From Halomonas sp. ML-15 (GTDB lineage Bacteria > Pseudomonadota > Gammaproteobacteria > Pseudomonadales > Halomonadaceae): a DNA stretch of 64,000 nt. The DNA lies in assembly GCF_014779595.1 (NCBI RefSeq), contig NZ_JACXZT010000003.1, positions 124,001-188,000 on the forward strand, in the 5' to 3' direction. The notes beneath the pieces are model-generated. The model did no database searches. It was not told the DNA's origin and worked only from the letters and a program-made list of their open reading frames with translations. The position numbers were made by a program, and so were the translations under genes. Below, in pieces: positions 1-64,000 of this stretch (its first letter is position 1; each line of letters begins with the position of its first letter).

Positions 1-1
1 T

Positions 2-613
2 CCTTCCGGAGAGCGGTTGATCGAGCAGGCCGAGGAGCGCGGGGGCTTGAAGTTCTTCGGCACCCAGCATCGCGGGCCTCGCCACATGACCGCCAACAAG
101 GCGATTCACTCTCCGGAGGACCTCGATGGGTTCCGTCTGCGCCTGCCGTCACTGCCGGTCTGGCTCGAGGTATGGGAAGAGATCGGTGCCCAGGTCGTCA
201 ACGTGCCGGCACCGGAGATCTACCTGTCGATGCAGACCCGTCAGGTCGATGGCCACGAGAATTCGCTCTCCTCGCCCTATACTCGCCAGCTGTGGGAGGT
301 CCAGGACTACATCATCCTTACCAGCCACGTGCAGTTTCCATGGAACTGGGTGGCCAGTAACCAGTGGTGGGAGGGCCTCGAGGCAGACGATCAAGCGCTG
401 ATTACCGAGGCGATCCATGTGGCCCGCGAGTACGGCACCGAGCGCGAGCGCGAACTCGATGAGTACTACCTCGAGCAGCTCGAGGAGCGCGGCATGACCA
501 TTATCGAGCCCGATATCGATGCCTTCCGCGACGCCGCCATGCCGGCCATCGAGCGACTGCTCGAGGAGATGGCCGACGGGGTGATGGACGACGCCCTCGG
601 TGATGATGCCTGA
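2..613 (+). CDS. TRAP transporter substrate-binding protein (DctP family), 5' truncated
   Basis: This is the C-terminal part of a periplasmic DctP-type solute receptor; the frame is already open at the left edge, so signal peptide and N-terminal lobe are missing. About 203 codons are visible. The segment with DGHENSLSS followed by a Tyr fits the ligand-pocket region of TRAP receptors (usually DGxExS or DGxENS), and the acidic helical C-terminus is typical. The two membrane subunits follow at once, which confirms the family. The receptor would capture a carboxylate-bearing solute and deliver it to the DctQM permease. The ligand is unknown; the downstream deacetylases and imine-handling enzymes suggest an amino acid or N-acylated amine derivative, which is inference. 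Confidence 0.9.
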   Translation, partial: PSGERLIEQAEERGGLKFFGTQHRGPRHMTANKAIHSPEDLDGFRLRLPSLPVWLEVWEEIGAQVVNVPAPEIYLSMQTRQVDGHENSLSSPYTRQLWEVQDYIILTSHVQFPWNWVASNQWWEGLEADDQALITEAIHVAREYGTERERELDEYYLEQLEERGMTIIEPDIDAFRDAAMPAIERLLEEMADGVMDDALGDDA

Positions 614-699
614 CGCGTTCTTGCCATGACCGGCAGCAGCGGCGACCCCTCGGGGCGCCGCTGCTGCATTGTGAACAACCTCAATTGGAGGAGTCTGCC

Positions 700-1242
700 G
701 TGTCCCGTTCTCCAACGCCGCCCGCCGCCACCCTGGATCGAGTGGCCTTTTATCTTCTGCGGGGACTGACCGTGGGCTGCGATATCCTCGGGGTGCTGCT
801 GCTGGCTGGGGTGTTGCTGCTGCTGGCTGGCGCCGTGGTGGCTCGCGACCTGCTCGGTCTGGGCATGCCCTGGTCCGAGGAAGTGGCCTCGATGCTGGCC
901 ATCTATGCGATCGGGTTCGGCTCGCTCTCCGCCTGGGTGCGTGGCGAGCATCTGGTGGTGGACCTGTTCAGTCACCGCCTCTCCGGCGTGGCGCGAGGCG
1001 TTCAGTATCGGCTCGTTGCGCTGCTCTCCTGCGGTTTTTTCGTGCTCGCTGCCTGGGGCGCCTGGGTCATGGTCGGTGCCAGTGCCAATAACCGCACCGT
1101 GTCACTGGGCATCAGCTTCAGCTATCTCTATCTGGGCATCCTGATCGGCTTTGCCGGCATGGCGGTGCTCTCCGCCTGGCAGGCGCTGCGTGGCCCGGTC
1201 GAGTGGCGACCCGTAGCGGACATGAACGAGGAGAGTGCCTGA
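700..1242 (+). CDS. TRAP transporter small permease (DctQ family)
   Basis: A 180-residue protein with about four hydrophobic helices, matching the DctQ small membrane subunit of TRAP transporters. I chose GTG at 700 because a strong GGAGGAG ribosome site (687-693) sits six bases before it; a TTG at 685 in the same frame would put this site inside the gene. The helices start near residues 20, 55, 95 and 130, with the family-typical run of small and aromatic residues. The stop overlaps the start of the large permease (TGATG), so the two are translationally coupled. It should form the inner-membrane complex with the large subunit and use the sodium gradient; the substrate is not evident. Confidence 0.9.
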   Translation: MSRSPTPPAATLDRVAFYLLRGLTVGCDILGVLLLAGVLLLLAGAVVARDLLGLGMPWSEEVASMLAIYAIGFGSLSAWVRGEHLVVDLFSHRLSGVARGVQYRLVALLSCGFFVLAAWGAWVMVGASANNRTVSLGISFSYLYLGILIGFAGMAVLSAWQALRGPVEWRPVADMNEESA

Positions 1243-2537
1243 TGCTCGAGCTGCTGATTTTCGTCGGTGCCCTGTTGCTGCTGATGGCCATCGGGCTGCC
1301 GGTGGTGGTGGCGATCGGCATCACGTCTTTCGTTGCGCTGGGGGTGACCAGTGCCACCGGGCTGTCGGTAGAGCTGATGTCGCTGCGCATGGTGCAGACA
1401 CTCAACAACTACACCCTGCTGGCGATACCGCTGTTCATCCTGGCCGCCAACATCATGAATTCGGGCTCGACGACCACCCGAATCTTCGACTTTGCCACTG
1501 CCCTGGTTGGCTTTACCAAGGGCGGGCTGGGGCACGCCAACGTGGTGGCCAGCTCGCTGTTCGCCACCATGTCCGGCACGGCGGTAGCGGATGCCGCCGG
1601 GCTTGGCAGCGTCGAGATCAAGGCGATGAAGGAGCGCGGCTACGACCTGGGCTATTCGGCGGGAATTACCGCCACGTCCAGCGTGATCGGGCCGATCCTG
1701 CCTCCCTCCATCGCCCTGGTGGTGTATGGCTGGTTGGCCAATGTCAGCATCGGCGCGCTGTTCATGGCCGGTCTGGTGCCGGGCGTCCTGATGGCGCTGA
1801 TGCTGATGGGGCTGACCGTGCTGTTGGCGGTCACCAATCGGGTGACGATGCCGGCGCCTATCCCGTTCTCGGGGAGCGAGGTCGTGCGCACCGGCCGGCG
1901 GGCGATCCTGCCGCTGATGATGCCGTTGATCATCGTGGGAGGCATCTGGAGCGGTTTCTTTTCACCTACTGAAGCCGGCGCGGTAGCCTCGCTGTATGCG
2001 GTTATCCTCGGCGGCCTGATCTACCGCGATCTCGGCCTGCTCGATCTCTATCGTGCCTTCCGGCGCACGCTGATGTTCAGCGCGGCGATCCTGCTGATCA
2101 TCGCGGTATCGAGCTTCTATGGCTGGCTGCTGGTGCGCATCGGCATTCCTCAGGCGCTGGCCGGCCAGGTGGCGGGGCTGGAGGTCTCGACCCTGGTGCT
2201 GCTGCTGGGCTTCGCGCTGTTCTTCCTGCTGATCGGCTGCTTCATGTCGGTGATCGAGAGCATCCTGATCTTTACGCCCATCGTGGTGCCGGCGGCGCTG
2301 GCGGCGGGGCTGGATCCGCTGCACTTCGGTATCGTGATGGTCATCACGCTGTCGGTGGGGGTGGTCACGCCGCCCTTCGGCACGGTGCTGTTCCTGATGG
2401 TGGGGATTACCCGGTTACGCTATGGTCAGGTGGTGATGTCGGTGCTGCCGTTTCTGGTGCCGATATTCTCCACTATTCTGATCTTGATCGCCTTTCCCAG
2501 CTTGGTGACCTGGTTACCGGCGCGACTGGGCTACTGA
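1242..2537 (+). CDS. TRAP transporter large permease (DctM family)
   Basis: A 431-residue, highly hydrophobic protein with about 12 transmembrane segments. It has DctM hallmarks: an N-terminal MLELLIFVGALLLL helix, the TMSGTAVADAAGLG segment, the ILPPS segment and FSPTEAGAV. It is the transport-active subunit that moves solute with sodium. The start is the ATG overlapping the DctQ stop. A longer in-frame reading from 1203 exists but would lie within dctQ. The next gene begins six bases after the stop, so transporter and catabolic genes are probably one transcript. Confidence 0.93.
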   Translation: MLELLIFVGALLLLMAIGLPVVVAIGITSFVALGVTSATGLSVELMSLRMVQTLNNYTLLAIPLFILAANIMNSGSTTTRIFDFATALVGFTKGGLGHANVVASSLFATMSGTAVADAAGLGSVEIKAMKERGYDLGYSAGITATSSVIGPILPPSIALVVYGWLANVSIGALFMAGLVPGVLMALMLMGLTVLLAVTNRVTMPAPIPFSGSEVVRTGRRAILPLMMPLIIVGGIWSGFFSPTEAGAVASLYAVILGGLIYRDLGLLDLYRAFRRTLMFSAAILLIIAVSSFYGWLLVRIGIPQALAGQVAGLEVSTLVLLLGFALFFLLIGCFMSVIESILIFTPIVVPAALAAGLDPLHFGIVMVITLSVGVVTPPFGTVLFLMVGITRLRYGQVVMSVLPFLVPIFSTILILIAFPSLVTWLPARLGY

Positions 2538-2543
2538 CGAGTA

Positions 2544-3584
2544 ATGTCTATGCAACTCTTTTATCACCCCGATCAGAAGCGCCATGCGCCGCCGAGCTTT
2601 CTACTCCGCGGCCGCCAGGTGCCCTCGCCGGAAGGCCCGCTGAGGGCCGAGCTGCTGTCTGCCGGGCTGGAAACCTGCGGCCTCTCGCTGACCGCGCCTG
2701 CCGCCAGCGACAGTGGGCGCCTGCGCGAGCGACTGTCGCGGGTGCATACGCCGCGCTACCTCGAATTTCTCGAGACGATTCATGCCCGCTGGAGAGCGCT
2801 GCCGGATGCTGCCGAGATCGTTGCGCCGAATGTGCACCCCTGCGGTGGCGGCTATCACTACCCGCGGCATCCGGTAGGCCAGGTGGGCTGGCATATGCAC
2901 GATATGGCTTGCCCGATGACCGAGGAGAGTTTCGCCGGGATCCTGGCCAGCGCCGCCAGCGCCGAAGCCGCCGCCGAGGCGGTGCTGGCTGGCAAACGCC
3001 ATGCCTATGCGTTGTGCCGGCCCCCTGGCCATCATGCTGGTGCCGAGCGGGCCGGTGGCTTCTGCTTCCTCAACAATTCGGCGCTGGCCGCCTCAGTGCT
3101 GCGCGAGCAACATGAGCGGGTGGCGATTCTCGACGTTGACCTGCATCATGGCAACGGCACCCAGGATATCTTCTACGCCAGGGGCGATGTGTGGACCGGC
3201 TCGCTGCACGCCGATCCGGCGGATTTCTACCCCTTCTTTTGGGGCGGCGCCGACGAGACCGGTGAGGGCGAGGGGGCTGGCGCCAATCTCAATATCCCCT
3301 TGCCGCTGGGCAGTGACGGGGCGGCTTTCATGGCCGCCCTGGAGCGCCTTATCGGTGCCATGCAGGCGTTTCGGCCCAGTGCGCTGGTGGTGGCGCTGGG
3401 GCTCGACGCCCATAAGGACGATCCGCTGGCCGGCCTGGCGCTGGAGAGCGAAGACTTCACGACCCTGGGGCAGCGTCTGTCGGCCATCGAACTGCCGACC
3501 GTCATCGTCCAGGAGGGCGGCTATCCCACCGAGTGGCTGGCCGCCAACCTTGCCGCCTTCATGCGCGGCTATCGTCAAACTTGA
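2544..3584 (+). CDS. Histone deacetylase-fold amidohydrolase (acetylpolyamine amidohydrolase-like)
   Basis: A 346-residue enzyme of the arginase/deacetylase fold, expected to hydrolyse an N-acyl amide with catalytic zinc in the cytoplasm. The catalytic His pair is at 163-164 (PPGHHA). Zinc ligands are probably Asp199 and His201 (DVDLHHGNG) and Asp288 (LGLDAHKDDP), and the transition-state Tyr is 327 (EGGY). All are present, so it should be active. The HP-rich stretch near 98-120 and the overall length resemble bacterial acetylpolyamine amidohydrolases rather than AcuC. It lies six bases after the TRAP permease and is followed by RidA. Substrates could be N-acetylpolyamines or N-acetylated amino acids; specificity cannot be read from sequence. 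Confidence 0.85.
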   Translation: MSMQLFYHPDQKRHAPPSFLLRGRQVPSPEGPLRAELLSAGLETCGLSLTAPAASDSGRLRERLSRVHTPRYLEFLETIHARWRALPDAAEIVAPNVHPCGGGYHYPRHPVGQVGWHMHDMACPMTEESFAGILASAASAEAAAEAVLAGKRHAYALCRPPGHHAGAERAGGFCFLNNSALAASVLREQHERVAILDVDLHHGNGTQDIFYARGDVWTGSLHADPADFYPFFWGGADETGEGEGAGANLNIPLPLGSDGAAFMAALERLIGAMQAFRPSALVVALGLDAHKDDPLAGLALESEDFTTLGQRLSAIELPTVIVQEGGYPTEWLAANLAAFMRGYRQT

Positions 3585-3640
3585 CCGCTTACGTCAACCG
3601 GTTGGCCACCGCTGGCCAGCCTCTCACGAGAGAGCAGCAC

Positions 3641-3997
3641 ATGACTATCCAGTACCACGACAGCAACACCCGCATGAGTCAGGCCACCATTCACAACGGT
3701 ACCGTCTACCTGGCCGGCCAGGTGCCGGACGATGCCAGCGCCGATATGCGCGGGCAGACCGAGCAGGTGCTGGCCAAGATCGAGCGCCTGCTGGCCGGCG
3801 CCGGCTCCTCCAAGGAGCAGCTGCTCAGCGCCCAGATCTGGGTCACCAGCATGGCCGAGTTCGATCAGATGAATGCTGCCTGGGACGCCTGGGTCGTGCC
3901 CGGTCGGCCGCCGGTGCGTGCCGCCGTCGAAGCCAAGCTGGCCAAGCCCGAGTGGAAGGTCGAGATCATGGTCACTGCGGCAATTCCGGGGGCCTGA
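3641..3997 (+). CDS. RidA family enamine/imine deaminase
   Basis: A 118-residue RidA/YjgF/UK114 protein. The start ATG at 3641 gives the usual family length; upstream in-frame codons run back into the preceding gene. Family features include the YLAGQVP segment, a central Q-x-x-x-V-L-x-K-I helix, and the conserved arginine in RPPVRAAVE that binds the substrate carboxylate. RidA proteins hydrolyse reactive enamine or imine intermediates released by PLP or flavin enzymes to keto acids. Here the encoded D-amino acid dehydrogenase and OCD-family reductase make and use imines, so a pathway-specific role is likely. The next gene begins one base after the stop. Confidence 0.9.
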   Translation: MTIQYHDSNTRMSQATIHNGTVYLAGQVPDDASADMRGQTEQVLAKIERLLAGAGSSKEQLLSAQIWVTSMAEFDQMNAAWDAWVVPGRPPVRAAVEAKLAKPEWKVEIMVTAAIPGA

Positions 3998-3998
3998 C

Positions 3999-4940
3999 AT
4001 GCGTGTCGTCTCGGCCCAGGAGGTGGCGGCGTCGCTGCCGTGGCAGGCGCTGGTGGATCGGCTGGCGCGGACCTTTCGTGACGGCGTGGAATCGCCGCCG
4101 CGTCATCACCACGCCATGCAGCGGCCTGACGGTGAGGCCACCCTGCTGCTGATGCCGGCCTGGGAAGCGGCCGGCTATATCGGGGTCAAGATGGTCAACG
4201 TCTTTCCCCAGAACGCCGATCATGGCCTGCCCGCCATCGCCGGGGTCTATCTGCTCAGCGAGGGCGCCCACGGGCGCCCCCTGGCGTGCCTCGACGGCAG
4301 CGAGTTGACCCGTCGGCGCACCGCGGCGGCTTCGGCGCTGGCCGCCCGGGAGTTGGCCCGCGACGATGCGGAGACGCTACTGGTGGTCGGCACCGGCAAG
4401 CTGGCGCCGATGGTGATCGAGGCGCATGCGGCGGTGCGACCGATCAAGCGAGTGCGCATCTGGGGGCGTAGCCTGGAGAAGGCCGAGCGGCTGGCGGCGG
4501 AGTACGCCGAGCGTTTCGAAACCACCGCGGTGGAGGACCTCGAGGCGGCCACCCGGGAGGCGGATATCGTCAGCTGTGTGACGCTGTCCAGCGAGGCGCT
4601 GATCCGTGGCGCCTGGCTCTCGCCGGGCACCCATCTCGACCTGATCGGCGCCTTTCGACCCAGCATGCGCGAGACCGACGCCGAGTGCTTCTCACGCAGC
4701 GAGGTGTTCGTCGACACCTATGCCGGGGCCCAGGGCGAGGCGGGCGACATCCTGCAGGCCATCGACGAGGGGGCCTTTCGGTTCGAGGCCATCCGTGCCG
4801 AGCTTGCCGAGCTGCTGCGCGGTGAGAAGCCCGGACGCAGCAGCGATCAGGCCATCACCCTGTTCAAGTCGGTGGGGGCGTCGCTCGAGGATCTGGCGGC
4901 GGCCATCGAAGTATGGGAGCAGATCGAGGGGCGGGCATGA
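3999..4940 (+). CDS. Ornithine cyclodeaminase / mu-crystallin family protein (probable ketimine reductase)
   Basis: A 313-residue OCD/mu-crystallin family protein. The N-terminal half has the family GVKMVNVFPQN segment (the Lys is usually catalytic) and ELTRRRTAAASALAA. A Rossmann nucleotide-binding site follows near residue 128 (LLVVGTGKLA), and GAFRPSMRE-D lies around 215-225. Family members are ornithine cyclodeaminases, alanine dehydrogenases or NAD(P)H-dependent reductases of cyclic ketimines such as pyrroline-2-carboxylate. With RidA and a DadA-like dehydrogenase beside it, a ketimine reductase or EutC-like role seems more likely than true ornithine cyclodeaminase. The stop overlaps the next start (ATGA). 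Confidence 0.85.
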   Translation: MRVVSAQEVAASLPWQALVDRLARTFRDGVESPPRHHHAMQRPDGEATLLLMPAWEAAGYIGVKMVNVFPQNADHGLPAIAGVYLLSEGAHGRPLACLDGSELTRRRTAAASALAARELARDDAETLLVVGTGKLAPMVIEAHAAVRPIKRVRIWGRSLEKAERLAAEYAERFETTAVEDLEAATREADIVSCVTLSSEALIRGAWLSPGTHLDLIGAFRPSMRETDAECFSRSEVFVDTYAGAQGEAGDILQAIDEGAFRFEAIRAELAELLRGEKPGRSSDQAITLFKSVGASLEDLAAAIEVWEQIEGRA

Positions 4941-6040
4941 CACAGCCCACCGGGTTCTTCTGGCACGAGCGCTGTTTCTGGCACGACCCGGGCGCGGTCG
5001 GGGTGTTTTCTGCGCCGGGTGAGTTTCTGCAGCCGCAGCCTGCCTCGGAAAGTCCCGAGAGCAAGCGGCGGTTGAAGAATCTGCTGGAGGTGTCGGGACT
5101 GATCGATGAGCTGGTGGTGGTCAAACCGCCCCCGGCGAGCCGCCGGGACCTGGAGTACTTTCACACCGCGCACTATCTCGACGCCCTCGAGAGTGGTGAC
5201 ACGGCACGCGGCGGCGACGCCGGTGAGGCCGCGCCCTATATGCCCGGCAGCCTGTCCGCGGCCCGCCACTCGGTGGGTTTGGCCATCGCCGCGGTGGATG
5301 CAGTGGTCAGCGGTGAGCTGACCAATGCCTATGCGCTATGCCGTCCTCCGGGGCACCACGCTGAGCCGGACCGGGGGCGGGGCTTCTGTCTGCTCGGCAA
5401 TATTCCGGTGGCGATAATGCGCGCCCGGGCGCAGGGGCGGCTGGGCCGAGTGGCGATCCTCGATTGGGATGTACACCATGGCAACGGCCAGCAGGTCGCC
5501 TTCTACGACGACCCCGAGGTGCTGACCATTTCGCTGCACCAGGCCGCCAACTATCCCCTCGAGAGCGGTAGCGTCGACGAACGCGGCGCAGGGGCAGGTC
5601 TGGGGACCAATCTCAACCTGCCGCTGCCGCCAGGTTGCGGTATCGGCGCCTACGACTATGCCATGCGCGAACTGGTGGTGCCGGCCCTCGAGGCCTTTGA
5701 CCCCGAGCTGATCGTGGTGGCCTGCGGCTATGACGCCTGCGCCAAGGACCCGCTTGGCAAGATGCTGCTAAACAGCGCGGCCTTTGCTGCGATGACGCAA
5801 CAGGTCATGGCGGTAGCAGCGCGGGTCTGCGAGGGGCGTCTGGTGATGGCGCACGAAGGTGGCTACTCGGAAGGCTATGTGCCGCTGTGCGGCCATGCCG
5901 TGATCCAGACCCTGGCCGGCAGCAGGATCGGCGTGCCCGACCCCCAGAGCGACGAGATCGCGGCTTGGGGCTACCAGGCGCTGCAGCCGCATCAGCAGGC
6001 GCTGATCGACGATTGGCGGCGTCGGGTCATGACGCAGTAG
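4937..6040 (+). CDS. Second histone deacetylase-fold amidohydrolase, class II-like
   Basis: A 367-residue deacetylase-fold enzyme, clearly different in sequence from the one at 2544-3584. Its N-terminus (FFWHERCFWHD) and SVGLAIAAVDAV segment resemble bacterial class II HDAC-like amidohydrolases. Catalytic residues are intact: His140-His141 (PPGHHAE), Asp178 and His180 (ILDWDVHHGNG), Asp266 (GYDACAKDP) and Tyr310 (HEGGY). It starts at the ATG overlapping the OCD-family stop, so the two are translationally coupled. Two dissimilar zinc deacetylases in one catabolic operon suggest two acyl substrates or two successive deacylations; this is inference. Confidence 0.85.
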   Translation: MTQPTGFFWHERCFWHDPGAVGVFSAPGEFLQPQPASESPESKRRLKNLLEVSGLIDELVVVKPPPASRRDLEYFHTAHYLDALESGDTARGGDAGEAAPYMPGSLSAARHSVGLAIAAVDAVVSGELTNAYALCRPPGHHAEPDRGRGFCLLGNIPVAIMRARAQGRLGRVAILDWDVHHGNGQQVAFYDDPEVLTISLHQAANYPLESGSVDERGAGAGLGTNLNLPLPPGCGIGAYDYAMRELVVPALEAFDPELIVVACGYDACAKDPLGKMLLNSAAFAAMTQQVMAVAARVCEGRLVMAHEGGYSEGYVPLCGHAVIQTLAGSRIGVPDPQSDEIAAWGYQALQPHQQALIDDWRRRVMTQ

Positions 6041-6103
6041 GCTGGGCCAGGACAAGGCGCGTGATAACGCTCGATAACAATCGCCAGGGTGGGGAGAGCT
6101 GAC

Positions 6104-7378
6104 GTGGATATTGCGGTGATCGGAGCCGGCGTGGTGGGGGTGACCACGGCGCATGCCTTGCAGCAGCGCGGTCACCGCGTGACGGTGGTGGAGCGACACT
6201 CCGCCGCTGGGCTCGAGACCAGCTGCGCCAACGCCGGCCAGCGCAGCTACGGCTATGTCTACCCCTGGGCATCGCCGGCGATGCTCAAGAAGGCCGTGCC
6301 GTGGCTGGTCAAGCGCGATGGCCCGCTCAAGCTGCAGCTGCCCCCCTCCCGAGACACCCTGCGCTTTCTGGCGGCGACCTGGCGCTTTGCCCAGACACCC
6401 GGCCTGTTCGAGGCCAACAAGCGTGCCATGCTGCGCCTCGGCGCCTACAGCCGGCAATGTTTCGAGGCGCTGGAGAATGATGTGACGCTGACCTTCGATG
6501 GTGGCCACGGCGGCCTGATCGAGCTGGCCAGTGATGTCGAGTCGCTCAAGGCGCTGCAGGTCAACGCCGGGCTGCTCGGCGATATGAACATCGAGCATCG
6601 ATTGCTGACAGCGGCCGAGGTCGCCGAGCATGAGCCGGCCCTGGCTGGCAGCCAGCCGCTGGTGGGGGGCATCTGGCTGCCCGGCGATGGCACCGGCGAC
6701 TGCTACCGCTTCACCCAGGCGCTGGCGGCTGCCTGTAAGGCCCGCGGGGTAGATTTCCTGTTCGATACCCTGGTGACCGGCGCCGAGCGCGACCAGGGGG
6801 GGCACCTGCGGGCGCTGACGCTGGCCGCCGCCGACGGTGAAGCACGTGAGCCGTTGGCCGCGGACGCCTTCGTGCTGTGTGCCGGCACCGCCTCGCAGCG
6901 GCTGGGGGAGCTGTTCGGCGCCCGACTGCCGATCTATCCGGTCAAGGGCTATTCGCTGACCATGCCGCTGCGCGATGCGGCTCGGGCGCCCCGGTCGACG
7001 GTGATCGATGACCGCTACAAGGTGGTAGTCACGCGCCTCGGCGAGCGCTTGCGAGTCACGGGTTTCGTCGAGCTGGCTGAGCACAATCGCCAGATCCCTG
7101 CGGCACGGCTGGCGACGCTGCGTGAGGCACTGGCGTCGCGCTTCGCGGGAGCCGCCGATCTCGATGCCGCCGAGCCGTGGACCGGATTTCGTCCCATGAC
7201 CCCGGACGGGCCACCGGTGATTGGCGAAGGTAAGCGCAACAACCTGTTTCTCAACACCGGCCATGGCACTTTCGGCTGGACGCTTTCAGCAGCCAGTGCC
7301 CAGTTGATCGCCCAGTTGATCGACGGCGACAAACCGGTGCTGGCGATGGAGGCGTTCCGCCCCGGTCGCTTTGGCTGA
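6104..7378 (+). CDS. FAD-dependent D-amino acid dehydrogenase (DadA-like)
   Basis: A 424-residue flavoprotein of the DAO/DadA family. The FAD-binding dinucleotide motif starts at once (DIAVIGAGVVGVTTA). A second family signature near the C-terminus includes GFRPMTPDGPPVIG and NTGHGTFGWTLSAASAQL. I chose GTG at 6104 because GGGGAG lies about eight bases before it; an upstream GTG at 6089 lacks such a site. DadA oxidises D-amino acids to imino acids at the membrane and feeds electrons to the respiratory chain. The imino acid product is a natural RidA substrate, which links it to the gene at 3641. It might instead oxidise another secondary or D-configured amine. Confidence 0.85.
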   Translation: MDIAVIGAGVVGVTTAHALQQRGHRVTVVERHSAAGLETSCANAGQRSYGYVYPWASPAMLKKAVPWLVKRDGPLKLQLPPSRDTLRFLAATWRFAQTPGLFEANKRAMLRLGAYSRQCFEALENDVTLTFDGGHGGLIELASDVESLKALQVNAGLLGDMNIEHRLLTAAEVAEHEPALAGSQPLVGGIWLPGDGTGDCYRFTQALAAACKARGVDFLFDTLVTGAERDQGGHLRALTLAAADGEAREPLAADAFVLCAGTASQRLGELFGARLPIYPVKGYSLTMPLRDAARAPRSTVIDDRYKVVVTRLGERLRVTGFVELAEHNRQIPAARLATLREALASRFAGAADLDAAEPWTGFRPMTPDGPPVIGEGKRNNLFLNTGHGTFGWTLSAASAQLIAQLIDGDKPVLAMEAFRPGRFG

Positions 7379-7408
7379 TGGCCTTCTGATTTGACAAGGA
7401 TGTGTCCC

Positions 7409-8371
7409 ATGACGCCTCTCTACGATCGTGATGGATGGATATGGCAGGACGGCGAGTGGCTGGCCTGGCGCGACGCTACCACCCATCTGCTGACGCACAC
7501 TCTGCACTACGGCATGGGCTGCTTCGAGGGCGTGCGCGCCTACGCAGGCAGGGGCGGCACCCAGCTGTTCCGGGCCGCCGAGCACACCCGGCGGCTGGTG
7601 GATAGCGCCCACGCGCTGGATATGCCGCTGGCCTGGGATCCCGCGGCACTGATCGAGGCGCAGCGCGAGTGCGTAGCGCGCAACGAACTGACCAATGCCT
7701 ACCTGAAGCCGACGGTGTTCTTTGGCGCCGAGGGCATGGGGCTGCGTGCCAAGGGCTTGACCACCCATGTCATGATCGCCGCCTGGGACCTGGGCGACTA
7801 TCTCGATCCGCGTGCCGCGCGCGTCGGTCTGCGGGCGCTGACCTCCTCCTGGGCGCGTCATCACGTCAATATCAGCCTGTGTCGCGCCAAGACCAACGGC
7901 CACTACGTCAACTCGATCCTGGCGCTGAATACCGCGGTCAAGGCGGGGTTTGATGAAACCATCATGCTTGACCCGGAGGGCTACGTCGCCGAAGCCTCGG
8001 CGGCCAATGTCTTCCTGCTGCGCGACGGGGTGCTGCATACACCGGAGGTCACCTCCTGCCTGCAGGGCATCACCCGCGATAGCGTGATCCAGCTGGCGCG
8101 CCGCGAGCTGGGGCTTGAGGTGCACGAGCGGCGAATTACCCGCGACGAGCTGTATACCGCCGACGAAGCCTTTCTCACCGGCACCGCCGCCGAGATCCTG
8201 CCGCTGCGCGAGTTGGATGGTAGGCGTATCGGAGCACGCGGCGCCGATGCTGGTCTGGCGCTCGAGGAGATCGCTCCGGAGAGTGTCACGGCGCGACTAC
8301 AGGCGCTCTACCGACGGCTCACTCGAGGTGAGTTGATGGGCTACGACGGCTGGCTGACAGCCGTTCAATAG
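7409..8371 (+). CDS. ilvE: Branched-chain amino acid aminotransferase (class IV PLP enzyme)
   Basis: A 320-residue fold-type IV PLP aminotransferase, close to the usual IlvE length. The N-terminal THTLHYGMGCFEGVRAY is the typical BCAT opening; the PLP lysine is probably Lys161 in CRAKTNGHY; EASAANVF and GITRDSVI bind cofactor phosphate. The start at 7409 has AGGA about seven bases upstream. It transfers amino groups between branched-chain amino acids and 2-oxoglutarate. It lies 30 bases after dadA and may be the last gene of the catabolic operon, or the housekeeping ilvE with its own promoter. D-amino acid transaminase activity is a less likely alternative, because the branched-chain signature is good. 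Confidence 0.85.
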   Translation: MTPLYDRDGWIWQDGEWLAWRDATTHLLTHTLHYGMGCFEGVRAYAGRGGTQLFRAAEHTRRLVDSAHALDMPLAWDPAALIEAQRECVARNELTNAYLKPTVFFGAEGMGLRAKGLTTHVMIAAWDLGDYLDPRAARVGLRALTSSWARHHVNISLCRAKTNGHYVNSILALNTAVKAGFDETIMLDPEGYVAEASAANVFLLRDGVLHTPEVTSCLQGITRDSVIQLARRELGLEVHERRITRDELYTADEAFLTGTAAEILPLRELDGRRIGARGADAGLALEEIAPESVTARLQALYRRLTRGELMGYDGWLTAVQ

Positions 8372-8393
8372 GCCAGCCGCCGCACAAAAGAAA

Positions 8394-8422
8394 ACGCCAT
8401 GAAGCCCGACGCTTCATGGCGT
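8394..8422. terminator. Bidirectional terminator between ilvE and trmJ
   Basis: A perfect 12-bp stem (8394-8405 with 8411-8422) and a five-base loop. On the minus strand the stem is followed by a T-rich run (from AAAAGAAAA at 8386-8394), making a good intrinsic terminator for trmJ. On the plus strand the following run is less U-rich but could still end the TRAP/ilvE operon. Confidence 0.75.
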
Positions 8423-8438
8423 ATTCCTTCCTCCCTGG

Positions 8439-8491
8439 GCACCTTCCGGGTGCTATGGCCGAAGCCATGTCCTGTTGGCGCTCCCTGCGCC
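8439..8491. repeat. Three consecutive short hairpins in the ilvE-trmJ gap
   Basis: Three five-base-stem hairpins follow each other: 8439-8443/8449-8453 (loop TTCCG), 8455-8459/8464-8468 (loop CGAA) and 8477-8481/8487-8491 (loop TCCCT). They lie just beyond the shared terminator, with no supported coding frame. They could be an intergenic repeat element or the fold of an untranslated RNA; no function can be assigned. Confidence 0.4.
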
Positions 8492-8565
8492 GTCGCATCC
8501 TTGACGAGGTAGAAGCAGTGTCCGTTGCGCCTGCCCAATCCGTTATAGACTGGTGAGATGACAGT

Positions 8566-9336
8566 CTAGTCACGATTGCGTGACCTTTCCTTGTCATTAA
8601 TCACGTTCTCGGGAAAATGCTGCTCTACTGCGCTGAGCAGGCCACGCAGCAGCGAGAGCTCGCGGCGCGAGGGCTGGGCACGGGCAAACAGCGCCTGCAG
8701 CAGCTGCTCGGTGTTGGCATGGGGTTGGGTCAGAAAGCCGCTGGTGGCCATGACCCGCGACAGGTGCGTTTGAAAATAGCCGAGCTGCTCGCGGGTCGGC
8801 GGTTCGGCGTGGGCGGGACGCTGGTAGCGGTAGTCGCTGGTTGGCTGGCGGCGCCAGGCGCGGTGGACTTCGTAGGCGAGCACCTGGACCGCCTGGGAGA
8901 GATTGAGGATGCCATAGTCGGGATTGGCCGGGATGCTGACCTGATGGCTGCAGAGCCGAATCTCGTCGTTGGTCAGCCCCGAGCGCTCGCGGCCGAAGAC
9001 AAGTGCTACCGGGGCTTGCTGGGCATTGGCAATGACCGCCTCGGCCATGGCGTCGGGTTCATCGTAGTGGGGCAGCGGCAGGCTGCGCAGCCGTGCGCTG
9101 GCGCCGACGACCTGCACGCAGTCGCCAAGCGCGTCGCTCAGCTCGTCGACCACTCGTGCCCCGTCGAGGACATCCTCGGCACCGGCGGCCAGCCTCGATG
9201 CTTCGGCGTCGGGGTAGCAGCGCGGTCGCACCAGCACCAGGTCGCTCAGCCCCATGGTCTTCATGGCGCGGGCTGCCTGGCCGATATTGCCGGGATGGAA
9301 GGTCTGGACGAGGATGATGCGGATATTGGAGAGCAT
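8566..9336 (-). CDS. trmJ: tRNA (cytidine/uridine-2'-O-)-methyltransferase TrmJ
   Basis: A 256-residue SPOUT-class methyltransferase. The N-terminus (ILVQTFHPGNIGQAARAMKTMG) carries the SpoU motif 1 with N-x-G-A-x-R-A-like residues. The trefoil-knot motifs ALVFGRERSGLTNDE and NPDYGILNLSQAV lie at about 110-150. The C-terminal 90 residues are the helical dimer extension of TrmJ. It methylates the 2'-O of nucleotide 32 in the anticodon loop of several tRNAs using SAM. It stands alone here, with a clear terminator on its 3' side and the groEL terminator behind it. Confidence 0.92.
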   Translation of the reverse strand: MLSNIRIILVQTFHPGNIGQAARAMKTMGLSDLVLVRPRCYPDAEASRLAAGAEDVLDGARVVDELSDALGDCVQVVGASARLRSLPLPHYDEPDAMAEAVIANAQQAPVALVFGRERSGLTNDEIRLCSHQVSIPANPDYGILNLSQAVQVLAYEVHRAWRRQPTSDYRYQRPAHAEPPTREQLGYFQTHLSRVMATSGFLTQPHANTEQLLQALFARAQPSRRELSLLRGLLSAVEQHFPENVINDKERSRNRD

Positions 9337-9380
9337 GGCGGAGATTCAGTTGCGGGCAGAGGATATGGCGGTATCTTACA

Positions 9381-9456
9381 GCGCCGAGCGCCGAGCGCCG
9401 AGCGCCGAGCTGCTGGGCGCTTGCAGCTTGGCGCTTGCAGCTCGGCGCTCGGCGCT
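9381..9456. repeat. GC-rich tandem and inverted repeat between trmJ and groEL
   Basis: A seven-base unit GCGCCGA is repeated four times in tandem (9381-9408). A 17-base arm (9394-9410) is perfectly inverted at 9440-9456. The core between them contains GCTTGCAGCT-like units, and 9412-9428 is the exact reverse complement of 24575-24591 downstream of grxD. Both copies flank a terminator, which suggests a dispersed terminator-associated repeat family in this genome. Confidence 0.75.
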
Positions 9457-9493
9457 AAAAACAAAAAACCCCGCCGGTGTATCACCGGCGGGG
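9457..9493 (-). terminator. Intrinsic terminator of groEL
   Basis: Read on the minus strand, an 11-bp perfect GC-rich stem (9483-9493 with 9469-9479), three-base loop, followed by a long T-run (complement of the A-tract 9457-9468). It begins about 37 bases after the groEL stop and is a textbook Rho-independent terminator. Confidence 0.92.
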
Positions 9494-9529
9494 TCTGTCT
9501 CAGGCTTATGCCTGGGGCAGTGGGCTGAT

Positions 9530-11182
<1,653 letters not shown>

Positions 11183-11229
11183 CTAATCTGGGTTCGTGAA
11201 TCTAGCGCAGTGCAGTAACGGGTAAGGGT

Positions 11230-11523
11230 TTAACCTTCGACCACGGCGAGAATGTCGGACTCGCTCATGATCAGGACTTCTTCGCCGTCGATCTTCTGCT
11301 TCTCGACGCCAAAGCCATCCTTGAAGATCACCGTATCGCCGACCTTGACGTCCAGCGGACGCACTTCGCCGTTGTCGAGAATCCGGCCGTTACCGACGGC
11401 GAGGACTTCGCCACGAGTCGGCTTTTCCTGGGCATTGCCCGGGAGCACGATGCCGCCAGCAGTTTTCTGTTCTTCTTCGACGCGACGGACGACGACGCGA
11501 TCGTGCAAGGGACGGATGTTCAT
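11230..11523 (-). CDS. groES: Co-chaperonin GroES
   Basis: A 97-residue Hsp10 with the usual start ([14 protein letters not shown]) and the mobile loop that docks on GroEL ([12 protein letters not shown]) around residues 20-33. It caps the GroEL chamber as a heptamer. The ribosome site is AGGAGAACGTGAGCA before the ATG. It is the first gene of the groESL operon, controlled by the heat-shock-type promoter about 150 bases upstream; no CIRCE element (TTAGCACTC-N9-GAGTGCTAA) is visible. Confidence 0.98.
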
Positions 11524-11670
11524 TGCTCACGTTCTCCTGATGGTTTGCTGTGTCGTGATAGTACACGACGGGTCCATAACAGCTCCGGAAGCGGACTTCC
11601 GGGAAGGCGGTTGCCTTCATGTCATTGGTGCCGAGGTCACCTCGGCAACCGAAGCTTGTCTACTAGCCCC

Positions 11671-11700
11671 AACAGTGGGGGCTGGAGGAAGCCTTTCAAG
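11671..11700 (-). promoter_or_regulatory. Sigma-32 (RpoH)-type promoter of groESL
   Basis: On the minus strand a CTTGAAA -35 element (11694-11700) is followed after 13 bases by a CCCCACT -10 element (11674-11680). The heat-shock consensus is CTTGAAA-N13/14-CCCCATNT. Immediately upstream of the -35 is an A/T tract (11710-11728) that could act as an UP element. The predicted start is about 140 bases before groES. Confidence 0.8.
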
Positions 11701-11735
11701 GCCGCCGGGAAAAAATTTTTCCGTTTTTCAGCGAC

Positions 11736-12251
11736 TCAGCGGCGTGAGTCGTCGCGGCTGATGAAATCGCCCTCGATGGGCCCCTGGTCGTTGCCGGCGG
11801 CCCCCCTGTCGCGTGGCTGCCAGTCGTCGGGCCCCTGGCCAGCGCTCCGATGCCAGTCATCGGCCCCCGGGCCGGGCTGCCGATGGACGCTAAAGCCGCG
11901 CGCCTTGACACCGAGCAGGGCAAAGCCTCGCCCGAGCAGCTGGCGGGTCCCGGGGATCAGGCACATGAACCCCAACGCATCGGAGACGAACCCCGGGGCC
12001 ATCAGCAGGGCGCCGCCGAAGATCAGGGCGGCGCCGGTAATCAGTTCGCCGGAAGGCAGCTCGCCATTGGCGAAACGCTGCTGGGCGCGTTGCAGGGTGG
12101 CAACGCCCTGACGCCTCACCAGGTGCAGCCCGATGAACCCGGTGGCCAGTACCAGCAGCAGAGTGGTGAGCAGCCCGATTTGGCTGCCCACCGTGAACAG
12201 GATGACGAAGTCGAGCAGGGCGAAGAGAGTAAAGAGTAACAGGAAGGGCAT
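11736..12251 (-). CDS. fxsA: FxsA family inner-membrane protein
   Basis: A 171-residue membrane protein. From the chosen ATG at 12251 it opens MPFLLLFTLFALLDFVILF and has about three to four hydrophobic helices in the first 125 residues. The middle carries the FxsA pattern (GELITGAALIFGGALLMAPGF followed by FVSDALG). The tail after residue 125 is polar and rich in Gly, Asp, Arg. In E. coli, fxsA lies just upstream of groESL and its overproduction relieves F exclusion of phage T7; its normal role is unknown. The neighbour relation is conserved here. A start at 12305 would add 18 residues without a better ribosome site. Confidence 0.88.
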   Translation of the reverse strand: MPFLLLFTLFALLDFVILFTVGSQIGLLTTLLLVLATGFIGLHLVRRQGVATLQRAQQRFANGELPSGELITGAALIFGGALLMAPGFVSDALGFMCLIPGTRQLLGRGFALLGVKARGFSVHRQPGPGADDWHRSAGQGPDDWQPRDRGAAGNDQGPIEGDFISRDDSRR

Positions 12252-12516
12252 GGTGGCTCCCGGTGTCGTTTGCCCTTGATATGGAGGTGGTACAGGACTT
12301 TTCAAGTCGCCACGCTGTTGGCCGATAGCAGAGAGATGTCAGCGGTCACGTCAAGTCTTCGCCGATGGTTGGCTGGGCGAAGCGAACGACTCGTGCTAGG
12401 GTGATTTATGTTGCGATGCACAATAAGCGTCGGCCGCCTGATACCTTGCATGTCACATGGCGGTACGCATCTAGCGAGAGGGTCAGGTGTGCTGGCCCCG
12501 AAAGGAGATATCCATT

Positions 12517-13278
12517 ATGCAGTGGAACGATTCGGTGGTGGCGATTACCGGTGGCGCGCGCGGGCTGGGTTTGGCCATGGCCGCGGTATTGGGGCGCAAG
12601 GGGGCAAAAATTGCCCTGCTCGATCTCGAGCGAGAGGGGCTGGATAACGCCGCTAACAGTCTACTGGATCAGGGCGTTCAAGCGACTGGTTTCGTCGTCG
12701 ACGTCGCCGACGAAACGTCAGTGCGTCAAGCGTTTGCCGATATCGCTGCGAAGCTGGGACCGGTCACTGGACTGGTCAACAATGCTGGTATCACCCGTGA
12801 TGGCCTGCTGATCAAGGCGCGGGATGGCAAGGTGGAGAGCAGCATGTCCCTCGAACAGTGGCGTCAGGTGATCGACGTCAACCTGACCGGGGTGTTCCTG
12901 TGCGGGCGCGAGGCGGCCAGCCAGATGGTCGAGGCTGGCCAGGGCGGGGTGATCGTCAACATCTCGAGCATTTCCCGCGCCGGTAACATGGGACAGAGCA
13001 ACTACTCGGCGGCCAAGGCCGGGGTTGCGTCACTGACCGTGACCTGGGCCAAGGAGCTGGCACGTCACGGTATTCGCGTTGGCGCGGTGGCACCGGGGTT
13101 TATCGAGACCGAGATGACCAGCGCCATCCGTCCCGAGGTGCTCGAGAAGATCGCCAAGGGCATTCCGCTCGGCAGCCTCGGGCAGCCGGCGGATATCGCC
13201 GAGAGCGTGGCGTTCATCTTCGATAATGCCTACTTCACCGGGCGAGTGATCGAGTGCGACGGTGGTCTGCGCATCTGA
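12517..13278 (+). CDS. SDR family oxidoreductase (FabG-like)
   Basis: A 253-residue classical short-chain dehydrogenase/reductase. Visible motifs are the Gly-rich cofactor site TGGARGLG (11-18), NNAG (88-91), the catalytic Ser around 151, and Tyr163-x3-Lys167. Asp36 after the second strand (LLDLERE) suggests NAD(H) rather than NADP(H). The start at 12517 has AAGGAG nine bases ahead. It resembles beta-ketoacyl-ACP or acetoacetyl-CoA reductases, but no fab or pha genes lie beside it, so the substrate is open. A stretch at about 100-112 (ARDGKVESSMSLE) is longer than in FabG itself, which argues for a paralogue. Confidence 0.85.
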   Translation: MQWNDSVVAITGGARGLGLAMAAVLGRKGAKIALLDLEREGLDNAANSLLDQGVQATGFVVDVADETSVRQAFADIAAKLGPVTGLVNNAGITRDGLLIKARDGKVESSMSLEQWRQVIDVNLTGVFLCGREAASQMVEAGQGGVIVNISSISRAGNMGQSNYSAAKAGVASLTVTWAKELARHGIRVGAVAPGFIETEMTSAIRPEVLEKIAKGIPLGSLGQPADIAESVAFIFDNAYFTGRVIECDGGLRI

Positions 13279-13300
13279 TCGATGGGGTTCGATCAAGAAG

Positions 13301-13326
13301 CCGGGCGGTCCAGAAGGACCACCCGG
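13301..13326 (+). terminator. Possible terminator after the SDR gene
   Basis: An 11-bp stem with one mismatch (13301-13311 with 13316-13326) and an AGAA loop, 22 bases after the SDR stop. No U-run follows, so it may only be a 3' stabilising hairpin. Confidence 0.4.
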
Positions 13327-13407
13327 TGAGCTCAGTAGAGTGGGAGGGATCGTTGAGCTCCAAGGCCGGACACGCAAATTATTAATGTCGGTATCCGCAA
13401 GGGGCGC

Positions 13408-13674
13408 TCAGAAGCTTACCTGATCGCGGAAGCCGTCTATGGTAGTGGCACCGATGCCGCTGACTCGGCCCATGTCCTCGGCGTTCTCGAAGGGGCCATT
13501 GGTTTCACGCTCCTCGATGATCGCCTGGGCGCGGGTTTCCCCTATGCCCGGCAACTCCTGCAGCAGTTCCGCGTCGGCGGTGTTGACGTCGATGGGGGCC
13601 ATCTCCTGGGCCAGGCTGGGCACAGCGAACAGCAGCAGCAGGCTGAGTGCGAGTCCCTTGAAGAGTCCTTGCAT
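13408..13674 (-). CDS. Secreted ComEA-like helix-hairpin-helix protein
   Basis: An 88-residue protein with a signal peptide (hydrophobic core ALSLLLLFAVPSLA, cleavage near residue 22) and a single helix-hairpin-helix domain. The domain opens with the ComEA pattern IDVNTADAELLQELPGIG and has a second hairpin SGIGATTIDGF. ComEA proteins bind DNA in the periplasm during natural transformation. Many gammaproteobacteria carry such short forms whose competence role is proven in only a few species (for example Vibrio). No other competence gene is in the window. It is monocistronic. Confidence 0.85.
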   Translation of the reverse strand: MQGLFKGLALSLLLLFAVPSLAQEMAPIDVNTADAELLQELPGIGETRAQAIIEERETNGPFENAEDMGRVSGIGATTIDGFRDQVSF

Positions 13675-13798
13675 GATCTTCTCCTTCTATCCAGTTTTTG
13701 GGGAGGATGCCGCCGGGCGGAGTCACTGTCATTGCCCTGCGTGCCTATTAACCTTAGGCAGAGGCGAGCGGTATGGGGTGTGAGATATATCGCCATTT

Positions 13799-13843
13799 CG
13801 TGTAAGACTTATATAGCAAGTCATGAAAGATATGGCTTACACG
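13799..13843. promoter_or_regulatory. Spaced inverted repeat upstream of pyrF
   Basis: Arms CGTGTAAG (13799-13806) and CTTACACG (13836-13843) are perfect inverted complements, separated by 29 AT-rich bases, between the divergent comEA-like gene and pyrF. The half-sites resemble the TGTAAG/CTTACA halves of Gac-type upstream elements, but that element normally has only six bases between them. It may be an operator or a weak hairpin. Confidence 0.35.
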
Positions 13844-13861
13844 CGATGGGCGGCACTGGGC

Positions 13862-13870
13862 TGATATACT
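13862..13870 (+). promoter_or_regulatory. Possible extended -10 promoter of pyrF
   Basis: TGATATACT matches an extended -10 (TGnTATAAT with one mismatch), about 58 bases before the pyrF start. No convincing -35 lies at 17 bases. It immediately follows the spaced inverted repeat. Confidence 0.4.
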
Positions 13871-13928
13871 AGGTTCTGTACGTAAGCCTAGATCCTAGCC
13901 TTCAGCCTGTACGGAGCCCTCCTCGCGC

Positions 13929-14630
13929 ATGTCGATTTCCTCTCCCTTGATCATTGCCCTCGACTACGCCTCTCTCGATGCTGCCCTGTGCATGGCCGAC
14001 CGCCTAGATCCGAGGCGCTGTCGGGTCAAGGTGGGCAAGGAGCTGTTCACCCGTAGCGGTCCTGCGGTGCTGGACGCGCTGCACGGGCGCGGCTTCGACG
14101 TATTCCTGGACCTCAAGTTTCATGATATTCCCAACACCGTGGCTGGCGCCGTAGAGGCCGCTGCCCAGCAGGGCGTATGGATGGTCAATGTCCATGCCGG
14201 TGGCGGGCGGCGGATGATGGAGGCGGCGCGGGAGCGGCTCAAGGCGGGGCGGTTGGAGACGCGCTTGATCGCGGTGACAGTGCTGACCAGCATGGCCGCC
14301 GCCGACCTTGTCGAAGTGGGGATTACGGACAGTCCTGCCGAGCATGTCGAGCGCTTGGCGCAGTTGACTCGCGATAGCGGCCTGGATGGCGTGGTCTGCT
14401 CGGCGCAGGAGGCCGAACGGCTGCGGACACTGTGCGGTGAGGATTTCCTCAAGGTTACACCGGGCATTCGCCCGGCCAGCGCCGCGGCTGGCGACCAGCG
14501 TCGGGTGATGACGCCGGCGGCGGCCATGGCGGCCGGCAGTACGCATCTGGTAGTGGGCAGGCCGGTGACCCAGGCCGAGGAACCGATGGCGGCGTTAGCC
14601 GCTATTGAGGCGGAGCTCGCAGGGCGTTGA
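13929..14630 (+). CDS. pyrF: Orotidine 5'-phosphate decarboxylase
   Basis: A 233-residue OMP decarboxylase (EC 4.1.1.23) catalysing the last step of de novo UMP synthesis. The catalytic Lys/Asp array is in [11 protein letters not shown] (about residues 60-70), preceded by KVGKELF; the phosphate-binding VVGRPVT motif is near the C-terminus. Length is normal. In many gammaproteobacteria pyrF follows lapB on the same strand; here it faces lapB and the two genes end six bases apart, so the order has been inverted. Confidence 0.96.
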
Positions 14631-14636
14631 CCTCGA

Positions 14637-15812
14637 TTACTCGCCGTGCAAGCCGGTAATCGGCCGCGTGCTGCCCCAGCTGCGGCAACTGGGGCACTGC
14701 CAGTGTAGCTGGCGGCCATCGAAACCGCAGCGCTGGCAGCGATAGTGGGGGCTGGCATCGAGCAGCGACTGGGTGTGCTGCTTGAGCAGTGCCATCGGCT
14801 GGCTCTCGGCGAGACCGGGCTGGTGGTGGTAAAGATCGACCAGATAATCGATGCCGCGCAGATTGGGCGCCTGGCTCAGTTGTTGGCTGACGAAATCGGC
14901 GGCGGCCTGGTTGCCTTCGCGCTGCTGCAGGCACTCGGCGAGCATGATGATGGCGCTGGTCGAGCGGGTCGCGTCGACCAGCGTGTGGAGGGCCTGTTCC
15001 AGGCCAGCGTGGTCTTCGCGACGCAGATAGGCGTCACGCAGCGGGGGCAGTATCAGGGCGGTGAAGTCCGGATCCTGTTCGGGAATCCGCATCAGCAGCT
15101 TGATCTCGGCCTTGTAGTGGCCCGTATCGTGCTCCATGCGTGACAGCATCCAGGTGGCGCGGACGCAGGCGGCATCGGTTTTAAGCGCCTGCTTGAGCCG
15201 CTTGCGGGCGAGTGACGGACTTGCCGAGTCCAACTCCTGCTGAGCCAGTTCGCACAGCCAGTGCGCGGCGGCCCGGCGCAGGCCCTGATCCTCGCGAATC
15301 AGCGGCTGCGCCACATCGAGTGCCGCTTGCCACTCCTTTTCACGTTCCAGCAGGTCGGCCAGCAGGCGCTTGGCGTGACGTCGTACCTCATCGAGGTGGG
15401 CGTCGTGGATCAAGCCCTGCAGCAGCTTTTCGGCGCGATCGAGGAGTCCCAGGTGGAAGAAGTCACGGGCCAGCTCGAGCTGTACGCTATCGCTCTGATG
15501 GGCGGTCAGGGTGGGGCGTGCCAGCAGGTTCTGGTGGATTTTGACGGCACGGTCGGCTTCGCCGCGGGAGCGGAATAGGTTGCCCAGGGCAATATGTGTC
15601 TCGATGGTGTCGCTGTTGACCTCGAGGGCGGCAACGAAGGTCTCGATGGCACGGTCGGGCTGCTCGTTGAGGAGGTAGTTGAGGCCCAGAAAATAGTCGC
15701 GCGTCAGTGACGGCTGCGGCGAGGCGTCGTTAGGAGGGCGTTGGCGGCGGCCCAGCCACCAGCCGATGGCGACCGCTGCCAACACCAGTGCCAGCAGCAT
15801 GGGGTCGAGCAT
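14637..15812 (-). CDS. lapB: Lipopolysaccharide assembly protein LapB (YciM)
   Basis: A 391-residue protein with an N-terminal membrane anchor (residues 5-20), a long array of TPR helices (about 40-350) and a C-terminal rubredoxin-type metal site with two CxxC pairs (CQRC and CPSC). In E. coli LapB recruits LpxC to FtsH and so limits LPS synthesis; the metal site and anchor are needed. The gene starts directly after the lapA stop with no gap, so the two are coupled. Confidence 0.95.
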   Translation of the reverse strand: MLDPMLLALVLAAVAIGWWLGRRQRPPNDASPQPSLTRDYFLGLNYLLNEQPDRAIETFVAALEVNSDTIETHIALGNLFRSRGEADRAVKIHQNLLARPTLTAHQSDSVQLELARDFFHLGLLDRAEKLLQGLIHDAHLDEVRRHAKRLLADLLEREKEWQAALDVAQPLIREDQGLRRAAAHWLCELAQQELDSASPSLARKRLKQALKTDAACVRATWMLSRMEHDTGHYKAEIKLLMRIPEQDPDFTALILPPLRDAYLRREDHAGLEQALHTLVDATRSTSAIIMLAECLQQREGNQAAADFVSQQLSQAPNLRGIDYLVDLYHHQPGLAESQPMALLKQHTQSLLDASPHYRCQRCGFDGRQLHWQCPSCRSWGSTRPITGLHGE

Positions 15813-16118
15813 TTAGGGCAGTTCCTTGAGCTCCTGGACGCGCAGACGATCGAGTTCCTTGCGCTGCTGCTGATTGTGGCGCTGGGCGCGAGTCAGCAGG
15901 GTACGCAGGCGCAGGTAGACGCCGCTCATCGCCAGCATGCCGAGCAGTACCCCGCAGGCCAGCGCGCCAAGCAGCCACACCGAGAGCGATGCTGCCGGCA
16001 GTTCCAGCCAGATCAGGTTGAGCGGCATGGACTGCTGGTTGTTGACGGCAAACAGAATACCGATCAGCAATACGGCCAGCAGGATGGTTGCCAGGATCAC
16101 GCCTTTGAGCCAACGCAT
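15813..16118 (-). CDS. lapA: LapA (YciS) inner-membrane protein
   Basis: A 101-residue protein with two transmembrane helices (about residues 5-25 and 45-68) and a charged C-terminal coiled-coil segment (LRTLLTRAQRHNQQQRKELDRL). The FAVNNQQ-PLNLIW motif between the helices is typical of the LapA domain. It is co-encoded with lapB and belongs to the LPS assembly control complex; its molecular role is less clear than that of LapB. Confidence 0.93.
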   Translation of the reverse strand: MRWLKGVILATILLAVLLIGILFAVNNQQSMPLNLIWLELPAASLSVWLLGALACGVLLGMLAMSGVYLRLRTLLTRAQRHNQQQRKELDRLRVQELKELP

Positions 16119-16162
16119 GGTGATGGATTCCTTCAGTCGTTCAATAAAGCCGGAGCCGTGGG

Positions 16163-16459
16163 TCAGTAGCCGAGGGCACGACTGGCGTTGACCTGCTCAC
16201 GCAGTTCCTTGCCAGGCTTGAAGTGTGGCACGAACTTGCCATCCAGTTCGACTGGATCGCCGGTCTTGGGATTGCGGCCTACGCGCGGTTCGCGGTAGTG
16301 CAACGAAAAGCTGCCGAAGCCACGAATCTCCACGCGCCCACCGTCGGCCAGTGCATCGGTGATATCGTCGAGAATCAGCCGTACGGCCGCTTCGACCTCC
16401 TTGATCGACAGCTCGGGCTGCCGCATTGCTATCTGTTCGATGAGTTCGGACTTGGTCAT
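16163..16459 (-). CDS. ihfB: Integration host factor subunit beta
   Basis: A 98-residue HU/IHF fold protein. It has the family start [11 protein letters not shown], the core [15 protein letters not shown], and the beta-arm [12 protein letters not shown] with the intercalating proline. It pairs with IhfA to bend DNA at specific sites. In most relatives ihfB follows rpsA; here rpsA is absent and the upstream neighbour is the divergent sdhE. lapA follows 44 bases downstream, so ihfB-lapA-lapB are probably co-transcribed. Confidence 0.96.
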
Positions 16460-16654
16460 TGCTTGTCTCCAATGCGGTCTACGCCATATCCGGCTTTGTT
16501 GTTTGTCCTCAGCATACTGCGCAAACCGTGATAAAACAACGCACTAGACTGTGATCATTCGCTAACTCATTGCGCCTGTCCGACGCTGGCGTGTGCCCAT
16601 CGCGGCGGCTCGGGTATACTGCGGCCACATCCACCGCGAGTTTCGAGGTTTCCC

Positions 16655-16948
16655 TTGAGCGAACAAGTGTCTGCCGAAGAGATCAACCGCAAGCGCCTGT
16701 ACTGGCACTCCCGGCGCGGCATGTGGGAGCTGGACCTGCTGCTGATCCCGTTCCTCGAGCACCGCTACGACAGCCTCGATGCCGCTGATCAGGCTGCTTA
16801 TGAGGCGCTCATTACCGAGGAGGATCAAGACCTGTTCGTGTGGCTGATGCGTCGAGAGTGGCCCGCTGAACCATCACGGCGGCGTGTTGTGCAGATGATC
16901 GTCGACTATGCCGAAACCACCGGTAACGATCAGTATCGCACCCTCTAG
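16655..16948 (+). CDS. sdhE: FAD assembly factor SdhE (YgfY)
   Basis: A 97-residue acidic helical protein that promotes covalent FAD attachment to succinate dehydrogenase SdhA (and FrdA). The hallmark RGMWELD segment (family RGxxE) is at about residues 21-27. The start is TTG at 16655, with GAGG about eight bases upstream; there is no ATG or GTG that keeps the conserved first helix. The 3' end overlaps a membrane-protein gene by 41 bases, as sdhE/ygfX pairs commonly do. Confidence 0.92.
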   Translation: MSEQVSAEEINRKRLYWHSRRGMWELDLLLIPFLEHRYDSLDAADQAAYEALITEEDQDLFVWLMRREWPAEPSRRRVVQMIVDYAETTGNDQYRTL

Positions 16949-17324
16949 GCTGGCATTGGCCGCCCACCTCAGCCTGGCGCTGGCGGTGAGCGGAATGTTG
17001 ATGTGGGTGGGGCCACTGTGGCTGGGCGTTGCGGCGCTACTGGGCTTGGTGGCGATTACCGCTCACTGGTGGCACCGGCAGCAGCCCTGGTCGCTACGCC
17101 ATGCCGTCGCCGAGGGTGGGAGTTGGCAGATAGCAGAGAGGGGCTCTGTCGAAGAGTGGCGCACTGTGCGGCTGGGGTTGGTGTACCTCGGGCCCTGGTT
17201 GATCGGGCTACGGCTAGCAGGGCGCCAGGTGTGGCTATGGCCCGACAGCGCCGCGCCTGATGCGCGCCGCGAGCTTCGCCACCGTCTGCTGGCCGAGCGG
17301 GCCGCTGGCACGCTGACTGGCTAG
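16908..17324 (+). CDS. YgfX (CptA)-like inner-membrane protein
   Basis: A 138-residue protein with two adjacent transmembrane helices (about residues 15-33 and 36-52) followed by a basic soluble domain. It fits the YgfX family next to SdhE. In E. coli YgfX was reported as a toxin acting on FtsZ and MreB with YgfY as partner, and later work tied the pair to flavinylation and membrane functions; the role is not settled. It starts inside sdhE and ends four bases into the convergent nadB stop region. Similarity is mainly architectural, so I give moderate confidence. Confidence 0.7.
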   Translation: MPKPPVTISIAPSRLALAAHLSLALAVSGMLMWVGPLWLGVAALLGLVAITAHWWHRQQPWSLRHAVAEGGSWQIAERGSVEEWRTVRLGLVYLGPWLIGLRLAGRQVWLWPDSAAPDARRELRHRLLAERAAGTLTG

Positions 17325-18898
17325 GCTGGCGGTAGGTCACCGAGCCGTAGCCGTGAGGCGGCCGCCTGAGAGGTCTGCTCTGGGCAGTCGCGGTTGAAGT
17401 GCAGGCCCCGGGATTCGCGCCGCTGGCGCGCCGCCATCACGCTGAGGCGGGCCAGCCGCAAGGCATGCTGGAGGCGCGCCAGGCTTATGTCGTGGGCATA
17501 TTGGCGGGCTTCGTCGCGCACCCCTCGTTCGAGCTCGGCAAGCGCTTCTGCGGCACTGGCGAGTCCGACATCACTGCGCACGATGCCTACCTGGCGGCTC
17601 ATGATCTGACGCAGCGTCGCGAAGCGCGTGGCAACCCAGTCGGGGCAGCGCTTGGCCGATGCTTGCGCTGTCCATTCACCTTTCTCTACCGCGCCTGACT
17701 CACTCGTTGTGGCACTGCCGAGCAGGTGCAGAGCGGCAGCGCGGGCAAACACCAGGCACTCGAGCAGCGAATTGCTGGCCATGCGATTGGCGCCGTGCAG
17801 GCCGGTGCAGGCGCTCTCGCCGATGGCGTACAGGTGAGGCACACTGCTGGCGCCGTGGAGGTCGGTGGCGATGCCGCCGCAGCTGTAGTGGGCGGCAGGG
17901 ACCACGGGGATCGGCGCCTGGGTGATGTCGATGCCGCAGGCGAGGCAGTGGGCATGGATGGTGGGGAACTGGCGGCGAATATCGGCGGCATCAAGATGAC
18001 TGATGTCCAGCCATACGTGATGGCCTGCTTCGCGCTGCATCTCGGCATCGATGGCGCGGGCGACGATGTCTCTTGGCGCAAGTTCGCCGCGCGGGTCGAT
18101 GGCCGGCATGAAGCGCTGGCCGGCAAGATTCTTCAGCACGCCACCTTCTCCGCGCAGCGCTTCGCTGATCAGGAAGGGGGTGCCCGCCGGGTCATACAGG
18201 CAGGTGGGATGAAACTGCTGGAACTCCAGGTTCATCAGCTCGGCGCCCAGCTCGGCCGCCATCAGCATGCCCTCGCCGCAGGCCGGTTGAGGGCTGGTGG
18301 TGTGCTGATAGAGTCCGCTGGCGCCGCCGCTGGCGAGCACCGTATCCCGGGCCAGCAGCGTCAGCGGCTCGCCGCTGGCGGTCAGGCAGTGGGCGCCGCG
18401 GCAGTTGCCATGACGGTCGCTGGCCAGGTGCACGGCGGTGAGGTCGTCGCGCAGGGTAATCGATGGGTGCCCGGCGGCCCGGGCCAGCAGGGTGTCGATA
18501 AGCGCGCGGCCGGTGGCGTCGTCGGCGTGAATGACGCGGCGGGCACCGTGGCCGCCCTCGCGGGTCAGGTGATAGGGGTAGAGTGCGTCGGGGTCGGTGT
18601 CCGGTGTGAACGGCATGCCCAGGCTGAGCAGCCATTCGATGGCGGCCGGGCCTTGGGTCACGGTAAAGCGTACCGCTGCCGGGTCGCACAGGCCGTCGCC
18701 GGCGGCCAGGGTGTCGGCAACGTGGGCGTCGATATCATCTTGGGGTGAGAGCACCGCGGCAATGCCGCCCTGGGCCCATTGACTGGCACCCTGATGGTCA
18801 TGGCGTGGACGCAGTACCACCACCTGGCGCTGCTCGGCCACGCTAAGTGCCAGAGTCAGGCCGGCCACACCGCCGCCGATGATCAATACGTCACTCAT
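17321..18898 (-). CDS. nadB: L-aspartate oxidase
   Basis: A 525-residue flavoprotein (EC 1.4.3.16) that oxidises L-aspartate to iminoaspartate, the first step of NAD synthesis. The FAD motif is at the N-terminus (LIIGGGVAGLTLAL). Conserved succinate-dehydrogenase-like blocks include GASQWAQGGIAAVL, the substrate loop with HPTCLY and GEGGVLKNLAG, and HYSCGGIATD plus GANRMASNSLLECLVF. Length is normal. It converges on the ygfX-like gene with a four-base overlap. nadA and nadC are not in the window. Confidence 0.96.
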   Translation of the reverse strand: MSDVLIIGGGVAGLTLALSVAEQRQVVVLRPRHDHQGASQWAQGGIAAVLSPQDDIDAHVADTLAAGDGLCDPAAVRFTVTQGPAAIEWLLSLGMPFTPDTDPDALYPYHLTREGGHGARRVIHADDATGRALIDTLLARAAGHPSITLRDDLTAVHLASDRHGNCRGAHCLTASGEPLTLLARDTVLASGGASGLYQHTTSPQPACGEGMLMAAELGAELMNLEFQQFHPTCLYDPAGTPFLISEALRGEGGVLKNLAGQRFMPAIDPRGELAPRDIVARAIDAEMQREAGHHVWLDISHLDAADIRRQFPTIHAHCLACGIDITQAPIPVVPAAHYSCGGIATDLHGASSVPHLYAIGESACTGLHGANRMASNSLLECLVFARAAALHLLGSATTSESGAVEKGEWTAQASAKRCPDWVATRFATLRQIMSRQVGIVRSDVGLASAAEALAELERGVRDEARQYAHDISLARLQHALRLARLSVMAARQRRESRGLHFNRDCPEQTSQAAASRLRLGDLPPA

Positions 18899-19014
18899 GG
18901 AGCTTCCTTGTCGAGCGCGTTGCCGCAGGCCAGATATCAGGCAGCATCACACGCGCGTGTCGGTGCAGCATAAGGCGTTGGGCGAGTAAGGCAAAGCGGG
19001 GTGTAGCTAGGCAT

Positions 19015-19101
19015 TGGTGCCCGGAGCCGGACTTGAACCGGCACGGTGTTACCACCGAGAGATTTTAAGTCTCTTGCGTCTACCAATTTCGCCATCCGGG
19101 C
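19015..19101 (-). tRNA. tRNA-Leu (anticodon TAA)
   Basis: An 87-base class II tRNA. The acceptor arms GCCCGGA and TCCGGGC pair, a long variable arm is present, and the TAA anticodon sits in the seven-base loop. The 3' CCA is encoded. It is the last of three tandem tRNAs (Gly, Cys, Leu). Confidence 0.95.
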
Positions 19102-19137
19102 GGGAGTTTGAGCGAGGGTGTGACGGTGCAGAAGAAA

Positions 19138-19211
19138 TGGAGGCTGGAGTCGGAATCGAACCGGCGTACACGGAGTTGCAGTCCGCTGCATAACCACTCT
19201 GCCATCCAGCC
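19138..19211 (-). tRNA. tRNA-Cys (anticodon GCA)
   Basis: A 74-base tRNA with acceptor GGCTGGA/TCCAGCC, discriminator T, encoded CCA, and GCA in the anticodon loop. It lies 36 bases upstream of tRNA-Leu. Confidence 0.95.
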
Positions 19212-19244
19212 TCATATGTCAGGAGTAGAACGCTTGTTCCTGAC

Positions 19245-19300
19245 GAATCATGGAGCGGGAAACGAGTTGCTATCGGACCGGCGCACCGGCTCGCGACATT
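19245..19300 (-). pseudogene. Fragment of a second tRNA-Gly (3' end duplication)
   Basis: Bases 19245-19266 repeat exactly 19326-19347, which cover the 3' flank, CCA, acceptor strand and start of the T-arm of the intact tRNA-Gly. After 22 bases the copies diverge, though GGCTCGCGAC at about 19288-19297 again resembles the T-arm side of the intact gene. No full cloverleaf can be drawn. It may be the remnant of a lost tandem copy, or a target-site scar. Confidence 0.6.
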
Positions 19301-19331
19301 GCTCGCTTCTAACTTATCCCATGTTGAATCA

Positions 19332-19406
19332 TGGAGCGGGAAACGAGATTCGAACTCGCGACCCCAACCTTGGCAAGGTTGTGCTCTACCACTGAGCTAT
19401 TCCCGC
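19332..19406 (-). tRNA. tRNA-Gly (anticodon GCC)
   Basis: A 75-base tRNA with acceptor GCGGGAA/TTCCCGC, encoded CCA and GCC anticodon. It lies 86 bases after the pgsA stop, reproducing the enterobacterial order pgsA, glyW, cysT, leuZ. Confidence 0.96.
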
Positions 19407-19491
19407 CTGACTCGAGTGCGTATTTTACGGATAACCGGCCGCTTGTCAATCGCTTATTGCCACTTGGACCGTAACTGACGACGGCGCAGGC

Positions 19492-20040
19492 TTACATTGC
19501 GCGGCTCAGGTGGGGCCAGGCGGCGCGCAGGTACTGGACCATGGACCACAGCGTCAGAGCGGCGGCGACGAACAGCGTGAGCACGCCGAGATTGGCGATC
19601 AGCGAGCCGGGCGAGAAGCCCAGCAGGATGAATATCGACACCATTTGCAGGGTCGTCTTGTACTTGCCTATCCAGGAGACCGCCACCGTGCCGCGTTTGC
19701 CCATCTCCGCCATCCACTCGCGCAGCGCTGAGATCACGATCTCGCGACCAATGATGACCAGCGCCGGCAGGGTCAGCCATATCGCGTCATAGCGTTCGAT
19801 CAGTAGCGCCAGTGCCACCGCGACCATCAGCTTGTCGGCAACCGGGTCGAGGAAGGCGCCGAACGGAGTGCTCTGGTCCCAGCGTCGCGCCAGGTAGCCG
19901 TCCAGCCAGTCGGTGATCGACGCAATGGCAAACAGCCCAGCGGCCAGCGGCATGCTCCAGCTGAAGGGCAGGTAGAACACCATCACCAGCAGCGGAATGA
20001 AGGCGATACGCGCTAGTGTCAGGATATTAGGTATATTCAT
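19492..20040 (-). CDS. pgsA: CDP-diacylglycerol-glycerol-3-phosphate 3-phosphatidyltransferase
   Basis: A 182-residue inner-membrane enzyme (EC 2.7.8.5) making phosphatidylglycerophosphate. The CDP-alcohol phosphotransferase motif DG-x2-AR-x8-G-x3-D-x3-D is present at about residues 47-70 (within [11 protein letters not shown] and FLDPVADK). It has about four to five hydrophobic helices. It follows uvrC by 73 bases on the same strand and is followed by the tRNA cluster. Full length with no odd features. Confidence 0.95.
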
Positions 20041-20113
20041 TGGTGCGTCGCGGGTCCTGGCGGGTGGACGGAAGGACCTATCTTAGCGGTCTTGGCAGCA
20101 TTCATCCATGCAC

Positions 20114-21928
20114 TCAGCCATGTAGGGCCTGATGAATGGCCCCGGCCAGGCTGTCGCTGATCCCGGGTACTTTGGCCAGATCCTGACGACTGGCCTTGCG
20201 TACGCCTTGCAGGCCGCCGAAATAGCGCAGCAGCTCGCGTCGACGCTTGGGGCCGACGCCTGGAATGTCCTGCAGTGTCGATGTGCGGCGGGCCTTGTCG
20301 CGTCGTGTGCGGTGGCCGGTGATGGCAAAGCGGTGCGACTCGTCACGGATGTGTTGAATCAGATGCAGCGCTGGCGAGGCGCCGTCCAGGGCCAGGCTGT
20401 GCTCCACGGTTTCGATGAAAAGTGTCTCGAGGCCAGCCTTGCGGGTGGTGCCCTTGGCCACTCCGAGCAGGCGAATATCCGCAATGCCGAGCTCGCGGAA
20501 CACCTCGCGGGCCATGTTCAGCTGGCCCTTGCCGCCGTCTACCACCAATACGTCGGGGCGCTTGCCTTCACCATCCTGAAGGCGCTTGAAGCGCCGCATC
20601 AGTGCCTGGCGCATGGCGGCGTAGTCGTCGCCGGCCGCCACGCCGTCGATATTGAAGCGACGGTAATCTGACTTGACGGGGCCCTGGTGGTCGAAGACCA
20701 CGCAGGAGGCCACGGTGGCTTCGCCGTGGCTGTGGCTGATATCGAAGCACTCCAGCCGCTGGGGGGTGTCGGTCATCTCCAGGGCGTCGCGCAGTGCGGT
20801 GAAGCGCTTGGCCAACTGCTGCTGGTTGGCGAGCTGGCTGGCTAGCTGCTGTTCGGCGTTGGTGCGCGCCAGCTGCAGCCACTGGGCGCGGTGGCCACGC
20901 ACCTGGTGGGTCAGCCGCACGCGCTTGCCGGCGTGGGCGGAGAGGGCATCCTGCAGTAGAGCGCTGTCGGGTAGCGGATGGGTAGTGATTACCTCGCCGG
21001 GTACATCACGGCTCTGGCCCAGGTAGAGCTGGCTGACGAAATCGCCGAGCAGGGCTTCGGCACCTAGGTCGAGGCCGTTGCTGGGCGCGTGGTGGCTGGC
21101 GCCCAGCATGCGGCCCTGGCGTACGCTGAGCACCGATACGCACAGCGCGCCGGGGCGCTCGGCGAGGGCGATGATGTCGGCGTCGCCGCCCTCTGTATCC
21201 ACGAACTGGCGGGCCTGTAGCTGGCGCAGATGCTGGACCTGGTCGCGTAAACGGGCGGCTTCCTCGAAGGCCAGTGCCTGGCTGGCACGCTCCATGGCGG
21301 TGGTCAGTTCATCGGTGACCTGCTCGCTCTTGCCTTCCAGGCACATGATCGCGTGCTCGAGGTCGCGGCGGTAGTCCTCTTCACTGATGTAATCGACACA
21401 GGGCGCGCTGCAGCGCTGGATCTGGTACTGCAGGCAGGGGCGTGTGCGATGAGAGAAGACGCTGTCCTCGCAGTTGCGGATGCGAAAGATCTTCTGCATC
21501 AGCGACAGGCTCTCGCGCACCGCGCCGCTGCTGGGGTAGGGGCCCAGGTAGCGGCCGTCGTCGCGGCGTGCCCGGGCTCGCTTGTACTCCAATGCCGGAT
21601 AGGGGTGGCGATCGCTGACGAACACGAAGGGGTAGGACTTGTCGTCGCGGAGCAGAATATTGTATGGCGGACGCTGCTCCTTGATCAGGGTCTGCTCGAG
21701 CAGCAGCGCCTCGGTCTCGGTGCGGGTGATGGTGACCTGAATGTCGGCAATCCGGCCGACCAATGCCTGGGTCTTGGCATTCAGGGTGCCACGGAAATAG
21801 CTGGCCAGACGTGCCTTGAGGCGTTTGGCCTTGCCGACATAGAGGGTGTTGCCCTGGGCGTCGAGCATGCGATAGACGCCGGGCGCGGCGCTGACCGAGG
21901 CGAGGAAGTGCTTGGAATCAAAACTCAT
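20114..21928 (-). CDS. uvrC: UvrABC excinuclease subunit C
   Basis: A 604-residue nucleotide-excision-repair nuclease. The N-terminal GIY-YIG domain is at residues 13-95 (GVYRMLDAQGNTLYVGKAKRLK). A UVR motif for UvrB contact is at about 200-235. The RNase H-like 5'-incision domain contains CFDISHSHGEATVASCVVF and VLVVDGGKGQ, and tandem helix-hairpin-helix motifs end the protein (DIPGVGPKRR, KVPGISDSL). It lies 52 bases after gacA, the conserved gacA-uvrC pair. Confidence 0.97.
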   Translation of the reverse strand: MSFDSKHFLASVSAAPGVYRMLDAQGNTLYVGKAKRLKARLASYFRGTLNAKTQALVGRIADIQVTITRTETEALLLEQTLIKEQRPPYNILLRDDKSYPFVFVSDRHPYPALEYKRARARRDDGRYLGPYPSSGAVRESLSLMQKIFRIRNCEDSVFSHRTRPCLQYQIQRCSAPCVDYISEEDYRRDLEHAIMCLEGKSEQVTDELTTAMERASQALAFEEAARLRDQVQHLRQLQARQFVDTEGGDADIIALAERPGALCVSVLSVRQGRMLGASHHAPSNGLDLGAEALLGDFVSQLYLGQSRDVPGEVITTHPLPDSALLQDALSAHAGKRVRLTHQVRGHRAQWLQLARTNAEQQLASQLANQQQLAKRFTALRDALEMTDTPQRLECFDISHSHGEATVASCVVFDHQGPVKSDYRRFNIDGVAAGDDYAAMRQALMRRFKRLQDGEGKRPDVLVVDGGKGQLNMAREVFRELGIADIRLLGVAKGTTRKAGLETLFIETVEHSLALDGASPALHLIQHIRDESHRFAITGHRTRRDKARRTSTLQDIPGVGPKRRRELLRYFGGLQGVRKASRQDLAKVPGISDSLAGAIHQALHG

Positions 21929-21980
21929 GGCGAATCACTGGCCGTTACTGCGGCCAGCATAACAGATTGCCGGCCCCTGC

Positions 21981-22634
21981 TCAGGCCTGCTCGCTGCTGC
22001 GATAGCCGTCGATCAGACCATGCCTGAGGCCGAGATGGGTCAGTTCGACGTCAGAATGTACGCCGAGCTTCTCGAAGATGCGGTAGCGATAGGTATTGAC
22101 CGTCTTGGGGCTGAGATAGAGCCGGTCGGATATCTCGCTGACCTTCTGGCAGTTGACGATCATCATCGCCACCTGCAGCTCGCGGTGGGAGAGGTTGTCG
22201 AAGGGGTTCTCGCTGGACTCCATCTTGGTGAGCACCAGGCGCTGGGCAATCTCCGGGCTGATATAGCGCTGGCCGGAGAAGATATTGCGGATTGCCAGTA
22301 CCATATCGTCAAGCTCGGCCCCCTTGCTGATGAAGCCGCTGGCACCGGCATCGAGCAGCCGCTGAGCGAAGGTTTCTTCGAGAAACGCGGTCAGCACGAG
22401 CACGCGGATGTCGGCCATGCCCTTGGCGATCTTGCGCGTGGCCTCGAGGCCGCCGATCCCCGGCATGCGGATATCCATTAGCACGATGTCGGGGCGCAGC
22501 TGGCGGGCCATGCTGATGGCTTCCTCGCCGTCGATGGCTTCGCCCACTACGGCGATGCCATCTTCTCCGTCGAGTAGCCGTGCAATGCTGGTGCGCACCA
22601 GATGGTGATCGTCTGCGACGAGGACCTTGATCAA
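21981..22634 (-). CDS. gacA: Response regulator GacA (UvrY)
   Basis: A 217-residue two-component regulator with a receiver (phospho-acceptor Asp54; acidic pair at 8-9) and a C-terminal LuxR-type HTH (NCQKVSEISDRLYLSPKTVNTY near 160-185). Position directly before uvrC identifies it as GacA/UvrY, the partner of GacS/BarA. In relatives it activates small RNAs that sequester RsmA/CsrA, and so controls motility, biofilm and secondary metabolism. GacS and Rsm RNAs are not seen here. Confidence 0.93.
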   Translation of the reverse strand: MIKVLVADDHHLVRTSIARLLDGEDGIAVVGEAIDGEEAISMARQLRPDIVLMDIRMPGIGGLEATRKIAKGMADIRVLVLTAFLEETFAQRLLDAGASGFISKGAELDDMVLAIRNIFSGQRYISPEIAQRLVLTKMESSENPFDNLSHRELQVAMMIVNCQKVSEISDRLYLSPKTVNTYRYRIFEKLGVHSDVELTHLGLRHGLIDGYRSSEQA

Positions 22635-22834
22635 TTCAGCTCCCGTTCTTATCGGAGTGGGCCGGAATCAAACGAAACGATTCACCAGCCACAGCAAACT
22701 AGTAGTACCCAGGCTTACCAGGTCGCCCAGCAAGGCCCAAGCTTAGCTTTAATTAATTCTCTGATCCAGAGTGTTATCGTTACTGACGATGGTGCTACCG
22801 TAACTCGCGATGGCAAGCCGCAGGCAAGCAGCTC
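22635..22834. other. Intergenic region upstream of gacA
   Basis: Two hundred bases between gacA and the tRNA-Ala promoter. They are more AT-rich than the surroundings (for example TTTAATTAATTC at 22749-22760) and must hold the gacA promoter on the minus strand. I see no supported gene and no clear -35/-10 pair. Confidence 0.5.
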
Positions 22835-22863
22835 TTGACGACACCAAACCCGTTGTATATCAT
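22835..22863 (+). promoter_or_regulatory. Sigma-70 promoter of tRNA-Ala
   Basis: TTGACG (22835-22840) and TATCAT (22858-22863) are separated by exactly 17 bases, each one mismatch from consensus. Transcription would start near 22870, giving a leader of about 80 bases before the tRNA. Confidence 0.7.
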
Positions 22864-22951
22864 ACGCTTCGTCTTGTCGGAGGGGTGTGCGTCAAGGGCA
22901 TCCAGCAGGACCATGATGATGCTATGGTCGAACATGCCGGTATCATCACGT

Positions 22952-23027
22952 GGGGCCTTAGCTCAGCTGGGAGAGCGCAACACTGGCAGTGTTGAGGTCA
23001 GCGGTTCGATCCCGCTAGGCTCCACCA
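22952..23027 (+). tRNA. tRNA-Ala (anticodon GGC)
   Basis: A 76-base tRNA with acceptor GGGGCCT/AGGCTCC, including the G3-U70 wobble that is the alanine identity element, a GGC anticodon and encoded CCA. It stands alone between gacA and argF with its own promoter and terminator. Confidence 0.96.
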
Positions 23028-23044
23028 AAAATATTACCTGAATC

Positions 23045-23077
23045 AGCCGCTTGTCGTCATCCGACAGGCGGCTTTTT
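23045..23077 (+). terminator. Terminator after tRNA-Ala
   Basis: A 12-bp stem with one G-U pair (23045-23056 with 23062-23073), five-base loop, followed by a run of five T. It starts 18 bases after the tRNA. Confidence 0.9.
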
Positions 23078-23124
23078 CATGCTGTGAACAACAGGCTGCA
23101 ACATTCGTCATGCTCAGTCCAATT

Positions 23125-23148
23125 CAGCAGGGCCGTCATACCCTGCTG
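23125..23148 (-). terminator. Possible argF terminator
   Basis: CAGCAGGG (23125-23132) and CCCTGCTG (23141-23148) form an eight-base stem just after the argF stop on the minus strand. The following bases are not a T-run, so support is weak. Confidence 0.35.
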
Positions 23149-23157
23149 CCGAGGGAT

Positions 23158-24078
23158 TCAGCTCTCGATGCGACCGAGCAGCAGGAATTCAAGCAGGGCC
23201 TTCTGGGCGTGAAGGCGATTGCCGGCCTCCTGCCAGACCGGCGCGCGCGGGTCGTCGAGCAGCGTTTCACTGATCTCTTCGCCGCGGTGAGCCGGCAGGC
23301 AGTGCAGGAACAGCACATCCTTGGCGGCACGATCGAGTAGCGCCTCGGTAACCTGGAAGCCGGCAAAGTCGGCCTCACGCTTGGCCTGCTCCTCTTCCTG
23401 GCCCATCGACGCCCACACATCGGTGGTAATCAGGTCGGCATTCTCGGCCGCCTGTTGAGGGTCGTGCAGAACAACGACCCGGTCGCCGGCGGCGTCAAGA
23501 ATATCCTGGCGCGGTTCGTAGCCCTCGGGGCAGCACACCCGCAGCTGGAAGTCGAACTGGCGGGCAGCGTTGATCCATGAGTGGCACATGTTGTTGCCGT
23601 CGCCGATCCATACGGCGGTCTTGCCGCGTACATAGCCGCGCAGCTCCGTCCAGGTCATGACGTCGGCGAGTAGCTGGCAAGGATGGTAGTCGTCGGTGAG
23701 AGCGTTGATCACCGGGACGGTACTGGCAGCAGCGAATGCTTCCAGGCCCTGATGGGAGAAGGTGCGAATCATGACCGCATCGACCATTTCCGATAGCACC
23801 CGCGCGGTGTCCTCGACGGGCTCGCCGCGTCCAAGCTGCGTATCGCGCGAGGAGAGAAACAGCGCATGGCCGCCAAACTGGGCCATCGCCGTCTCGAAGG
23901 AGACGCGGGTGCGGGTCGAGGATTTCTCGAAGATCATCGCCAGGGTGCGGTTGGAGAACGGCGTATAGGTCGGGCCGTGGGTCTTGAGGCCGTTCTTGAT
24001 AGTGATCGCGCGCCGAATCAGGTAGCTGAGTTCGTCGCTTGAGAGATCCAGCAGGGTCAGGAAATGGCGAGTCGCCAT
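23158..24078 (-). CDS. argF: Ornithine carbamoyltransferase
   Basis: A 306-residue OTCase (EC 2.1.3.3), converting ornithine and carbamoyl phosphate to citrulline in arginine synthesis. The carbamoyl-phosphate motif STRTR is at 54-58, HPCQ at 132-135, and the ornithine-binding [10 protein letters not shown] near 265. Length and motifs fit the anabolic enzyme. argG, the next enzyme of the pathway, is 1.5 kb away on the other strand with grxD and rnt between. I cannot exclude a catabolic ArcB-like role, but no arc genes are near. Confidence 0.95.
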
Positions 24079-24228
24079 GATGTCGCTCCGCGAGAAAAAA
24101 CAAACATCCTAGCCATCCCCCCGCTGCAGCGCAATGCGCCTGCAGGCGCTGATCCTTGCAGGGGTGTTTTCAATGCGCGCTGATCAGTAGAATGGGCCTA
24201 ACGCCAAGCCAACCGAATAGGATTGCTC

Positions 24229-24564
24229 ATGAGCACTACCGTAGAGAACATCCAGCAGCAGATCAGCGAAAACCCTATCCTCATCTACATGAAGGGGACT
24301 CCCCAGCTGCCGCAGTGCGGCTTCTCCGCGCAGACCGTGCAGGCGCTGATGGCCTGTGGCGAGCGCTTCGCCTTTGTCAACGTGCTCGACAATCCCGATA
24401 TTCGCGCCGAGCTGCCCAAGGTCGCCAACTGGCCCACCTTTCCACAGCTGTGGGTCAACGGTGAGCTGGTCGGCGGCTGCGATATCGTGGTCGAGATGCA
24501 TCAGAACGGAGAGCTTGAGACGCTGGTCAAGGACGCTGCCGCCAAGCAGCAGGACGACGCTTGA
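24229..24564 (+). CDS. grxD: Monothiol glutaredoxin Grx4 (GrxD)
   Basis: A 111-residue CGFS-type glutaredoxin. The active-site CGFS is at residues 30-33, preceded by the glutathione-contact Lys22 (MKGTP), and the glutathione pocket is WPTFPQLWVNGELVGGCDI. It binds a shared [2Fe-2S] cluster and acts in Fe-S trafficking. The ATG at 24229 has AGGA about seven bases ahead; a TTG two codons earlier is less likely. It is monocistronic with a strong terminator. Confidence 0.96.
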   Translation: MSTTVENIQQQISENPILIYMKGTPQLPQCGFSAQTVQALMACGERFAFVNVLDNPDIRAELPKVANWPTFPQLWVNGELVGGCDIVVEMHQNGELETLVKDAAAKQQDDA

Positions 24565-24569
24565 TATAG

Positions 24570-24594
24570 CGCCCAGCTGCAAGCGCCCAGCGCC
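24570..24594. repeat. Copy of the terminator-associated GC-rich repeat
   Basis: AGCGCCCAG occurs twice here in direct order, and 24575-24591 is the exact reverse complement of 9412-9428 beside the groEL terminator. A related GCTCGGCGCT lies at 24710-24719, where it forms the stop end of rnt. Confidence 0.6.
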
Positions 24595-24640
24595 ATGCTG
24601 CTCAGTGACGGGTAACTGGAGCAATGAGCGCAAAAATCAG

Positions 24641-24668
24641 CCCCGCTGGAATTACTCCAGCGGGGTTT
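24641..24668. terminator. Bidirectional terminator between grxD and rnt
   Basis: A perfect 10-bp stem (24641-24650 with 24656-24665), five-base loop, then TTT CT on the plus strand and the complement of CAAAAA on the minus strand. It serves convergent grxD and rnt. Confidence 0.88.
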
Positions 24669-24717
24669 CTGGCTTGGTACCAGCGTTCACGGTGGCATTA
24701 TCCTGCAGCGCTCGGCG

Positions 24718-25383
24718 CTAGTCCTCTTCCATCCCCTGTTCGCGCTGAGCAAGGTGCCAGCCGCCGAGGTCCTTGTAGCGGTTGACCATGGCGCAGAACA
24801 GCTCGGCAGTGCGTTCGGTGTCGTAGCGTGCCGAGTGGGCCGAGGAGTTATCGAACTCTATGCCGGCGGCGCGGCAGGCCCGGGCCAGCACTGTCTGGCC
24901 GTATACCAGTCCTGCGAGCGAGGCGGTATCGAAGCTCGAGAAGGGGTGAAAGGGGTTGCGCTTGATACCGCAACGGGTCACGGCAGCGTTGAGGAAGCCG
25001 TGGTCGAAGGCGGCATTGTGGCCGACCAGCACCGCACGGGTGCAGCCGTTGGCCTTGATTGCCTTGCGCACCGGTCGAAATATCTCGCCTAGCGCCTCGG
25101 CCTCGCTGAGGGCGACCTTCTGGCGCAGGGGGTCATCGAGCTTGATACCGGTGAAGTCGAGCGCCGACTGTTCGACGTTGGCGCCCGGGAAGGGGGCAAT
25201 ATGAAAGGCGTAGGTGGCGTCGGGCGCGAGTACGCCATCCGCGTCCATGGCCAGTGTCACTGCAGCAATCTCGAGGATCGCATCTCCCTGAGCGTTGAAG
25301 CCGCCGGTTTCGAGGTCCACCACTACCGGTAGGAAACTGCGAAAACGCTTAGCCATCAGATCGCAGGCGATTGCCTCGCTCAT
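24718..25383 (-). CDS. rnt: Ribonuclease T
   Basis: A 221-residue DEDDh 3'-5' exoribonuclease that trims tRNA and 5S/23S rRNA 3' ends. Exo I is VDLETGGF (Asp and Glu at about 23-25), exo II is GHNAAFDHGFL, and exo III has the H-x4-D pattern in HSARYDTERT. I chose the ATG at 25383 (MSEAIACDLMAKRF), which has GAGAGG upstream; a start at 25431 would add 16 residues not typical of the family. The last codons and stop lie in a repeat-like GCGCTCGGCGCTAG. Confidence 0.95.
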   Translation of the reverse strand: MSEAIACDLMAKRFRSFLPVVVDLETGGFNAQGDAILEIAAVTLAMDADGVLAPDATYAFHIAPFPGANVEQSALDFTGIKLDDPLRQKVALSEAEALGEIFRPVRKAIKANGCTRAVLVGHNAAFDHGFLNAAVTRCGIKRNPFHPFSSFDTASLAGLVYGQTVLARACRAAGIEFDNSSAHSARYDTERTAELFCAMVNRYKDLGGWHLAQREQGMEED

Positions 25384-25483
25384 GCACCTCTCCCTACCCG
25401 ATTTAACAAATTCTCTGGCGGTCACCCGCATTGGCTGCGCAAAAGCTTAACACCTTTGCTGGGCCTTTGCCGCGGCGCGGCGG

Positions 25484-25512
25484 TATTCGTGGCCGCCCAT
25501 CGGCGCTATAAT
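25484..25512 (+). promoter_or_regulatory. Probable argG promoter
   Basis: A perfect TATAAT -10 at 25507-25512, 35 bases before the argG ATG. The -35 at 17 bases (TATTCG, 25484-25489) is poor, so activation may need another factor. No convincing ArgR box is visible. Confidence 0.5.
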
Positions 25513-25547
25513 CGTGCGGTTTCGACGTTCATCAAAAGGAGCCCAGA

Positions 25548-26768
25548 ATGTCCGATGTCAAGAAGGTCGTCCTCGCCTACTCCGGCGGCCTGGATACGTC
25601 CGTCATCGTCAAGTGGTTGCAGGAAACCTACGACTGCGAAGTGGTGACATTCACGGCCGACATCGGTCAGGGCGAGGAAGTCGAGCCGGCACGAACCAAG
25701 GCTCAGGCGCTGGGCGTCAAGGAGATCTACATCGAGGATCTGCGCGAGGAGTTCGTGCGTGACTACGTCTACCCGATGTTCCGTGCCAACACCATTTACG
25801 AGGGCGAGTATCTACTCGGCACCTCCATCGCGCGGCCGCTGATCGCCCGCCGACTGATTGAGATCGCCAATCAGACCGGCGCCGATGCCATCTCCCACGG
25901 CGCCACCGGCAAGGGCAACGATCAGGTGCGCTTCGAGCTCGGCGCCTACGCGCTCAAGCCTGGTGTCAAGGTGATCGCACCGTGGCGTGAGTGGGATCTC
26001 AATTCCCGCGAGAAGCTGATGGCCTACTGCGAACAGCATGAGATTCCGGTGGATTTCTCCACCAAGAAGAAGAAATCTCCCTATTCCATGGATGCCAATC
26101 TGCTGCATATCTCCTACGAGGGCGGTAATCTCGAAGATCCCTGGGCCGAGGCCGAAGAGGAAATGTGGCGCTGGAGCGTGTCGCCCGAGGCGGCGCCGGA
26201 GCAGCCCACTTACGTCGAGTTGACCTATGAGCAGGGCGATATCGTAGCCATCGATGGCCAGGCGATGAAGCCCCATGAGGTGCTGGAAAAGCTCAATAAG
26301 CTGGGGGGCGACAACGGCATCGGTCGTCTCGATATCGTCGAGAACCGCTATGTGGGCATGAAGTCGCGGGGCTGTTACGAAACTCCCGGTGGCACCATCA
26401 TGCTGCGCGCCCATCGCGCCATCGAGTCGCTTACCCTCGATCGTGAAGAGGCGCACCTCAAGGATGAGCTGATGCCGAAGTATGCCGAAGTGATCTACAA
26501 CGGCTACTGGTGGAGCCCCGAGCGGCGCATGCTGCAGGCCGCCATCGACGAGACCCAGAAGAGCGTCAGCGGCGTGGTGCGCATGAAGCTCTACAAGGGC
26601 AGTGCCACCGTGGTAGGGCGCAAGTCCGAGCAGTCGCTGTTCGATGAGTCCATTGCGACCTTCGAAGATGACGCCGGTGCTTACGACCAGAAGGATGCCG
26701 AAGGCTTTATCAAGCTCAACGCCTTGCGGCTGCGGATTGCCGCCGGCAAGGGCCGCAAGCAGGATTGA
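25548..26768 (+). CDS. argG: Argininosuccinate synthase
   Basis: A 406-residue type I argininosuccinate synthase (EC 6.3.4.5), joining citrulline and aspartate with ATP. The N-type ATP pyrophosphatase P-loop AYSGGLDTS is at residues 9-17; [13 protein letters not shown] and the aspartate-binding segments follow. The ribosome site AAAGGAG is nine bases upstream. It completes, with argF, the citrulline-argininosuccinate steps in this window. Confidence 0.97.
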
Positions 26769-26793
26769 GCGTTAGGCGGGCGAGGAGGTAACG

Positions 26794-27096
26794 ATGCTCA
26801 AGAAATTGTTTTCCGGGCTGCTCGGCGGTGGTGGCAACAAGGCCGCTGCCGAAGCCGATCCGGTCGAGTACAAGGGCTACCTGATCATTTCCGATCCCCA
26901 GGATCGCGACGGCCAGTATCGTGTCAGCGGCTGGATCCGCAAGCCCCTCTCAGGTGAAGGGGCAGACGGCGAGACGCTGGAGCATCGTTTCGAGCGCTCC
27001 GACGTGGTCTCAGGTCGCGACGCCTGCGATGAGCTGATGGTCAGCAAGGCGCAGCGCTTTATCGATGATCTGGGTGACGCCATCTTCGACAAGTAG
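26794..27096 (+). CDS. HlyU family protein
   Basis: A 100-residue protein with a Gly-rich start (LFSGLLGGGG), the VEYKGYLI strand, and HRFERSDVVSGRDACDELMVSKAQRFID in the C-terminal half. This is the pattern of the family named HlyU in Pfam (DUF-like, not the winged-helix Vibrio HlyU/ArsR regulator). Its biochemical role is not established. GAGGAGG precedes the ATG, and it sits 25 bases after argG, so the two are probably co-transcribed; it is followed by a hairpin. Confidence 0.8.
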   Translation: MLKKLFSGLLGGGGNKAAAEADPVEYKGYLIISDPQDRDGQYRVSGWIRKPLSGEGADGETLEHRFERSDVVSGRDACDELMVSKAQRFIDDLGDAIFDK

Positions 27097-27121
27097 TCTC
27101 CTTACCTTCCAGCAGGACTGC

Positions 27122-27143
27122 GCGGCGCCCCCAGGGGCGCCGC
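27122..27143 (+). terminator. Hairpin after the argG-HlyU unit
   Basis: A nine-base GC stem (27122-27130 with 27135-27143) and four-base loop, 26 bases after the HlyU-family stop. Only a short TTT follows a few bases later, so efficiency is uncertain. Confidence 0.55.
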
Positions 27144-27234
27144 ATGCGTTTGTGGCAGCGCCTATGCGCCCTTTGGCCAAGCGCGCTGCCATCGTGCGTG
27201 GCGCTACACTGGGGGCACCACCAAGGAGCCTGTC

Positions 27235-28368
27235 ATGCGCCTGTTGCATCGAGCCTCGCCTTGGCGCGCGCTGTTTGTCGGCGATGCGCTACCCGATCCC
27301 TCCCACTGGCCGCCCATGCTGGCCCCGTTGGCCGATGCAATCGCTGCGCTGGGGGCCGCGCCGAGCCTCGCCGATGCCAAGGCCTGGCAGCCACGTCTGG
27401 TCGAGGCGCTGCAGCGTCTCGATCTGCCCGCCTGGCGGATCAGCCAGCTGCTCAGCGACCATAACGACTGGCTCTATCGCCAGGCCGTTGAACGCAGTCT
27501 GAACGCCATGCAGGCTGCGGGGTGGGGCGAGCCACCGGCAGGGTTCTGCGTGCTCACGCTGGGCTCCGGTGCCCGCCATGAGAGTCTGCTCGGGCCGGAT
27601 CAGGACAACGCCATGATCGTCGACGACTATCCGGACGATGCGCATACCGAGATCGATGGGTATTTTCAGGCCCTTGGCGAGCGCATGACCGATGCGCTAG
27701 ACGATGCCGGTATTCCGCTGTGCAGCGGCCATGTCATGGCGCGCTGGCCGATGTGGCGCAAGCGCCTCGGTGAGTGGGGGCGTCAGTTGGAAATCTGGAC
27801 CTCGGAGCGTCGCGTCAAGCGCGTGCAGCAGGCCAATATTCTGCTCGATTTTCACGCCGTTCACGGTGATCCGGCACTCGCCGAATCGCTGCGCGAGCTG
27901 GTGGCGGCACTGGTGCCGCGTGCGGCGCTGTTCCTCGATGAAATGGCCAGCCTGCTGGACGAGACGCCGGTGGCACTCGACCGCCTCGGGCGTCTGGCCG
28001 GCGACGGTGACGGCGCCCCCCATGAACGCGCCATCAATCTAAAACGCCAAGGTCTGCTGCCGCTTAGCGGAGCCGTGCGGTTGCTGGCAATGCGCCAGGG
28101 CTGCCGGGCACCGGACACCCGCGGTCGGCTGAGAGAGCTGGTGATGGCGGGGGGGCTGGATGCTCAGCGTGCCGCTGCGTTGGGCGATGCGCTGGGGCGT
28201 CTGCAAGGGCTGGTGCTCGATGCACAGCTGGCGAGTCTGGCCGCCGGCCGTGCCGCCGACGGCTGGGTCGATACGGCACGACTCGACGCCTCACAGCGCC
28301 TGCTGCTGCGCCAGGATATGCAGGATATTCGGCGCTTGATCAGGCTGGCCCAGTCGCCTGGCCGCTAG
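27235..28368 (+). CDS. DUF294 nucleotidyltransferase-like protein without CBS domains
   Basis: A 377-residue protein with the GlnD-like nucleotidyltransferase motif [18 protein letters not shown] at about 116-133 (Gly-Ser and the Asp-x-Asp pair of the fold), followed by the DUF294 C-terminal helical region. Related proteins usually carry an N-terminal cyclic-nucleotide and CBS pair; here only about 110 helical residues precede the motif. Such proteins often accompany DnaQ-like exonucleases and acetate symporters in Pseudomonas and Halomonas; in this window the exonuclease is 7 kb away. It ends four bases into the convergent chemoreceptor stop. The nucleotide substrate and target are unknown. 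Confidence 0.8.
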
Positions 28369-30359
28369 AAAGTCTCCCACTCGGTTTCACGATCTGCCGA
28401 CGTCCGAGTGCTGGGGCGGGGAAGCTCCTTGGAGGCCGCTGGGTTGGAGGCGCGGCCGACATGCTGTGCAGTGTGACGATTTGTCGGAGCAGCCAGCGGC
28501 ACCCGGCTGTCGTCACCCAGCACGAACTCGGCCATCAGGGTATCCAGTCGCTGGGCGTTATCGCGCATGCCGCCGGCCAGGGTGGCGTTCTGACTGACCA
28601 TGGCAGCATTCTGCTGGGTCATGGTATCCATCTCGGCCACGGCAGTGTTGATCTGGTCGATCCCCGAAGTCTGCTCGCGGGCGCCGGCAGCGATCTCGGC
28701 GATCACATCGGAGACCTGAGTGATGCTGTGGCGAATCTCCTGCATGCGCTCGGCCGCGTCCTTGGCGATTCCGCTACCCTCCTGAGTATGATTGACCGAG
28801 GCGTCGATCAGCTTGCGAATGTCGCGAGCGGCATCCGCCGAGCGGCTGGCCAGCGTGCGTACCTCACCGGCGACCACGGCGAAGCCGCGCCCTTGCTCCC
28901 CTGCACGGGCGGCCTCTACCGAAGCGTTGAGCGCCAGAATATTGGTCTGGAAAGCAATCGAGTCGATCAACCCGATGATCTCGCTGATTCGCTTGGCGGA
29001 GTCGCTGATCGCCGCCATCTTGGTCTCCATCTGGTCCATGGCGGTGGTGCCGCGCTGGGTGGCGCTAGCCGCTTCGCCGGCCAGGCCATTGGCCTGTTCC
29101 GAGGCCTGCGAGGTATGCGCCACGGTGGAGTGGATCTCCTCCATGGAGGCCGACGTCTGCTGCAGATTGGCAGCCGCCTGCTCGGTGCGCGATGACAGTT
29201 CGTGGGTGCCATCGGCGATGTCGCTGGCGCCGGACAGCACCGTCTGCGCGTTGCCACGGACTTCGCGCAGGGTTGACTGCATGCGCTCGACGAAGGCGTT
29301 GAACTGCACCGCTAGTTCACCGACTTCATCGTGGCTGCGGACCTCTAGACGTCTTGTCAGGTCGCCCTTGCCGGCGGCAATGTCCGCCATCGCAGCTGCC
29401 GTATGCTTGATCGGTGCCAGCGCGCGCCGGGCGGCGACGGCGACGATCACCAGTAGCACCGCGAGGGTGAGGACACCGGCAATCAGCAGTGTGCGCAGCA
29501 GTTGCGTAGTCACGGCGGTGAAGGTGGTTGCCGGCACGTTGACGCCGGCTACCCAGGGCGTGCCATCGATGGGGTGCCACATGACCGCGTTGTGATCGCC
29601 ATCCGGCAGACCTACCTGCCCCATGCCAGCCTCGCCCGCCAGCATGGTTTGGCCCAGCGTATCCATACCGGCGTAGCCATGCTGGTCGGCCTGGGCGAGA
29701 TTGAGCGTCATGCGTGCATCTTCCTCGGGGTGGGCCACCACGGTGCCTTCGCTGTCAATCATCCAGCCGTAGCTGCCATCGCCGACGTCGATCGCCGAGG
29801 TGATCTCCGATACCGCGGCCATCGATAGAGTAATGCCGAGCAGGCCGACGCGGTTGCCGGCATCGTCGAAGATCGTTTCGGCGATGATGGCGGTGGGCTC
29901 GCCGCTAATCAGAGAGATGACAGGATCCGCGAGCAGACGGTCCTGAGTGCCCTGTGTGACCAGTGTCTGGAAGTAGTCGCGCTCGGTGATATCGGTCGTG
30001 GCTCCGGTGTGGGTGACGGTGTCGCCGCTGGCGTCGGCAAAGTAGAACGACTCGATAGTGGCATCGCCGGGATGGCGGCTTTCCAGCCATTCGAGATGCT
30101 CGCCGACGGGGACATCCGTCTGTAGCCGTTCGTCCTGGGCCAGGGCAGTGAGCCAGCTGCGGTAGCCTTCGATCCAGCGCGCGATTTCATCGGCGCGCGC
30201 TTCGATCTGGCGTGTGCCGGCATTTTCGACCAGCGTGGGTACGGTGCGATTGAGCTGCTGCTGGACAATCGTGCCAAGCACGATGCTGGCCAAGAGTAGC
30301 GGGATAGCGGTTGCAGCGAGGAGTTTCTGGGTCAGGGATAAGCGTGCCAGCCAGGCCAT
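28365..30359 (-). CDS. Methyl-accepting chemotaxis protein with dCache sensor
   Basis: A 664-residue transducer. A first membrane helix (about 12-30) precedes a periplasmic dCache domain (about 40-285) with [15 protein letters not shown], typical of amine or amino acid sensors. A second helix (about 290-312), HAMP (315-365) and the signalling domain with the hairpin tip [23 protein letters not shown] follow. The last five residues are EWETF, matching the NWETF pentapeptide that tethers CheR and CheB on E. coli Tsr and Tar. This predicts a high-abundance, adaptation-competent receptor. No che genes are in the window; the ligand is unknown. Confidence 0.93.
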
Positions 30360-30599
30360 GGTGGTCTCCGGTTATTATATCTGTATTTACTTAGTTTCCC
30401 TGTACTGATAGTAAGTTGTTGTCATGCCAGGGCTGACAGGGGTATCGGCTGCGGGCAGAGGATCTTGACCCGAAATAGGCAATTGCTGCGTTCGCAGCGG
30501 CGAGGTGGGCTCTCCAGCGAGGTGCCGTGCTCGTCAGTCCGCCAGGTTATCCGCGCGAGCCGGGGCTGGCTGGGCAGCTCCGCAGCAGAGGGCCTCGTT

Positions 30600-31823
30600 T
30601 CATTGGCAGGCAGATAGCGTTGCCAACAACTCGAACGCATCTTGGTGTGCCTGCTGGTAGAGGTCGAAAAGTCGCGGATACTCACTCCCCGATGACCACT
30701 GACGCATGGCGACGCACTGCTCGGTGACTTCGATGCGCTGCAGTACCTTGCCATAGGCACCTTCGTGGCGGAGCGTGGCTGCCATGGTGGCTGAATCGAG
30801 TCCCAGGCTGGTTAAAAATTCTTCACCGGGAATGCCGAGTAGCAGCTCGGCGGAGGAGAGCAGCCCGATGAAGTAGGCGTCCTGGCCGTTCAAGCCCTCC
30901 TCTCTGGCCAACAGCTCGCAGGCTTTGGCGCGGGTCAGCGCCAGCTCGGCATGTGCTGAGCTGGCGTTGCTCAGCAGGCCAAACAGTGCCGCCCAGCTGG
31001 AGAGCTGCTGGAGGCCGATTCTGGCCACGACATCGCGCAGTGAGCTAATGGGGGCCTGATGACTGAAGTAGGCGCTGTTGGCGATACGAGTCAATTTGAT
31101 GGCGAGCTCAGGGTCGGCCTGAATCAGCGCGATGACGGCATCAATGTTTGGCTCGTGGTGACAGAGGGTCTGGAGCAACTGCGTGGCATATAGGGTGGCG
31201 GCCGGCAGTTTCTTGCCATACACGGGGATCGGTCGTGCGTAGTAGTAGCCTTGGAAGAGGTCAAAGCCCATTTTCCGATAGGTGTCGCGCTCCTCACGCG
31301 TCTCCACGCGTTCGGCGACCCACCGGAGGTCCAAGTGAGCAAGCCGCTGTATGTGGCGTGCTGCTTGCGACGCTTCGATCGAGGAGATATCGACCTTGAT
31401 ATAGGACGACAGGGCAAGCAGAGGGGCCCACTCCGGGGCGAAGTCAAAATCGTCCAGGGCGAAGCGAAATCCCTGTTTGCGCAGGCGCCAAACGGCGTCG
31501 ATCAAAGGCTGGCTTGGCGTGACGCGCTCGACGAGCTCGATCACCACCTGGTCGGGAGATACGGGCAGGAAGTGCTGCGACAGCAGGAGTCCCGTGGAGA
31601 CATTGATAAAGGCGGGTGCCTTGGAATAACTGATGCGTTGCGTAATGGCGGTATTGAGGTGGTAGATGAGCTCGGCGGTTGCGACTTCATCGCCAACGTC
31701 AAGCGCTCCTAGTCCAGAGTCGCTACGGTAGAGTAGCTCGACACCATGAACGTCATCGTGGATATCAAAGATCGGCTGCGATGCTAGCAGCAGAGAATCT
31801 GCGCTATCTCTTCCCTGGGACAT
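30600..31823 (-). CDS. EAL-HDOD domain signalling protein
   Basis: A 407-residue cytoplasmic protein. The N-terminal half is an EAL domain in which EAL reads ELL (GVELLYR). The other expected phosphodiesterase residues seem kept: FINVS, ELVE, DDFD, YIKVD, AERVET and the Gln in FQGYYY. The C-terminal half is an HDOD domain (about 205-390). This resembles the YuxH/CdgJ group, which in Vibrio influences motility. Whether it cleaves c-di-GMP is uncertain because the metal loop around DDFD lacks the second Asp context of strong enzymes. It is monocistronic and lies behind the chemoreceptor. Confidence 0.87.
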   Translation of the reverse strand: MSQGRDSADSLLLASQPIFDIHDDVHGVELLYRSDSGLGALDVGDEVATAELIYHLNTAITQRISYSKAPAFINVSTGLLLSQHFLPVSPDQVVIELVERVTPSQPLIDAVWRLRKQGFRFALDDFDFAPEWAPLLALSSYIKVDISSIEASQAARHIQRLAHLDLRWVAERVETREERDTYRKMGFDLFQGYYYARPIPVYGKKLPAATLYATQLLQTLCHHEPNIDAVIALIQADPELAIKLTRIANSAYFSHQAPISSLRDVVARIGLQQLSSWAALFGLLSNASSAHAELALTRAKACELLAREEGLNGQDAYFIGLLSSAELLLGIPGEEFLTSLGLDSATMAATLRHEGAYGKVLQRIEVTEQCVAMRQWSSGSEYPRLFDLYQQAHQDAFELLATLSACQ

Positions 31824-31915
31824 TCCATTGGCCTCAAATTAGCACACCAAACGATATATCGACTCCTGCGGCATCTTCTTGAGTCACGCTCGACAAGGGG
31901 GCCGATATGGGGCGG

Positions 31916-34651
31916 CTAGGGATCTTCTCGAGGCGCTTCAGGGAGCTCCATCACCAGGCAGGCGCCACCCAGGGTGGGGGCGTCCTCGACCCACAGGCGG
32001 CCGCCAAGGTGGGCGACGATGCCGCGACTGATGGGCAGGCCCAGACCGCTGCCGCGGGGACGACCGCGGGCCTTGCCGCTATCGTGCTGCTGCTTGATCT
32101 GATGGAATTTCTCGAAGACCCGTTCACGCTCGTCTTCGCTGATACCGGGGCCGTTGTCTTCCACTGCCAGGCGCCACTGCTGCTTGTGATGCCATAGGTG
32201 CAGGCGAACCAGCGGTGTATGGTCATCGGCGAACTTGCTGGCGTTGTCGAGCAGGTTGATGATCACCTGTTCAAGGCGGTCCGGATCACCGACTACCCAG
32301 GCCTCGTCGGCGTCGAGGTCGACGCTCAGCGTTACGCCACGCTCCTCCTGCACGCGCTGCACCGCGGCCACGCTCTGGTGGGCCAGAGCGGCGAGATCCA
32401 GCGGCTGGGGGTTAAGGGTCAGGCGCCCGCTCTCGAGCCGCGCCAGGTCGAGAATCTCCTCGATCAGCCGCGACAGGCGCTGGCTCTCGAGTACCATAAC
32501 ATCGAGAAAGTGGGCACGTTTTTCGTCGGGCAGCGACTGGCCGTCGCGCAGGATTTCGGCGAAGGCGCGAATCGAGGTCAGCGGCGTACGCAGCTCGTGG
32601 CTGACCATGGCGACGAACTCATCCTTGAGCCGATCGAGCTCACGCAGCCGCTCGTTGGCGGCGCGCAGTTCCTCGCCGATACGCGCCAGCTCCGCGGACT
32701 TCTGCTCCAGACGGCGGTTGTACTCCAGGGTCTGGGAGGTGGTGTCGAGGATGCTCAGCACCGCCTCCAGGTCGAGCGCCTCGCCGCGTACCACCGAGTT
32801 GATCAGCACCCGTGCCGAGGCGCTGCCCAGCGCCCCGGTCAGCGCCTGTTCGGCGCTGGCAATCACCTCCGGGGGCACCGCCTGCTGGTCGCCGTCGTCG
32901 CGTTGGCCGGCAAACACCCGAGTCGCGGCGCCGGCACCCAGGTAGCGGGCCAGCAGGGCTTCGAGTTCGCCGCGGGTGGTCTGACCCTGCCACAGGCTGG
33001 CATAGCTCACCACGGAATCCAGTGCGCCGGTGAACAGCGCGGCCTGGGTCTGCTCGAGACGACTCTGCCGCGTAAACAGTGACACTCCCACCAGCACCCC
33101 GACGTTGGCCAGTAGGCTCCACAGCAGCGAGTGGCTGTAGATATCGGCATTCTCGAGGCCGAACAGAGCGTAAGGGCGCAGCCAGGCGATGCCCAGCGGG
33201 CCGGCCTCGACGAAGCTCGGGTCGAGCCAGCCGGACTGGGCGAAGCCGGGCAGCAGCAGGGTGTAGACCCACACCAGGAAGCCCGCCATCAGGCCGCCGG
33301 TGGCGCCGAGCCGGGTGGCACCGCGCCAGTAGAGACCGATCAGCAGCGCCGGGGCGAACTGGCAGGCGGCGGCGAACGATACCAGGCCGATGGTCACCAG
33401 ACTGTAGGAGTCGCCGACCAGCGCATGGTAGAGGTAGCCGAGCAGCAGGATCACGACGATGGCGACGCGACGTATGCCCAGCAGCCAGCCGGTGAGTTCG
33501 CCCCGCGAGCCGAGATGAAAGCGCGATGAGCGCAACAGCAGCGGCATGACCAGGTGATTGCTGACCATGGTCGAGAGCGCAATGGTCTCGACGATGACCA
33601 TGCCGGTGGCCGCCGAGAGGCCGCCGATAAAGACCAGCAGCGGCAGCCCCTCGAGCCCCGCCGAGAGCGGCAGGGTAAGCACGAAGCTGTCGGGATCGCT
33701 GGCGCCGTTGCCGAGCAGCATGCCGGCCATGGCGATGGGGATCACGAACAGGTTGATGGCCAGCAGATAGAGCGGAAACAGCCAGCTGGCGCGCTTGAGA
33801 TGGCGCTCGTCGACGTTCTCCACCACCAGTACCTGGAACTGCCGCGGCAGGGTCAGGAAGGCCAGAAAGGCCAGCACCAGGGTGCCGACCCAGCCCAGCG
33901 CCCCACCGGGCACGGCGTCGAGGCTCAGCGCATTGACCAGCGCCGGATGTTCGGCGGTGCGCGCGAAGAGGTCGGCGGGGCCGTGGAACAGCACGAAGAC
34001 GGTAAAGATCCCCACCGCCAGAAACGCTACCAGCTTGACCAGTGATTCGAAGGCGATGGCGGCGACCATGCCCTCGTGGCGCTCGCTGGCATCCAGATGG
34101 CGGGTACCGAACAGGATGATGAAAACCGCCAGCACCAGCGCCACCCAGAACGACTTGTCGACCCAGAAGCTCTCCTCGGCCAGGCGCAGCTCCGGCGGCG
34201 CCGGGTAGTTGACCAGCACCGCGTGACTCAAGGTGATGGCCTTGAGCTGCAGGGCGATATAGGGGGTGATGCCGATCAGCGCGATCAGCGTGACCAAAGC
34301 GCCGAGACTGCCGCTCTTGCCGTAGCGGGCGCTGATGAAGTCGGCGATGGAGGTGATGCGCTGGGCGCGGGCGATGCGCACCATCTTGCGAATCAGAAAG
34401 GGCGCGGCGAGCATCGCCAGGGTCGGGCCCAGGTAGATGAGCAGAAAGCTGGGGCCGTGCTCGGCGGCGCGACCGACGCTGCCGTAGAAGGTCCAGGCGG
34501 TGCAGTAGACGGCAATCGACAGCGCATAGATGGTTGGCGAGCCGATCAGCGAACGGCCCTGCTCGGCGCGCCGATCGCCCCAGGCGGCGATCACGAACAG
34601 CAGCGCCAGGTAGCCGAAGGCCACCGTCAGTACCAGTGGATCGGTTCTCAC
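31916..34651 (-). CDS. Sodium/solute-symporter-type sensor histidine kinase (CbrA/CrbS-like)
   Basis: A 911-residue protein. About 13 transmembrane helices of the sodium:solute symporter fold fill residues 1-500. A linker with coiled coil (about 600-675) precedes the kinase core: H-box VSHELRTPLTS with His685, N-box NLLDNASKFA, DNGPGIS and GSGLGLPIS. No C-terminal receiver is present, unlike many hybrid CrbS forms. Relatives (CbrA, CrbS/MxtR) control carbon-source use; CrbS controls acetate assimilation. It is the last gene of an overlapping operon with a small membrane protein, an exonuclease fusion and a CheY-like regulator. The cognate output regulator is not evident. Confidence 0.9.
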   Translation of the reverse strand: MRTDPLVLTVAFGYLALLFVIAAWGDRRAEQGRSLIGSPTIYALSIAVYCTAWTFYGSVGRAAEHGPSFLLIYLGPTLAMLAAPFLIRKMVRIARAQRITSIADFISARYGKSGSLGALVTLIALIGITPYIALQLKAITLSHAVLVNYPAPPELRLAEESFWVDKSFWVALVLAVFIILFGTRHLDASERHEGMVAAIAFESLVKLVAFLAVGIFTVFVLFHGPADLFARTAEHPALVNALSLDAVPGGALGWVGTLVLAFLAFLTLPRQFQVLVVENVDERHLKRASWLFPLYLLAINLFVIPIAMAGMLLGNGASDPDSFVLTLPLSAGLEGLPLLVFIGGLSAATGMVIVETIALSTMVSNHLVMPLLLRSSRFHLGSRGELTGWLLGIRRVAIVVILLLGYLYHALVGDSYSLVTIGLVSFAAACQFAPALLIGLYWRGATRLGATGGLMAGFLVWVYTLLLPGFAQSGWLDPSFVEAGPLGIAWLRPYALFGLENADIYSHSLLWSLLANVGVLVGVSLFTRQSRLEQTQAALFTGALDSVVSYASLWQGQTTRGELEALLARYLGAGAATRVFAGQRDDGDQQAVPPEVIASAEQALTGALGSASARVLINSVVRGEALDLEAVLSILDTTSQTLEYNRRLEQKSAELARIGEELRAANERLRELDRLKDEFVAMVSHELRTPLTSIRAFAEILRDGQSLPDEKRAHFLDVMVLESQRLSRLIEEILDLARLESGRLTLNPQPLDLAALAHQSVAAVQRVQEERGVTLSVDLDADEAWVVGDPDRLEQVIINLLDNASKFADDHTPLVRLHLWHHKQQWRLAVEDNGPGISEDERERVFEKFHQIKQQHDSGKARGRPRGSGLGLPISRGIVAHLGGRLWVEDAPTLGGACLVMELPEAPREDP

Positions 34652-34914
34652 CGAGCGCCTCGCGGCGGTTCGTCGCTGGGCGGCGCTTCGCTACTCTCAT
34701 CGTCGTCGCTGCGGCTGGCCGGCTCGTGACGATACTCGAGCAGCCAGGCGGCCAGTGCGATCACCAGCGCCCAGGCGACGAACAGATAGAGCGCCAGCCA
34801 CGACAGGCCGTTTGCGGCAGGGCGGTCGGCGATCAGGATCAGCGGCGGGGTGAACAGCAGCAGCGCCACGCCGATCAGCGCGATCAGCCGCTCGCCGAGG
34901 CGCGGTGTCTTCAT
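34648..34914 (-). CDS. Small two-helix membrane protein in the kinase operon
   Basis: An 88-residue protein with two transmembrane helices (about 9-27 and 38-60) and an acidic, Pro-rich tail (SDDDESSEAPPSDEPPRGAR). Its stop overlaps the kinase start (ATGA) and its start overlaps the exonuclease stop, so translation is coupled on both sides. Small proteins in this place accompany CrbS-type kinases and acetate symporters in related bacteria; I do not recognise a named family with certainty. It may stabilise or tune the kinase. Confidence 0.7.
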   Translation of the reverse strand: MKTPRLGERLIALIGVALLLFTPPLILIADRPAANGLSWLALYLFVAWALVIALAAWLLEYRHEPASRSDDDESSEAPPSDEPPRGAR

Positions 34915-36998
34915 GCGCTGGCATCCTCACGGTCGAAGGCGCCGGCCTGCAGGGTCAGCGCGTCCTGGAGGGTAATCACGCCACGCGCCTCCAGGCGCGG
35001 CAGCAGAGCCAACCACAGCTCGGCCGTCAGGCGGGCATCGCCGAGGGCGGTATGCCGGGCACCCTCGGGTACGCTGAGGGCGAAGCGGCTGGCGAGACTG
35101 TCGAGATCATGGCCGTCGAGGCCGGGGTCCAGGGCCCGAGACAGCAGCAGGGTATCCAGCACCGGAAGCTGGAAGTCGACCCCGGCCCCAGGGGGCTGGA
35201 TCGCCAACAGGTCGAAGGCGGCGTTGTGGGCCAGCAGCACCGCTTCGCCGACGTAGCGGCGAAAGCGCGGCAGTACTACGTGCAGGGGCGGCGCGCCGGC
35301 CACGTCGGCATCGCGCAGGCCGTGGATCACGGTGCTGGCCGGAGGGATCGGGCGCCCTGGGTCGACGCGCACATCGAAGGTGTCGTCGGCCAGCAGGCGA
35401 GTGTTGACCACCCGACAGGCGCCGAGGCTGATCACCGTATCGCCGCGGCGTAGCTCGAGCCCGGTGGTTTCGGTATCGAAGGCGACGATCTCCAGCGCGC
35501 GCAGCGAGCAGGCCGCCAGTTCGGCATCCGGTGGCGGCAGGTCGGCGATGCCGAAGTCGTGGAATTCGGGACGCGGCGACTTTTGCGCGGCGGGGGCGCC
35601 GACTCGCTCGACGGCGGGGAGTGGCAGGCGCAGCCGGGCGTGCTCGCCGTCGGCGTCGGCCAGGCTCCAGGCATCGCTGCCGTGCTGCTGCAGTAGCTCA
35701 CCGATGCTGGGCGCCAGTGGCAGGCTCTCGAGGCGCTGGGCATGCCATTCGGCGAGGGTGCGCTGAGGCAGTGGTGAACCGCGCCAGATCAGATCGAGGT
35801 ACACGCGTTTGTTGCCCAGGCACATCTCGACTTCGAGGGCGTGGTGTCCGGTCGTGTGATGCAGCCGCTCGAGCAGCGCCTCGAGCAGCGGCAGCAGTGC
35901 CGGGGCGTCGCCCTTGAACCACGCCGGCATGCCGATCGGGGTGACGCGGGGCAGGGCGGGCAGATGGTCGAGACGCTCGTTGAGGGACTGCCAGAGATCG
36001 TTGGACCACAGCGGTACCAGGCGCTCACCCTGCTGCTGGAGGTCGTCGATGCGCTGGCCGAGACGCTCGAGTTCGGCGGTCAGCGCCCGGCTCTCCTCAT
36101 CGATGGCGGAGGTGATGCGCGCACGCAGCGGATGGCTGTCGGTCGCCCCCTGGTCGGCATCGAGTCGCGCCAGGGTTTCGGCGGCGCTGGCCAGGCCGGC
36201 GCCGTGGCGGCGCAGTGCCGGCAGCAGTTCGCCGAGGGCGGCGCGGGTGTGGCTTTCGTCGGTGAGACTGGCGGTGGTGTCGGTGAGGGTGATCAGGGTC
36301 TCGCCCTGGCTCTGTGGGACGCGCTTGAGCAGGCAGCGCAGCCAGCGCTCGTCACAGGGCAGCAACAGCTCCCGGGGGGCTCCATCGTCGGGTAGCCGAG
36401 CCATGGCATCCTGCAGGCTGGCGACGCCGATCAAACCCTCCAGGCGCTTGCCGAGGCCCAGCCCCGGGTGACCGTCGAACAGGGTTTCGGCGGCGTGATT
36501 GAAGAGCAGGATACGGCGGTGCTGGTCGCACAGCAGCAGCGGCGTCTCCAGCACCTGCAGCAGGGATTCGAGCTCGAGACGAATGCGTGCCGCGCCGCGA
36601 GCGCCGTCGGTGTGGGCGGTGGCCAGCTGTTGGCGATCCTGGCGCCAGCCTTCACGCAGGCGCGCCAGATCAGGGCCGAGCCCGCGCAGCCAGCCCTCCG
36701 GGGGGTAGTCATCGCGGGCGTCAGGGTTGGCCGCCAGGCGAGCCATCTGTACCTGCAGATGACGTAGTGGGGTGAACAGGCGGCGTTCGAGCACCAGTCC
36801 CAGCAGCATGATCAGCACCCCGCCGCCCAGGCTGCCGACCCACAGTGCGGCGCGCTGCAGGCCGACAGGGGCCAGCTCGGCGTCCAGCCACAGTGCCAGC
36901 AGGGCGCCGCTGAAGAAGGCCAGCCCGCTGACCAGCAGCCAGACGCCGATCAGCCGCTGGCGGCGAGGCAGGTGGCCCCGAACGTGGCGCGGTGCCAT
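34911..36998 (-). CDS. Membrane-anchored PAS-DnaQ exonuclease fusion
   Basis: A 695-residue fusion. Two membrane helices (about 15-37 and 49-70) and a HAMP-like segment are followed by a PAS-like region (about 140-245), then a helical region (250-460) that recalls a degenerate histidine kinase without visible H-box or ATP motifs. The C-terminal 200 residues are a DEDDh exonuclease of the Pol III epsilon type: FDTETTGL (Asp508, Glu510), STVIHGLRDADV, LLAHNAAFDLL and RHTALGDARLT. It overlaps both the receiver gene and the small membrane gene. A membrane sensor joined to a nuclease is unusual; substrate and signal are unknown. Confidence 0.85.
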   Translation of the reverse strand: MAPRHVRGHLPRRQRLIGVWLLVSGLAFFSGALLALWLDAELAPVGLQRAALWVGSLGGGVLIMLLGLVLERRLFTPLRHLQVQMARLAANPDARDDYPPEGWLRGLGPDLARLREGWRQDRQQLATAHTDGARGAARIRLELESLLQVLETPLLLCDQHRRILLFNHAAETLFDGHPGLGLGKRLEGLIGVASLQDAMARLPDDGAPRELLLPCDERWLRCLLKRVPQSQGETLITLTDTTASLTDESHTRAALGELLPALRRHGAGLASAAETLARLDADQGATDSHPLRARITSAIDEESRALTAELERLGQRIDDLQQQGERLVPLWSNDLWQSLNERLDHLPALPRVTPIGMPAWFKGDAPALLPLLEALLERLHHTTGHHALEVEMCLGNKRVYLDLIWRGSPLPQRTLAEWHAQRLESLPLAPSIGELLQQHGSDAWSLADADGEHARLRLPLPAVERVGAPAAQKSPRPEFHDFGIADLPPPDAELAACSLRALEIVAFDTETTGLELRRGDTVISLGACRVVNTRLLADDTFDVRVDPGRPIPPASTVIHGLRDADVAGAPPLHVVLPRFRRYVGEAVLLAHNAAFDLLAIQPPGAGVDFQLPVLDTLLLSRALDPGLDGHDLDSLASRFALSVPEGARHTALGDARLTAELWLALLPRLEARGVITLQDALTLQAGAFDREDASA

Positions 36999-37369
36999 CA
37001 GCCCGCCTCGCCAAGCAGGCCCTGTACCTTGTCGACCAGCGCCTGGGTGGAGAACGGCTTGGTGATATAGTCGTCGGCGCCTAGGGCAAGCCCCTTTTCC
37101 CGCTCTACCTCACGCCCGTGGGCGGTCAGCATGATGATCGGCAGCTCGGCATGGGCGGGGTCGGCGCGCAGTTGCTCGAGGACGTCGAAGCCGCTGATGC
37201 CGGGCAGGCTGATATCCAGCAGGATCAGATCCGGGGCGCCTTCGGCGACACTCGTCAGGGCGCTCTCGCCATCTTCGGCAGTGGCGACGTCGAACCCCGC
37301 CTGCTGCATCAGAAATTCCAATGACAGGACGATATTGGGTTCATCGTCCACCACCAGTACCTTGGCCAT
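36998..37369 (-). CDS. Single-domain CheY-like response regulator
   Basis: A 123-residue receiver with no output domain. Acidic pair Asp8-Asp9, phospho-acceptor Asp52, Thr82 and Lys104 are all present, so it should accept phosphate. It heads the four-gene operon (TGATG overlap with the exonuclease). It could be the direct target or a phosphate sink of the symporter-type kinase. No DNA-binding regulator of the CrbR/CbrB type is next to it. Confidence 0.9.
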
Positions 37370-37496
37370 GGCGGCTCTCCCTCTGCGATGGCGTGTCTAT
37401 TGCCTGCAGTCTAGTGGCGCGCGGTGGGGAGGGGAAAGACGACCTTGGCAGGAGGTGCTAGGGTGAAGCTCCCACTCCATCGACACGGAGCGCACG

Positions 37497-38177
37497 ATGA
37501 TCAAGGTTCACCATCTGGAAAATTCCCGCTCGCAGCGGGTCGTCTGGCTGCTCGAGGAGCTCGGCGCCGAGTATGAGATCGTCACCTATCGTCGTGATCC
37601 CAAGACCATGTTGGCGCCGGCATCGCTCAAGCAGGTGCATCCGTTGGGCAAGTCACCGGTCATCACCGACGAGGCCTACGACGGCCGCGTCATCGCCGAA
37701 TCAGGGGCGATCATCGAGTACCTGCTGGCGCGCTTCGACGATGGCAGTCTGTCACCCACCGCGGGTAGCGACGAGTCACTGCGCTATCGCTTCTGGCTGC
37801 ATCACGCCGAAGGCTCGGCAATGCCGCCGCTGGTCATGAGCCTGGTCTTCTCGATGCTCGGCAAGCCGCCGGTACCGGCCCTGATCCGGCCGATCGGCAA
37901 GCTGCTGGGGCAGGGCGTACAAAAGAAGTTTCTTGATCCGCAGATCAAGGATTTGCTGGCGCTGTGGGAGGCCGAGCTTGTGCGCTCGACCTGGTTTGCC
38001 GGTGAGGCGTTCAGTGCTGCGGATATCCAGATGAGCTTCCCGCTGTTGGCGGCCGACATGCGTCGCGGTCTCGATGACTACCCGGCACTCCAGAGCGCTC
38101 TGGCGCGTATCCGGGAGCGCCCCGCCTACCAGCGCACGGTGGCGCAGATTGGCGAGTTTTCGTCACCGGGGCGCTGA
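37497..38177 (+). CDS. Glutathione S-transferase family protein
   Basis: A 226-residue cytosolic GST. The N-terminal thioredoxin-like domain has the SRSQRVVWLLEELG helix and the cis-Pro/glutathione-site PLGKSPVITD followed by ESGAIIEYL. The C-terminal half is all-helical with the conserved SAADIQM capping motif. It would conjugate or reduce substrates with glutathione; class and substrate are unclear. It stands alone between the divergent regulator and the convergent squalene-synthase-like gene. Confidence 0.9.
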   Translation: MIKVHHLENSRSQRVVWLLEELGAEYEIVTYRRDPKTMLAPASLKQVHPLGKSPVITDEAYDGRVIAESGAIIEYLLARFDDGSLSPTAGSDESLRYRFWLHHAEGSAMPPLVMSLVFSMLGKPPVPALIRPIGKLLGQGVQKKFLDPQIKDLLALWEAELVRSTWFAGEAFSAADIQMSFPLLAADMRRGLDDYPALQSALARIRERPAYQRTVAQIGEFSSPGR

Positions 38178-38192
38178 CGCGTCGACGCCGCT

Positions 38193-39251
38193 TTATACAC
38201 GCCCTTTATGGCCGGCCCGTAGAGGGCCGATCTGCTGATCCTCAACGCTGGGTAGTCGATAGCGGCTCAGCCGAAAAACACCGCGAAGCAGCGTATCGTT
38301 GCCCACCGAGACGTTGTTCGTCGCGACGATCATGCGTAGGCGTCGCCGCGAGATCTTGACCTGCTCGCTGGCCGTGTAGCCTGGATTATTGGCAATCTTG
38401 CGCAGCGTCGAGAGCGCCATGCCGATCGACCAGCTGCAGAATCGTCGAATACCGACCTCAGAGGTCGGAATGCGCAGCGTGTAGTCTTGCGCCAAGCGCA
38501 GATGGTGGTGGGCGACAGCGACCAGAAAGCGGATGCCGTCGCGATAACCGGGATGGTCCTGCCAGTGTTGTATCCGCCTCAGGTCGACGCCCCGTGCTTC
38601 GAAGACGTCACGCGGAAGCCAGCAGATGCTGCGCTGGCGATCATCCCACACGTCTTTCAGAATATTGGTCAGCTGCAGCCCCTGGCCGAAGGCCAATGAC
38701 AGCCGCCGCAGCTCTTCCCGTTGATCGTGGATATGCGGATTGATGCCGGCGAACAGCTGGGTCAGCATTTCGCCAACGCAGCCGGCAGCCACGTAACAGT
38801 AATCGCGCAGGCAGGCACTGTCTTCGAGACCATGCGGGTTCTTCAGACGCTCGAAATCCGCCATGCCGTGACACATGGTGGTCACGCAGTCGCGCAATGC
38901 CGCCTGTTGAGCGACCGGCAGTTCGCCGAAGGCGCGCAGCACGCCGGGTGTCTGAACGATGAGTTCTCGTTCCAGCGGGTCCTCTACCAGTCCTGTACCG
39001 AGCAGTGCCTTGGAGAACTCTCGAGCGGCCTTGGCATCACCCAGCCCTATCAGCAGGCGCCGGTAGTGAGCGTCTTTCTCGTCGGGCGCCATGGCGGTGC
39101 TATCTTCCACCGTGTCGGCAATACGACACAGGAGATAGGCATTGGTGATCGCTGGGCGAAGGGGGGACGGTAGCTGTGGAATGGTCAGGGCGAACGTCCG
39201 CGAGACACCGGGCAGCAGATGGCTCTGTAGGGCGAGCGAGGCAGGCCTCAT
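38193..39251 (-). CDS. Squalene/phytoene synthase family protein
   Basis: A 352-residue trans-isoprenyl diphosphate synthase. The first Asp-rich motif is DTVED (46-50) and the second is DVWDDRQR near 200, with YCYVAAGCVGEM between; all are diagnostic of head-to-head condensing enzymes. Squalene synthases of bacteria are about 350 residues. No crt, hpn or shc partner is present, and the neighbours are a GST and ispH across a 420-base gap. The product, squalene or phytoene, cannot be told from sequence alone; HWQDHPG-type insertions lean towards squalene. Confidence 0.88.
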   Translation of the reverse strand: MRPASLALQSHLLPGVSRTFALTIPQLPSPLRPAITNAYLLCRIADTVEDSTAMAPDEKDAHYRRLLIGLGDAKAAREFSKALLGTGLVEDPLERELIVQTPGVLRAFGELPVAQQAALRDCVTTMCHGMADFERLKNPHGLEDSACLRDYCYVAAGCVGEMLTQLFAGINPHIHDQREELRRLSLAFGQGLQLTNILKDVWDDRQRSICWLPRDVFEARGVDLRRIQHWQDHPGYRDGIRFLVAVAHHHLRLAQDYTLRIPTSEVGIRRFCSWSIGMALSTLRKIANNPGYTASEQVKISRRRLRMIVATNNVSVGNDTLLRGVFRLSRYRLPSVEDQQIGPLRAGHKGRV

Positions 39252-39671
39252 AGCAGCGTCATCTCCGATGTCGGGAGCAGGTCTGTTTCCTGCTCAAGCC
39301 AGATCATAGTGAATGCATCCGATCTCTCGGGATTGACGTGAAAAGGACCATGGGCGATAAACAGGATGCATTCTTTTACTAATGTTGGGGCTAACTCTCC
39401 GCATCACCTTGCGTAAGCCAGTCATGCGCTGTTCAAAGGGTACCGGCCTGGTTACTGGCCTGCAACGGCTCCGTTCGCGCCACCCCGTTTTTCTTCAGCA
39501 GGGTGCCAGACAGGCGCTTTTCAAGCAGCATCATGGTTTCCCGGTTTGCTGGTAGGATGATCGCGATACGGGATATCAGGTCGGCATGGATCGCTGATCC
39601 ATTAGACGTGCCGTCTATTTTAACGGCACTCTCCATTTTTCTAGCGATGCCCAGGCATCGAAGGCGTGAGC
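39252..39671. other. Longest intergenic gap, between the squalene synthase-like gene and ispH
   Basis: Four hundred and twenty bases, less GC-rich than the neighbours. A minus-strand frame at 39433-39639 could encode about 68 residues, but it lacks a ribosome site and overlaps the likely ispH control region, so I do not call it a gene. Short inverted repeats near 39606-39625 (AGACG-TGC-CGTCT followed by ATTTT) could be a small terminator or operator. Promoters for both divergent genes must lie here but are not clear. Confidence 0.5.
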
Positions 39672-40679
39672 ATGGCTTCTGAAACAGCTTCCAAGACGCT
39701 CCCGGAAACGACAAACGCATCCCCCGTACAGATCAAACTGGCCAACCCGCGCGGTTTTTGCGCCGGCGTCAACCGGGCAATCGATATCGTCAATCGCGCA
39801 CTGGATGTATTTGGACCGCCAATTTATGTGCGCCATGAGGTCGTTCACAACCGTTTTGTGGTCGAAACGCTACGCGAGCGCGGTGCGGTGTTCGTCGAAG
39901 AGCTGGATGACGTGCCGGATGACGTCATCGTGATTTTTTCTGCCCATGGCGTTTCGCGTGCGGTGCAGCAGGATGCCGAGCGGCGCGGACTCAAAGTCTT
40001 CGATGCCACCTGCCCTCTGGTCACCAAGGTTCACATGGAAGTGCTGCGCTACGCCAAGCTCGGCCAGGAGTGCATCTTGATTGGTCACGAAGGCCACCCT
40101 GAAGTAGAAGGCACCATGGGACGCTATGACACGTCCTACGGCGGTCGAATCTATCTCGTCGAGGACGAACACGACGCGGCCAATCTGGATGTCGAAGATC
40201 CCACGCAGCTGGCGTTCGTGACCCAGACCACGCTCTCGATGGACGATACCGCCAAGGTAATTGATGCGCTGCGGGGTAAATTCCCCGACATCAGTGGCCC
40301 GCGAACGGATGATATCTGCTATGCCACCCAGAACCGCCAAGACGCCGTGCGCGAGATGGCCGCCGAGTGCGATCTGGTGCTGGTAGTCGGCAGTGCCAAT
40401 AGTTCCAACTCCAATCGCCTGCGTGAGCTTGCCGAGAGCATGGGTACGCCAGCCTATCTGATCGATAATGCCGAGCAGGTCGATGCAGGCTGGCTGACTG
40501 ACGCGCAGAGCGTCGGCGTCACTGCCGGGGCCAGTGCGCCGGAGGTGTTAGTGAAAGGTGTGATTGAACGGCTGATATCCCTTGGCGCTGCCGCACCAGA
40601 AGAGCTCGCAGGACGCGAAGAAACCATCACTTTCTCGATGCCCCGTGAGCTGCGTCAACAGGTCATTGCTAGCAGCTGA
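39672..40679 (+). CDS. ispH: 4-hydroxy-3-methylbut-2-enyl diphosphate reductase
   Basis: A 335-residue IspH (LytB; EC 1.17.7.4), the last step of the MEP isoprenoid pathway. The first cluster Cys is in [13 protein letters not shown], the second in [11 protein letters not shown], the third in [11 protein letters not shown]; catalytic Glu and His residues are in [12 protein letters not shown]. The ATG at 39672 has GAAGG eight bases before it; GTG at 39666 is too close to that site. It is not in the usual lspA-fkpB-ispH cluster and may be a second copy. It supplies precursors that the adjacent synthase could use. Confidence 0.93.
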
Positions 40680-40818
40680 TGCCACCTGGACCATCAGTGC
40701 CCCTGCACCGGGCTGGCTATCTGCGGTCCAGGGTGTCTTGGCGAGTATCCGCAAGTGCCACGCCTAACCGCGCACGGTGGCGCAGGTAGCGGGTCTTCGT
40801 CATCGGGGCGCTGGGGCA

Positions 40819-41097
40819 CTATTTATTGTCACCATTGGCCTGGGTGAAGCGCGGGGCCAGCGGTCCCAGCCACAGCCACACCTGCAGGACGACCAGCATG
40901 GGCATCAGCCATGCCGGCGCGCCGGTTACCGCGAGCAGGATGCGGTAGATAAAGAACGCGGTGATCCCGGCCAGCAGACCGACCAGCGGAAACAGAAACG
41001 GTCGCTGATAGCCGGGTCGGCGGCTGAGGCGAAACAGCGAGCCGGTGAAGGCGCCAAAGGCGGCGGACATGGCCAAAGGGGTCCAGAATGCATCCAT
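40819..41097 (-). CDS. Small membrane protein of unknown function
   Basis: A 92-residue protein with two clear hydrophobic stretches (about residues 30-52 and 60-78) and a short third near the N-terminus. The ATG at 41097 has GAGG eight bases ahead; a longer frame to 41142 has no such site. I do not recognise a family. It lies between ispH and cstA on the opposite strand, with its promoter region shared with cstA. Confidence 0.5.
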   Translation of the reverse strand: MDAFWTPLAMSAAFGAFTGSLFRLSRRPGYQRPFLFPLVGLLAGITAFFIYRILLAVTGAPAWLMPMLVVLQVWLWLGPLAPRFTQANGDNK

Positions 41098-41339
41098 GAT
41101 GGAGGCCTCTACGAGATAATATCGGGCCATCGCCAAAGGCAATGGTCATGTTGGCAGCCTATCCTTGGCGTACAGCGCTTACCTTTCGACCTTCGATGTA
41201 AATTGCCTGGAAATGCCTTGCCTGCAATGGATTTATCGGAATCCAGACGCCATTATTAGGCGCGTAAGCATTGGCCTGATAAAAACGACACGTCGGAAAA
41301 TCGCTACGCCGCGTTTTCCCCGCGCAAGGAGCCTCAGTC

Positions 41340-43016
41340 ATGAGTGCAATTGTCCTATTGGTTCTGGGTCTTGCCGGGATGGCCGGGGGGTACTTCGTGT
41401 ACTCCAAGTTCATCGCCGAGAAGATCTATCAACTGGATCCCGACTTCAAGACGCCTGCCCATGAATACGAAGACGGTGTCGACTACGTTCCCACCAACCG
41501 CTTTATTCTCTGGGGCCACCATTTCACCTCGGTAGCCGGTGCCGCACCCATCGTCGGGCCGGCGATAGCGGTGATCTGGGGGTGGCTGCCGGCTTTCCTG
41601 TGGGTGGTGTTCGGCACCATCTTCTTCGCCGGTGTCCATGACTTTGGTGCCATCTGGGCCAGTGTGCGCAATAAGGCCAAGTCGGTCGGGGCACTGACCG
41701 GCGATGTGGTGGGGACGCGTGCACGCAGCATCTTCATGATCGTGATCTTCCTGGTGTTGTTGATGGTCAACGCGGTATTCGCAGTGGTCATCGCCGGTCT
41801 GATGATGAACTTCTCGAGTGCGGTGGTGCCGGTGTGGGGGGCGATCCTGGTGGCTCTGATCATCGGGCAACTGATCTATCGCCGCATGTTGAGCCTGCCA
41901 ATGGTCTCGGTAATCGGCGTGCTGGCGCTCTACGCGCTGATCGGACTCGGTCCGTCGGTGCCGATCCAGATGCCTGCCGAAGTGGCGGGTTTCTCCGGCA
42001 ACGCGGTGTGGATTCTAATTCTGTTCGGCTATGCCGCTATCGCTTCGCTGCTGCCGGTATGGGTGCTGCTGCAACCGCGCGATTACATCAATGGCCTGCA
42101 GCTGTTCATCGGTCTGATCATCCTCTACGGCGCCATTCTGTTTCTCAATCCGAGTATCGTGGCACCGATGGTCAACAGTGATGTGCCAGCGGGCACGCCA
42201 TCGATGCTGCCGCTGCTGTTCGTGACCATCGCCTGCGGTGCGATCTCCGGCTTCCACGGCCTGGTCTCGTCGGGCACCACCTCCAAGCAGCTCAACAAGG
42301 AGACCGACGCACGTTTCGTCGGCTATTTTGGTGCCGTGGGCGAAGGCATGTTGGCGCTGGCTGCGATTCTCGCCGCCACCGCTGGCTTTGCGTCCCTGGC
42401 CGACTGGCAGGCCATGTACACCGCCTTCGGGGCCGGTGGCGTGAACGCCTTCGTCGAGGGTGGTGCCTTCATGATCCATAACGGCCTGGGCCTGCCGGAA
42501 GCCACGGCCGCGACGCTGCTGACAGTCATGGCAGCACTGTTTGCCGGCACCACCATGGATACCGGCCTGCGCCTGCAGCGCTATATCTTCCAGGAGTGGG
42601 GCGAGATCTATAACCAGCCGTGGATGAAGAAATCGGCTCCGGCCACGCTGCTGGCGGTGGGTAGCTGCCTGCTGCTGGCCTTCGGTGCCGGCGGCGCCGA
42701 TGGCACCGGTGGCATGATCATCTGGCCGCTGTTCGGCACCACCAACCAGCTGCTGGCGGGTCTGACCCTGCTGGTGATCACGGTGATGCTGGTGCGCCTG
42801 CGTCGCCCGATGTGGTACACCCTGGTGCCGCTGTGCTTCCTGCTGGTGATGACCATTGCCGCGCTGCTGATTCAGCTGCGCACCTTCTTCAACGACGGCA
42901 ACTATTTCCTGCTGTTCCTGGACATCGTGGTGCTGATTGCCGCCATCATGGTGGCCATGGAGTGTGCGGCGGCGCTCAAACGCACCCGCGCGGAAATGGC
43001 CGAACAGGGTGACTGA
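41340..43016 (+). CDS. cstA: Carbon starvation protein CstA (pyruvate/peptide transporter family)
   Basis: A 558-residue permease with about 15 helices. CstA signatures are HHFTSVAGAAPIVGPAIAVIWGW near residue 60, HDFGAIWASVRNK, GFHGLVSSGTTSKQL and the C-terminal WPLFGTTNQLLAGLTL. It belongs to the short subfamily, compared with about 700 residues for E. coli CstA and BtsT. E. coli members import pyruvate (BtsT, CstA) or contribute to peptide use. AAGGAG is seven bases upstream. The cory-CC-star gene follows 20 bases after the stop and is probably co-transcribed, as short-CstA/CC-star pairs are often adjacent. Confidence 0.94.
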   Translation: MSAIVLLVLGLAGMAGGYFVYSKFIAEKIYQLDPDFKTPAHEYEDGVDYVPTNRFILWGHHFTSVAGAAPIVGPAIAVIWGWLPAFLWVVFGTIFFAGVHDFGAIWASVRNKAKSVGALTGDVVGTRARSIFMIVIFLVLLMVNAVFAVVIAGLMMNFSSAVVPVWGAILVALIIGQLIYRRMLSLPMVSVIGVLALYALIGLGPSVPIQMPAEVAGFSGNAVWILILFGYAAIASLLPVWVLLQPRDYINGLQLFIGLIILYGAILFLNPSIVAPMVNSDVPAGTPSMLPLLFVTIACGAISGFHGLVSSGTTSKQLNKETDARFVGYFGAVGEGMLALAAILAATAGFASLADWQAMYTAFGAGGVNAFVEGGAFMIHNGLGLPEATAATLLTVMAALFAGTTMDTGLRLQRYIFQEWGEIYNQPWMKKSAPATLLAVGSCLLLAFGAGGADGTGGMIIWPLFGTTNQLLAGLTLLVITVMLVRLRRPMWYTLVPLCFLLVMTIAALLIQLRTFFNDGNYFLLFLDIVVLIAAIMVAMECAAALKRTRAEMAEQGD

Positions 43017-43036
43017 CGTTACCCGAGGAGCGATCT

Positions 43037-43339
43037 ATGCACGACGATCATGACAGCGGTCATGATCCTCGTCGCGAAAAGCTACGGGCCTGGCTGAGCC
43101 AGGCCCGTTTCTTCGCCGAGGAGGTCTACTCCTCGCGCTATCGCGGGGCGATTGCTCGCGCCCGACGCGACGAGGACGACCTGTTCATGCTGCTGGTATT
43201 CTCGGAGATGATGGGGGTGCCCAATCCGGCCGCCTATTACACCCTGGAGCTCCAGCCGCTGCTGCTGGAACGCTTCCATGACTGGCATAAACGGATGGGA
43301 ATGGAGCGCTCGCCGCTGGATCATTTCAAATGCTGCTAG
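43037..43339 (+). CDS. Cory-CC-star family small protein
   Basis: A 100-residue, His- and Asp-rich start (MHDDHDSGHD) protein that ends in a Cys-Cys pair directly before the stop (FKCC). The central part carries RFFAEEVYSSRYR and FSEMMGVPNPAAYYTLEL. This matches the family called cory-CC-star, found beside ArsA-like ATPases. Its function is unknown; the terminal CC suggests metal or thiol chemistry, or docking to a partner. Here it sits between cstA and the ArsA-family gene. Confidence 0.8.
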   Translation: MHDDHDSGHDPRREKLRAWLSQARFFAEEVYSSRYRGAIARARRDEDDLFMLLVFSEMMGVPNPAAYYTLELQPLLLERFHDWHKRMGMERSPLDHFKCC

Positions 43340-43410
43340 CGCCGACGGCTGCGACACACAAGCGTACCCATTAGCATTGCTTGGGTGGCAGTGCTCGGGG
43401 CTGATCCGTC

Positions 43411-43507
43411 GACAAGCCTGCGAGGGGGCGCCGTGAACCCCTCCCTGGGGGCTACCTGGACCATCCCTGGTCCAGAACCCCCTCTTCGGCTTGTCCCCGG
43501 CGCCCCT
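43411..43507. repeat. Structured intergenic element before the ArsA-family gene
   Basis: Nested inverted repeats: outer arms GACAAGCC (43411-43418) and GGCTTGTC (43488-43495), GGGGCGCCG-type arms at 43424-43433 and 43499-43507, and a perfect inner eight-base hairpin (43456-43463 with 43468-43475, loop TCCC). GC-rich elements like this are common between Halomonas genes from memory; it is not a standard terminator because no U-run follows. Confidence 0.6.
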
Positions 43508-43550
43508 CGCCGCAGCCGTTGCAACAGCCCCGCGACATTGGGATAAGTGC

Positions 43551-44561
43551 ATGATGAAAGAACTACTGCAGAAACGCCTGCTATGGGTCGGCGGCAAGGG
43601 CGGGGTGGGCAAGACCACCGTGGCCGCCTCGCTGGCGGTACTTGCCGCACGCCGCGAGCGGCGGGTGCTGGTGGTCTCCACCGACCCGGCTCACAGTCTG
43701 GGCGATGTCTTCGATCGCGAGCTGAACGATGCGCCGCGGCGCCTGCTCCCCAACCTCGACGCCATGGAGATCGACCCCGATATCGAGGTCGAGGCCCATC
43801 TGGCGCGGGTCACCGAGCAGATGCGCCGCTACGCGGCGCCGGAGATGATGAAGGAGCTCGAGCGTCAGATGCGTCTGACTCGGCAGTCGCCGGGCACCCA
43901 GGAAGCAGCACTGCTCGAGCGCCTGGCGCGGCTGATGACCGATGACCAGTTGCCCTATGATCTGATCATCTTCGACACCGCGCCTACCGGCCATACGCTA
44001 CGCCTGTTGACCCTGCCCGAGGCGATGGCGGCGTGGACCGATGGCCTGCTGGCGCACAATCGCAAGTCCGAGGAGCTGGGCAAGGTGCTCCAGCACCTGA
44101 CCCCCAAGCGCGGCCGTGACGTTGCCACGCCGTTCGACGACCCCCAGGAAGACGCCTTCAGCGATCTCGATGAGCGCACCCGCGACGTGGCCCAGACCTT
44201 GCTCACTCGACGCCGGCTGTTTCACCAGGCGCGACGGCGCATCGAAAACCGTGACGAGAGCAACTTTCTGTTCGTGATGACTCCCGAGCGGCTGCCGATC
44301 CTCGAGACCGTGCGTGCCGTCGAGGCGCTCGAGGCTGTCAATATTCCGGTGGCTGGCACCCTGGTCAATCGGGTGATTCCCGAGGATGCCGACGGGGACT
44401 TTCTGCGCGCGCGGCGCGAGCAGGAAGCGGTCTACCTGGCCAGTATCGACCATGCCTTCAGCCATCTGCCAAGGCCACACCTGCCGTGGTTACCCACCGA
44501 CGTGCAGGGTATCGAGATCCTCGACGACCTGGCCGACCGTCTCGAGGGCCTGGGCTTCTAG
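43551..44561 (+). CDS. ArsA/Get3 (TRC40) family ATPase
   Basis: A 336-residue single-unit ATPase of the ArsA/Get3 class. The deviant Walker A GGKGGVGKTT is at about 14-23, switch I STDPAHSLGD near 45, switch II DTAPTGHTLR near 145, and the adenine-binding TPERLPILETVRAVEAL at about 245. True ArsA has two such units and three metal-binding Cys, which are not seen here. No arsB, arsC or arsR is nearby. It more likely works with the cory-CC-star protein in metal or membrane-protein handling; this is inference. I chose the ATG at 43551; 43554 is equally possible. Confidence 0.88.
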   Translation: MMKELLQKRLLWVGGKGGVGKTTVAASLAVLAARRERRVLVVSTDPAHSLGDVFDRELNDAPRRLLPNLDAMEIDPDIEVEAHLARVTEQMRRYAAPEMMKELERQMRLTRQSPGTQEAALLERLARLMTDDQLPYDLIIFDTAPTGHTLRLLTLPEAMAAWTDGLLAHNRKSEELGKVLQHLTPKRGRDVATPFDDPQEDAFSDLDERTRDVAQTLLTRRRLFHQARRRIENRDESNFLFVMTPERLPILETVRAVEALEAVNIPVAGTLVNRVIPEDADGDFLRARREQEAVYLASIDHAFSHLPRPHLPWLPTDVQGIEILDDLADRLEGLGF

Positions 44562-45631
44562 CGCGACATGTCGTGAGTGTCGAGCAGATCGAGGCGGCGC
44601 GTCGGCCAGTGCACCACCGCGGTGTGCCGTACCATGCGTTCGGCAAGTGCCGGGTGATCGCGGCGAATCACCTGGCTGGCGAAGTCCGACAGAAAGCGTG
44701 ACTTGAGCTCGGCGCGGGCGCGATCAACGCCGATGTCCTGGTAGGGCGTCGAGGCCAGCAGCATGAAACCGTCGTCGGGAATCCGCCCGGCGCGCATATT
44801 GGCATCGATGATGCTCGCCGCCGTCCCGACGGGTTCCGAGAGGTTGGGGCTGTAGGGCCCGACGATTAGCGCGGTATTTGGCACATGCAGAAAGTCGAAG
44901 CCGCGGCCGACGCAGATCACCCATTCACGATGCTCGATATCCAGTGCGCGGGAGACCCCACGCAGCGCCTCGACGTGTGCCAGGTTGCCCTCCAGCAGTG
45001 GCAGCAGATCCCGTAGTGTGGCCGATGGCATATCAGGGCACAGCGTGGTGATGCGCTGGGCCAGGCCGTCGGCCTGATCGGCACTCAGCGAGCCGATATC
45101 GAGCGTCTTGCCGTCGTCGCCGTGAATGATCAGCGCGTCGCTGTCGGTTTCGAAGCCGCACACCAGCGGATAGACATGGCGGTGGTCAGCGCCGAACAGC
45201 TGCTCGGCCTGGGCGCGGATCTCGTAGGCATGGGCCAGTGCCGCCTGGCTGTCACAGTCGAACCCGGCGCAGCCGCGGGAGCGTTCACCGCGGGAGAAGT
45301 GATAGGTGATCAGCATCAGCACGCCGTGGCCGGCGCGCGCGGCTTCGCTGACGCTCTCGGCCAGCATCTCGCCCAGATAGGGCCAGCCGAGGTGGAAAAT
45401 GCCACCAAGATTGCGAAACGGACGGATGATGCCCAGCGGCGTGCGAGTGGCATGTGGCAGATGAATGCGTCCGTCCATGCACTTCATCGCCACGATACGG
45501 GTCGGGTGTGCGGCCAGATAGCGCTCCCGGGCCAGCCAGGCCGAGGGGCTGCCGAACGTCTCTGCGTGATCCCGGGAGAGCGTTAGCAGCCACTCGATAC
45601 GCTGTGCCAGGGGGCGGTCATGAATCTGCAT
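44558..45631 (-). CDS. CsoSCA-like carbonic anhydrase-type protein
   Basis: A 357-residue protein with a beta-carbonic-anhydrase-like metal site. Cys51-x-Asp53-x-Arg55 (MKCMDGRIHLPH) matches the CxDxR zinc/dyad motif. His111 and Cys121 (TYHFSRGERSRGC) are ten apart, similar to the wide His-Cys spacing of carboxysomal CsoSCA (eleven) and unlike the HxxC of ordinary beta enzymes. No carboxysome genes are in the window. It converges on the ArsA-family gene with a four-base overlap and stands 19 bases from nth. Free-standing homologues are known only as hypothetical CsoSCA-domain proteins; activity is unproven. Confidence 0.65.
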   Translation of the reverse strand: MQIHDRPLAQRIEWLLTLSRDHAETFGSPSAWLARERYLAAHPTRIVAMKCMDGRIHLPHATRTPLGIIRPFRNLGGIFHLGWPYLGEMLAESVSEAARAGHGVLMLITYHFSRGERSRGCAGFDCDSQAALAHAYEIRAQAEQLFGADHRHVYPLVCGFETDSDALIIHGDDGKTLDIGSLSADQADGLAQRITTLCPDMPSATLRDLLPLLEGNLAHVEALRGVSRALDIEHREWVICVGRGFDFLHVPNTALIVGPYSPNLSEPVGTAASIIDANMRAGRIPDDGFMLLASTPYQDIGVDRARAELKSRFLSDFASQVIRRDHPALAERMVRHTAVVHWPTRRLDLLDTHDMSR

Positions 45632-45650
45632 GGGCGGCTCGTTGTATGGG

Positions 45651-46286
45651 TTAGAGTTCGACCTTGTCCTTGAACTCGCACAGGTCCTCGATCACACAGC
45701 TGCCGCAGCGCGGCTTGCGTGCTACGCAAGTATAGCGGCCGTGAAGAATCAGCCAGTGGTGGGCGTCCTGGCGAAACTCCCTGGGCACATGGCGCATCAG
45801 CTTCTTTTCAACCTCGACCACGTCCTTGCCCGGGGCGAGGCGAGTGCGGTTGGAGACACGGAAGATATGGGTATCGACGGCGATGGTGGGCTGGCCAAAG
45901 GCGGTATTGAGGATCACGTTGGCGGTCTTGCGGCCCACGCCGGGCAGCGCCTCGAGCGCGGCACGGGTCTGCGGCACCTCGCCGGCGTGCTTGTCGACCA
46001 GGAGATGACAGGTCTTCATCAGGTTCTCGGCCTTGGTGTTGTAGAGACCGATGGTCATGATGTGCTGCTTGAGGCCATCGATGCCAAGCTCGATGATCGC
46101 CTGGGGGGTGTTGGCAACCGGGAACAGCCTGGCGGTGGCCTTGTTGACGCCGACATCGGTAGCCTGGGCCGAGAGCAGCACCGCCACCAGTAGCTCGAAG
46201 GGCGTGCTCCAGTTCAGCTCGGTGGTCGGTTCGGGCATATGGTCGCGCAGCCGGGTAAATATCTCGTGGCGTTTCTGGGCATTCAT
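45651..46286 (-). CDS. nth: Endonuclease III
   Basis: A 211-residue base-excision-repair glycosylase/AP lyase for oxidised pyrimidines. The helix-hairpin-helix [13 protein letters not shown] carries the catalytic Lys (about 120), the catalytic Asp is in [11 protein letters not shown], and the [4Fe-4S] motif C-x6-C-x2-C-x5-C is at the C-terminus. Its start overlaps the rnfB stop by four bases, an arrangement widely conserved in gammaproteobacteria. Confidence 0.97.
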
Positions 46287-47269
46287 GTCGGTTGGCCGTG
46301 TGACGGTGACTGAGAGGCGAGGGCGGCGCGAGCCTGCTCGAGCATGGCGCTGGCCTGGTCGATCTGCTGCTCGGCGCTGGCCTTGGCGGCGGGGTCATGT
46401 TGGCGCTCGGCGTGGGCCAACTGTTGGCGCGCCTTGCGCAGCGACTGTTCGGCGGCGTTGACCGCCATACGCTTCTGGTGCAGCGAAGAGGCGCGGGGGG
46501 GCGAAGCCTGGGGGGGCTGCCCGAGCTGCCGGTCGAGGGCGTCGAGCTGAGATTGGTGCTCGGCGATACGCGTCGCCAATGCCTCGCGCTGCTCATCGTC
46601 CGCGGCGTTCTGCTGCTGACGTGTCAGGCGTTTGAGGGCAGCGGTCAGCCTCACACGATTGGCGCGCAGGGCGCTGGCAGACAGCGATGGTGTTTGCGTA
46701 GTGGTTACCGGGGCGGCCTTGGCCAACCGCTCGGCGCGGCGCCGTTGCTTGGCCTCGGCCTGGGCCGCCAGACGCTGCTGGCGCGCCTCGAAGCGGCGCC
46801 GACCTTGGTGGGCACGATAGGCGAGATAGCGCTGCTGCTGCTGTTCGCTCCTGGCGGCCTGCCACTGCGGGTGCGGCAGCAAATCGATGCAGTCGACCGG
46901 GCAGGGGGCGACACACAGCTCGCAGCCGGTGCACTGATCAACGATGACCGTGTGCATCAGCTTGGCGGCACCGACGATGGCGTCCACCGGGCAGGCCTGG
47001 ATGCACTTGGTGCAGCCGATGCACTCGTCCTCGCGGACATAGGCGGTCAGCGGCGACTGGGCCGGCTGATCCAGGGCGCTGACGGGGCGACCGGTGATTG
47101 CTGCCAGGCGTGCCACGGTGCGCTCACCGCCGGGTGGGCAGCGGTTGATGGCCTCGCCTTGGGCGATCGCCTCGGCATAGGGGCGGCAGCCCGGCTGGCC
47201 GCACTTGCCGCACTGGGTCTGGGGGAGCTCGGCGTCGATGGCGTCAATCAGAACATGCTTGCCCGTCAC
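46283..47269 (-). CDS. rsxB: RnfB-type ferredoxin without an Rnf complex (RsxB-like)
   Basis: A 328-residue iron-sulfur protein. It opens directly in the RnfB [4Fe-4S] domain (Cys20, Cys23, Cys28, Cys44) with no N-terminal membrane helix. Two ferredoxin motifs follow ([12 protein letters not shown] and [12 protein letters not shown], about 83-130). The remaining 200 residues are an Arg/Gln/Ala-rich charged helix, probably coiled coil. No rnfA, C, D, G or E is nearby, so this is an orphan form coupled to nth. It may shuttle electrons to a different partner, possibly linked to the Fe-S cluster of endonuclease III or SoxR; this is inference. Confidence 0.85.
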
Positions 47270-47359
47270 AGTGGCTCCTCATTGGGCTCGTCGACAGGCC
47301 ATTATTGTACTGACTTTGCCGTGCAACAGGTACCGGACGGGCAGGTCGTTGGACCACTG

Positions 47360-48952
47360 CTAGGGGGCCAGGGTGGACGCGTGTCGCTGGGCAGGGTTTG
47401 CCTCGACCCGATTTCGCCCTTTCTCCTTGGCGAGGTAGAGTGCCTGATCGGCTGCCTGCATCAGCGTCACGGCATCTTTCAGTCCCGTGGGGTGGCATCT
47501 GGCGACGCCGATGCTCACCGTTACGTAGGGGGCAGTGGGTGACGTGGCGTGTGGCAGGGCCCGCGCTTCGATGGCCTGGCGCAGCGACTCTGCTTGCTCG
47601 ATGGCCGCTTCGAGGGAGGTATCTGGCAGCAGAACGCTGAACTCCTCGCCCCCCGTGCGGGCGGCCAGCACGTGCTGGGAACCGAGATGCTGCTGCATGC
47701 ACTCGGCCAGCGTGATCAGGCAATCATCGCCGACGAGATGTCCATAGTGGTCGTTGTAGAGCTTGAAATGGTCGATATCGATCATCAATGCCGAGACTTC
47801 GTCACCAGACATCAGCGCTTTATGCAGTGCCTGCTCGAGGCGTTGATCGAACAGGCGGCGGTTAGCGAGTCCGGTCAGGGAGTCATGCTGGGACAAATTG
47901 AGTAACAGAGACGACTGCTGCTGGTGGTGAGCGAGCAGGTCGCGAAACTCCTGGGCCAGGGTGCCGATTTCATCGCGGCGTTTTAGCAGCGACGCTGGCA
48001 TTTGGGGAGGGGGAGATTCGAGGTGCACGCGCTGCGTGAATCGCGAGAACTGACGGAGTGGGGCCAGCACGATGCTTTCGAGCAGCCACAGCACTACCAG
48101 AAGCGTCACGATCAGTACGCCGCTTGTCCAGTAGAGGGCAAACCGAAAGGTTTCAAGGCTCGCTTGATAGCGCTGGCGCGGGAGTAGCGCCTCGATACGA
48201 ATCAGGTGGTCATCGGGCAAGGCTTCGATGGTACGTCTGGCTGCCATCCTGGTCGCTGATACGCGCTGCAGGCCCTGGTGTGTCCCAGTGGCGTCGCGCA
48301 AGTGGCTTCTCAGGTCCAGGTCGATGCCGGTGGTATCGCGCAGCTGTTCGATCCACGACGTCGACATGGGGCGCACCATCAGCAGTGAGCCGGCCGCGGG
48401 GGACGCCTCATAGCTTCGATAGATGCCCGACATGGCAGCCATGGCCAGCTCGGGTTTGGCCGATAGCCACGTCTGGGTGTCGTCGTTCTGACTCTCGAGC
48501 CTCGGCTGCAAGGTGTCAATATAACTCTCGGCCCACTCGCAGGGAGGCGCTACGCTAGCACATGAAGTGAACTCGTCGTTGCCGTCGAACCCCACTATCC
48601 AGACAGGCTGATGGTGTGCGTCGAGAAAGAGCATCACCCTGAGGTCGAGCGTTTCCAGTGTGCTCTCATACAGGTTGGAGTCGACATACTCGGGGCGTTC
48701 GCCCAGCACGAACTGGTAGGTGTCATCCCACCAGGCCCAGTCCTCCACCACCCGCCTCATATGCGCAAGCTCGCTGTCCATGGCACGCTCGACTCGGTCG
48801 AGCTCGCCGCCCGCGAACTGCTCTTCGTCCTCGAGCAGGATCGGCATGATCTGATGGCGGGCCACCAGCACCAACGCCAGAAACGCAAGGCACAGCACGC
48901 CGCACAGGGCGAGCATGAAACGATGGCGTAATGAGGTGAACGGACGTGGCAT
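47360..48952 (-). CDS. CHASE4-HAMP-GGDEF diguanylate cyclase
   Basis: A 530-residue membrane cyclase. Helix one (about 12-30) and helix two (about 290-312) bracket a periplasmic CHASE4 domain containing the telltale DWAWWDDTYQF. HAMP follows, then GGDEF with DSLTGLANRRLFD and the active site RTGGEEF. No RxxD inhibition site lies five residues before it, so feedback by c-di-GMP is not expected. I chose the ATG at 48952, which has GAGGAA six bases ahead; the longer open frame extends into metG. It lies between metG and rnfB with a terminator on its upstream side, so it has its own promoter. Confidence 0.9.
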   Translation of the reverse strand: MPRPFTSLRHRFMLALCGVLCLAFLALVLVARHQIMPILLEDEEQFAGGELDRVERAMDSELAHMRRVVEDWAWWDDTYQFVLGERPEYVDSNLYESTLETLDLRVMLFLDAHHQPVWIVGFDGNDEFTSCASVAPPCEWAESYIDTLQPRLESQNDDTQTWLSAKPELAMAAMSGIYRSYEASPAAGSLLMVRPMSTSWIEQLRDTTGIDLDLRSHLRDATGTHQGLQRVSATRMAARRTIEALPDDHLIRIEALLPRQRYQASLETFRFALYWTSGVLIVTLLVVLWLLESIVLAPLRQFSRFTQRVHLESPPPQMPASLLKRRDEIGTLAQEFRDLLAHHQQQSSLLLNLSQHDSLTGLANRRLFDQRLEQALHKALMSGDEVSALMIDIDHFKLYNDHYGHLVGDDCLITLAECMQQHLGSQHVLAARTGGEEFSVLLPDTSLEAAIEQAESLRQAIEARALPHATSPTAPYVTVSIGVARCHPTGLKDAVTLMQAADQALYLAKEKGRNRVEANPAQRHASTLAP

Positions 48953-49044
48953 TGAGATTCCTCGGTGCCCTGCGCACCGTTTTGTAAGAGATATCTTACA
49001 AAGCCTATCGGCGAGTACTAACGATTCTTTAGTTTCATGGCCAC

Positions 49045-49074
49045 AAAAAAGGCGCCCGTGAGAGTCCGGGCGCC
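49045..49074 (-). terminator. Terminator of metG
   Basis: On the minus strand an eight-base GC stem (49067-49074 with 49051-49058), eight-base loop, followed by a run of six T (complement of 49045-49050). It begins about 24 bases after the metG stop. Confidence 0.88.
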
Positions 49075-49097
49075 TGCCGCGAGTCAGCTGGTTGGGG

Positions 49098-51143
49098 CTA
49101 CACCACGCGTTGGCCTGGTTCGGCACCTGAATCAGGCGAAAGCAGGTAGATACCGTCGTTGTTGCCGGCGGCCAGCACCATGCCTTCGGAGACGCCGAAG
49201 CGCATCTTGCGCGGAGCCAGGTTGGCAACCATGACCGTCAGCCGACCCTCCAGCGCTTCCGGCGCGTAGGCGGATCGGATGCCGGAGAAGACCGTGCGGG
49301 TCTCGCCGCCGAGGTCGAGGGTCAGCTGCAGCAGCTTGTCGGCACCTTCGACGTAGTCGGCCTTGGCGATACGGGCGATGCGCAGGTCGACCTTGATGAA
49401 GTCGTCGAAGCTGATCTCGGCGGCGATGGGATCGTCGCTTAGCGGTCCCTTGGGGGACTCCTTGAGTTTCTGTTCTTCCACCAGGTCCTCCTTGGATGCC
49501 TCGATCATGGCATCGATCTTGTCGCGTTCGACGCGGGTCATCAACGGCTTGAACTTGGCGACCGCGTGATCCAACAGCACCTCGTGGCGGCTGTGCCAGG
49601 CGAGGCTGTCGAGCTTGAGGAACTCGCGCGCGCCCTCGGCCATGGCCGGGACCACCGGGGCCAGGTAGACCATCAGCTGGCGGAACAGGTTGATGCCCAC
49701 CGAGCAGATATCGAGCACTTCCTGCTCGCGCCCTGGCTCCTTGGCCAGCACCCAAGGCGCCTTGTCGGCGATATAGGTGTTCGCCTCGTCGGCGAGTTCC
49801 ATTATCTTGCGCATGGCGCGGCCGAACTCGCGCGCCTCGAAATCGGCGGCAATGTCGTCGCCGGCGGCGATGAAACGGGCCACCAGCTCCGGCTCGGCGC
49901 AGTGGGCCGACAGCTTGCCGTCGCCCAACTTCTTGACGAAGCCGGCGCAGCGGCTGGCGATGTTGACCACCTTGCCCACCAGGTCAGAGTTGACGCGCTG
50001 CGCGAAGTCTTCGAGGTTGAGGTCGAGGTCGTCGACCCCCGAGGTCAGCTTGGCGGCGAAGTAGTAGCGCAGATATTCCGGGTTGAGATGCTCGGCGTAG
50101 GTGGCAGCCTTGATGAAGGTGCCACGCGACTTCGACATCTTGGCGCCGTTGACGGTGACGAAGCCGTGGCAGTTGACCCCGGTGGGGGTGCGGAAGTCGG
50201 CACCCTCGAGCATCGCCGGCCAGAACAGGGCGTGGAAGTAGACGATGTCCTTGCCGATGAAGTGATAGACCTCGGCGTCGCTATCGCGCTTCCAGTAGGC
50301 GTCGAAGTCGATGCCCTCACGGTCGCAGAGGTTCTTGAAACTGGCCAGGTAGCCGATCGGCGCATCGAGCCAGACATAGAAGTACTTGCCGGGCGCATCG
50401 GGGATCTCGAACCCGAAGTAGGGCGCATCGCGGGAGATGTCCCACTCGTTGAGCCCTGATTCGAACCACTCCTGCAGCTTGTTGCTGATCTGGGTCTGGA
50501 CGTGGTCGCCGCGGGTCCAGCGCTTGAGGAAGTCGGCGAAGTCCGGCAGCTTGAAGAAGAAGTGGGTGGAACTGCGCACTTCCGGAGTGGCGCCGGAGAT
50601 CGCCGACACCGGATCGATCAGCTCCGCCGGGGTATAGGTGGCGCCGCACGCCTCGCAGTTGTCGCCATACTGATCCTCTGCCTTGCACTTGGGGCAGGTG
50701 CCCTTGATAAAGCGGTCGGCGAGGAACAGCCCCTTGACCGGATCGTACATCTGTTCGATGTCGCGGGTGGCGATATGCCCGGCGTTGCGCAGACGGGTAT
50801 AGATCAGCTCACTGAAGTAGCGGTTTTCGTCGGAGTGGGTCGAGTGGTAGTTGTCGAAGGCCACACCGAAACGCGCGAAATCCGTCTGGTGTTCGCGGGA
50901 CACACGCTCTATCAATGCCTCAGAGGTGATGCCCTCCTGCTCGGCACGCAGCATGATGGCGGTACCGTGGGCGTCGTCGGCGCAGACGTAGTGGCACTCG
51001 TTGCCGCGGCTCTTCTGGAAGCGTACCCAGATATCGGTCTGGATGTACTCCAGCAGATGGCCCAGGTGAATGGCGCCGTTAGCGTAGGGCAGGGCGCTGG
51101 TAACGAGAATCTTGCGCGCATGGTGACGTGGCGAGTTGGACAT
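49098..51143 (-). CDS. metG: Methionyl-tRNA synthetase
   Basis: A 681-residue class I synthetase with the HIGH motif as HLGH ([15 protein letters not shown]), a four-Cys zinc knuckle ([17 protein letters not shown]), the KMSKS motif ([13 protein letters not shown]) and a C-terminal EMAPII/Trbp111 tRNA-binding domain (about 580-681). The ATG at 51143 gives the standard start [20 protein letters not shown]; an upstream in-frame extension to 51260 adds unconserved residues. No strong Shine-Dalgarno is visible at the chosen start. Essential for initiation and elongation. Confidence 0.97.
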
Positions 51144-51404
51144 AGTGGCGGTGACGTTTCCCAGAAAATCAGACTCACGATTGTAGCCATCTTCGTCGGC
51201 GCCTGCATCCGTGCGCCGCCTTTGTGGTCGAAGCTCGCTTAGGTCGGAGGCCAGGCGCATTGGCGCAGTATCACGCGCTTGGGTAAGATAAGGCCTAACC
51301 GTTGGGCAGGTCGAAGGAATCGACCGCTATCGCGGTACTCAGCGCACCACGTTTCGCATCGCCAATAACGTGTTGAACGACTGATCATTCATGGAGGATC
51401 ACCA

Positions 51405-51674
51405 ATGCTATTACGTACCCTAGTTCCCGCCCTCGTGGCCGTTGCCTTCGTTGCCGGCTGCTCCAGCAATGCCATCTCGCCGAACTATACCAGTGAGAAT
51501 CCCGACATCATGCGCATCGGCGACGACCGGCCGGCCGATCCCGAGCGCTACGTCGAGGAGATGGGCTCCTACTGCGTCGAGGTCGAGGAGACCTGGAACG
51601 ATCATGGCACCACTCCCGACGGTCAGACCTTGTGGGCCAAGGACACTGCGCGAAGCGTCGTGCCCTGCGACTGA
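51405..51674 (+). CDS. Small lipoprotein, member of a paralogous pair (copy 1)
   Basis: An 89-residue lipoprotein. Signal peptide of about 18 residues ends in the lipobox VAGC; Ser follows the Cys, favouring outer-membrane sorting. The mature part carries NPDIMRIGDDRPADP, GSYC, TPDGQTLWAKDT and a C-terminal VVPC-Asp. About 60% of mature residues match the gene at 57764-58036. The two conserved non-lipid Cys could form a disulfide. GGAGG precedes the ATG, and a hairpin follows. I recognise no named family; function unknown. Confidence 0.8.
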   Translation: MLLRTLVPALVAVAFVAGCSSNAISPNYTSENPDIMRIGDDRPADPERYVEEMGSYCVEVEETWNDHGTTPDGQTLWAKDTARSVVPCD

Positions 51675-51700
51675 ACGACAGATCAGCATCGAGATGACTA

Positions 51701-51730
51701 CCACCGGCCCGTCCTTGCACGGGCCGGTGG
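51701..51730 (+). terminator. Terminator after lipoprotein copy 1
   Basis: A perfect 12-bp GC stem (51701-51712 with 51719-51730) and six-base loop, 27 bases after the stop. The U-run is weak (CGTATT). Confidence 0.65.
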
Positions 51731-51802
51731 CGTATTGGCCTGACGACATCATCGTGGTCAGGGCGTACCATCCGTGCCTGAATCAATCGGCGAGGCGAGG
51801 CG

Positions 51803-54184
51803 GTGGCTGAACAGGGCTTTCTACTCACCCGACACTGGCGGGATACGCCGGCGGGCTGCAAGGTGTCACTGTGGGTGGCGACCGATGCAGGTCCACGCTA
51901 TCTGGTATTGCCGATACAGCCAGTGGTGGCGTTCCTGCCCGCCGCCGAGCGTCAGCGAGCCATGCGGCTGCTGGAGAAGGAACGCGACGTTGAGCTGCGT
52001 GAACTGGGACTGTGCGACTTTCAGCAGCGGCCTGTCCTGGGCCTCTACTGCAGTCATCAACGGCAGCTGATGCAGCTGGAAAAACGCCTGGGCGATGCCG
52101 GTATCACGCTGCTCGAGGCGGATATTCGCCCTCCAGAGCGCTACCTGATGGAGCGTTTCATCACTGCCGCGGTGCGATTCAGTGCCACTCACGCTGAGGG
52201 TGGGCGACTACGTGACACTGGGCTCAAGCCGGATGCCACCTATCGCCCCACGCTGCGGCTCTGCTCGCTGGATATCGAGACCAGTGAGCGCGGCGATCTC
52301 TACTCCATTGCGGTGGAAGGCTGTGGTCAGCGTCACGTCTATATGCTCGATGAGCAGGGCAGCGCCGAGTCCAGCGCGGCGCCAGACGACATCGACCTGA
52401 GCTACTGTGCCACCCGCGCTGAGCTGCTGGAGTGTCTGAACGACTGGGTCGCCAGGCACGACCCGGACGCGATCATCGGCTGGAATCTGGTGCAGTTCGA
52501 CCTGCGGGTCCTGCAGCGCCACGCGGAGCAACTCGGTGTCCCGCTGCGTCTCGGCCGCGGTGGCGAGGCCATGGGCTGGCGCGCCCACGGCAGCCAGGCC
52601 AACCACTATTTCGCCTCGGCGCCGGGGCGGCTGATCATCGACGGCATCGAGGCGCTGCGTCAGGCGACCTGGCAGTTCTCCTCCTTCAGCCTGGAGAGTG
52701 TCGCTCAGACGCTGCTTGGCGAGGGCAAGGCGATCGACAATCCCTACCAGCGCATGGACGATATCAACCGCATGTTCGCCGAGGACAAGCCGGCGCTGGC
52801 ACGCTATAACCTCAAGGACTGCGAACTGGTCACACGGATCTTCGCCAAGACCGAGCTGATCGACTTCCTGCTCGAGCGGGCCGCAGTCACCGGCCTGCCG
52901 GTCGATCGCATGGGCGGTTCGGTGGCGGCGTTCTCGCATCTCTATCTGCCGCGCCTGCACCGCCTCGGTTTCGTGGCGCCGAGCCTCGGCGACGTTGAGG
53001 GCGACAACAGCCCCGGTGGGTTCGTGATGGACTCGCGCCCCGGCCTCTATGACTCGGTGCTGGTACTCGACTTCAAGAGTCTCTATCCATCGATCATCCG
53101 CACCTTCCTGATCGACCCGGTCGGCCTGGTGACAGGGTTGGCCGAGGAGCAGCACGCCCCCGGCAGCGGCCTGACGGTGCCAGGCTTTCGCGGTGCGTAC
53201 TTCTCGCGCAACCGGCATGCCCTGCCCGAGATCGTGGCGCGGGTCTGGCGGGGCCGCGAGGCCGCCAAGCGCGACGGCAACGCTCCTCTTTCCCAGGCGT
53301 TGAAGATCATCATGAACGCCTTCTATGGCGTGCTCGGTTCGCGGGGCTGCCGCTTTTTCGATCCGCGGCTGGCCTCGTCGATCACCCTGCGTGGCCATCA
53401 GATCATGCAGCGCACCCGCGAGCTGATCGAGGCCGAGGGGTATACCGTCATCTACGGCGACACCGATTCCACCTTCGTATGGCTGGAGGGCGCTCACGAT
53501 GGTGACGCCGCCGATGCCATTGGCCGCCGCCTGGCAGACAAGGTCAATGCCTGGTGGCGCGAGCACCTGCGCGCGGCCTACGACCTTGAGAGTGCCCTGG
53601 AGCTGCAGTTCGAGACGCACTATCGGCGCTTTCTGATGCCCACCATTCGCGGCGCCGAGGAGGGCAGCAAGAAGCGCTATGCGGGGCTGGTCGACGATGC
53701 CGGGGGGCAGCCCCGACTGGTCTTCAAGGGGCTCGAAACGGTGCGCGCCGACTGGACGGCGCTGGCCAAGACATTCCAGCAGACGCTCTACCGACGAATA
53801 TTTCTCGGTGAGCCCTATCGCGACTTCGTGCGCGACTATGTGGCCCGCACCCTGGCCGGCGAGTACGACGACCAGTTGGTTTACCGCAAGCGGTTGCGAC
53901 GTCGGCTCGGCGATTATCAGCGCAATGTGCCGCCCCACGTGCGCGCCGCCCGTATGGCCGACGAGCTCAATCAGCGCCTTGGGCGCCCGCAGCAGTACCA
54001 GCACGGCGGCTGGATTCGCTATGTGATGACCGTGTCCGGGCCGGAGCCGCTGGAGCAGCGGCGCTCGGCGATCGACTACCAGCACTACCTGACGAGGCAG
54101 TTGCAGCCGGTGGCGGATGCCATCCTGCCATTCGTCGATGACGACTTCTCCATGCTGATCGATCGCCAGTTGGGGCTGTTCTAG
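51803..54184 (+). CDS. polB: DNA polymerase II (family B)
   Basis: A 793-residue family B polymerase with proofreading. Exo I is SLDIETSE (about 154-161), exo [14 protein letters not shown], exo [14 protein letters not shown]. Polymerase motif A is [14 protein letters not shown] (about 420), motif [16 protein letters not shown], motif C YGDTDSTF (about 551). Start is GTG at 51803 with GGCGAGG just ahead. In E. coli polB is SOS-induced and works in translesion synthesis and repair; no LexA box is apparent upstream here. It converges on the membrane-protein gene with a four-base overlap. Confidence 0.96.
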
Positions 54185-55320
54185 GTGGCGGGCACGCTGG
54201 GCGGTGTCTCGCCGTCCATTATCGCTCGGCGCAGGCGGTTCAGAGCAGGCCGGTCGAAGGGCTGGTCGCAGGTGCGGTAGAGCTCCTCGAGAAACTCGCG
54301 ACGCCGCCCGCGTAGCGGGCCGACCAGCACCGCGGCCAGGCTCAAGGTGGCCAATAGCCAACGCCGTTCATTGGCGTTGAGCCGCGCCACGCCCTGTGAG
54401 TCGCGGGGCCAGTCGACATCCAGCCTGGGGGCCTGCCAGGCAAATGCATCCAGCAGTCGCGACAGCAGGTAGACGTGATTGGCGTGGGCATCCTGATGGC
54501 GCATGAGCATTTCCCCAACGCCGTGCAGGATCAGTTGGCGGGCGTCGTCCCCCAGGCTATCGATCTGCTGCTCGAGGTCGGCAACCAGGCTGTCGATGGC
54601 GAAAGGTCCCAGCGCGTTCTCCCGCGCCTGGCGCATGATCCAGTAGCTGATCAGGGCATTCCATACGGCATACAGCGGCCCGGTGACCAGCGGCAGGAGC
54701 CCGCGCAGTGCCATGCGCCCGAAGAGCCGGCGCATCAGGATGCGCAGCACGAAGCTGGTGACGCCGACCTTCATGCGATACAGCACGGCACGGGCAGTGA
54801 GTTTCCAGCGCTGCATCTGGGCGTAGGGATCGATGCCGAAGACGGGATCGCGAGGGCTGGGCAACTCGAGTGCCGCCCGCGCCAGGCCGCGCTTGATCAG
54901 CAGGGCGTGTGAGCCGTGCTGAAGCGGTGCCTGGGCGATATGACTGATGCGCAGCACGCCGCGCAGAGCATTCCAGTACAGGAACAGTATCTCGATGGCG
55001 CTGATCACGCCGGCTACGGCGAAGAACCCCGCCCAGTAGGGCAGCTGCTCGCGGAGCGTCATGTCCTGCATGCCACCGGCCATTTCCTGGCGCATGTACC
55101 ACTCCATGCCGCCGATCACCGCGCCGGAGAGGATGCCGGCCAGGGCGGCATATAGAACACGACGTCGGCAGGCGCGGATCAGCGCCTGGCGTTCGGCAGT
55201 GGTGCGTGGTCGTCCGGGGTGTGTCACGCGTGGATGGTGGCCTGCCAGATAGTCGCCGGCCCAGCGCTCGATCATGCTGGGCTCGGACACATACTCACGG
55301 TGCGGCCCCGGTCGGCTCAT
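54181..55320 (-). CDS. Uncharacterised membrane protein coupled to thiI
   Basis: A 379-residue protein. Two hydrophobic helices (about 55-75 and 94-117) are followed by a long helical region with a Gly-rich hydrophobic stretch (about 205-230) and conserved-looking charged segments ([19 protein letters not shown] is preceded by DSLV). It resembles the family annotated LBF_2804 in databases, from memory and with low certainty; no function is known. Its start overlaps the thiI stop (ATGA), so it may be expressed with thiI, but nothing links it to tRNA thiolation. Confidence 0.65.
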
Positions 55321-56801
55321 GCAGGGCCTCGATCATCGCCCCGGTAGACGCCGAAGTGATCGAAGCCCTGGTCGGCAAGGTGTAGCGCCTGCATGCGGCT
55401 CATCACCCCCTGGTCGCAGTAGAGCAGGTAGCGGCGGCGGGGCAGGCTCGGCGCACGTTGCGCCAGCTCGAAGAACGGAATCGCCAGCGGCTCGCCCTCG
55501 GGCAGGGTTAGCGGCGCGGCATCGCGTTCGTGGGGGTGGCGGATGTCGATGACGGTGACGTCAGGGGTGGCAAGCAGCGCCTCGGGGCTGGCGACCTCGT
55601 CGATCTCGGCAAGTACCGGGGTACTCTCCAGCAGGCGGTCGCTGCGGGTCATGCTCGCTGCCGCGATGGCCGTCTCGAGTACGGCGTCATCGAAGCTCGC
55701 CTCGGCGTCCTCGAGCTGGGCCGGGCTGGGGCGCACATGGGGGCGTTGCGAGATCACGCCGCAATACTCGGGTAGCCGTTCGGCGAAGGCGGCGGTGCCG
55801 ATGCATCGGGCGTCGGCGATGATGTCCTGCTTGTCGCTGGCGATAAGTGGCCGCAGGATCGGGCGCTCACTGACGGCATCGATCAACCCCAGATTGGTCA
55901 GGCTCTGGCTCGAGACCTGGGCCAGGGCATCGCCGGTGATCAGCGCCGGGAGGCGGGCGCGGGCGGCAACCCGGTTGGCGGCGCGCAGCATCATGCGTTT
56001 AAGGACTACCCCTGCCAGGCCGGCAGGCACATTGCGCTGGATCTCGTCGACCACGCCGCCGAAGGGCACGCTAATGAAGTTGACCCGGTGTGAGGCGCTA
56101 TAGCGCTGCCAGAGATGGTGGGTGACCTCACGCACTCCGCGCTCATGGGCCGGACCGCCGAGATTGAAGAACAGGAAGTGGGTCTTGAGCCCGCGGCGCA
56201 GCAGTCGCCAGGCCGCCACGGGGGAGTCGTAGCCACCCGAGATCAGCGCCAGTGCCTGGCCTTGCGTCCCCAGCGGATAGCCGCCGAGGCCCGGCAGGCG
56301 CCGGCTGACCAGCAGCAGCCGTTGATCCTTCAGCTCCAGGCCAACGTCGATCTCGGGATGGCGCAAGTCGACGCCTGCCGTGGGCGCGGCATCCAGCAGG
56401 GCGCGGCCCAGGTAGCGCTCGAGGTCTTCGGAGCTGAAGTCATGCCGGCCACGGCGTTTGACACTGACCCGGAAGCGTCGGCCCGGCAGCGCGTCACGCC
56501 ATAGTGCCACCAGCTGCTCGGCGGTGGTGGCGAAATCGGTAAAGGGGTGCGCCTCCACTACCTGGATGTCATGAATGCCGGGGATCCGCGTCAGGCTGGC
56601 CTCGAACGCTGCGCGGGCGCTCCCATCCAGGCCCCGCGAAGGGCGAATCTCCAGCGCGTCCCAGTGGTCGGCGACCCGCACTCGCGGGTCGATATGGCGC
56701 AGGCAATTGCGGATATTGGTGCGCAGGCAGCGCACCATCTCCTTGCGCACCGAGCGCGACTTGATGGTGATTTCGCCAAACAGCTTGATCCGATAGCGCA
56801 T
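55317..56801 (-). CDS. thiI: tRNA 4-thiouridine synthase ThiI with rhodanese domain
   Basis: A 494-residue enzyme that makes 4-thiouridine at tRNA position 8 and can act in thiamine thiazole synthesis. Order: N-terminal ferredoxin-like domain, THUMP (about 60-165), PP-loop ATPase with SGGYDSP near 190 (usually SGGFDSP), the internal Cys of EYCGVISQRP near 345, and a C-terminal rhodanese domain with the persulfide Cys in LYCDQGVMSR. The ATG at 56801 has GAAG upstream; a GTG three codons earlier is possible. Both redox Cys are present, as in E. coli. Confidence 0.95.
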   Translation of the reverse strand: MRYRIKLFGEITIKSRSVRKEMVRCLRTNIRNCLRHIDPRVRVADHWDALEIRPSRGLDGSARAAFEASLTRIPGIHDIQVVEAHPFTDFATTAEQLVALWRDALPGRRFRVSVKRRGRHDFSSEDLERYLGRALLDAAPTAGVDLRHPEIDVGLELKDQRLLLVSRRLPGLGGYPLGTQGQALALISGGYDSPVAAWRLLRRGLKTHFLFFNLGGPAHERGVREVTHHLWQRYSASHRVNFISVPFGGVVDEIQRNVPAGLAGVVLKRMMLRAANRVAARARLPALITGDALAQVSSQSLTNLGLIDAVSERPILRPLIASDKQDIIADARCIGTAAFAERLPEYCGVISQRPHVRPSPAQLEDAEASFDDAVLETAIAAASMTRSDRLLESTPVLAEIDEVASPEALLATPDVTVIDIRHPHERDAAPLTLPEGEPLAIPFFELAQRAPSLPRRRYLLYCDQGVMSRMQALHLADQGFDHFGVYRGDDRGPA

Positions 56802-56956
56802 GCGCTTCACTTCGACAGGTCACAAACGGCTTATGGTAGCAATCCGCTACCGGTCACTGCCAGTTGGCTCACTACAGTTGATAGCCAGGAGAATTAGCCG
56901 TCACTCCTAGCGACAGAGCAGTCCTGAGCGATGCTGGCCGCTGCAGCAGAACTGGC

Positions 56957-57586
56957 TTAGGGCAGTGGAATCTCGTTGACCTTGTGCGGGCTATGGTAGC
57001 CGCGCTGTACCGCCGGTCGCGCAGCGATCTCGAGATACCAGCGTTTGACCGCGGGGTAGGCATCGAGATCGATGCGCTGCCACTCGAAACGCGACACCCA
57101 GGGCCACACCGCCATGTCGGCGATGGAGTAGTCGCCGGCCAGGTAGGCGCGCCCGTCGAGGCGCGTATCCAGGACTCGATAGAGCCGCTGGGTTTCGTCG
57201 AAGAAGCGGGTCTCGGCATAGGCGGCCTTGCCGGGGTTGAAGTGCAGGAAGTGGTGCGTTTGACCCAGGATCGGTCCCAGGCCCCCCATCTGCCACATCA
57301 GCCACTCCATGACCCGGTAGCGCGGCTCGCCGTCGGCGGGCAGGAAGCGGCCATGGCGTTCGGCCAGGTAGTACATGATGGCCCCCGACTCCATCAGGGT
57401 GACGCCGGTGTCGTCGTCGCGCAGCGCGGGAATCTTGTTGTTGGGGCTGACAGCGAGGTACGCCGGGGTGTGCTGCTCGCCCTGGGTGAGATCGACCGCG
57501 TGGGTGCGGTAGGCAAGCCCCAGCTCCTCGAGCAGAATCGAGACCTTGCGTCCATTGGGTGTGGTCCAGGTCCAGAAATCGATCAT
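56957..57586 (-). CDS. Glutathione S-transferase, Nu-class-like (YfcG/YghU group)
   Basis: A 209-residue GST. The start MIDFWTWTTPNGRKVSILLEELG has the TxPNGxKV pattern of the disulfide-bond reductase group (E. coli YfcG, YghU), where Thr and Asn contact glutathione. NNKIPAL with cis-Pro and LMESGAIMYYLAER follow; the C-terminal domain has YSIADMAVWPWV. These enzymes reduce disulfides using two bound glutathiones. It is monocistronic. Distinct from the GST at 37.5 kb. Confidence 0.92.
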   Translation of the reverse strand: MIDFWTWTTPNGRKVSILLEELGLAYRTHAVDLTQGEQHTPAYLAVSPNNKIPALRDDDTGVTLMESGAIMYYLAERHGRFLPADGEPRYRVMEWLMWQMGGLGPILGQTHHFLHFNPGKAAYAETRFFDETQRLYRVLDTRLDGRAYLAGDYSIADMAVWPWVSRFEWQRIDLDAYPAVKRWYLEIAARPAVQRGYHSPHKVNEIPLP

Positions 57587-57763
57587 CTGCGTTGCCTCTC
57601 GGGTAAGCGTCGGATCATGAGCCTGGCACAGCCGCAGCGTGCTGTCATGGTGACACTATCAAACGCTGTTCGAAAAATATTGACGCGCACCTGAAAGCGG
57701 TGCTATTTAGCGCTACCGGCAATGTTTGTCGGGCCTATCAACGCTCTTCGAGGGTTTGTGAAC

Positions 57764-58036
57764 ATGCCTCTGCGCCGCTGTTTACCCATTCTGCTGGTGG
57801 CTGCCTTTGCCACAGGCTGTGCCAGCAATAATACCATTGCGCCGCGCTATACCACCGACAATCCCGATATCCTGCGGATCGGCGGCGAGCGTCCGGCCAA
57901 CCCGGACAGCCGTATCGAAAATGCCGGCTCCTTCTGCCTCGAGATTTCCGAACGCTGGAGCGAGCATGGCAAGACGCCGGATGGCCAGACTCTCTGGGCC
58001 AAGGACACCATGCGCAAGGTAGTGCCCTGCCGCTAA
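57764..58036 (+). CDS. Small lipoprotein, member of a paralogous pair (copy 2)
   Basis: A 90-residue lipoprotein with lipobox ATGC and Ala at +2. The mature part (NPDILRIGGERPANP, GSFC, TPDGQTLWAKDT, VVPC-Arg) aligns end to end with the lipoprotein at 51405-51674, with one single-residue gap. The ATG at 57764 follows GAGGG at about ten bases; an ORF start at 57722 would put the signal peptide inside the chain. A strong terminator follows. Six kilobases apart and on the same strand, the two are paralogues, not a fresh tandem duplication. Confidence 0.8.
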   Translation: MPLRRCLPILLVAAFATGCASNNTIAPRYTTDNPDILRIGGERPANPDSRIENAGSFCLEISERWSEHGKTPDGQTLWAKDTMRKVVPCR

Positions 58037-58058
58037 GCCAGTCGGCTGGGCCCATTTC

Positions 58059-58093
58059 AGCGACCCCGGTGTGATGCTCACACCGGGGTCGCT
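58059..58093 (+). terminator. Terminator after lipoprotein copy 2
   Basis: A perfect 16-bp stem (58059-58074 with 58078-58093) and three-base loop, followed by GCGTTT. Very stable; the U-run is short. Confidence 0.8.
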
Positions 58094-58146
58094 GCGTTTA
58101 GTATGCTGTTAGGACTACTTGCCCTCGATCCAACCGGAGCCTTGTT

Positions 58147-58824
58147 ATGTCAACGACGCGATTCGACCATCTGGTGGTCGCCGCCGAAAGCGTAAGTGCT
58201 GGCGTCGACTACCTTGAGCGGCATCTCGGCGTGCGGCTGCCGGAGGGCGGTGAGCACCCGCGCATGGCGACCCACAATCATCTGATGCAGCTCTCACAGA
58301 GCAGCTTCCTCGAGGTCATCGCCACAGACCCGGACGCCGCACCGCCGGCACGGCCTCGCTGGTTCGGCCTTGATGACCCCTATGTGCGGGCCAGTCTGGC
58401 AGCGTCGCCACGCCTGCTGACCTGGGCGGTCAACACGTCGAGCCTGGATGCGCTGGAGCTGGACTGCGTGCCGCTGGGGCGCAGTGAACCGATGAGTCGC
58501 GGCGACCTGAACTGGGATATCACCATCCCCCCCGACGGCAGTCTGGCGGCGGGTGGTCTGCTGCCGGTGGCGCTGCAGTGGCACGCTGACACGCACCCCG
58601 CCGGGCGAATGCAGGACCTGGGGTGCCGGTTGACCGGCCTGACGCTTTACCACCCACGGGCTGACTGGCTGAGCACATGTTTGCAGCGGCTGGGCGCCGC
58701 CGAGCTGGCCAGGGTCGAGGGGATTGGCGACGCCGAGGGCGCCTGGCTCGAGGCCGAACTCGAGACGCCGCTGGGACGCCGGGTACTGAGTAGTCGCGAC
58801 CCGCATCTGCCGGCAGGTGTGTGA
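58147..58824 (+). CDS. VOC superfamily protein (glyoxalase-like domain)
   Basis: A 225-residue protein with the paired beta-alpha-beta VOC fold. It opens FDHLVVAAESV with a typical first metal-site His (about residue 8), GTHNHLMQL-like segment near 42-48 and FLEVIA with Glu near 56. The arrangement fits the Glyoxalase_3 type, which has no assigned reaction. Stop overlaps the next start (TGATG), coupling it to a lipoprotein. Confidence 0.8.
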   Translation: MSTTRFDHLVVAAESVSAGVDYLERHLGVRLPEGGEHPRMATHNHLMQLSQSSFLEVIATDPDAAPPARPRWFGLDDPYVRASLAASPRLLTWAVNTSSLDALELDCVPLGRSEPMSRGDLNWDITIPPDGSLAAGGLLPVALQWHADTHPAGRMQDLGCRLTGLTLYHPRADWLSTCLQRLGAAELARVEGIGDAEGAWLEAELETPLGRRVLSSRDPHLPAGV

Positions 58825-59189
58825 TGCGTCTCGCAAGACTTTCGCACCGGGTACTGCTGCCTCTTGCCGTGGCGTTGCTGGTCGGTGGGACGCTTGCCGT
58901 CGGCGGCTGTGGCGGCGACGGCAAGCGTGAGGTGCCGCTCTATGTGTTGGCCAGCGAGGGGAGTGCCTATGATGGCCAGCGTGTCGTTACCCAGGGCGTG
59001 GTGCGGCGCTTCGATGACCCGCTGCACTACTGGATCGAAGACCAGGATCTCAATCGTGTCGAGCTGTTTCCCCACGAGGCGGTAGCGGACCACCTGGGGC
59101 AGCAAGTGCGGGTGAGCGGCACCTTCCGTCTCGGCGAGAGCGGAGGGCGCCGCATGACGGTGGCCGGTTTGACCGTGCTCGACGACTAG
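58824..59189 (+). CDS. Lipoprotein with probable OB-fold
   Basis: A 121-residue lipoprotein: basic start, hydrophobic core, lipobox VGGC near residue 30. The mature part has alternating strands (VVTQGVVRRF, HYWIEDQDLNRVELFP, VRVSGTFRLGESGGRRMTV), which reads as a small beta-barrel of the OB type seen in tRNA_anti-like periplasmic proteins. It is translationally coupled to the VOC gene. It converges with the PBP gene ten bases on. Function unknown. Confidence 0.65.
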   Translation: MRLARLSHRVLLPLAVALLVGGTLAVGGCGGDGKREVPLYVLASEGSAYDGQRVVTQGVVRRFDDPLHYWIEDQDLNRVELFPHEAVADHLGQQVRVSGTFRLGESGGRRMTVAGLTVLDD

Positions 59190-59198
59190 CCTGTCGGG

Positions 59199-62100
59199 TC
59201 AGTCATCCGACGCGCTTCTTCTGGCCGCTGGCGGTGCTGCGCGATGATCTGCGACCAGAAGTTCCTGACCGCTACCCGGAAGGCAGCCGTCCCCGCCCGG
59301 AACCAGCAGCGGCTCGAGGATCTCCTGCATGCCCTTGAGTACCTGCACGGGCAGTGCCGAGGTGAAGCGGAAGCTGTCCGACTCACTGCCTGGCACGAAG
59401 GCGGTCAGGGCACCGAAGTGATTGTCGCCAAGGTAGAAAACGAAGGTGGCGGTGCGGTTGCGGGCCTGGGAGCTGAGCACCTGTCCCCCTCGACCTACGG
59501 TCTCGAAGCGGTTATTGCCGGTACCGGTCTTGCCGCCCATCACCAACGGTGTGTCGTCTTCGAGGTTGAAGCTGCCCTGCAGTCGCCGCGCGGTGCCGCC
59601 TTCGACCACATCGGATAGGGCTTCTCGCAGCACCGCTGCCACCTCGGGCTCCATGACCCGCTGACCGCGCGTACCGGCCGGCACTAAACGGGTCTCGTAG
59701 GGCGTGTCGGCTGCGAAGTGCAGGTCGTCGATGCGCAGCGTCGGTAGCCGTACGCCATCGTTGAGAATGATCCCCATCAGCTCGGCCAGGGCCGCCGGGC
59801 GATCTCCCGAGCTGCCTACCGCTGTGGCCAGCGACGGCACCAGGTGATCGAACGGATAGCCGAGACGCGCCCAGCGCTGGTGGATGTCCAGAAACGCCTC
59901 GACCTCGAGCATGGTGCGGATCCGCACGTCCCGGGCGCTGCGGTGGCGGGTCTTGAACAGCCAACCATAGACCTCCTGACGCTCGTCGCGGCTGGCATGC
60001 GCGGCCTCACCAAAGCTGGCCTCGGGGTGATCGAGCAGGTAGCCGAGCAGCCACAGCTCCAGTGGGTGTACCCGGGCAATATAGCCCTGGTCGGACAGGT
60101 CATAGCTGCCCGGGGCATAGCTGCTGTACAGCCTGGCGATACGCTGTTCGCTGAGCGATTCGTGCGGCAGTCGCTCATGGATAAAGGCCGCAAAGGTGGC
60201 CTCATCGGCCTCCGGGAAAAGGTAACGGTGCACTGCCGCCAGTCGCGGTGCGGTGGTACGCAGGCCGTCGAGGAACAGCATGAGACGCTCCTCGCTGTCC
60301 TTGCCGCGGTACTTGTTCCAGAAGCGCTGCAGAAAGACGCGTCCTTCGCGGTCGGCAAAGCGCTGCAGGTACTCCTGCCGACGCGGGTCCTGATCGTCAT
60401 CGAGCAACTGACTGCGGCGCTCGTTCTGGTGAGTGCTGTAGCGGACCAGATCCCGCATCAGGCGCACGAAGGGCAGGTTCAGGGACTCGCTCATCGACTC
60501 GCTCAGCGTCGGGTGGCGGCCATTGTCCTCGCGGCGGAAGTTGCTGAAGGTATGGCGGCCGCCGCCGGTGAAGAAGGCTTCGTGGGGGCTGGCCGAATAG
60601 CGTCGTTGCATGGCCGCATCGAGCAGCGTGCGCAGCTCCTGTTCGGGGCTGATGATCAACTGGTCGACGACCCAGCGGCTCAGGACGTCTTGAGAATTGA
60701 TCTCGATGCTGCGCAGCTCTTCGACCGGTCTGCCGACGTGGCGCTTGTGCAGCTCAGCGATGACTTCCAGATAGTTGGCGAGCACGCGCAGCTTGGCCGT
60801 GGAGCCCAGCTCGAGCTTGCTGCCCTCGTTGATGTCGAAGGGCTGGCCGGTGTTGTCGGTCTGGATGCGAACGCGATAGCCCTCCTTGCCGCGTTCATAG
60901 AGCGTGAAGCTGTAGTTGACCTCGGCGGTCTTCTCCGGCGACAGCAGGCGATCGCCCAGCAGTCCGATCTCGCCAGCGAACTCGGGGTCGGCGAGCCGGT
61001 AGAGATAATCGGTGACCTGGCGCTGGAGATCGCCGTGCAGCGTGGTGCGCGCCGTGAGATCGAGACGGTCGAGGTCATAGAAAGAGGTGCCCAGCAGGCT
61101 GCTCAAGCGGCCGCGAGCCACCTGCAGGCCCTTGTCCTGCTCGACCCTGAGGCGCACCGGGTCGCGGGCGAAATCGCGAAAGCTGAGCTGCTGGACCAGC
61201 GCCGCATCACGCAGCATGGGGTCGATCACGTCGGCCTCGGCGAGAATGCGCAGATAGCTGTCAGTCAGTCGCTCGAGGCTTTGACGGCCGGTGTTCAGGT
61301 ACCAGGAAGGTCGGCGCTGGGCGATCATCAGCGCGACCACCTGGCGCAGGGCGAGCCCTTGCTGCTGCAGGTTGGCGGGGCCGTTGAAGCCGGGCACCAG
61401 CAGCTGGTTGAGGGCATCGAAGTCGGCATCGAACCACACCCATAGGCCATCTCCAATGCCGTGGATCTCACCGTAGCCCGGTGCCGCCGAGAGCGGCACG
61501 CTGTTGAGATAGTCCAGTGCAACATCCTGTCGGGCGGCGAGTGTCTGCGGTCCTTGCTGATAGCCGCGGACACTGGCAGAAATCATCTGGCGCAGCTTCT
61601 CACGGGCCGAACCGGTCATGCCCTGGGGGGAGTGGCGGTACTTCTCGACCTGTGTAGCAAGGGTGCTGCCGCCGGAGGATTGTCCCGAGACATCCAGCGC
61701 GCGGCCCACCTGAGAGATCGCGGCTTTGGCGAAGCGCGGCCAGTCCACTGCCGGATTGGCGTAGGGAGAGCGTGAATCGAGCAGTTCGCGGTTTTCGATG
61801 AACAGCAGTACTTGCAGCACCAGTGGAGGGATGGCATCGAAATGCGGATAGTGGCGCTGCGGATGCCGAAAGCTGTACATCGCCTCGCCGCGGCACTCTT
61901 CCAGGCTGAGGCCGGCGCGGGTCTTCTCGGCGTAGGGAGGAAAGAACCCTCGTTGGGTGTATTCGAGCAGCGCCGGTGAAAAGCGCGCCTGACGCTCGAC
62001 CACGAAGTCGCTGGCGCGCAGGCGCGCCTCGAACTGGGGCAGGCGTGTATAGCCTAGGCGGATGTCGAAGGGGCCGTGCTGGGGAAAGATGATGCGCTCG

Positions 62101-62342
62101 CTGGGGCCTGGCGATAGGGTATAGGAGAGGGTGCTGGCGTAGCGCGACAGCTCCTGAGCCTGAAAGTGAGAGGTGCGTGCTTCTGCGAGCAACAGCGTGG
62201 CCAGGCTGATCGAGATCAGCGCCAGCACGATCAGCACGGTGTTGCGCAGCCAGTGGCGGCGCTTCACCGGCACCGTTAATGGCTTCAGCGAGTCCTGGCC
62301 GTTGCCAGGGGGTCCTGCGTGAGACGAGACGGTTGCGCCCAT
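59199..62342 (-). CDS. Bifunctional class A penicillin-binding protein, unusually long and divergent
   Basis: A 1047-residue peptidoglycan synthase with an N-terminal anchor (about 33-54). The GT51 glycosyltransferase domain has FIENRELLD (Glu183) and GGSTLATQ (224-231), both variants of the usual EDRxFxxH and GGSTITQQ. The transpeptidase domain has the nucleophile motif STAK (514-517), an SxN as SLN, and KTG (938-940) in GGKTGTG. The gap between STAK and KTG (about 420 residues) is far longer than in PBP1a/1b, so a large insert is present. I chose the ATG at 62342 (GGGGG ahead). It faces an acyltransferase-like/serine hydrolase operon on the other strand. Confidence 0.85.
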   Translation of the reverse strand: MGATVSSHAGPPGNGQDSLKPLTVPVKRRHWLRNTVLIVLALISISLATLLLAEARTSHFQAQELSRYASTLSYTLSPGPSERIIFPQHGPFDIRLGYTRLPQFEARLRASDFVVERQARFSPALLEYTQRGFFPPYAEKTRAGLSLEECRGEAMYSFRHPQRHYPHFDAIPPLVLQVLLFIENRELLDSRSPYANPAVDWPRFAKAAISQVGRALDVSGQSSGGSTLATQVEKYRHSPQGMTGSAREKLRQMISASVRGYQQGPQTLAARQDVALDYLNSVPLSAAPGYGEIHGIGDGLWVWFDADFDALNQLLVPGFNGPANLQQQGLALRQVVALMIAQRRPSWYLNTGRQSLERLTDSYLRILAEADVIDPMLRDAALVQQLSFRDFARDPVRLRVEQDKGLQVARGRLSSLLGTSFYDLDRLDLTARTTLHGDLQRQVTDYLYRLADPEFAGEIGLLGDRLLSPEKTAEVNYSFTLYERGKEGYRVRIQTDNTGQPFDINEGSKLELGSTAKLRVLANYLEVIAELHKRHVGRPVEELRSIEINSQDVLSRWVVDQLIISPEQELRTLLDAAMQRRYSASPHEAFFTGGGRHTFSNFRREDNGRHPTLSESMSESLNLPFVRLMRDLVRYSTHQNERRSQLLDDDQDPRRQEYLQRFADREGRVFLQRFWNKYRGKDSEERLMLFLDGLRTTAPRLAAVHRYLFPEADEATFAAFIHERLPHESLSEQRIARLYSSYAPGSYDLSDQGYIARVHPLELWLLGYLLDHPEASFGEAAHASRDERQEVYGWLFKTRHRSARDVRIRTMLEVEAFLDIHQRWARLGYPFDHLVPSLATAVGSSGDRPAALAELMGIILNDGVRLPTLRIDDLHFAADTPYETRLVPAGTRGQRVMEPEVAAVLREALSDVVEGGTARRLQGSFNLEDDTPLVMGGKTGTGNNRFETVGRGGQVLSSQARNRTATFVFYLGDNHFGALTAFVPGSESDSFRFTSALPVQVLKGMQEILEPLLVPGGDGCLPGSGQELLVADHRAAPPAARRSASDD

Positions 62343-62479
62343 GTGCCACCCCCAGCGCATACGTAGCCCGACAATATGATTTCGGCATAAGCTGCGCCTT
62401 ACTCTGTAGCGTAGTCTGCGCGGGCGAAAGTGGATGCCTTTATTTACTCTTTCTCATGGTCGACACAGGGACGAGCTCC

Positions 62480-63634
62480 ATGAACCACACCACCGCAGAG
62501 TCGCCGCGCACCGACGCCGGAGGTTATTGGCACCGCCTGCGTGAAGCAGCGTATCTACCCCGCGCCGAGGGCCGCATCGCAGCCATCGACCTGGCGCGGG
62601 GGGTGGCGATCTCGCTGATGATTGTCAGCCATGCGGTGAGCGGGCTGCTTGGCCTGCGGCTGGTGCCCGAGTGGGGCATGGTCCCCGTGCACCTGATGAC
62701 CAAGTTCTCTTCGTCGCTGTTCATCCTGGTATTCGGCATTGCGCTGGCGGTGGCCTTCCTGCCCCATGCGCGCAGCGAGCACTGGCCCCGGCGGCGCCTC
62801 AAGCTGTGGCTGAGGGCGCTGGAGGTGCTGTTCTGGTACAAGGCGTTGACCATCGTCGAGATGCTGCCGCTATATGCGCCAGAGGATATTCTCGCCACCC
62901 TGCTGTGGCATAACTTCGCGATCTGGGTCGAGATACTCGGTTTCTATGCGATCGCGCTGCTGTGGGTGCCGCTGGTGCTGCCGCTGTGGGCGCGAGCGCC
63001 GCTATGGGGCCGACTGGCGGCGATGGCCCTGGTCACCGCGCTGGCCGCCTGGCTGCAGCGCGTTGACTTTGGAGAGCTCGAGATTCTGCAGGCGCTACTG
63101 GTCGACCATGAGGATCACTACGCCTGGGGGCAGCTGTCGCGGGCACCGCTGGTCATGGCCGGACTGCTGATCGGCGAGGCAGTGCTACGCTGCTATTTCA
63201 CGCCAGCCTGGCGGCGTCGCCTGGTGATGACCTTGCTAGGGCTGGGAAGCGCCATGCTGGTGGCGTTCTTCATGCTCGCTCTACTCGGTGGCGAGGTTCA
63301 CGCTGCCTTGATGTCGGTGGCACGTAACGTCGGCAAGCATCCGCCGGGCCTGGCCTTCATGCTGTTCAGTGTCGGTGGTGCCTTTATTATCCTGGCGGCG
63401 GCGCTGGCCGGCGGCGAACGACTGCCGCGACTGCTGCTGCCGATCACGCTGGTAGGCTCCGATGCGCTCAAGGCGTTCATCTTTCATATTGTGGTGATCT
63501 TTCTGGTACTGCGCTTCCTGCTCGATAGTTGGCAGGTCTACAGCTACCCCCAGGTGCTGGGTATTGGCGTCGCCCTGGTACTGGGGGCAGCAGGCTGGAT
63601 CGCTCTGACCCGCTGGATAGGAGCCAACAAATGA
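62480..63634 (+). CDS. Membrane acyltransferase-like protein (DUF1624/OpgC-like)
   Basis: A 384-residue protein with about ten transmembrane helices. It opens with GRIAAIDLARGVAISLMIVSHA near 33-50, the RxxxIDxLRG-SHA type start shared by acyltransferase_3, OpgC and heparan-glucosaminide acetyltransferase-like (DUF1624) families, including a probable catalytic His in SHA. These move acetyl or succinyl groups to glycans across the membrane. ATG at 62480 has AGGGA upstream. Its stop overlaps the next gene (ATGA). Substrate not known; peptidoglycan or periplasmic glucan modification is plausible. Confidence 0.75.
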   Translation: MNHTTAESPRTDAGGYWHRLREAAYLPRAEGRIAAIDLARGVAISLMIVSHAVSGLLGLRLVPEWGMVPVHLMTKFSSSLFILVFGIALAVAFLPHARSEHWPRRRLKLWLRALEVLFWYKALTIVEMLPLYAPEDILATLLWHNFAIWVEILGFYAIALLWVPLVLPLWARAPLWGRLAAMALVTALAAWLQRVDFGELEILQALLVDHEDHYAWGQLSRAPLVMAGLLIGEAVLRCYFTPAWRRRLVMTLLGLGSAMLVAFFMLALLGGEVHAALMSVARNVGKHPPGLAFMLFSVGGAFIILAAALAGGERLPRLLLPITLVGSDALKAFIFHIVVIFLVLRFLLDSWQVYSYPQVLGIGVALVLGAAGWIALTRWIGANK

Positions 63635-64000
63635 GCTATCGCGGTTTGTGCTGCCTGGCGCTGCTGCTGGTCAGCCTCAGTGCCCACGCCGGCAGCATGC
63701 ACGCTGACTGGTACTATCACGTCGACAAGCGCAGCGAGTGGCAATCGCCGTTGGAGACGCGCCTGGCGGGACTGGAGCGCGACTTTCCCGGCGAGTTCGG
63801 GGTCTATGTGCAGGATCTGCACAGCGGCGAAGCGCTGTCGTGGCGGGGTGACCGTCACTGGTACCTGGCCTCGCTGATCAAGGTGCCGGTGGCAGTGGAG
63901 CTGTTCGCCCGCCTCGACGAAGGAGAGCTGAGTCTCGATGAGCGCATGACTCTTACGCGCAGCGACTATATCGATGGCGCGGGTCAGACCAACTGGCATG
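63631..64000 (+). CDS. Class A beta-lactamase-fold serine hydrolase, 3' truncated by window edge
   Basis: About 123 codons are visible. A signal peptide (LCCLALLLVSLSAHA) is followed by a mature region with the active-site SxxK as SLIK in YLASLIKVPVAVELF (about residues 75-90), the layout of PBP-type hydrolases of the class A beta-lactamase family. The end of the gene, including the KTG box, lies outside. Coupled to the acyltransferase-like gene by a four-base overlap. Antibiotic resistance cannot be inferred; many such proteins are esterases or cell-wall peptidases. Confidence 0.8.
   Translation, partial: MSYRGLCCLALLLVSLSAHAGSMHADWYYHVDKRSEWQSPLETRLAGLERDFPGEFGVYVQDLHSGEALSWRGDRHWYLASLIKVPVAVELFARLDEGELSLDERMTLTRSDYIDGAGQTNWH

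Follow-up and report, generated by a model that had tools for sequence, protein, structure and literature searches.

What compound is taken up and converted by the nine adjacent genes at the left end of a 64,000-nucleotide stretch of Halomonas sp. ML-15 (the window; contig NZ_JACXZT010000003.1, positions 124,001 to 188,000)? An earlier note had described here a one-directional, tightly spaced set that combines TRAP uptake, two zinc deacylases, RidA, an OCD-family reductase, DadA and a transaminase. All of the named families were recovered with Pfam and NCBIfam, all on the plus strand, in the order DctP-DctQ-DctM-H1-RidA-OCD-H2-DadA-BCAT: the three TRAP subunits (P, Q, M in order), two histone-deacetylase-family zinc hydrolases (H1 and H2), a RidA/L-PSP protein, an OCD/mu-crystallin reductase, DadA and a branched-chain-type class IV aminotransferase (BCAT). 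The genes fall within positions 2-8371, as had been claimed, except at the left end, as dctP starts 365 bp outside the window, at C12:123636, and the window contains approximately the last 63% of it. The starts given for RidA, OCD, H2, DadA and BCAT are those chosen as likely by the author and are not those of the longest mechanical ORFs.

2-613, plus strand: dctP, TRAP substrate-binding protein, 3' part (DctP 3.9e-41; full gene C12:123636-124613, 325 aa; full ORF L009:11636-12613)
700-1242, plus strand: dctQ, TRAP small permease (DctQ 3.9e-20; mechanical ORF from 685)
1242-2537, plus strand: dctM, TRAP large permease (TIGR00786, 385 > 268 bits; mechanical ORF from 1203)
2544-3584, plus strand: H1, zinc deacetylase of acetylpolyamine-amidohydrolase type, cluster 4 (by motifs; PMC11532494)
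3641-3997, plus strand: RidA-family protein, presumed imine/enamine hydrolase (Ribonuc_L-PSP 5e-26; mechanical ORF from 3533)
3999-4940, plus strand: OCD-family reductase, Delta1-piperideine/pyrroline-2-carboxylate type by model (NF004793, 430 > 322 bits; mechanical ORF from 3873)
4937-6040, plus strand: H2, zinc deacetylase of HDAH type, cluster 1b (RPPGHH and EGGY intact; PMC11532494)
6104-7378, plus strand: dadA-type D-amino acid dehydrogenase (NF001933, 438 > 383 bits; mechanical ORF from 6089)
7400-8371, plus strand: BCAT, branched-chain-type class IV aminotransferase (NF005146, 371 > 279 bits; mechanical ORF from 7391)
8394-8422, no strand assigned: 12-bp palindromic stem-loop between BCAT and the convergent gene at 8566-9336

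Intergenic gaps range from -4 to +86 bp (P-Q 86, Q-M -1, M-H1 6, H1-RidA 56 and RidA-OCD 1, then OCD-H2 -4, H2-DadA 63 and DadA-BCAT 21 in the 3' half). The stem-loop directly past BCAT has its T tract on the minus strand and is terminator-like on that strand. Gene order was compared across the Halomonadaceae, a check that the earlier note had proposed, and the block is conserved. BCAT, counted at a minimum of 73% identity, follows H1 at a distance of 1.1-3.9 kb, in the same orientation, in all 54 family genomes that hold both, so the H1-BCAT linkage is far above chance. At the genome level, an OCD ortholog occurs in 60 of 61 H1 genomes and in 9 of 90 other genomes, with the proviso that Fisher counts for gene co-occurrence ignore shared ancestry. 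The partners found among 63 H1 loci are RidA (56), OCD (52), H2 (45), BCAT (45) and DadA (15), and 31 loci possess exactly Rid-OCD-H2-BCAT. Three loci have H1 without any of the five partners (L064, from genome G011, L093 and L104) and five further family loci retain only RidA and/or OCD (L054, L055, L058, L067 and L068), while H1 is missing from three of the 57 BCAT genomes (G098, G126 and G141), where H2-BCAT is kept (L173-L175). Judged by layout and conservation, the nine-gene block looks like a conserved operon.

The OCD protein exceeds the curated cut-off of NF004793, a bifunctional Delta1-piperideine/pyrroline-2-carboxylate model that does not separate ornithine from lysine, and falls under the cut-offs of the ornithine cyclodeaminase equivalogs (NF005762, 128 < 350; NF006379, 225 < 417); its nearest solved structures are 7rbp and the P2C reductase 6t3e. 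The genomic neighbourhoods of its orthologs include AmaA, the L-pipecolate oxidase, and AmaB, names used, like DpkA, for genes of the Pseudomonas putida pathway. In G025, G064 and G084, OCD orthologs follow AmaA in the same orientation at a distance of approximately 170-245 bp, with AmaB close by, in L190 both AmaA and AmaB were confirmed by family, and in G103 DadA-OCD and AmaA-NhaC-AmaB share one 11 kb stretch (DadA, OCD and AmaA by family). The AmaA-linked OCDs fall among the operon OCDs in the OCD tree, and AmaA is present in seven of the nine genomes with OCD and without H1, compared to 11 of the 81 other genomes without H1. The Halomonas sp. ML-15 genome itself encodes AmaA (C12:276490-277767; 674 > 600) and, one NhaC-type gene away, AmaB (822 > 730), approximately 150 kb from the operon. 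Collectively, the OCD/AmaA/AmaB/DadA neighbourhoods in relatives point to a lysine-derived ketimine being reduced to L-pipecolate. Homologous loci without the deacetylases, which the earlier note had counted against its model, do occur (DadA-OCD beside AmaA-AmaB, L193), but resemble the later part of this pathway.

The reading favoured here, with about even confidence, is that the operon catabolises a diamino acid acetylated on its omega nitrogen, with Nepsilon-acetyl-lysine as the likeliest candidate, which would pass through 6-acetamido-2-oxohexanoate, deacetylation and ring closure to L-pipecolate. Going by its family, the TRAP transporter would import the acetylated substrate. The alpha-amino group would be lost from the L form through the BCAT-type transaminase, for which the neutral acetylated side chain may be the preferred kind, and from the D form through DadA in the lineages that carry it, both giving 6-acetamido-2-oxohexanoate. 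H1 and H2, with their catalytic residues in place, would cleave the Nepsilon-acetyl group either before or after the loss of the alpha-amino group, and the freed amine would close on the ketone to form Delta1-piperideine-2-carboxylate, as happens in the known D-lysine route. RidA may hydrolyse imine or enamine forms, the OCD-family ketimine reductase is predicted from its model match and the AmaA adjacency to convert the ring to L-pipecolate, and AmaA and AmaB, whose genes lie at another site in the genome, could carry this on to 2-aminoadipate; where AmaA is missing, pipecolate may instead be retained, for example as an osmolyte. No description of an acetyl-lysine to pipecolate route with this gene set was found in the literature searched. 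The general model proposed earlier, of uptake, amide hydrolysis and passage through imines, fits this conserved operon with a reduced cyclic amino acid as the putative product. Its choice of substrate can be narrowed: DadA occurs in only 15 of the 63 H1 loci, so the substrate cannot in general be a D-amino acid.

The main rival is that Ndelta-acetylornithine is converted through 5-acetamido-2-oxopentanoate and deacetylation to Delta1-pyrroline-2-carboxylate and L-proline, which would be kept as an osmolyte or burnt by PutA. The bifunctional OCD model allows for it, one of the nearest solved OCD relatives is a Delta1-pyrroline-2-carboxylate reductase, and the two scanned Marinobacter-type receptors (L111 and L207, of six amino-acid ABC receptors) are nearest to a lys/arg/orn model, below its cut-off, a result that fits the lysine reading as well. 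The proline route would also require no extra gene in the block and suits the 30 of 61 H1 genomes from which AmaA above cut-off is absent (it is present in 31), a distribution that counts against the lysine reading. What makes the proline route unlikely is that the OCD orthologs have L-pipecolate oxidase and piperidine-6-carboxylate dehydrogenase genes as neighbours and that OCD and H1 genomes more often carry AmaA.

The deacetylases and transporters bear on a further candidate, polyamine derivatives, also suggested by the earlier note. H1 is nearest to the acetylpolyamine amidohydrolases and its zinc ligands and catalytic HH/Tyr (RPPGHH 159-164, D197-x-D199-x-H201, D288 and QEGGY 323-327) are those of cluster 4, though it lacks the polar polyamine-recognition residue at position 106: its V111 corresponds to Glu106 in M. 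ramosa ApaH, a polyamine-binding residue (PMC11532494). Across the 81 distinct H1-type sequences caught by the loop pattern, this position is V in 54, I in 22, A in two and L, D and T in one each, such that an aliphatic residue replaces Glu106 in 79. H2 possesses the RPPGHH and EGGY of cluster 1b and has its best matches among cluster 1b structures, and lacks the entry Glu of KpHdaH (Glu101), which contacts peptide substrate (PMC11532494), having Ala98 (GEAAP 96-100, compared to GKEAP in 9glb). A separate H2 paralog (62%) is present in the same genome, with a neighbour read by eye as an agmatine deiminase.

The transporter accompanying H1 varies by lineage, being one of two TRAP systems, a PotABCD-like ABC transporter, which occupies the transporter position in Modicisalibacter muralis, or a polar-amino-acid ABC transporter. 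Receptors of the TRAP and polar-amino-acid types typically recognise carboxylates or amino acids. DctP Arg169 aligns with the Arg of the solved TRAP receptor 4p47, and both TRAP receptors have this conserved residue, in keeping with the favoured reading. That H1 and H2 free putrescine or cadaverine from acetylated polyamines, with the other genes treating the products or unrelated amines, is quite improbable, given the ligands usual for these receptors and the loss of Glu106. No step in polyamine metabolism is known to us for OCD, DadA or BCAT; beyond the relation of H1, Pfam and NCBIfam gave no polyamine-family match for any of the nine proteins, and the H2 paralog beside the putative agmatine deiminase also counts against the block having this role. 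In its favour, the PotABCD-like transporter of one genus would also suit a polyamine, PMC4784309 describes P. aeruginosa PA1409 and PA0321, of the same type as H1, as permitting growth on acetylputrescine and acetylcadaverine, and the Glu106 replacement alone does not exclude such activity, as PsApaH has His at that position and acts on acetylpolyamines (PMC11532494).

It is very unlikely that the block is for general D-amino acid and branched-chain scavenging, with BCAT as the cell's IlvE, a general DadA and deacetylases whose substrates are unrelated N-acyl amino acids. BCAT does score above the IlvE models (TIGR01122, 341 > 246, in addition to NF005146) and DadA above the general DadA model NF001933, but the window BCAT is an extra copy, because the genome has another ilvE (ilvE_II at C17:178160, 489 > 307). 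BCAT is moreover tied to H1 throughout the genomes with both, neither BCAT nor H2 is present in G035, a genome of the same genus, and scavenging leaves OCD and RidA unexplained. The halophilic hosts and a weak EutC match would suit an operon that breaks down acetyl-diaminobutyrate, an ectoine derivative, and in which OCD acts like EutC. This is very improbable, as the OCD score (TIGR02992, 146) is far under the cut-off of 472, the nine proteins lack an ectoine hydrolase or DoeB-type match in Pfam and NCBIfam, and deaminated acetyl-diaminobutyrate would have to form an unlikely four-membered ring.

Beyond the Halomonadaceae, H1-RidA is joined to a beta-amino-acid module of aminotransferase, CoA-transferase and thiolase, and four of the six loci with an amino-acid ABC receptor (L206, L208, L209 and L210) have H1-RidA without OCD. 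The Marinobacter-type loci possess a class III aminotransferase and 3-oxoacid CoA-transferase A/B, with an M20 deacylase in two, and have below-cut-off matches to PRK06917 and PRK06915, models that ring in Bacillus subtilis, among other controls. This module perhaps serves Nepsilon-acetyl-beta-lysine. It is conceivable, and offered tentatively, that H1 and RidA form a core for Nepsilon-acetylated lysines, plugged in the window into an alpha-lysine route (BCAT or DadA, OCD, L-pipecolate, AmaA/AmaB). In Marinobacter-type genomes the core would instead feed a beta-lysine route, built from the class III aminotransferase, 3-oxoacid CoA-transferase, thiolase and M20 deacylase, in which the compatible solute Nepsilon-acetyl-beta-lysine is broken down to a product at the level of 4-aminobutyrate.

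Bacterial HDAC-family enzymes are discussed mostly as protein or polyamine deacetylases. Two of them together with ketimine chemistry in a conserved operon would mean a nutritional role, whether in reclaiming the acetylated lysine that protein turnover leaves behind or, in salt habitats, in reclaiming acetylated osmolytes, and the substrate of a large 'histone deacetylase family' gene group becomes directly testable. On this reading an OCD-family enzyme is predicted to feed into the pipecolate pathway, and the Marinobacter-type loci offer candidate genes for an acetyl-beta-lysine pathway. Were both routes real, the HDAC-family enzymes would act in catabolism, hydrolysing acetyl-lysine, and not as deacetylases of proteins or polyamines, and genes would be provided for the L-beta-lysine pathway of a Pseudomonas, to our knowledge known biochemically and still gene-less.

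Compared to the cluster 4 acetylpolyamine amidohydrolases (M. ramosa ApaH, PA1409 and PA0321), H1 shares the fold family, zinc ligands, RPPGHH and EGGY, and an aligned L2 loop (PMC11532494), but differs in its aliphatic residue for Glu106 and its amino-acid and ketimine partners. Likewise, H2 shares sequence, RPPGHH and EGGY with the cluster 1b HDAH-type enzymes (KpHdaH, PA3774, and the dimethoate and propanil hydrolases), but has the Ala98 substitution and sits in a conserved catabolic operon. The Marinobacter-type aminotransferase, CoA-transferase and, in two loci, M20 deacylase resemble the yodT...kamA locus (SigE) of B. subtilis, which we take to be tied to Nepsilon-acetyl-beta-lysine, with yodP-S identities likewise assumed; these loci add a thiolase, an amino-acid ABC transporter and H1-RidA, and no kamA or acetyltransferase gene was noticed next to them. 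The module is absent from the window operon. The D-lysine/L-pipecolate pathway of P. putida, as described in PMC6034422, runs from a D-amino acid dehydrogenase, which may likewise make the ketimine here, through Delta1-piperideine-2-carboxylate (Pip2C) to L-pipecolate and on to downstream pipecolate enzymes. The window operon differs in that two HDAC-type deacetylases, RidA, BCAT and a transporter precede these steps, AmaA/AmaB are encoded at a distance and the reductase is of the OCD family and not the malate/lactate dehydrogenase-like family, with OCD proposed to take the place of the DpkA-type Pip2C reductase.

Nine genes on the forward strand, running from dctP to a branched-chain-type class IV aminotransferase (BCAT), form a block in the 4.8 Mb genome of Halomonas sp. 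ML-15, with spacing between neighbors of -4 to +86 bp.

From 365 bp before the first window base to 8371, + strand: dctP, dctQ and dctM (TRAP transporter), H1 (histone-deacetylase-family zinc hydrolase), RidA (presumed imine/enamine hydrolase), OCD (OCD-family Delta1-piperideine/pyrroline-2-carboxylate reductase), H2 (second hydrolase of the H1 family), DadA and BCAT
8394-8422: palindrome between BCAT and the following gene, which is convergent

The gene list of the earlier note was correct, whereas its left boundary and several gene starts have been corrected, with dctP beginning outside the window. No RNA element was detected in the block, the four Rfam matches across the window being tRNAs at 19-23 kb, and promoter-like matches over positions 1-9500 were discounted (2 observed vs. 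1.1 expected by chance).

The comparison across the family that the earlier note had proposed, using a sample of 151 genomes from the larger family and 390 from the order, revealed a conserved block. Identity cut-offs for the family counts (H1, at least 65%; BCAT, at least 73%; OCD, at least 71%) were set by the analyst at gaps in the match lists, and weaker paralogs were removed before counting. H1 orthologs occur in 61 of the 151 family genomes (88% identity in G012, of the same genus) and BCAT in 57; in all 54 genomes with both, BCAT lies 1.1-3.9 kb 3' of H1 on the same strand, leaving seven genomes with H1 only and three with BCAT only. An OCD ortholog is present somewhere in 60 of the 61 H1 genomes vs. 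9 of the 90 others (the Fisher tests on co-occurrence take no account of phylogeny). These linkages rule out a chance cluster; the block is real and conserved, and very likely an operon. Single in-frame stops, reflecting decay or sequencing error, were reported within one H1 (G121:C6:246290-247321, locus L038) and one BCAT (G091:C22:30215-31195).

Partners were counted with tblastn because the codon-score gene caller missed genes in relatives (L111, among others). Among 63 distinct H1 loci (H1 identity at least 60%) from within and outside the family, excluding identical H1 copies, loci shorter than 9 kb and those with less than 5 kb downstream of H1, and scoring a partner only on the same strand within 8 kb, RidA was found in 56, OCD in 52, H2 and BCAT in 45 each, and DadA in 15. 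L091 was scored for RidA only, its OCD and H2 sitting further along. The commonest set was RidA-OCD-H2-BCAT (31 loci), followed by the same set with DadA (8); three loci lacked all five partners, and in another five from the family only RidA and/or OCD was present. Given its low count, DadA was dropped as an essential component and is best viewed as an option rather than core. At this similarity DadA occurs in 15 of the 151 family genomes, 12 of them with H1 in the same locus; in G062 and G097 it has no other operon partner within the 20 kb fetched, and in G103 it adjoins OCD.

The closest solved structures to H1 are acetylpolyamine amidohydrolases (3men, 5.6e-84, then 9gkz and 3q9b), and those to H2 are cluster 1b enzymes (9glb, 3.9e-111, and propanil and dimethoate hydrolases; cluster naming follows PMC11532494). 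Both hydrolases retain the catalytic residues. Val111 of H1 occupies the position of the polyamine-binding Glu106 in M. ramosa ApaH, and Val, Ile, Ala or Leu stands there in 79 of 81 distinct H1-type sequences, a set selected by loop pattern and hence not a random sample; Ala98 of H2 is at the position of KpHdaH Glu101. Related P. aeruginosa enzymes act on acetylpolyamines and lysine-based test substrates (PMC4784309). Against the bifunctional Delta1-pyrroline/piperideine-2-carboxylate reductase model OCD scores 430, above the cut-off of 322, and it falls short of cut-off for the cyclodeaminase, EutC and BhcD models; an identity as ornithine cyclodeaminase or EutC was rejected on these scores. 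Its solved relatives are the P2C reductase 6t3e and 7rbp, the latter suspected to be plant SARD4. BCAT is not the only IlvE, as a type II ilvE lies elsewhere in the genome (C17:178160) and the operon copy is additional.

Several relatives of the hydrolases occur in other settings. An H2 paralog (62% identical) at L010:9862-10965 (C17:239862-240965) shares its locus with carriers, a class III aminotransferase and what looks by eye like an agmatine deiminase gene. L067 and L068 carry second H1 copies (65-66% identical) upstream of the AraC gene, in which the zinc-ligand Asp (D288 of H1) is replaced by Asn, possibly marking inactive or altered paralogs. All 168 plasmid records related to H1 fell below 60% identity, and the four inspected among the 20 listed had different partners with no OCD annotated in an incomplete gene table. 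On a Rhizobium sp. CB3171 plasmid (L083), an H1-like deacetylase (53%) adjoins a GNAT acetyltransferase, with an aspartate aminotransferase family gene two genes upstream of the latter; the same GNAT pairing is listed for several further rhizobial plasmid matches.

The transporter is exchanged between lineages. All five genomes of the genus share one TRAP system, while a second, often preceded by an AraC-type regulator and with a large permease about 35-38% identical to that of the genus, occupies the same position in 40 of the 63 loci; Halomonas elongata (L114) carries this second version. Modicisalibacter muralis has a PotABCD-like ABC transporter there, its receptor matching PotD weakly, and a polar amino-acid ABC transporter is encoded in Marinobacter sp. 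F4216 (L111) and at L206-L210, loci from five genomes of the order; the two of these six receptors that were scanned (L111 and L207) were nearest to a lysine/arginine/ornithine model, below its cut-off. At 11 loci none of the four receptors is in range. The Arg of 4p47, which we take to be carboxylate-binding, has an aligned counterpart in both TRAP receptors. Judged from sequence, what these transporters have in common would be a ligand that resembles an amino acid or bears an amine.

OCD orthologs located away from the H1 operon point to lysine. In three genomes of one genus (G025, G064 and G084), OCD lies about 170-245 bp 3' of the L-pipecolate oxidase gene amaA on the same strand, with amaB (piperidine-6-carboxylate dehydrogenase) near the pair. 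Family-model cut-offs were exceeded by AmaA (696 > 600) and AmaB (807 > 730) at L190 and by AmaA of G064 and G084. In another genus, G103 carries AmaA-NhaC-AmaB and DadA-OCD within 11 kb (L193:6986-17763), with identities of 67% (DadA), 76% (OCD) and 83% (AmaB, to that of ML-15); DadA and OCD were confirmed by family, AmaA is above cut-off, and the stretch likely encodes the whole route from D-lysine to 2-aminoadipate, its reductase being of the OCD family. In a tree of 65 OCDs, the AmaA-linked sequences fall among those of the operon, L193 grouping with L181 and L184 (support 99/98) and L190-192 placed less surely beside the long branch of L211; a G008 paralog (53%) is far outside. Ignoring phylogeny, AmaA is present in 7 of 9 H1-negative genomes with OCD vs. 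11 of 81 without, and in 31 of 61 genomes with H1 vs. 18 of 90 without. In ML-15, amaA-nhaC-amaB is about 150 kb from the operon.

P. putida degrades D-lysine through a D-amino acid dehydrogenase, a Pip2C reductase and downstream pipecolate genes (PMC6034422). This logic, together with the OCD-AmaA neighborhoods, leads us to propose that the operon would take in Nepsilon-acetyl-lysine and yield L-pipecolate, by way of 6-acetamido-2-oxohexanoate and Delta1-piperideine-2-carboxylate. The substrate is probably an omega-N-acyl diamino acid, on a route ending in a reduced ketimine; for the lysine-specific version we consider the chances even. Conversion of Ndelta-acetylornithine to L-proline is a live rival because AmaA is absent from half of the H1 carriers (30 of 61), five- and six-carbon rings are not told apart by the OCD model and some H1 loci are partner-poor. 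That pipecolate might be a final product with an osmolyte role is speculative.

Outside the family, H1-RidA accompanies the amino-acid ABC transporter at six loci (L111, L206-L210), only two of which (L111 and L207) retain OCD and DadA. A class III aminotransferase and 3-oxoacid CoA-transferase A/B occur in five (L111, L207-L210), within about 8 kb of H1, a thiolase in four (L206, L207, L209 and L210) and an M20 deacylase in two (L209 and L210); L206 is truncated by the end of its contig. L211, likewise from outside the family, reads AraC, second TRAP system, H1, Rid, OCD and DadA, and in L212-L214 (H1 about 50% identity) a class III aminotransferase adjoins H1. A Pseudomonas breaks L-beta-lysine down by way of the N6-acetyl derivative, 6-acetamido-3-oxohexanoate and 4-acetamidobutyryl-CoA, a route that the gene set would fit. 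The aminotransferase/CoA-transferase cluster with amino-acid ABC and H1-RidA is a candidate for Nepsilon-acetyl-beta-lysine catabolism; if so, H1 and RidA would be shared by alpha and beta branches. The branch aminotransferase and deacylase match PRK06917 and PRK06915 partially and below cut-off, models that both match Bacillus subtilis and also 5 and 3 others, respectively, of 14 control genomes. In B. subtilis, the locus tags of kamA (BSU19690, lysine 2,3-aminomutase) and yodT (BSU19740, class III aminotransferase) are close together, and both genes depend on SigE (PMC6522883); Nepsilon-acetyl-beta-lysine is well documented as a methanogen solute (PMC1224877). Separately, the genus carries an ArgE/DapE-type M20 deacylase about 4 kb upstream of dctP (L009:6167-7429; C12:118167-119429), 61% identical to that of L210 and accompanied by a GntR regulator and a dipeptide-type ABC transporter (read by eye).

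The open literature, with most subscription journals outside the scope of the search, covers bacterial deacylase surveys and lysine-pipecolate work and gave no recognized report of this operon or of bacterial conversion of Nepsilon-acetyl-lysine to pipecolate; the parts are of known kinds and, as far as searched, the combination is new. The proposed route shares with the P. putida D-lysine pathway its passage through Pip2C reduction to pipecolate genes, and differs from it in having an OCD-family enzyme as the reductase and two deacetylases in front.
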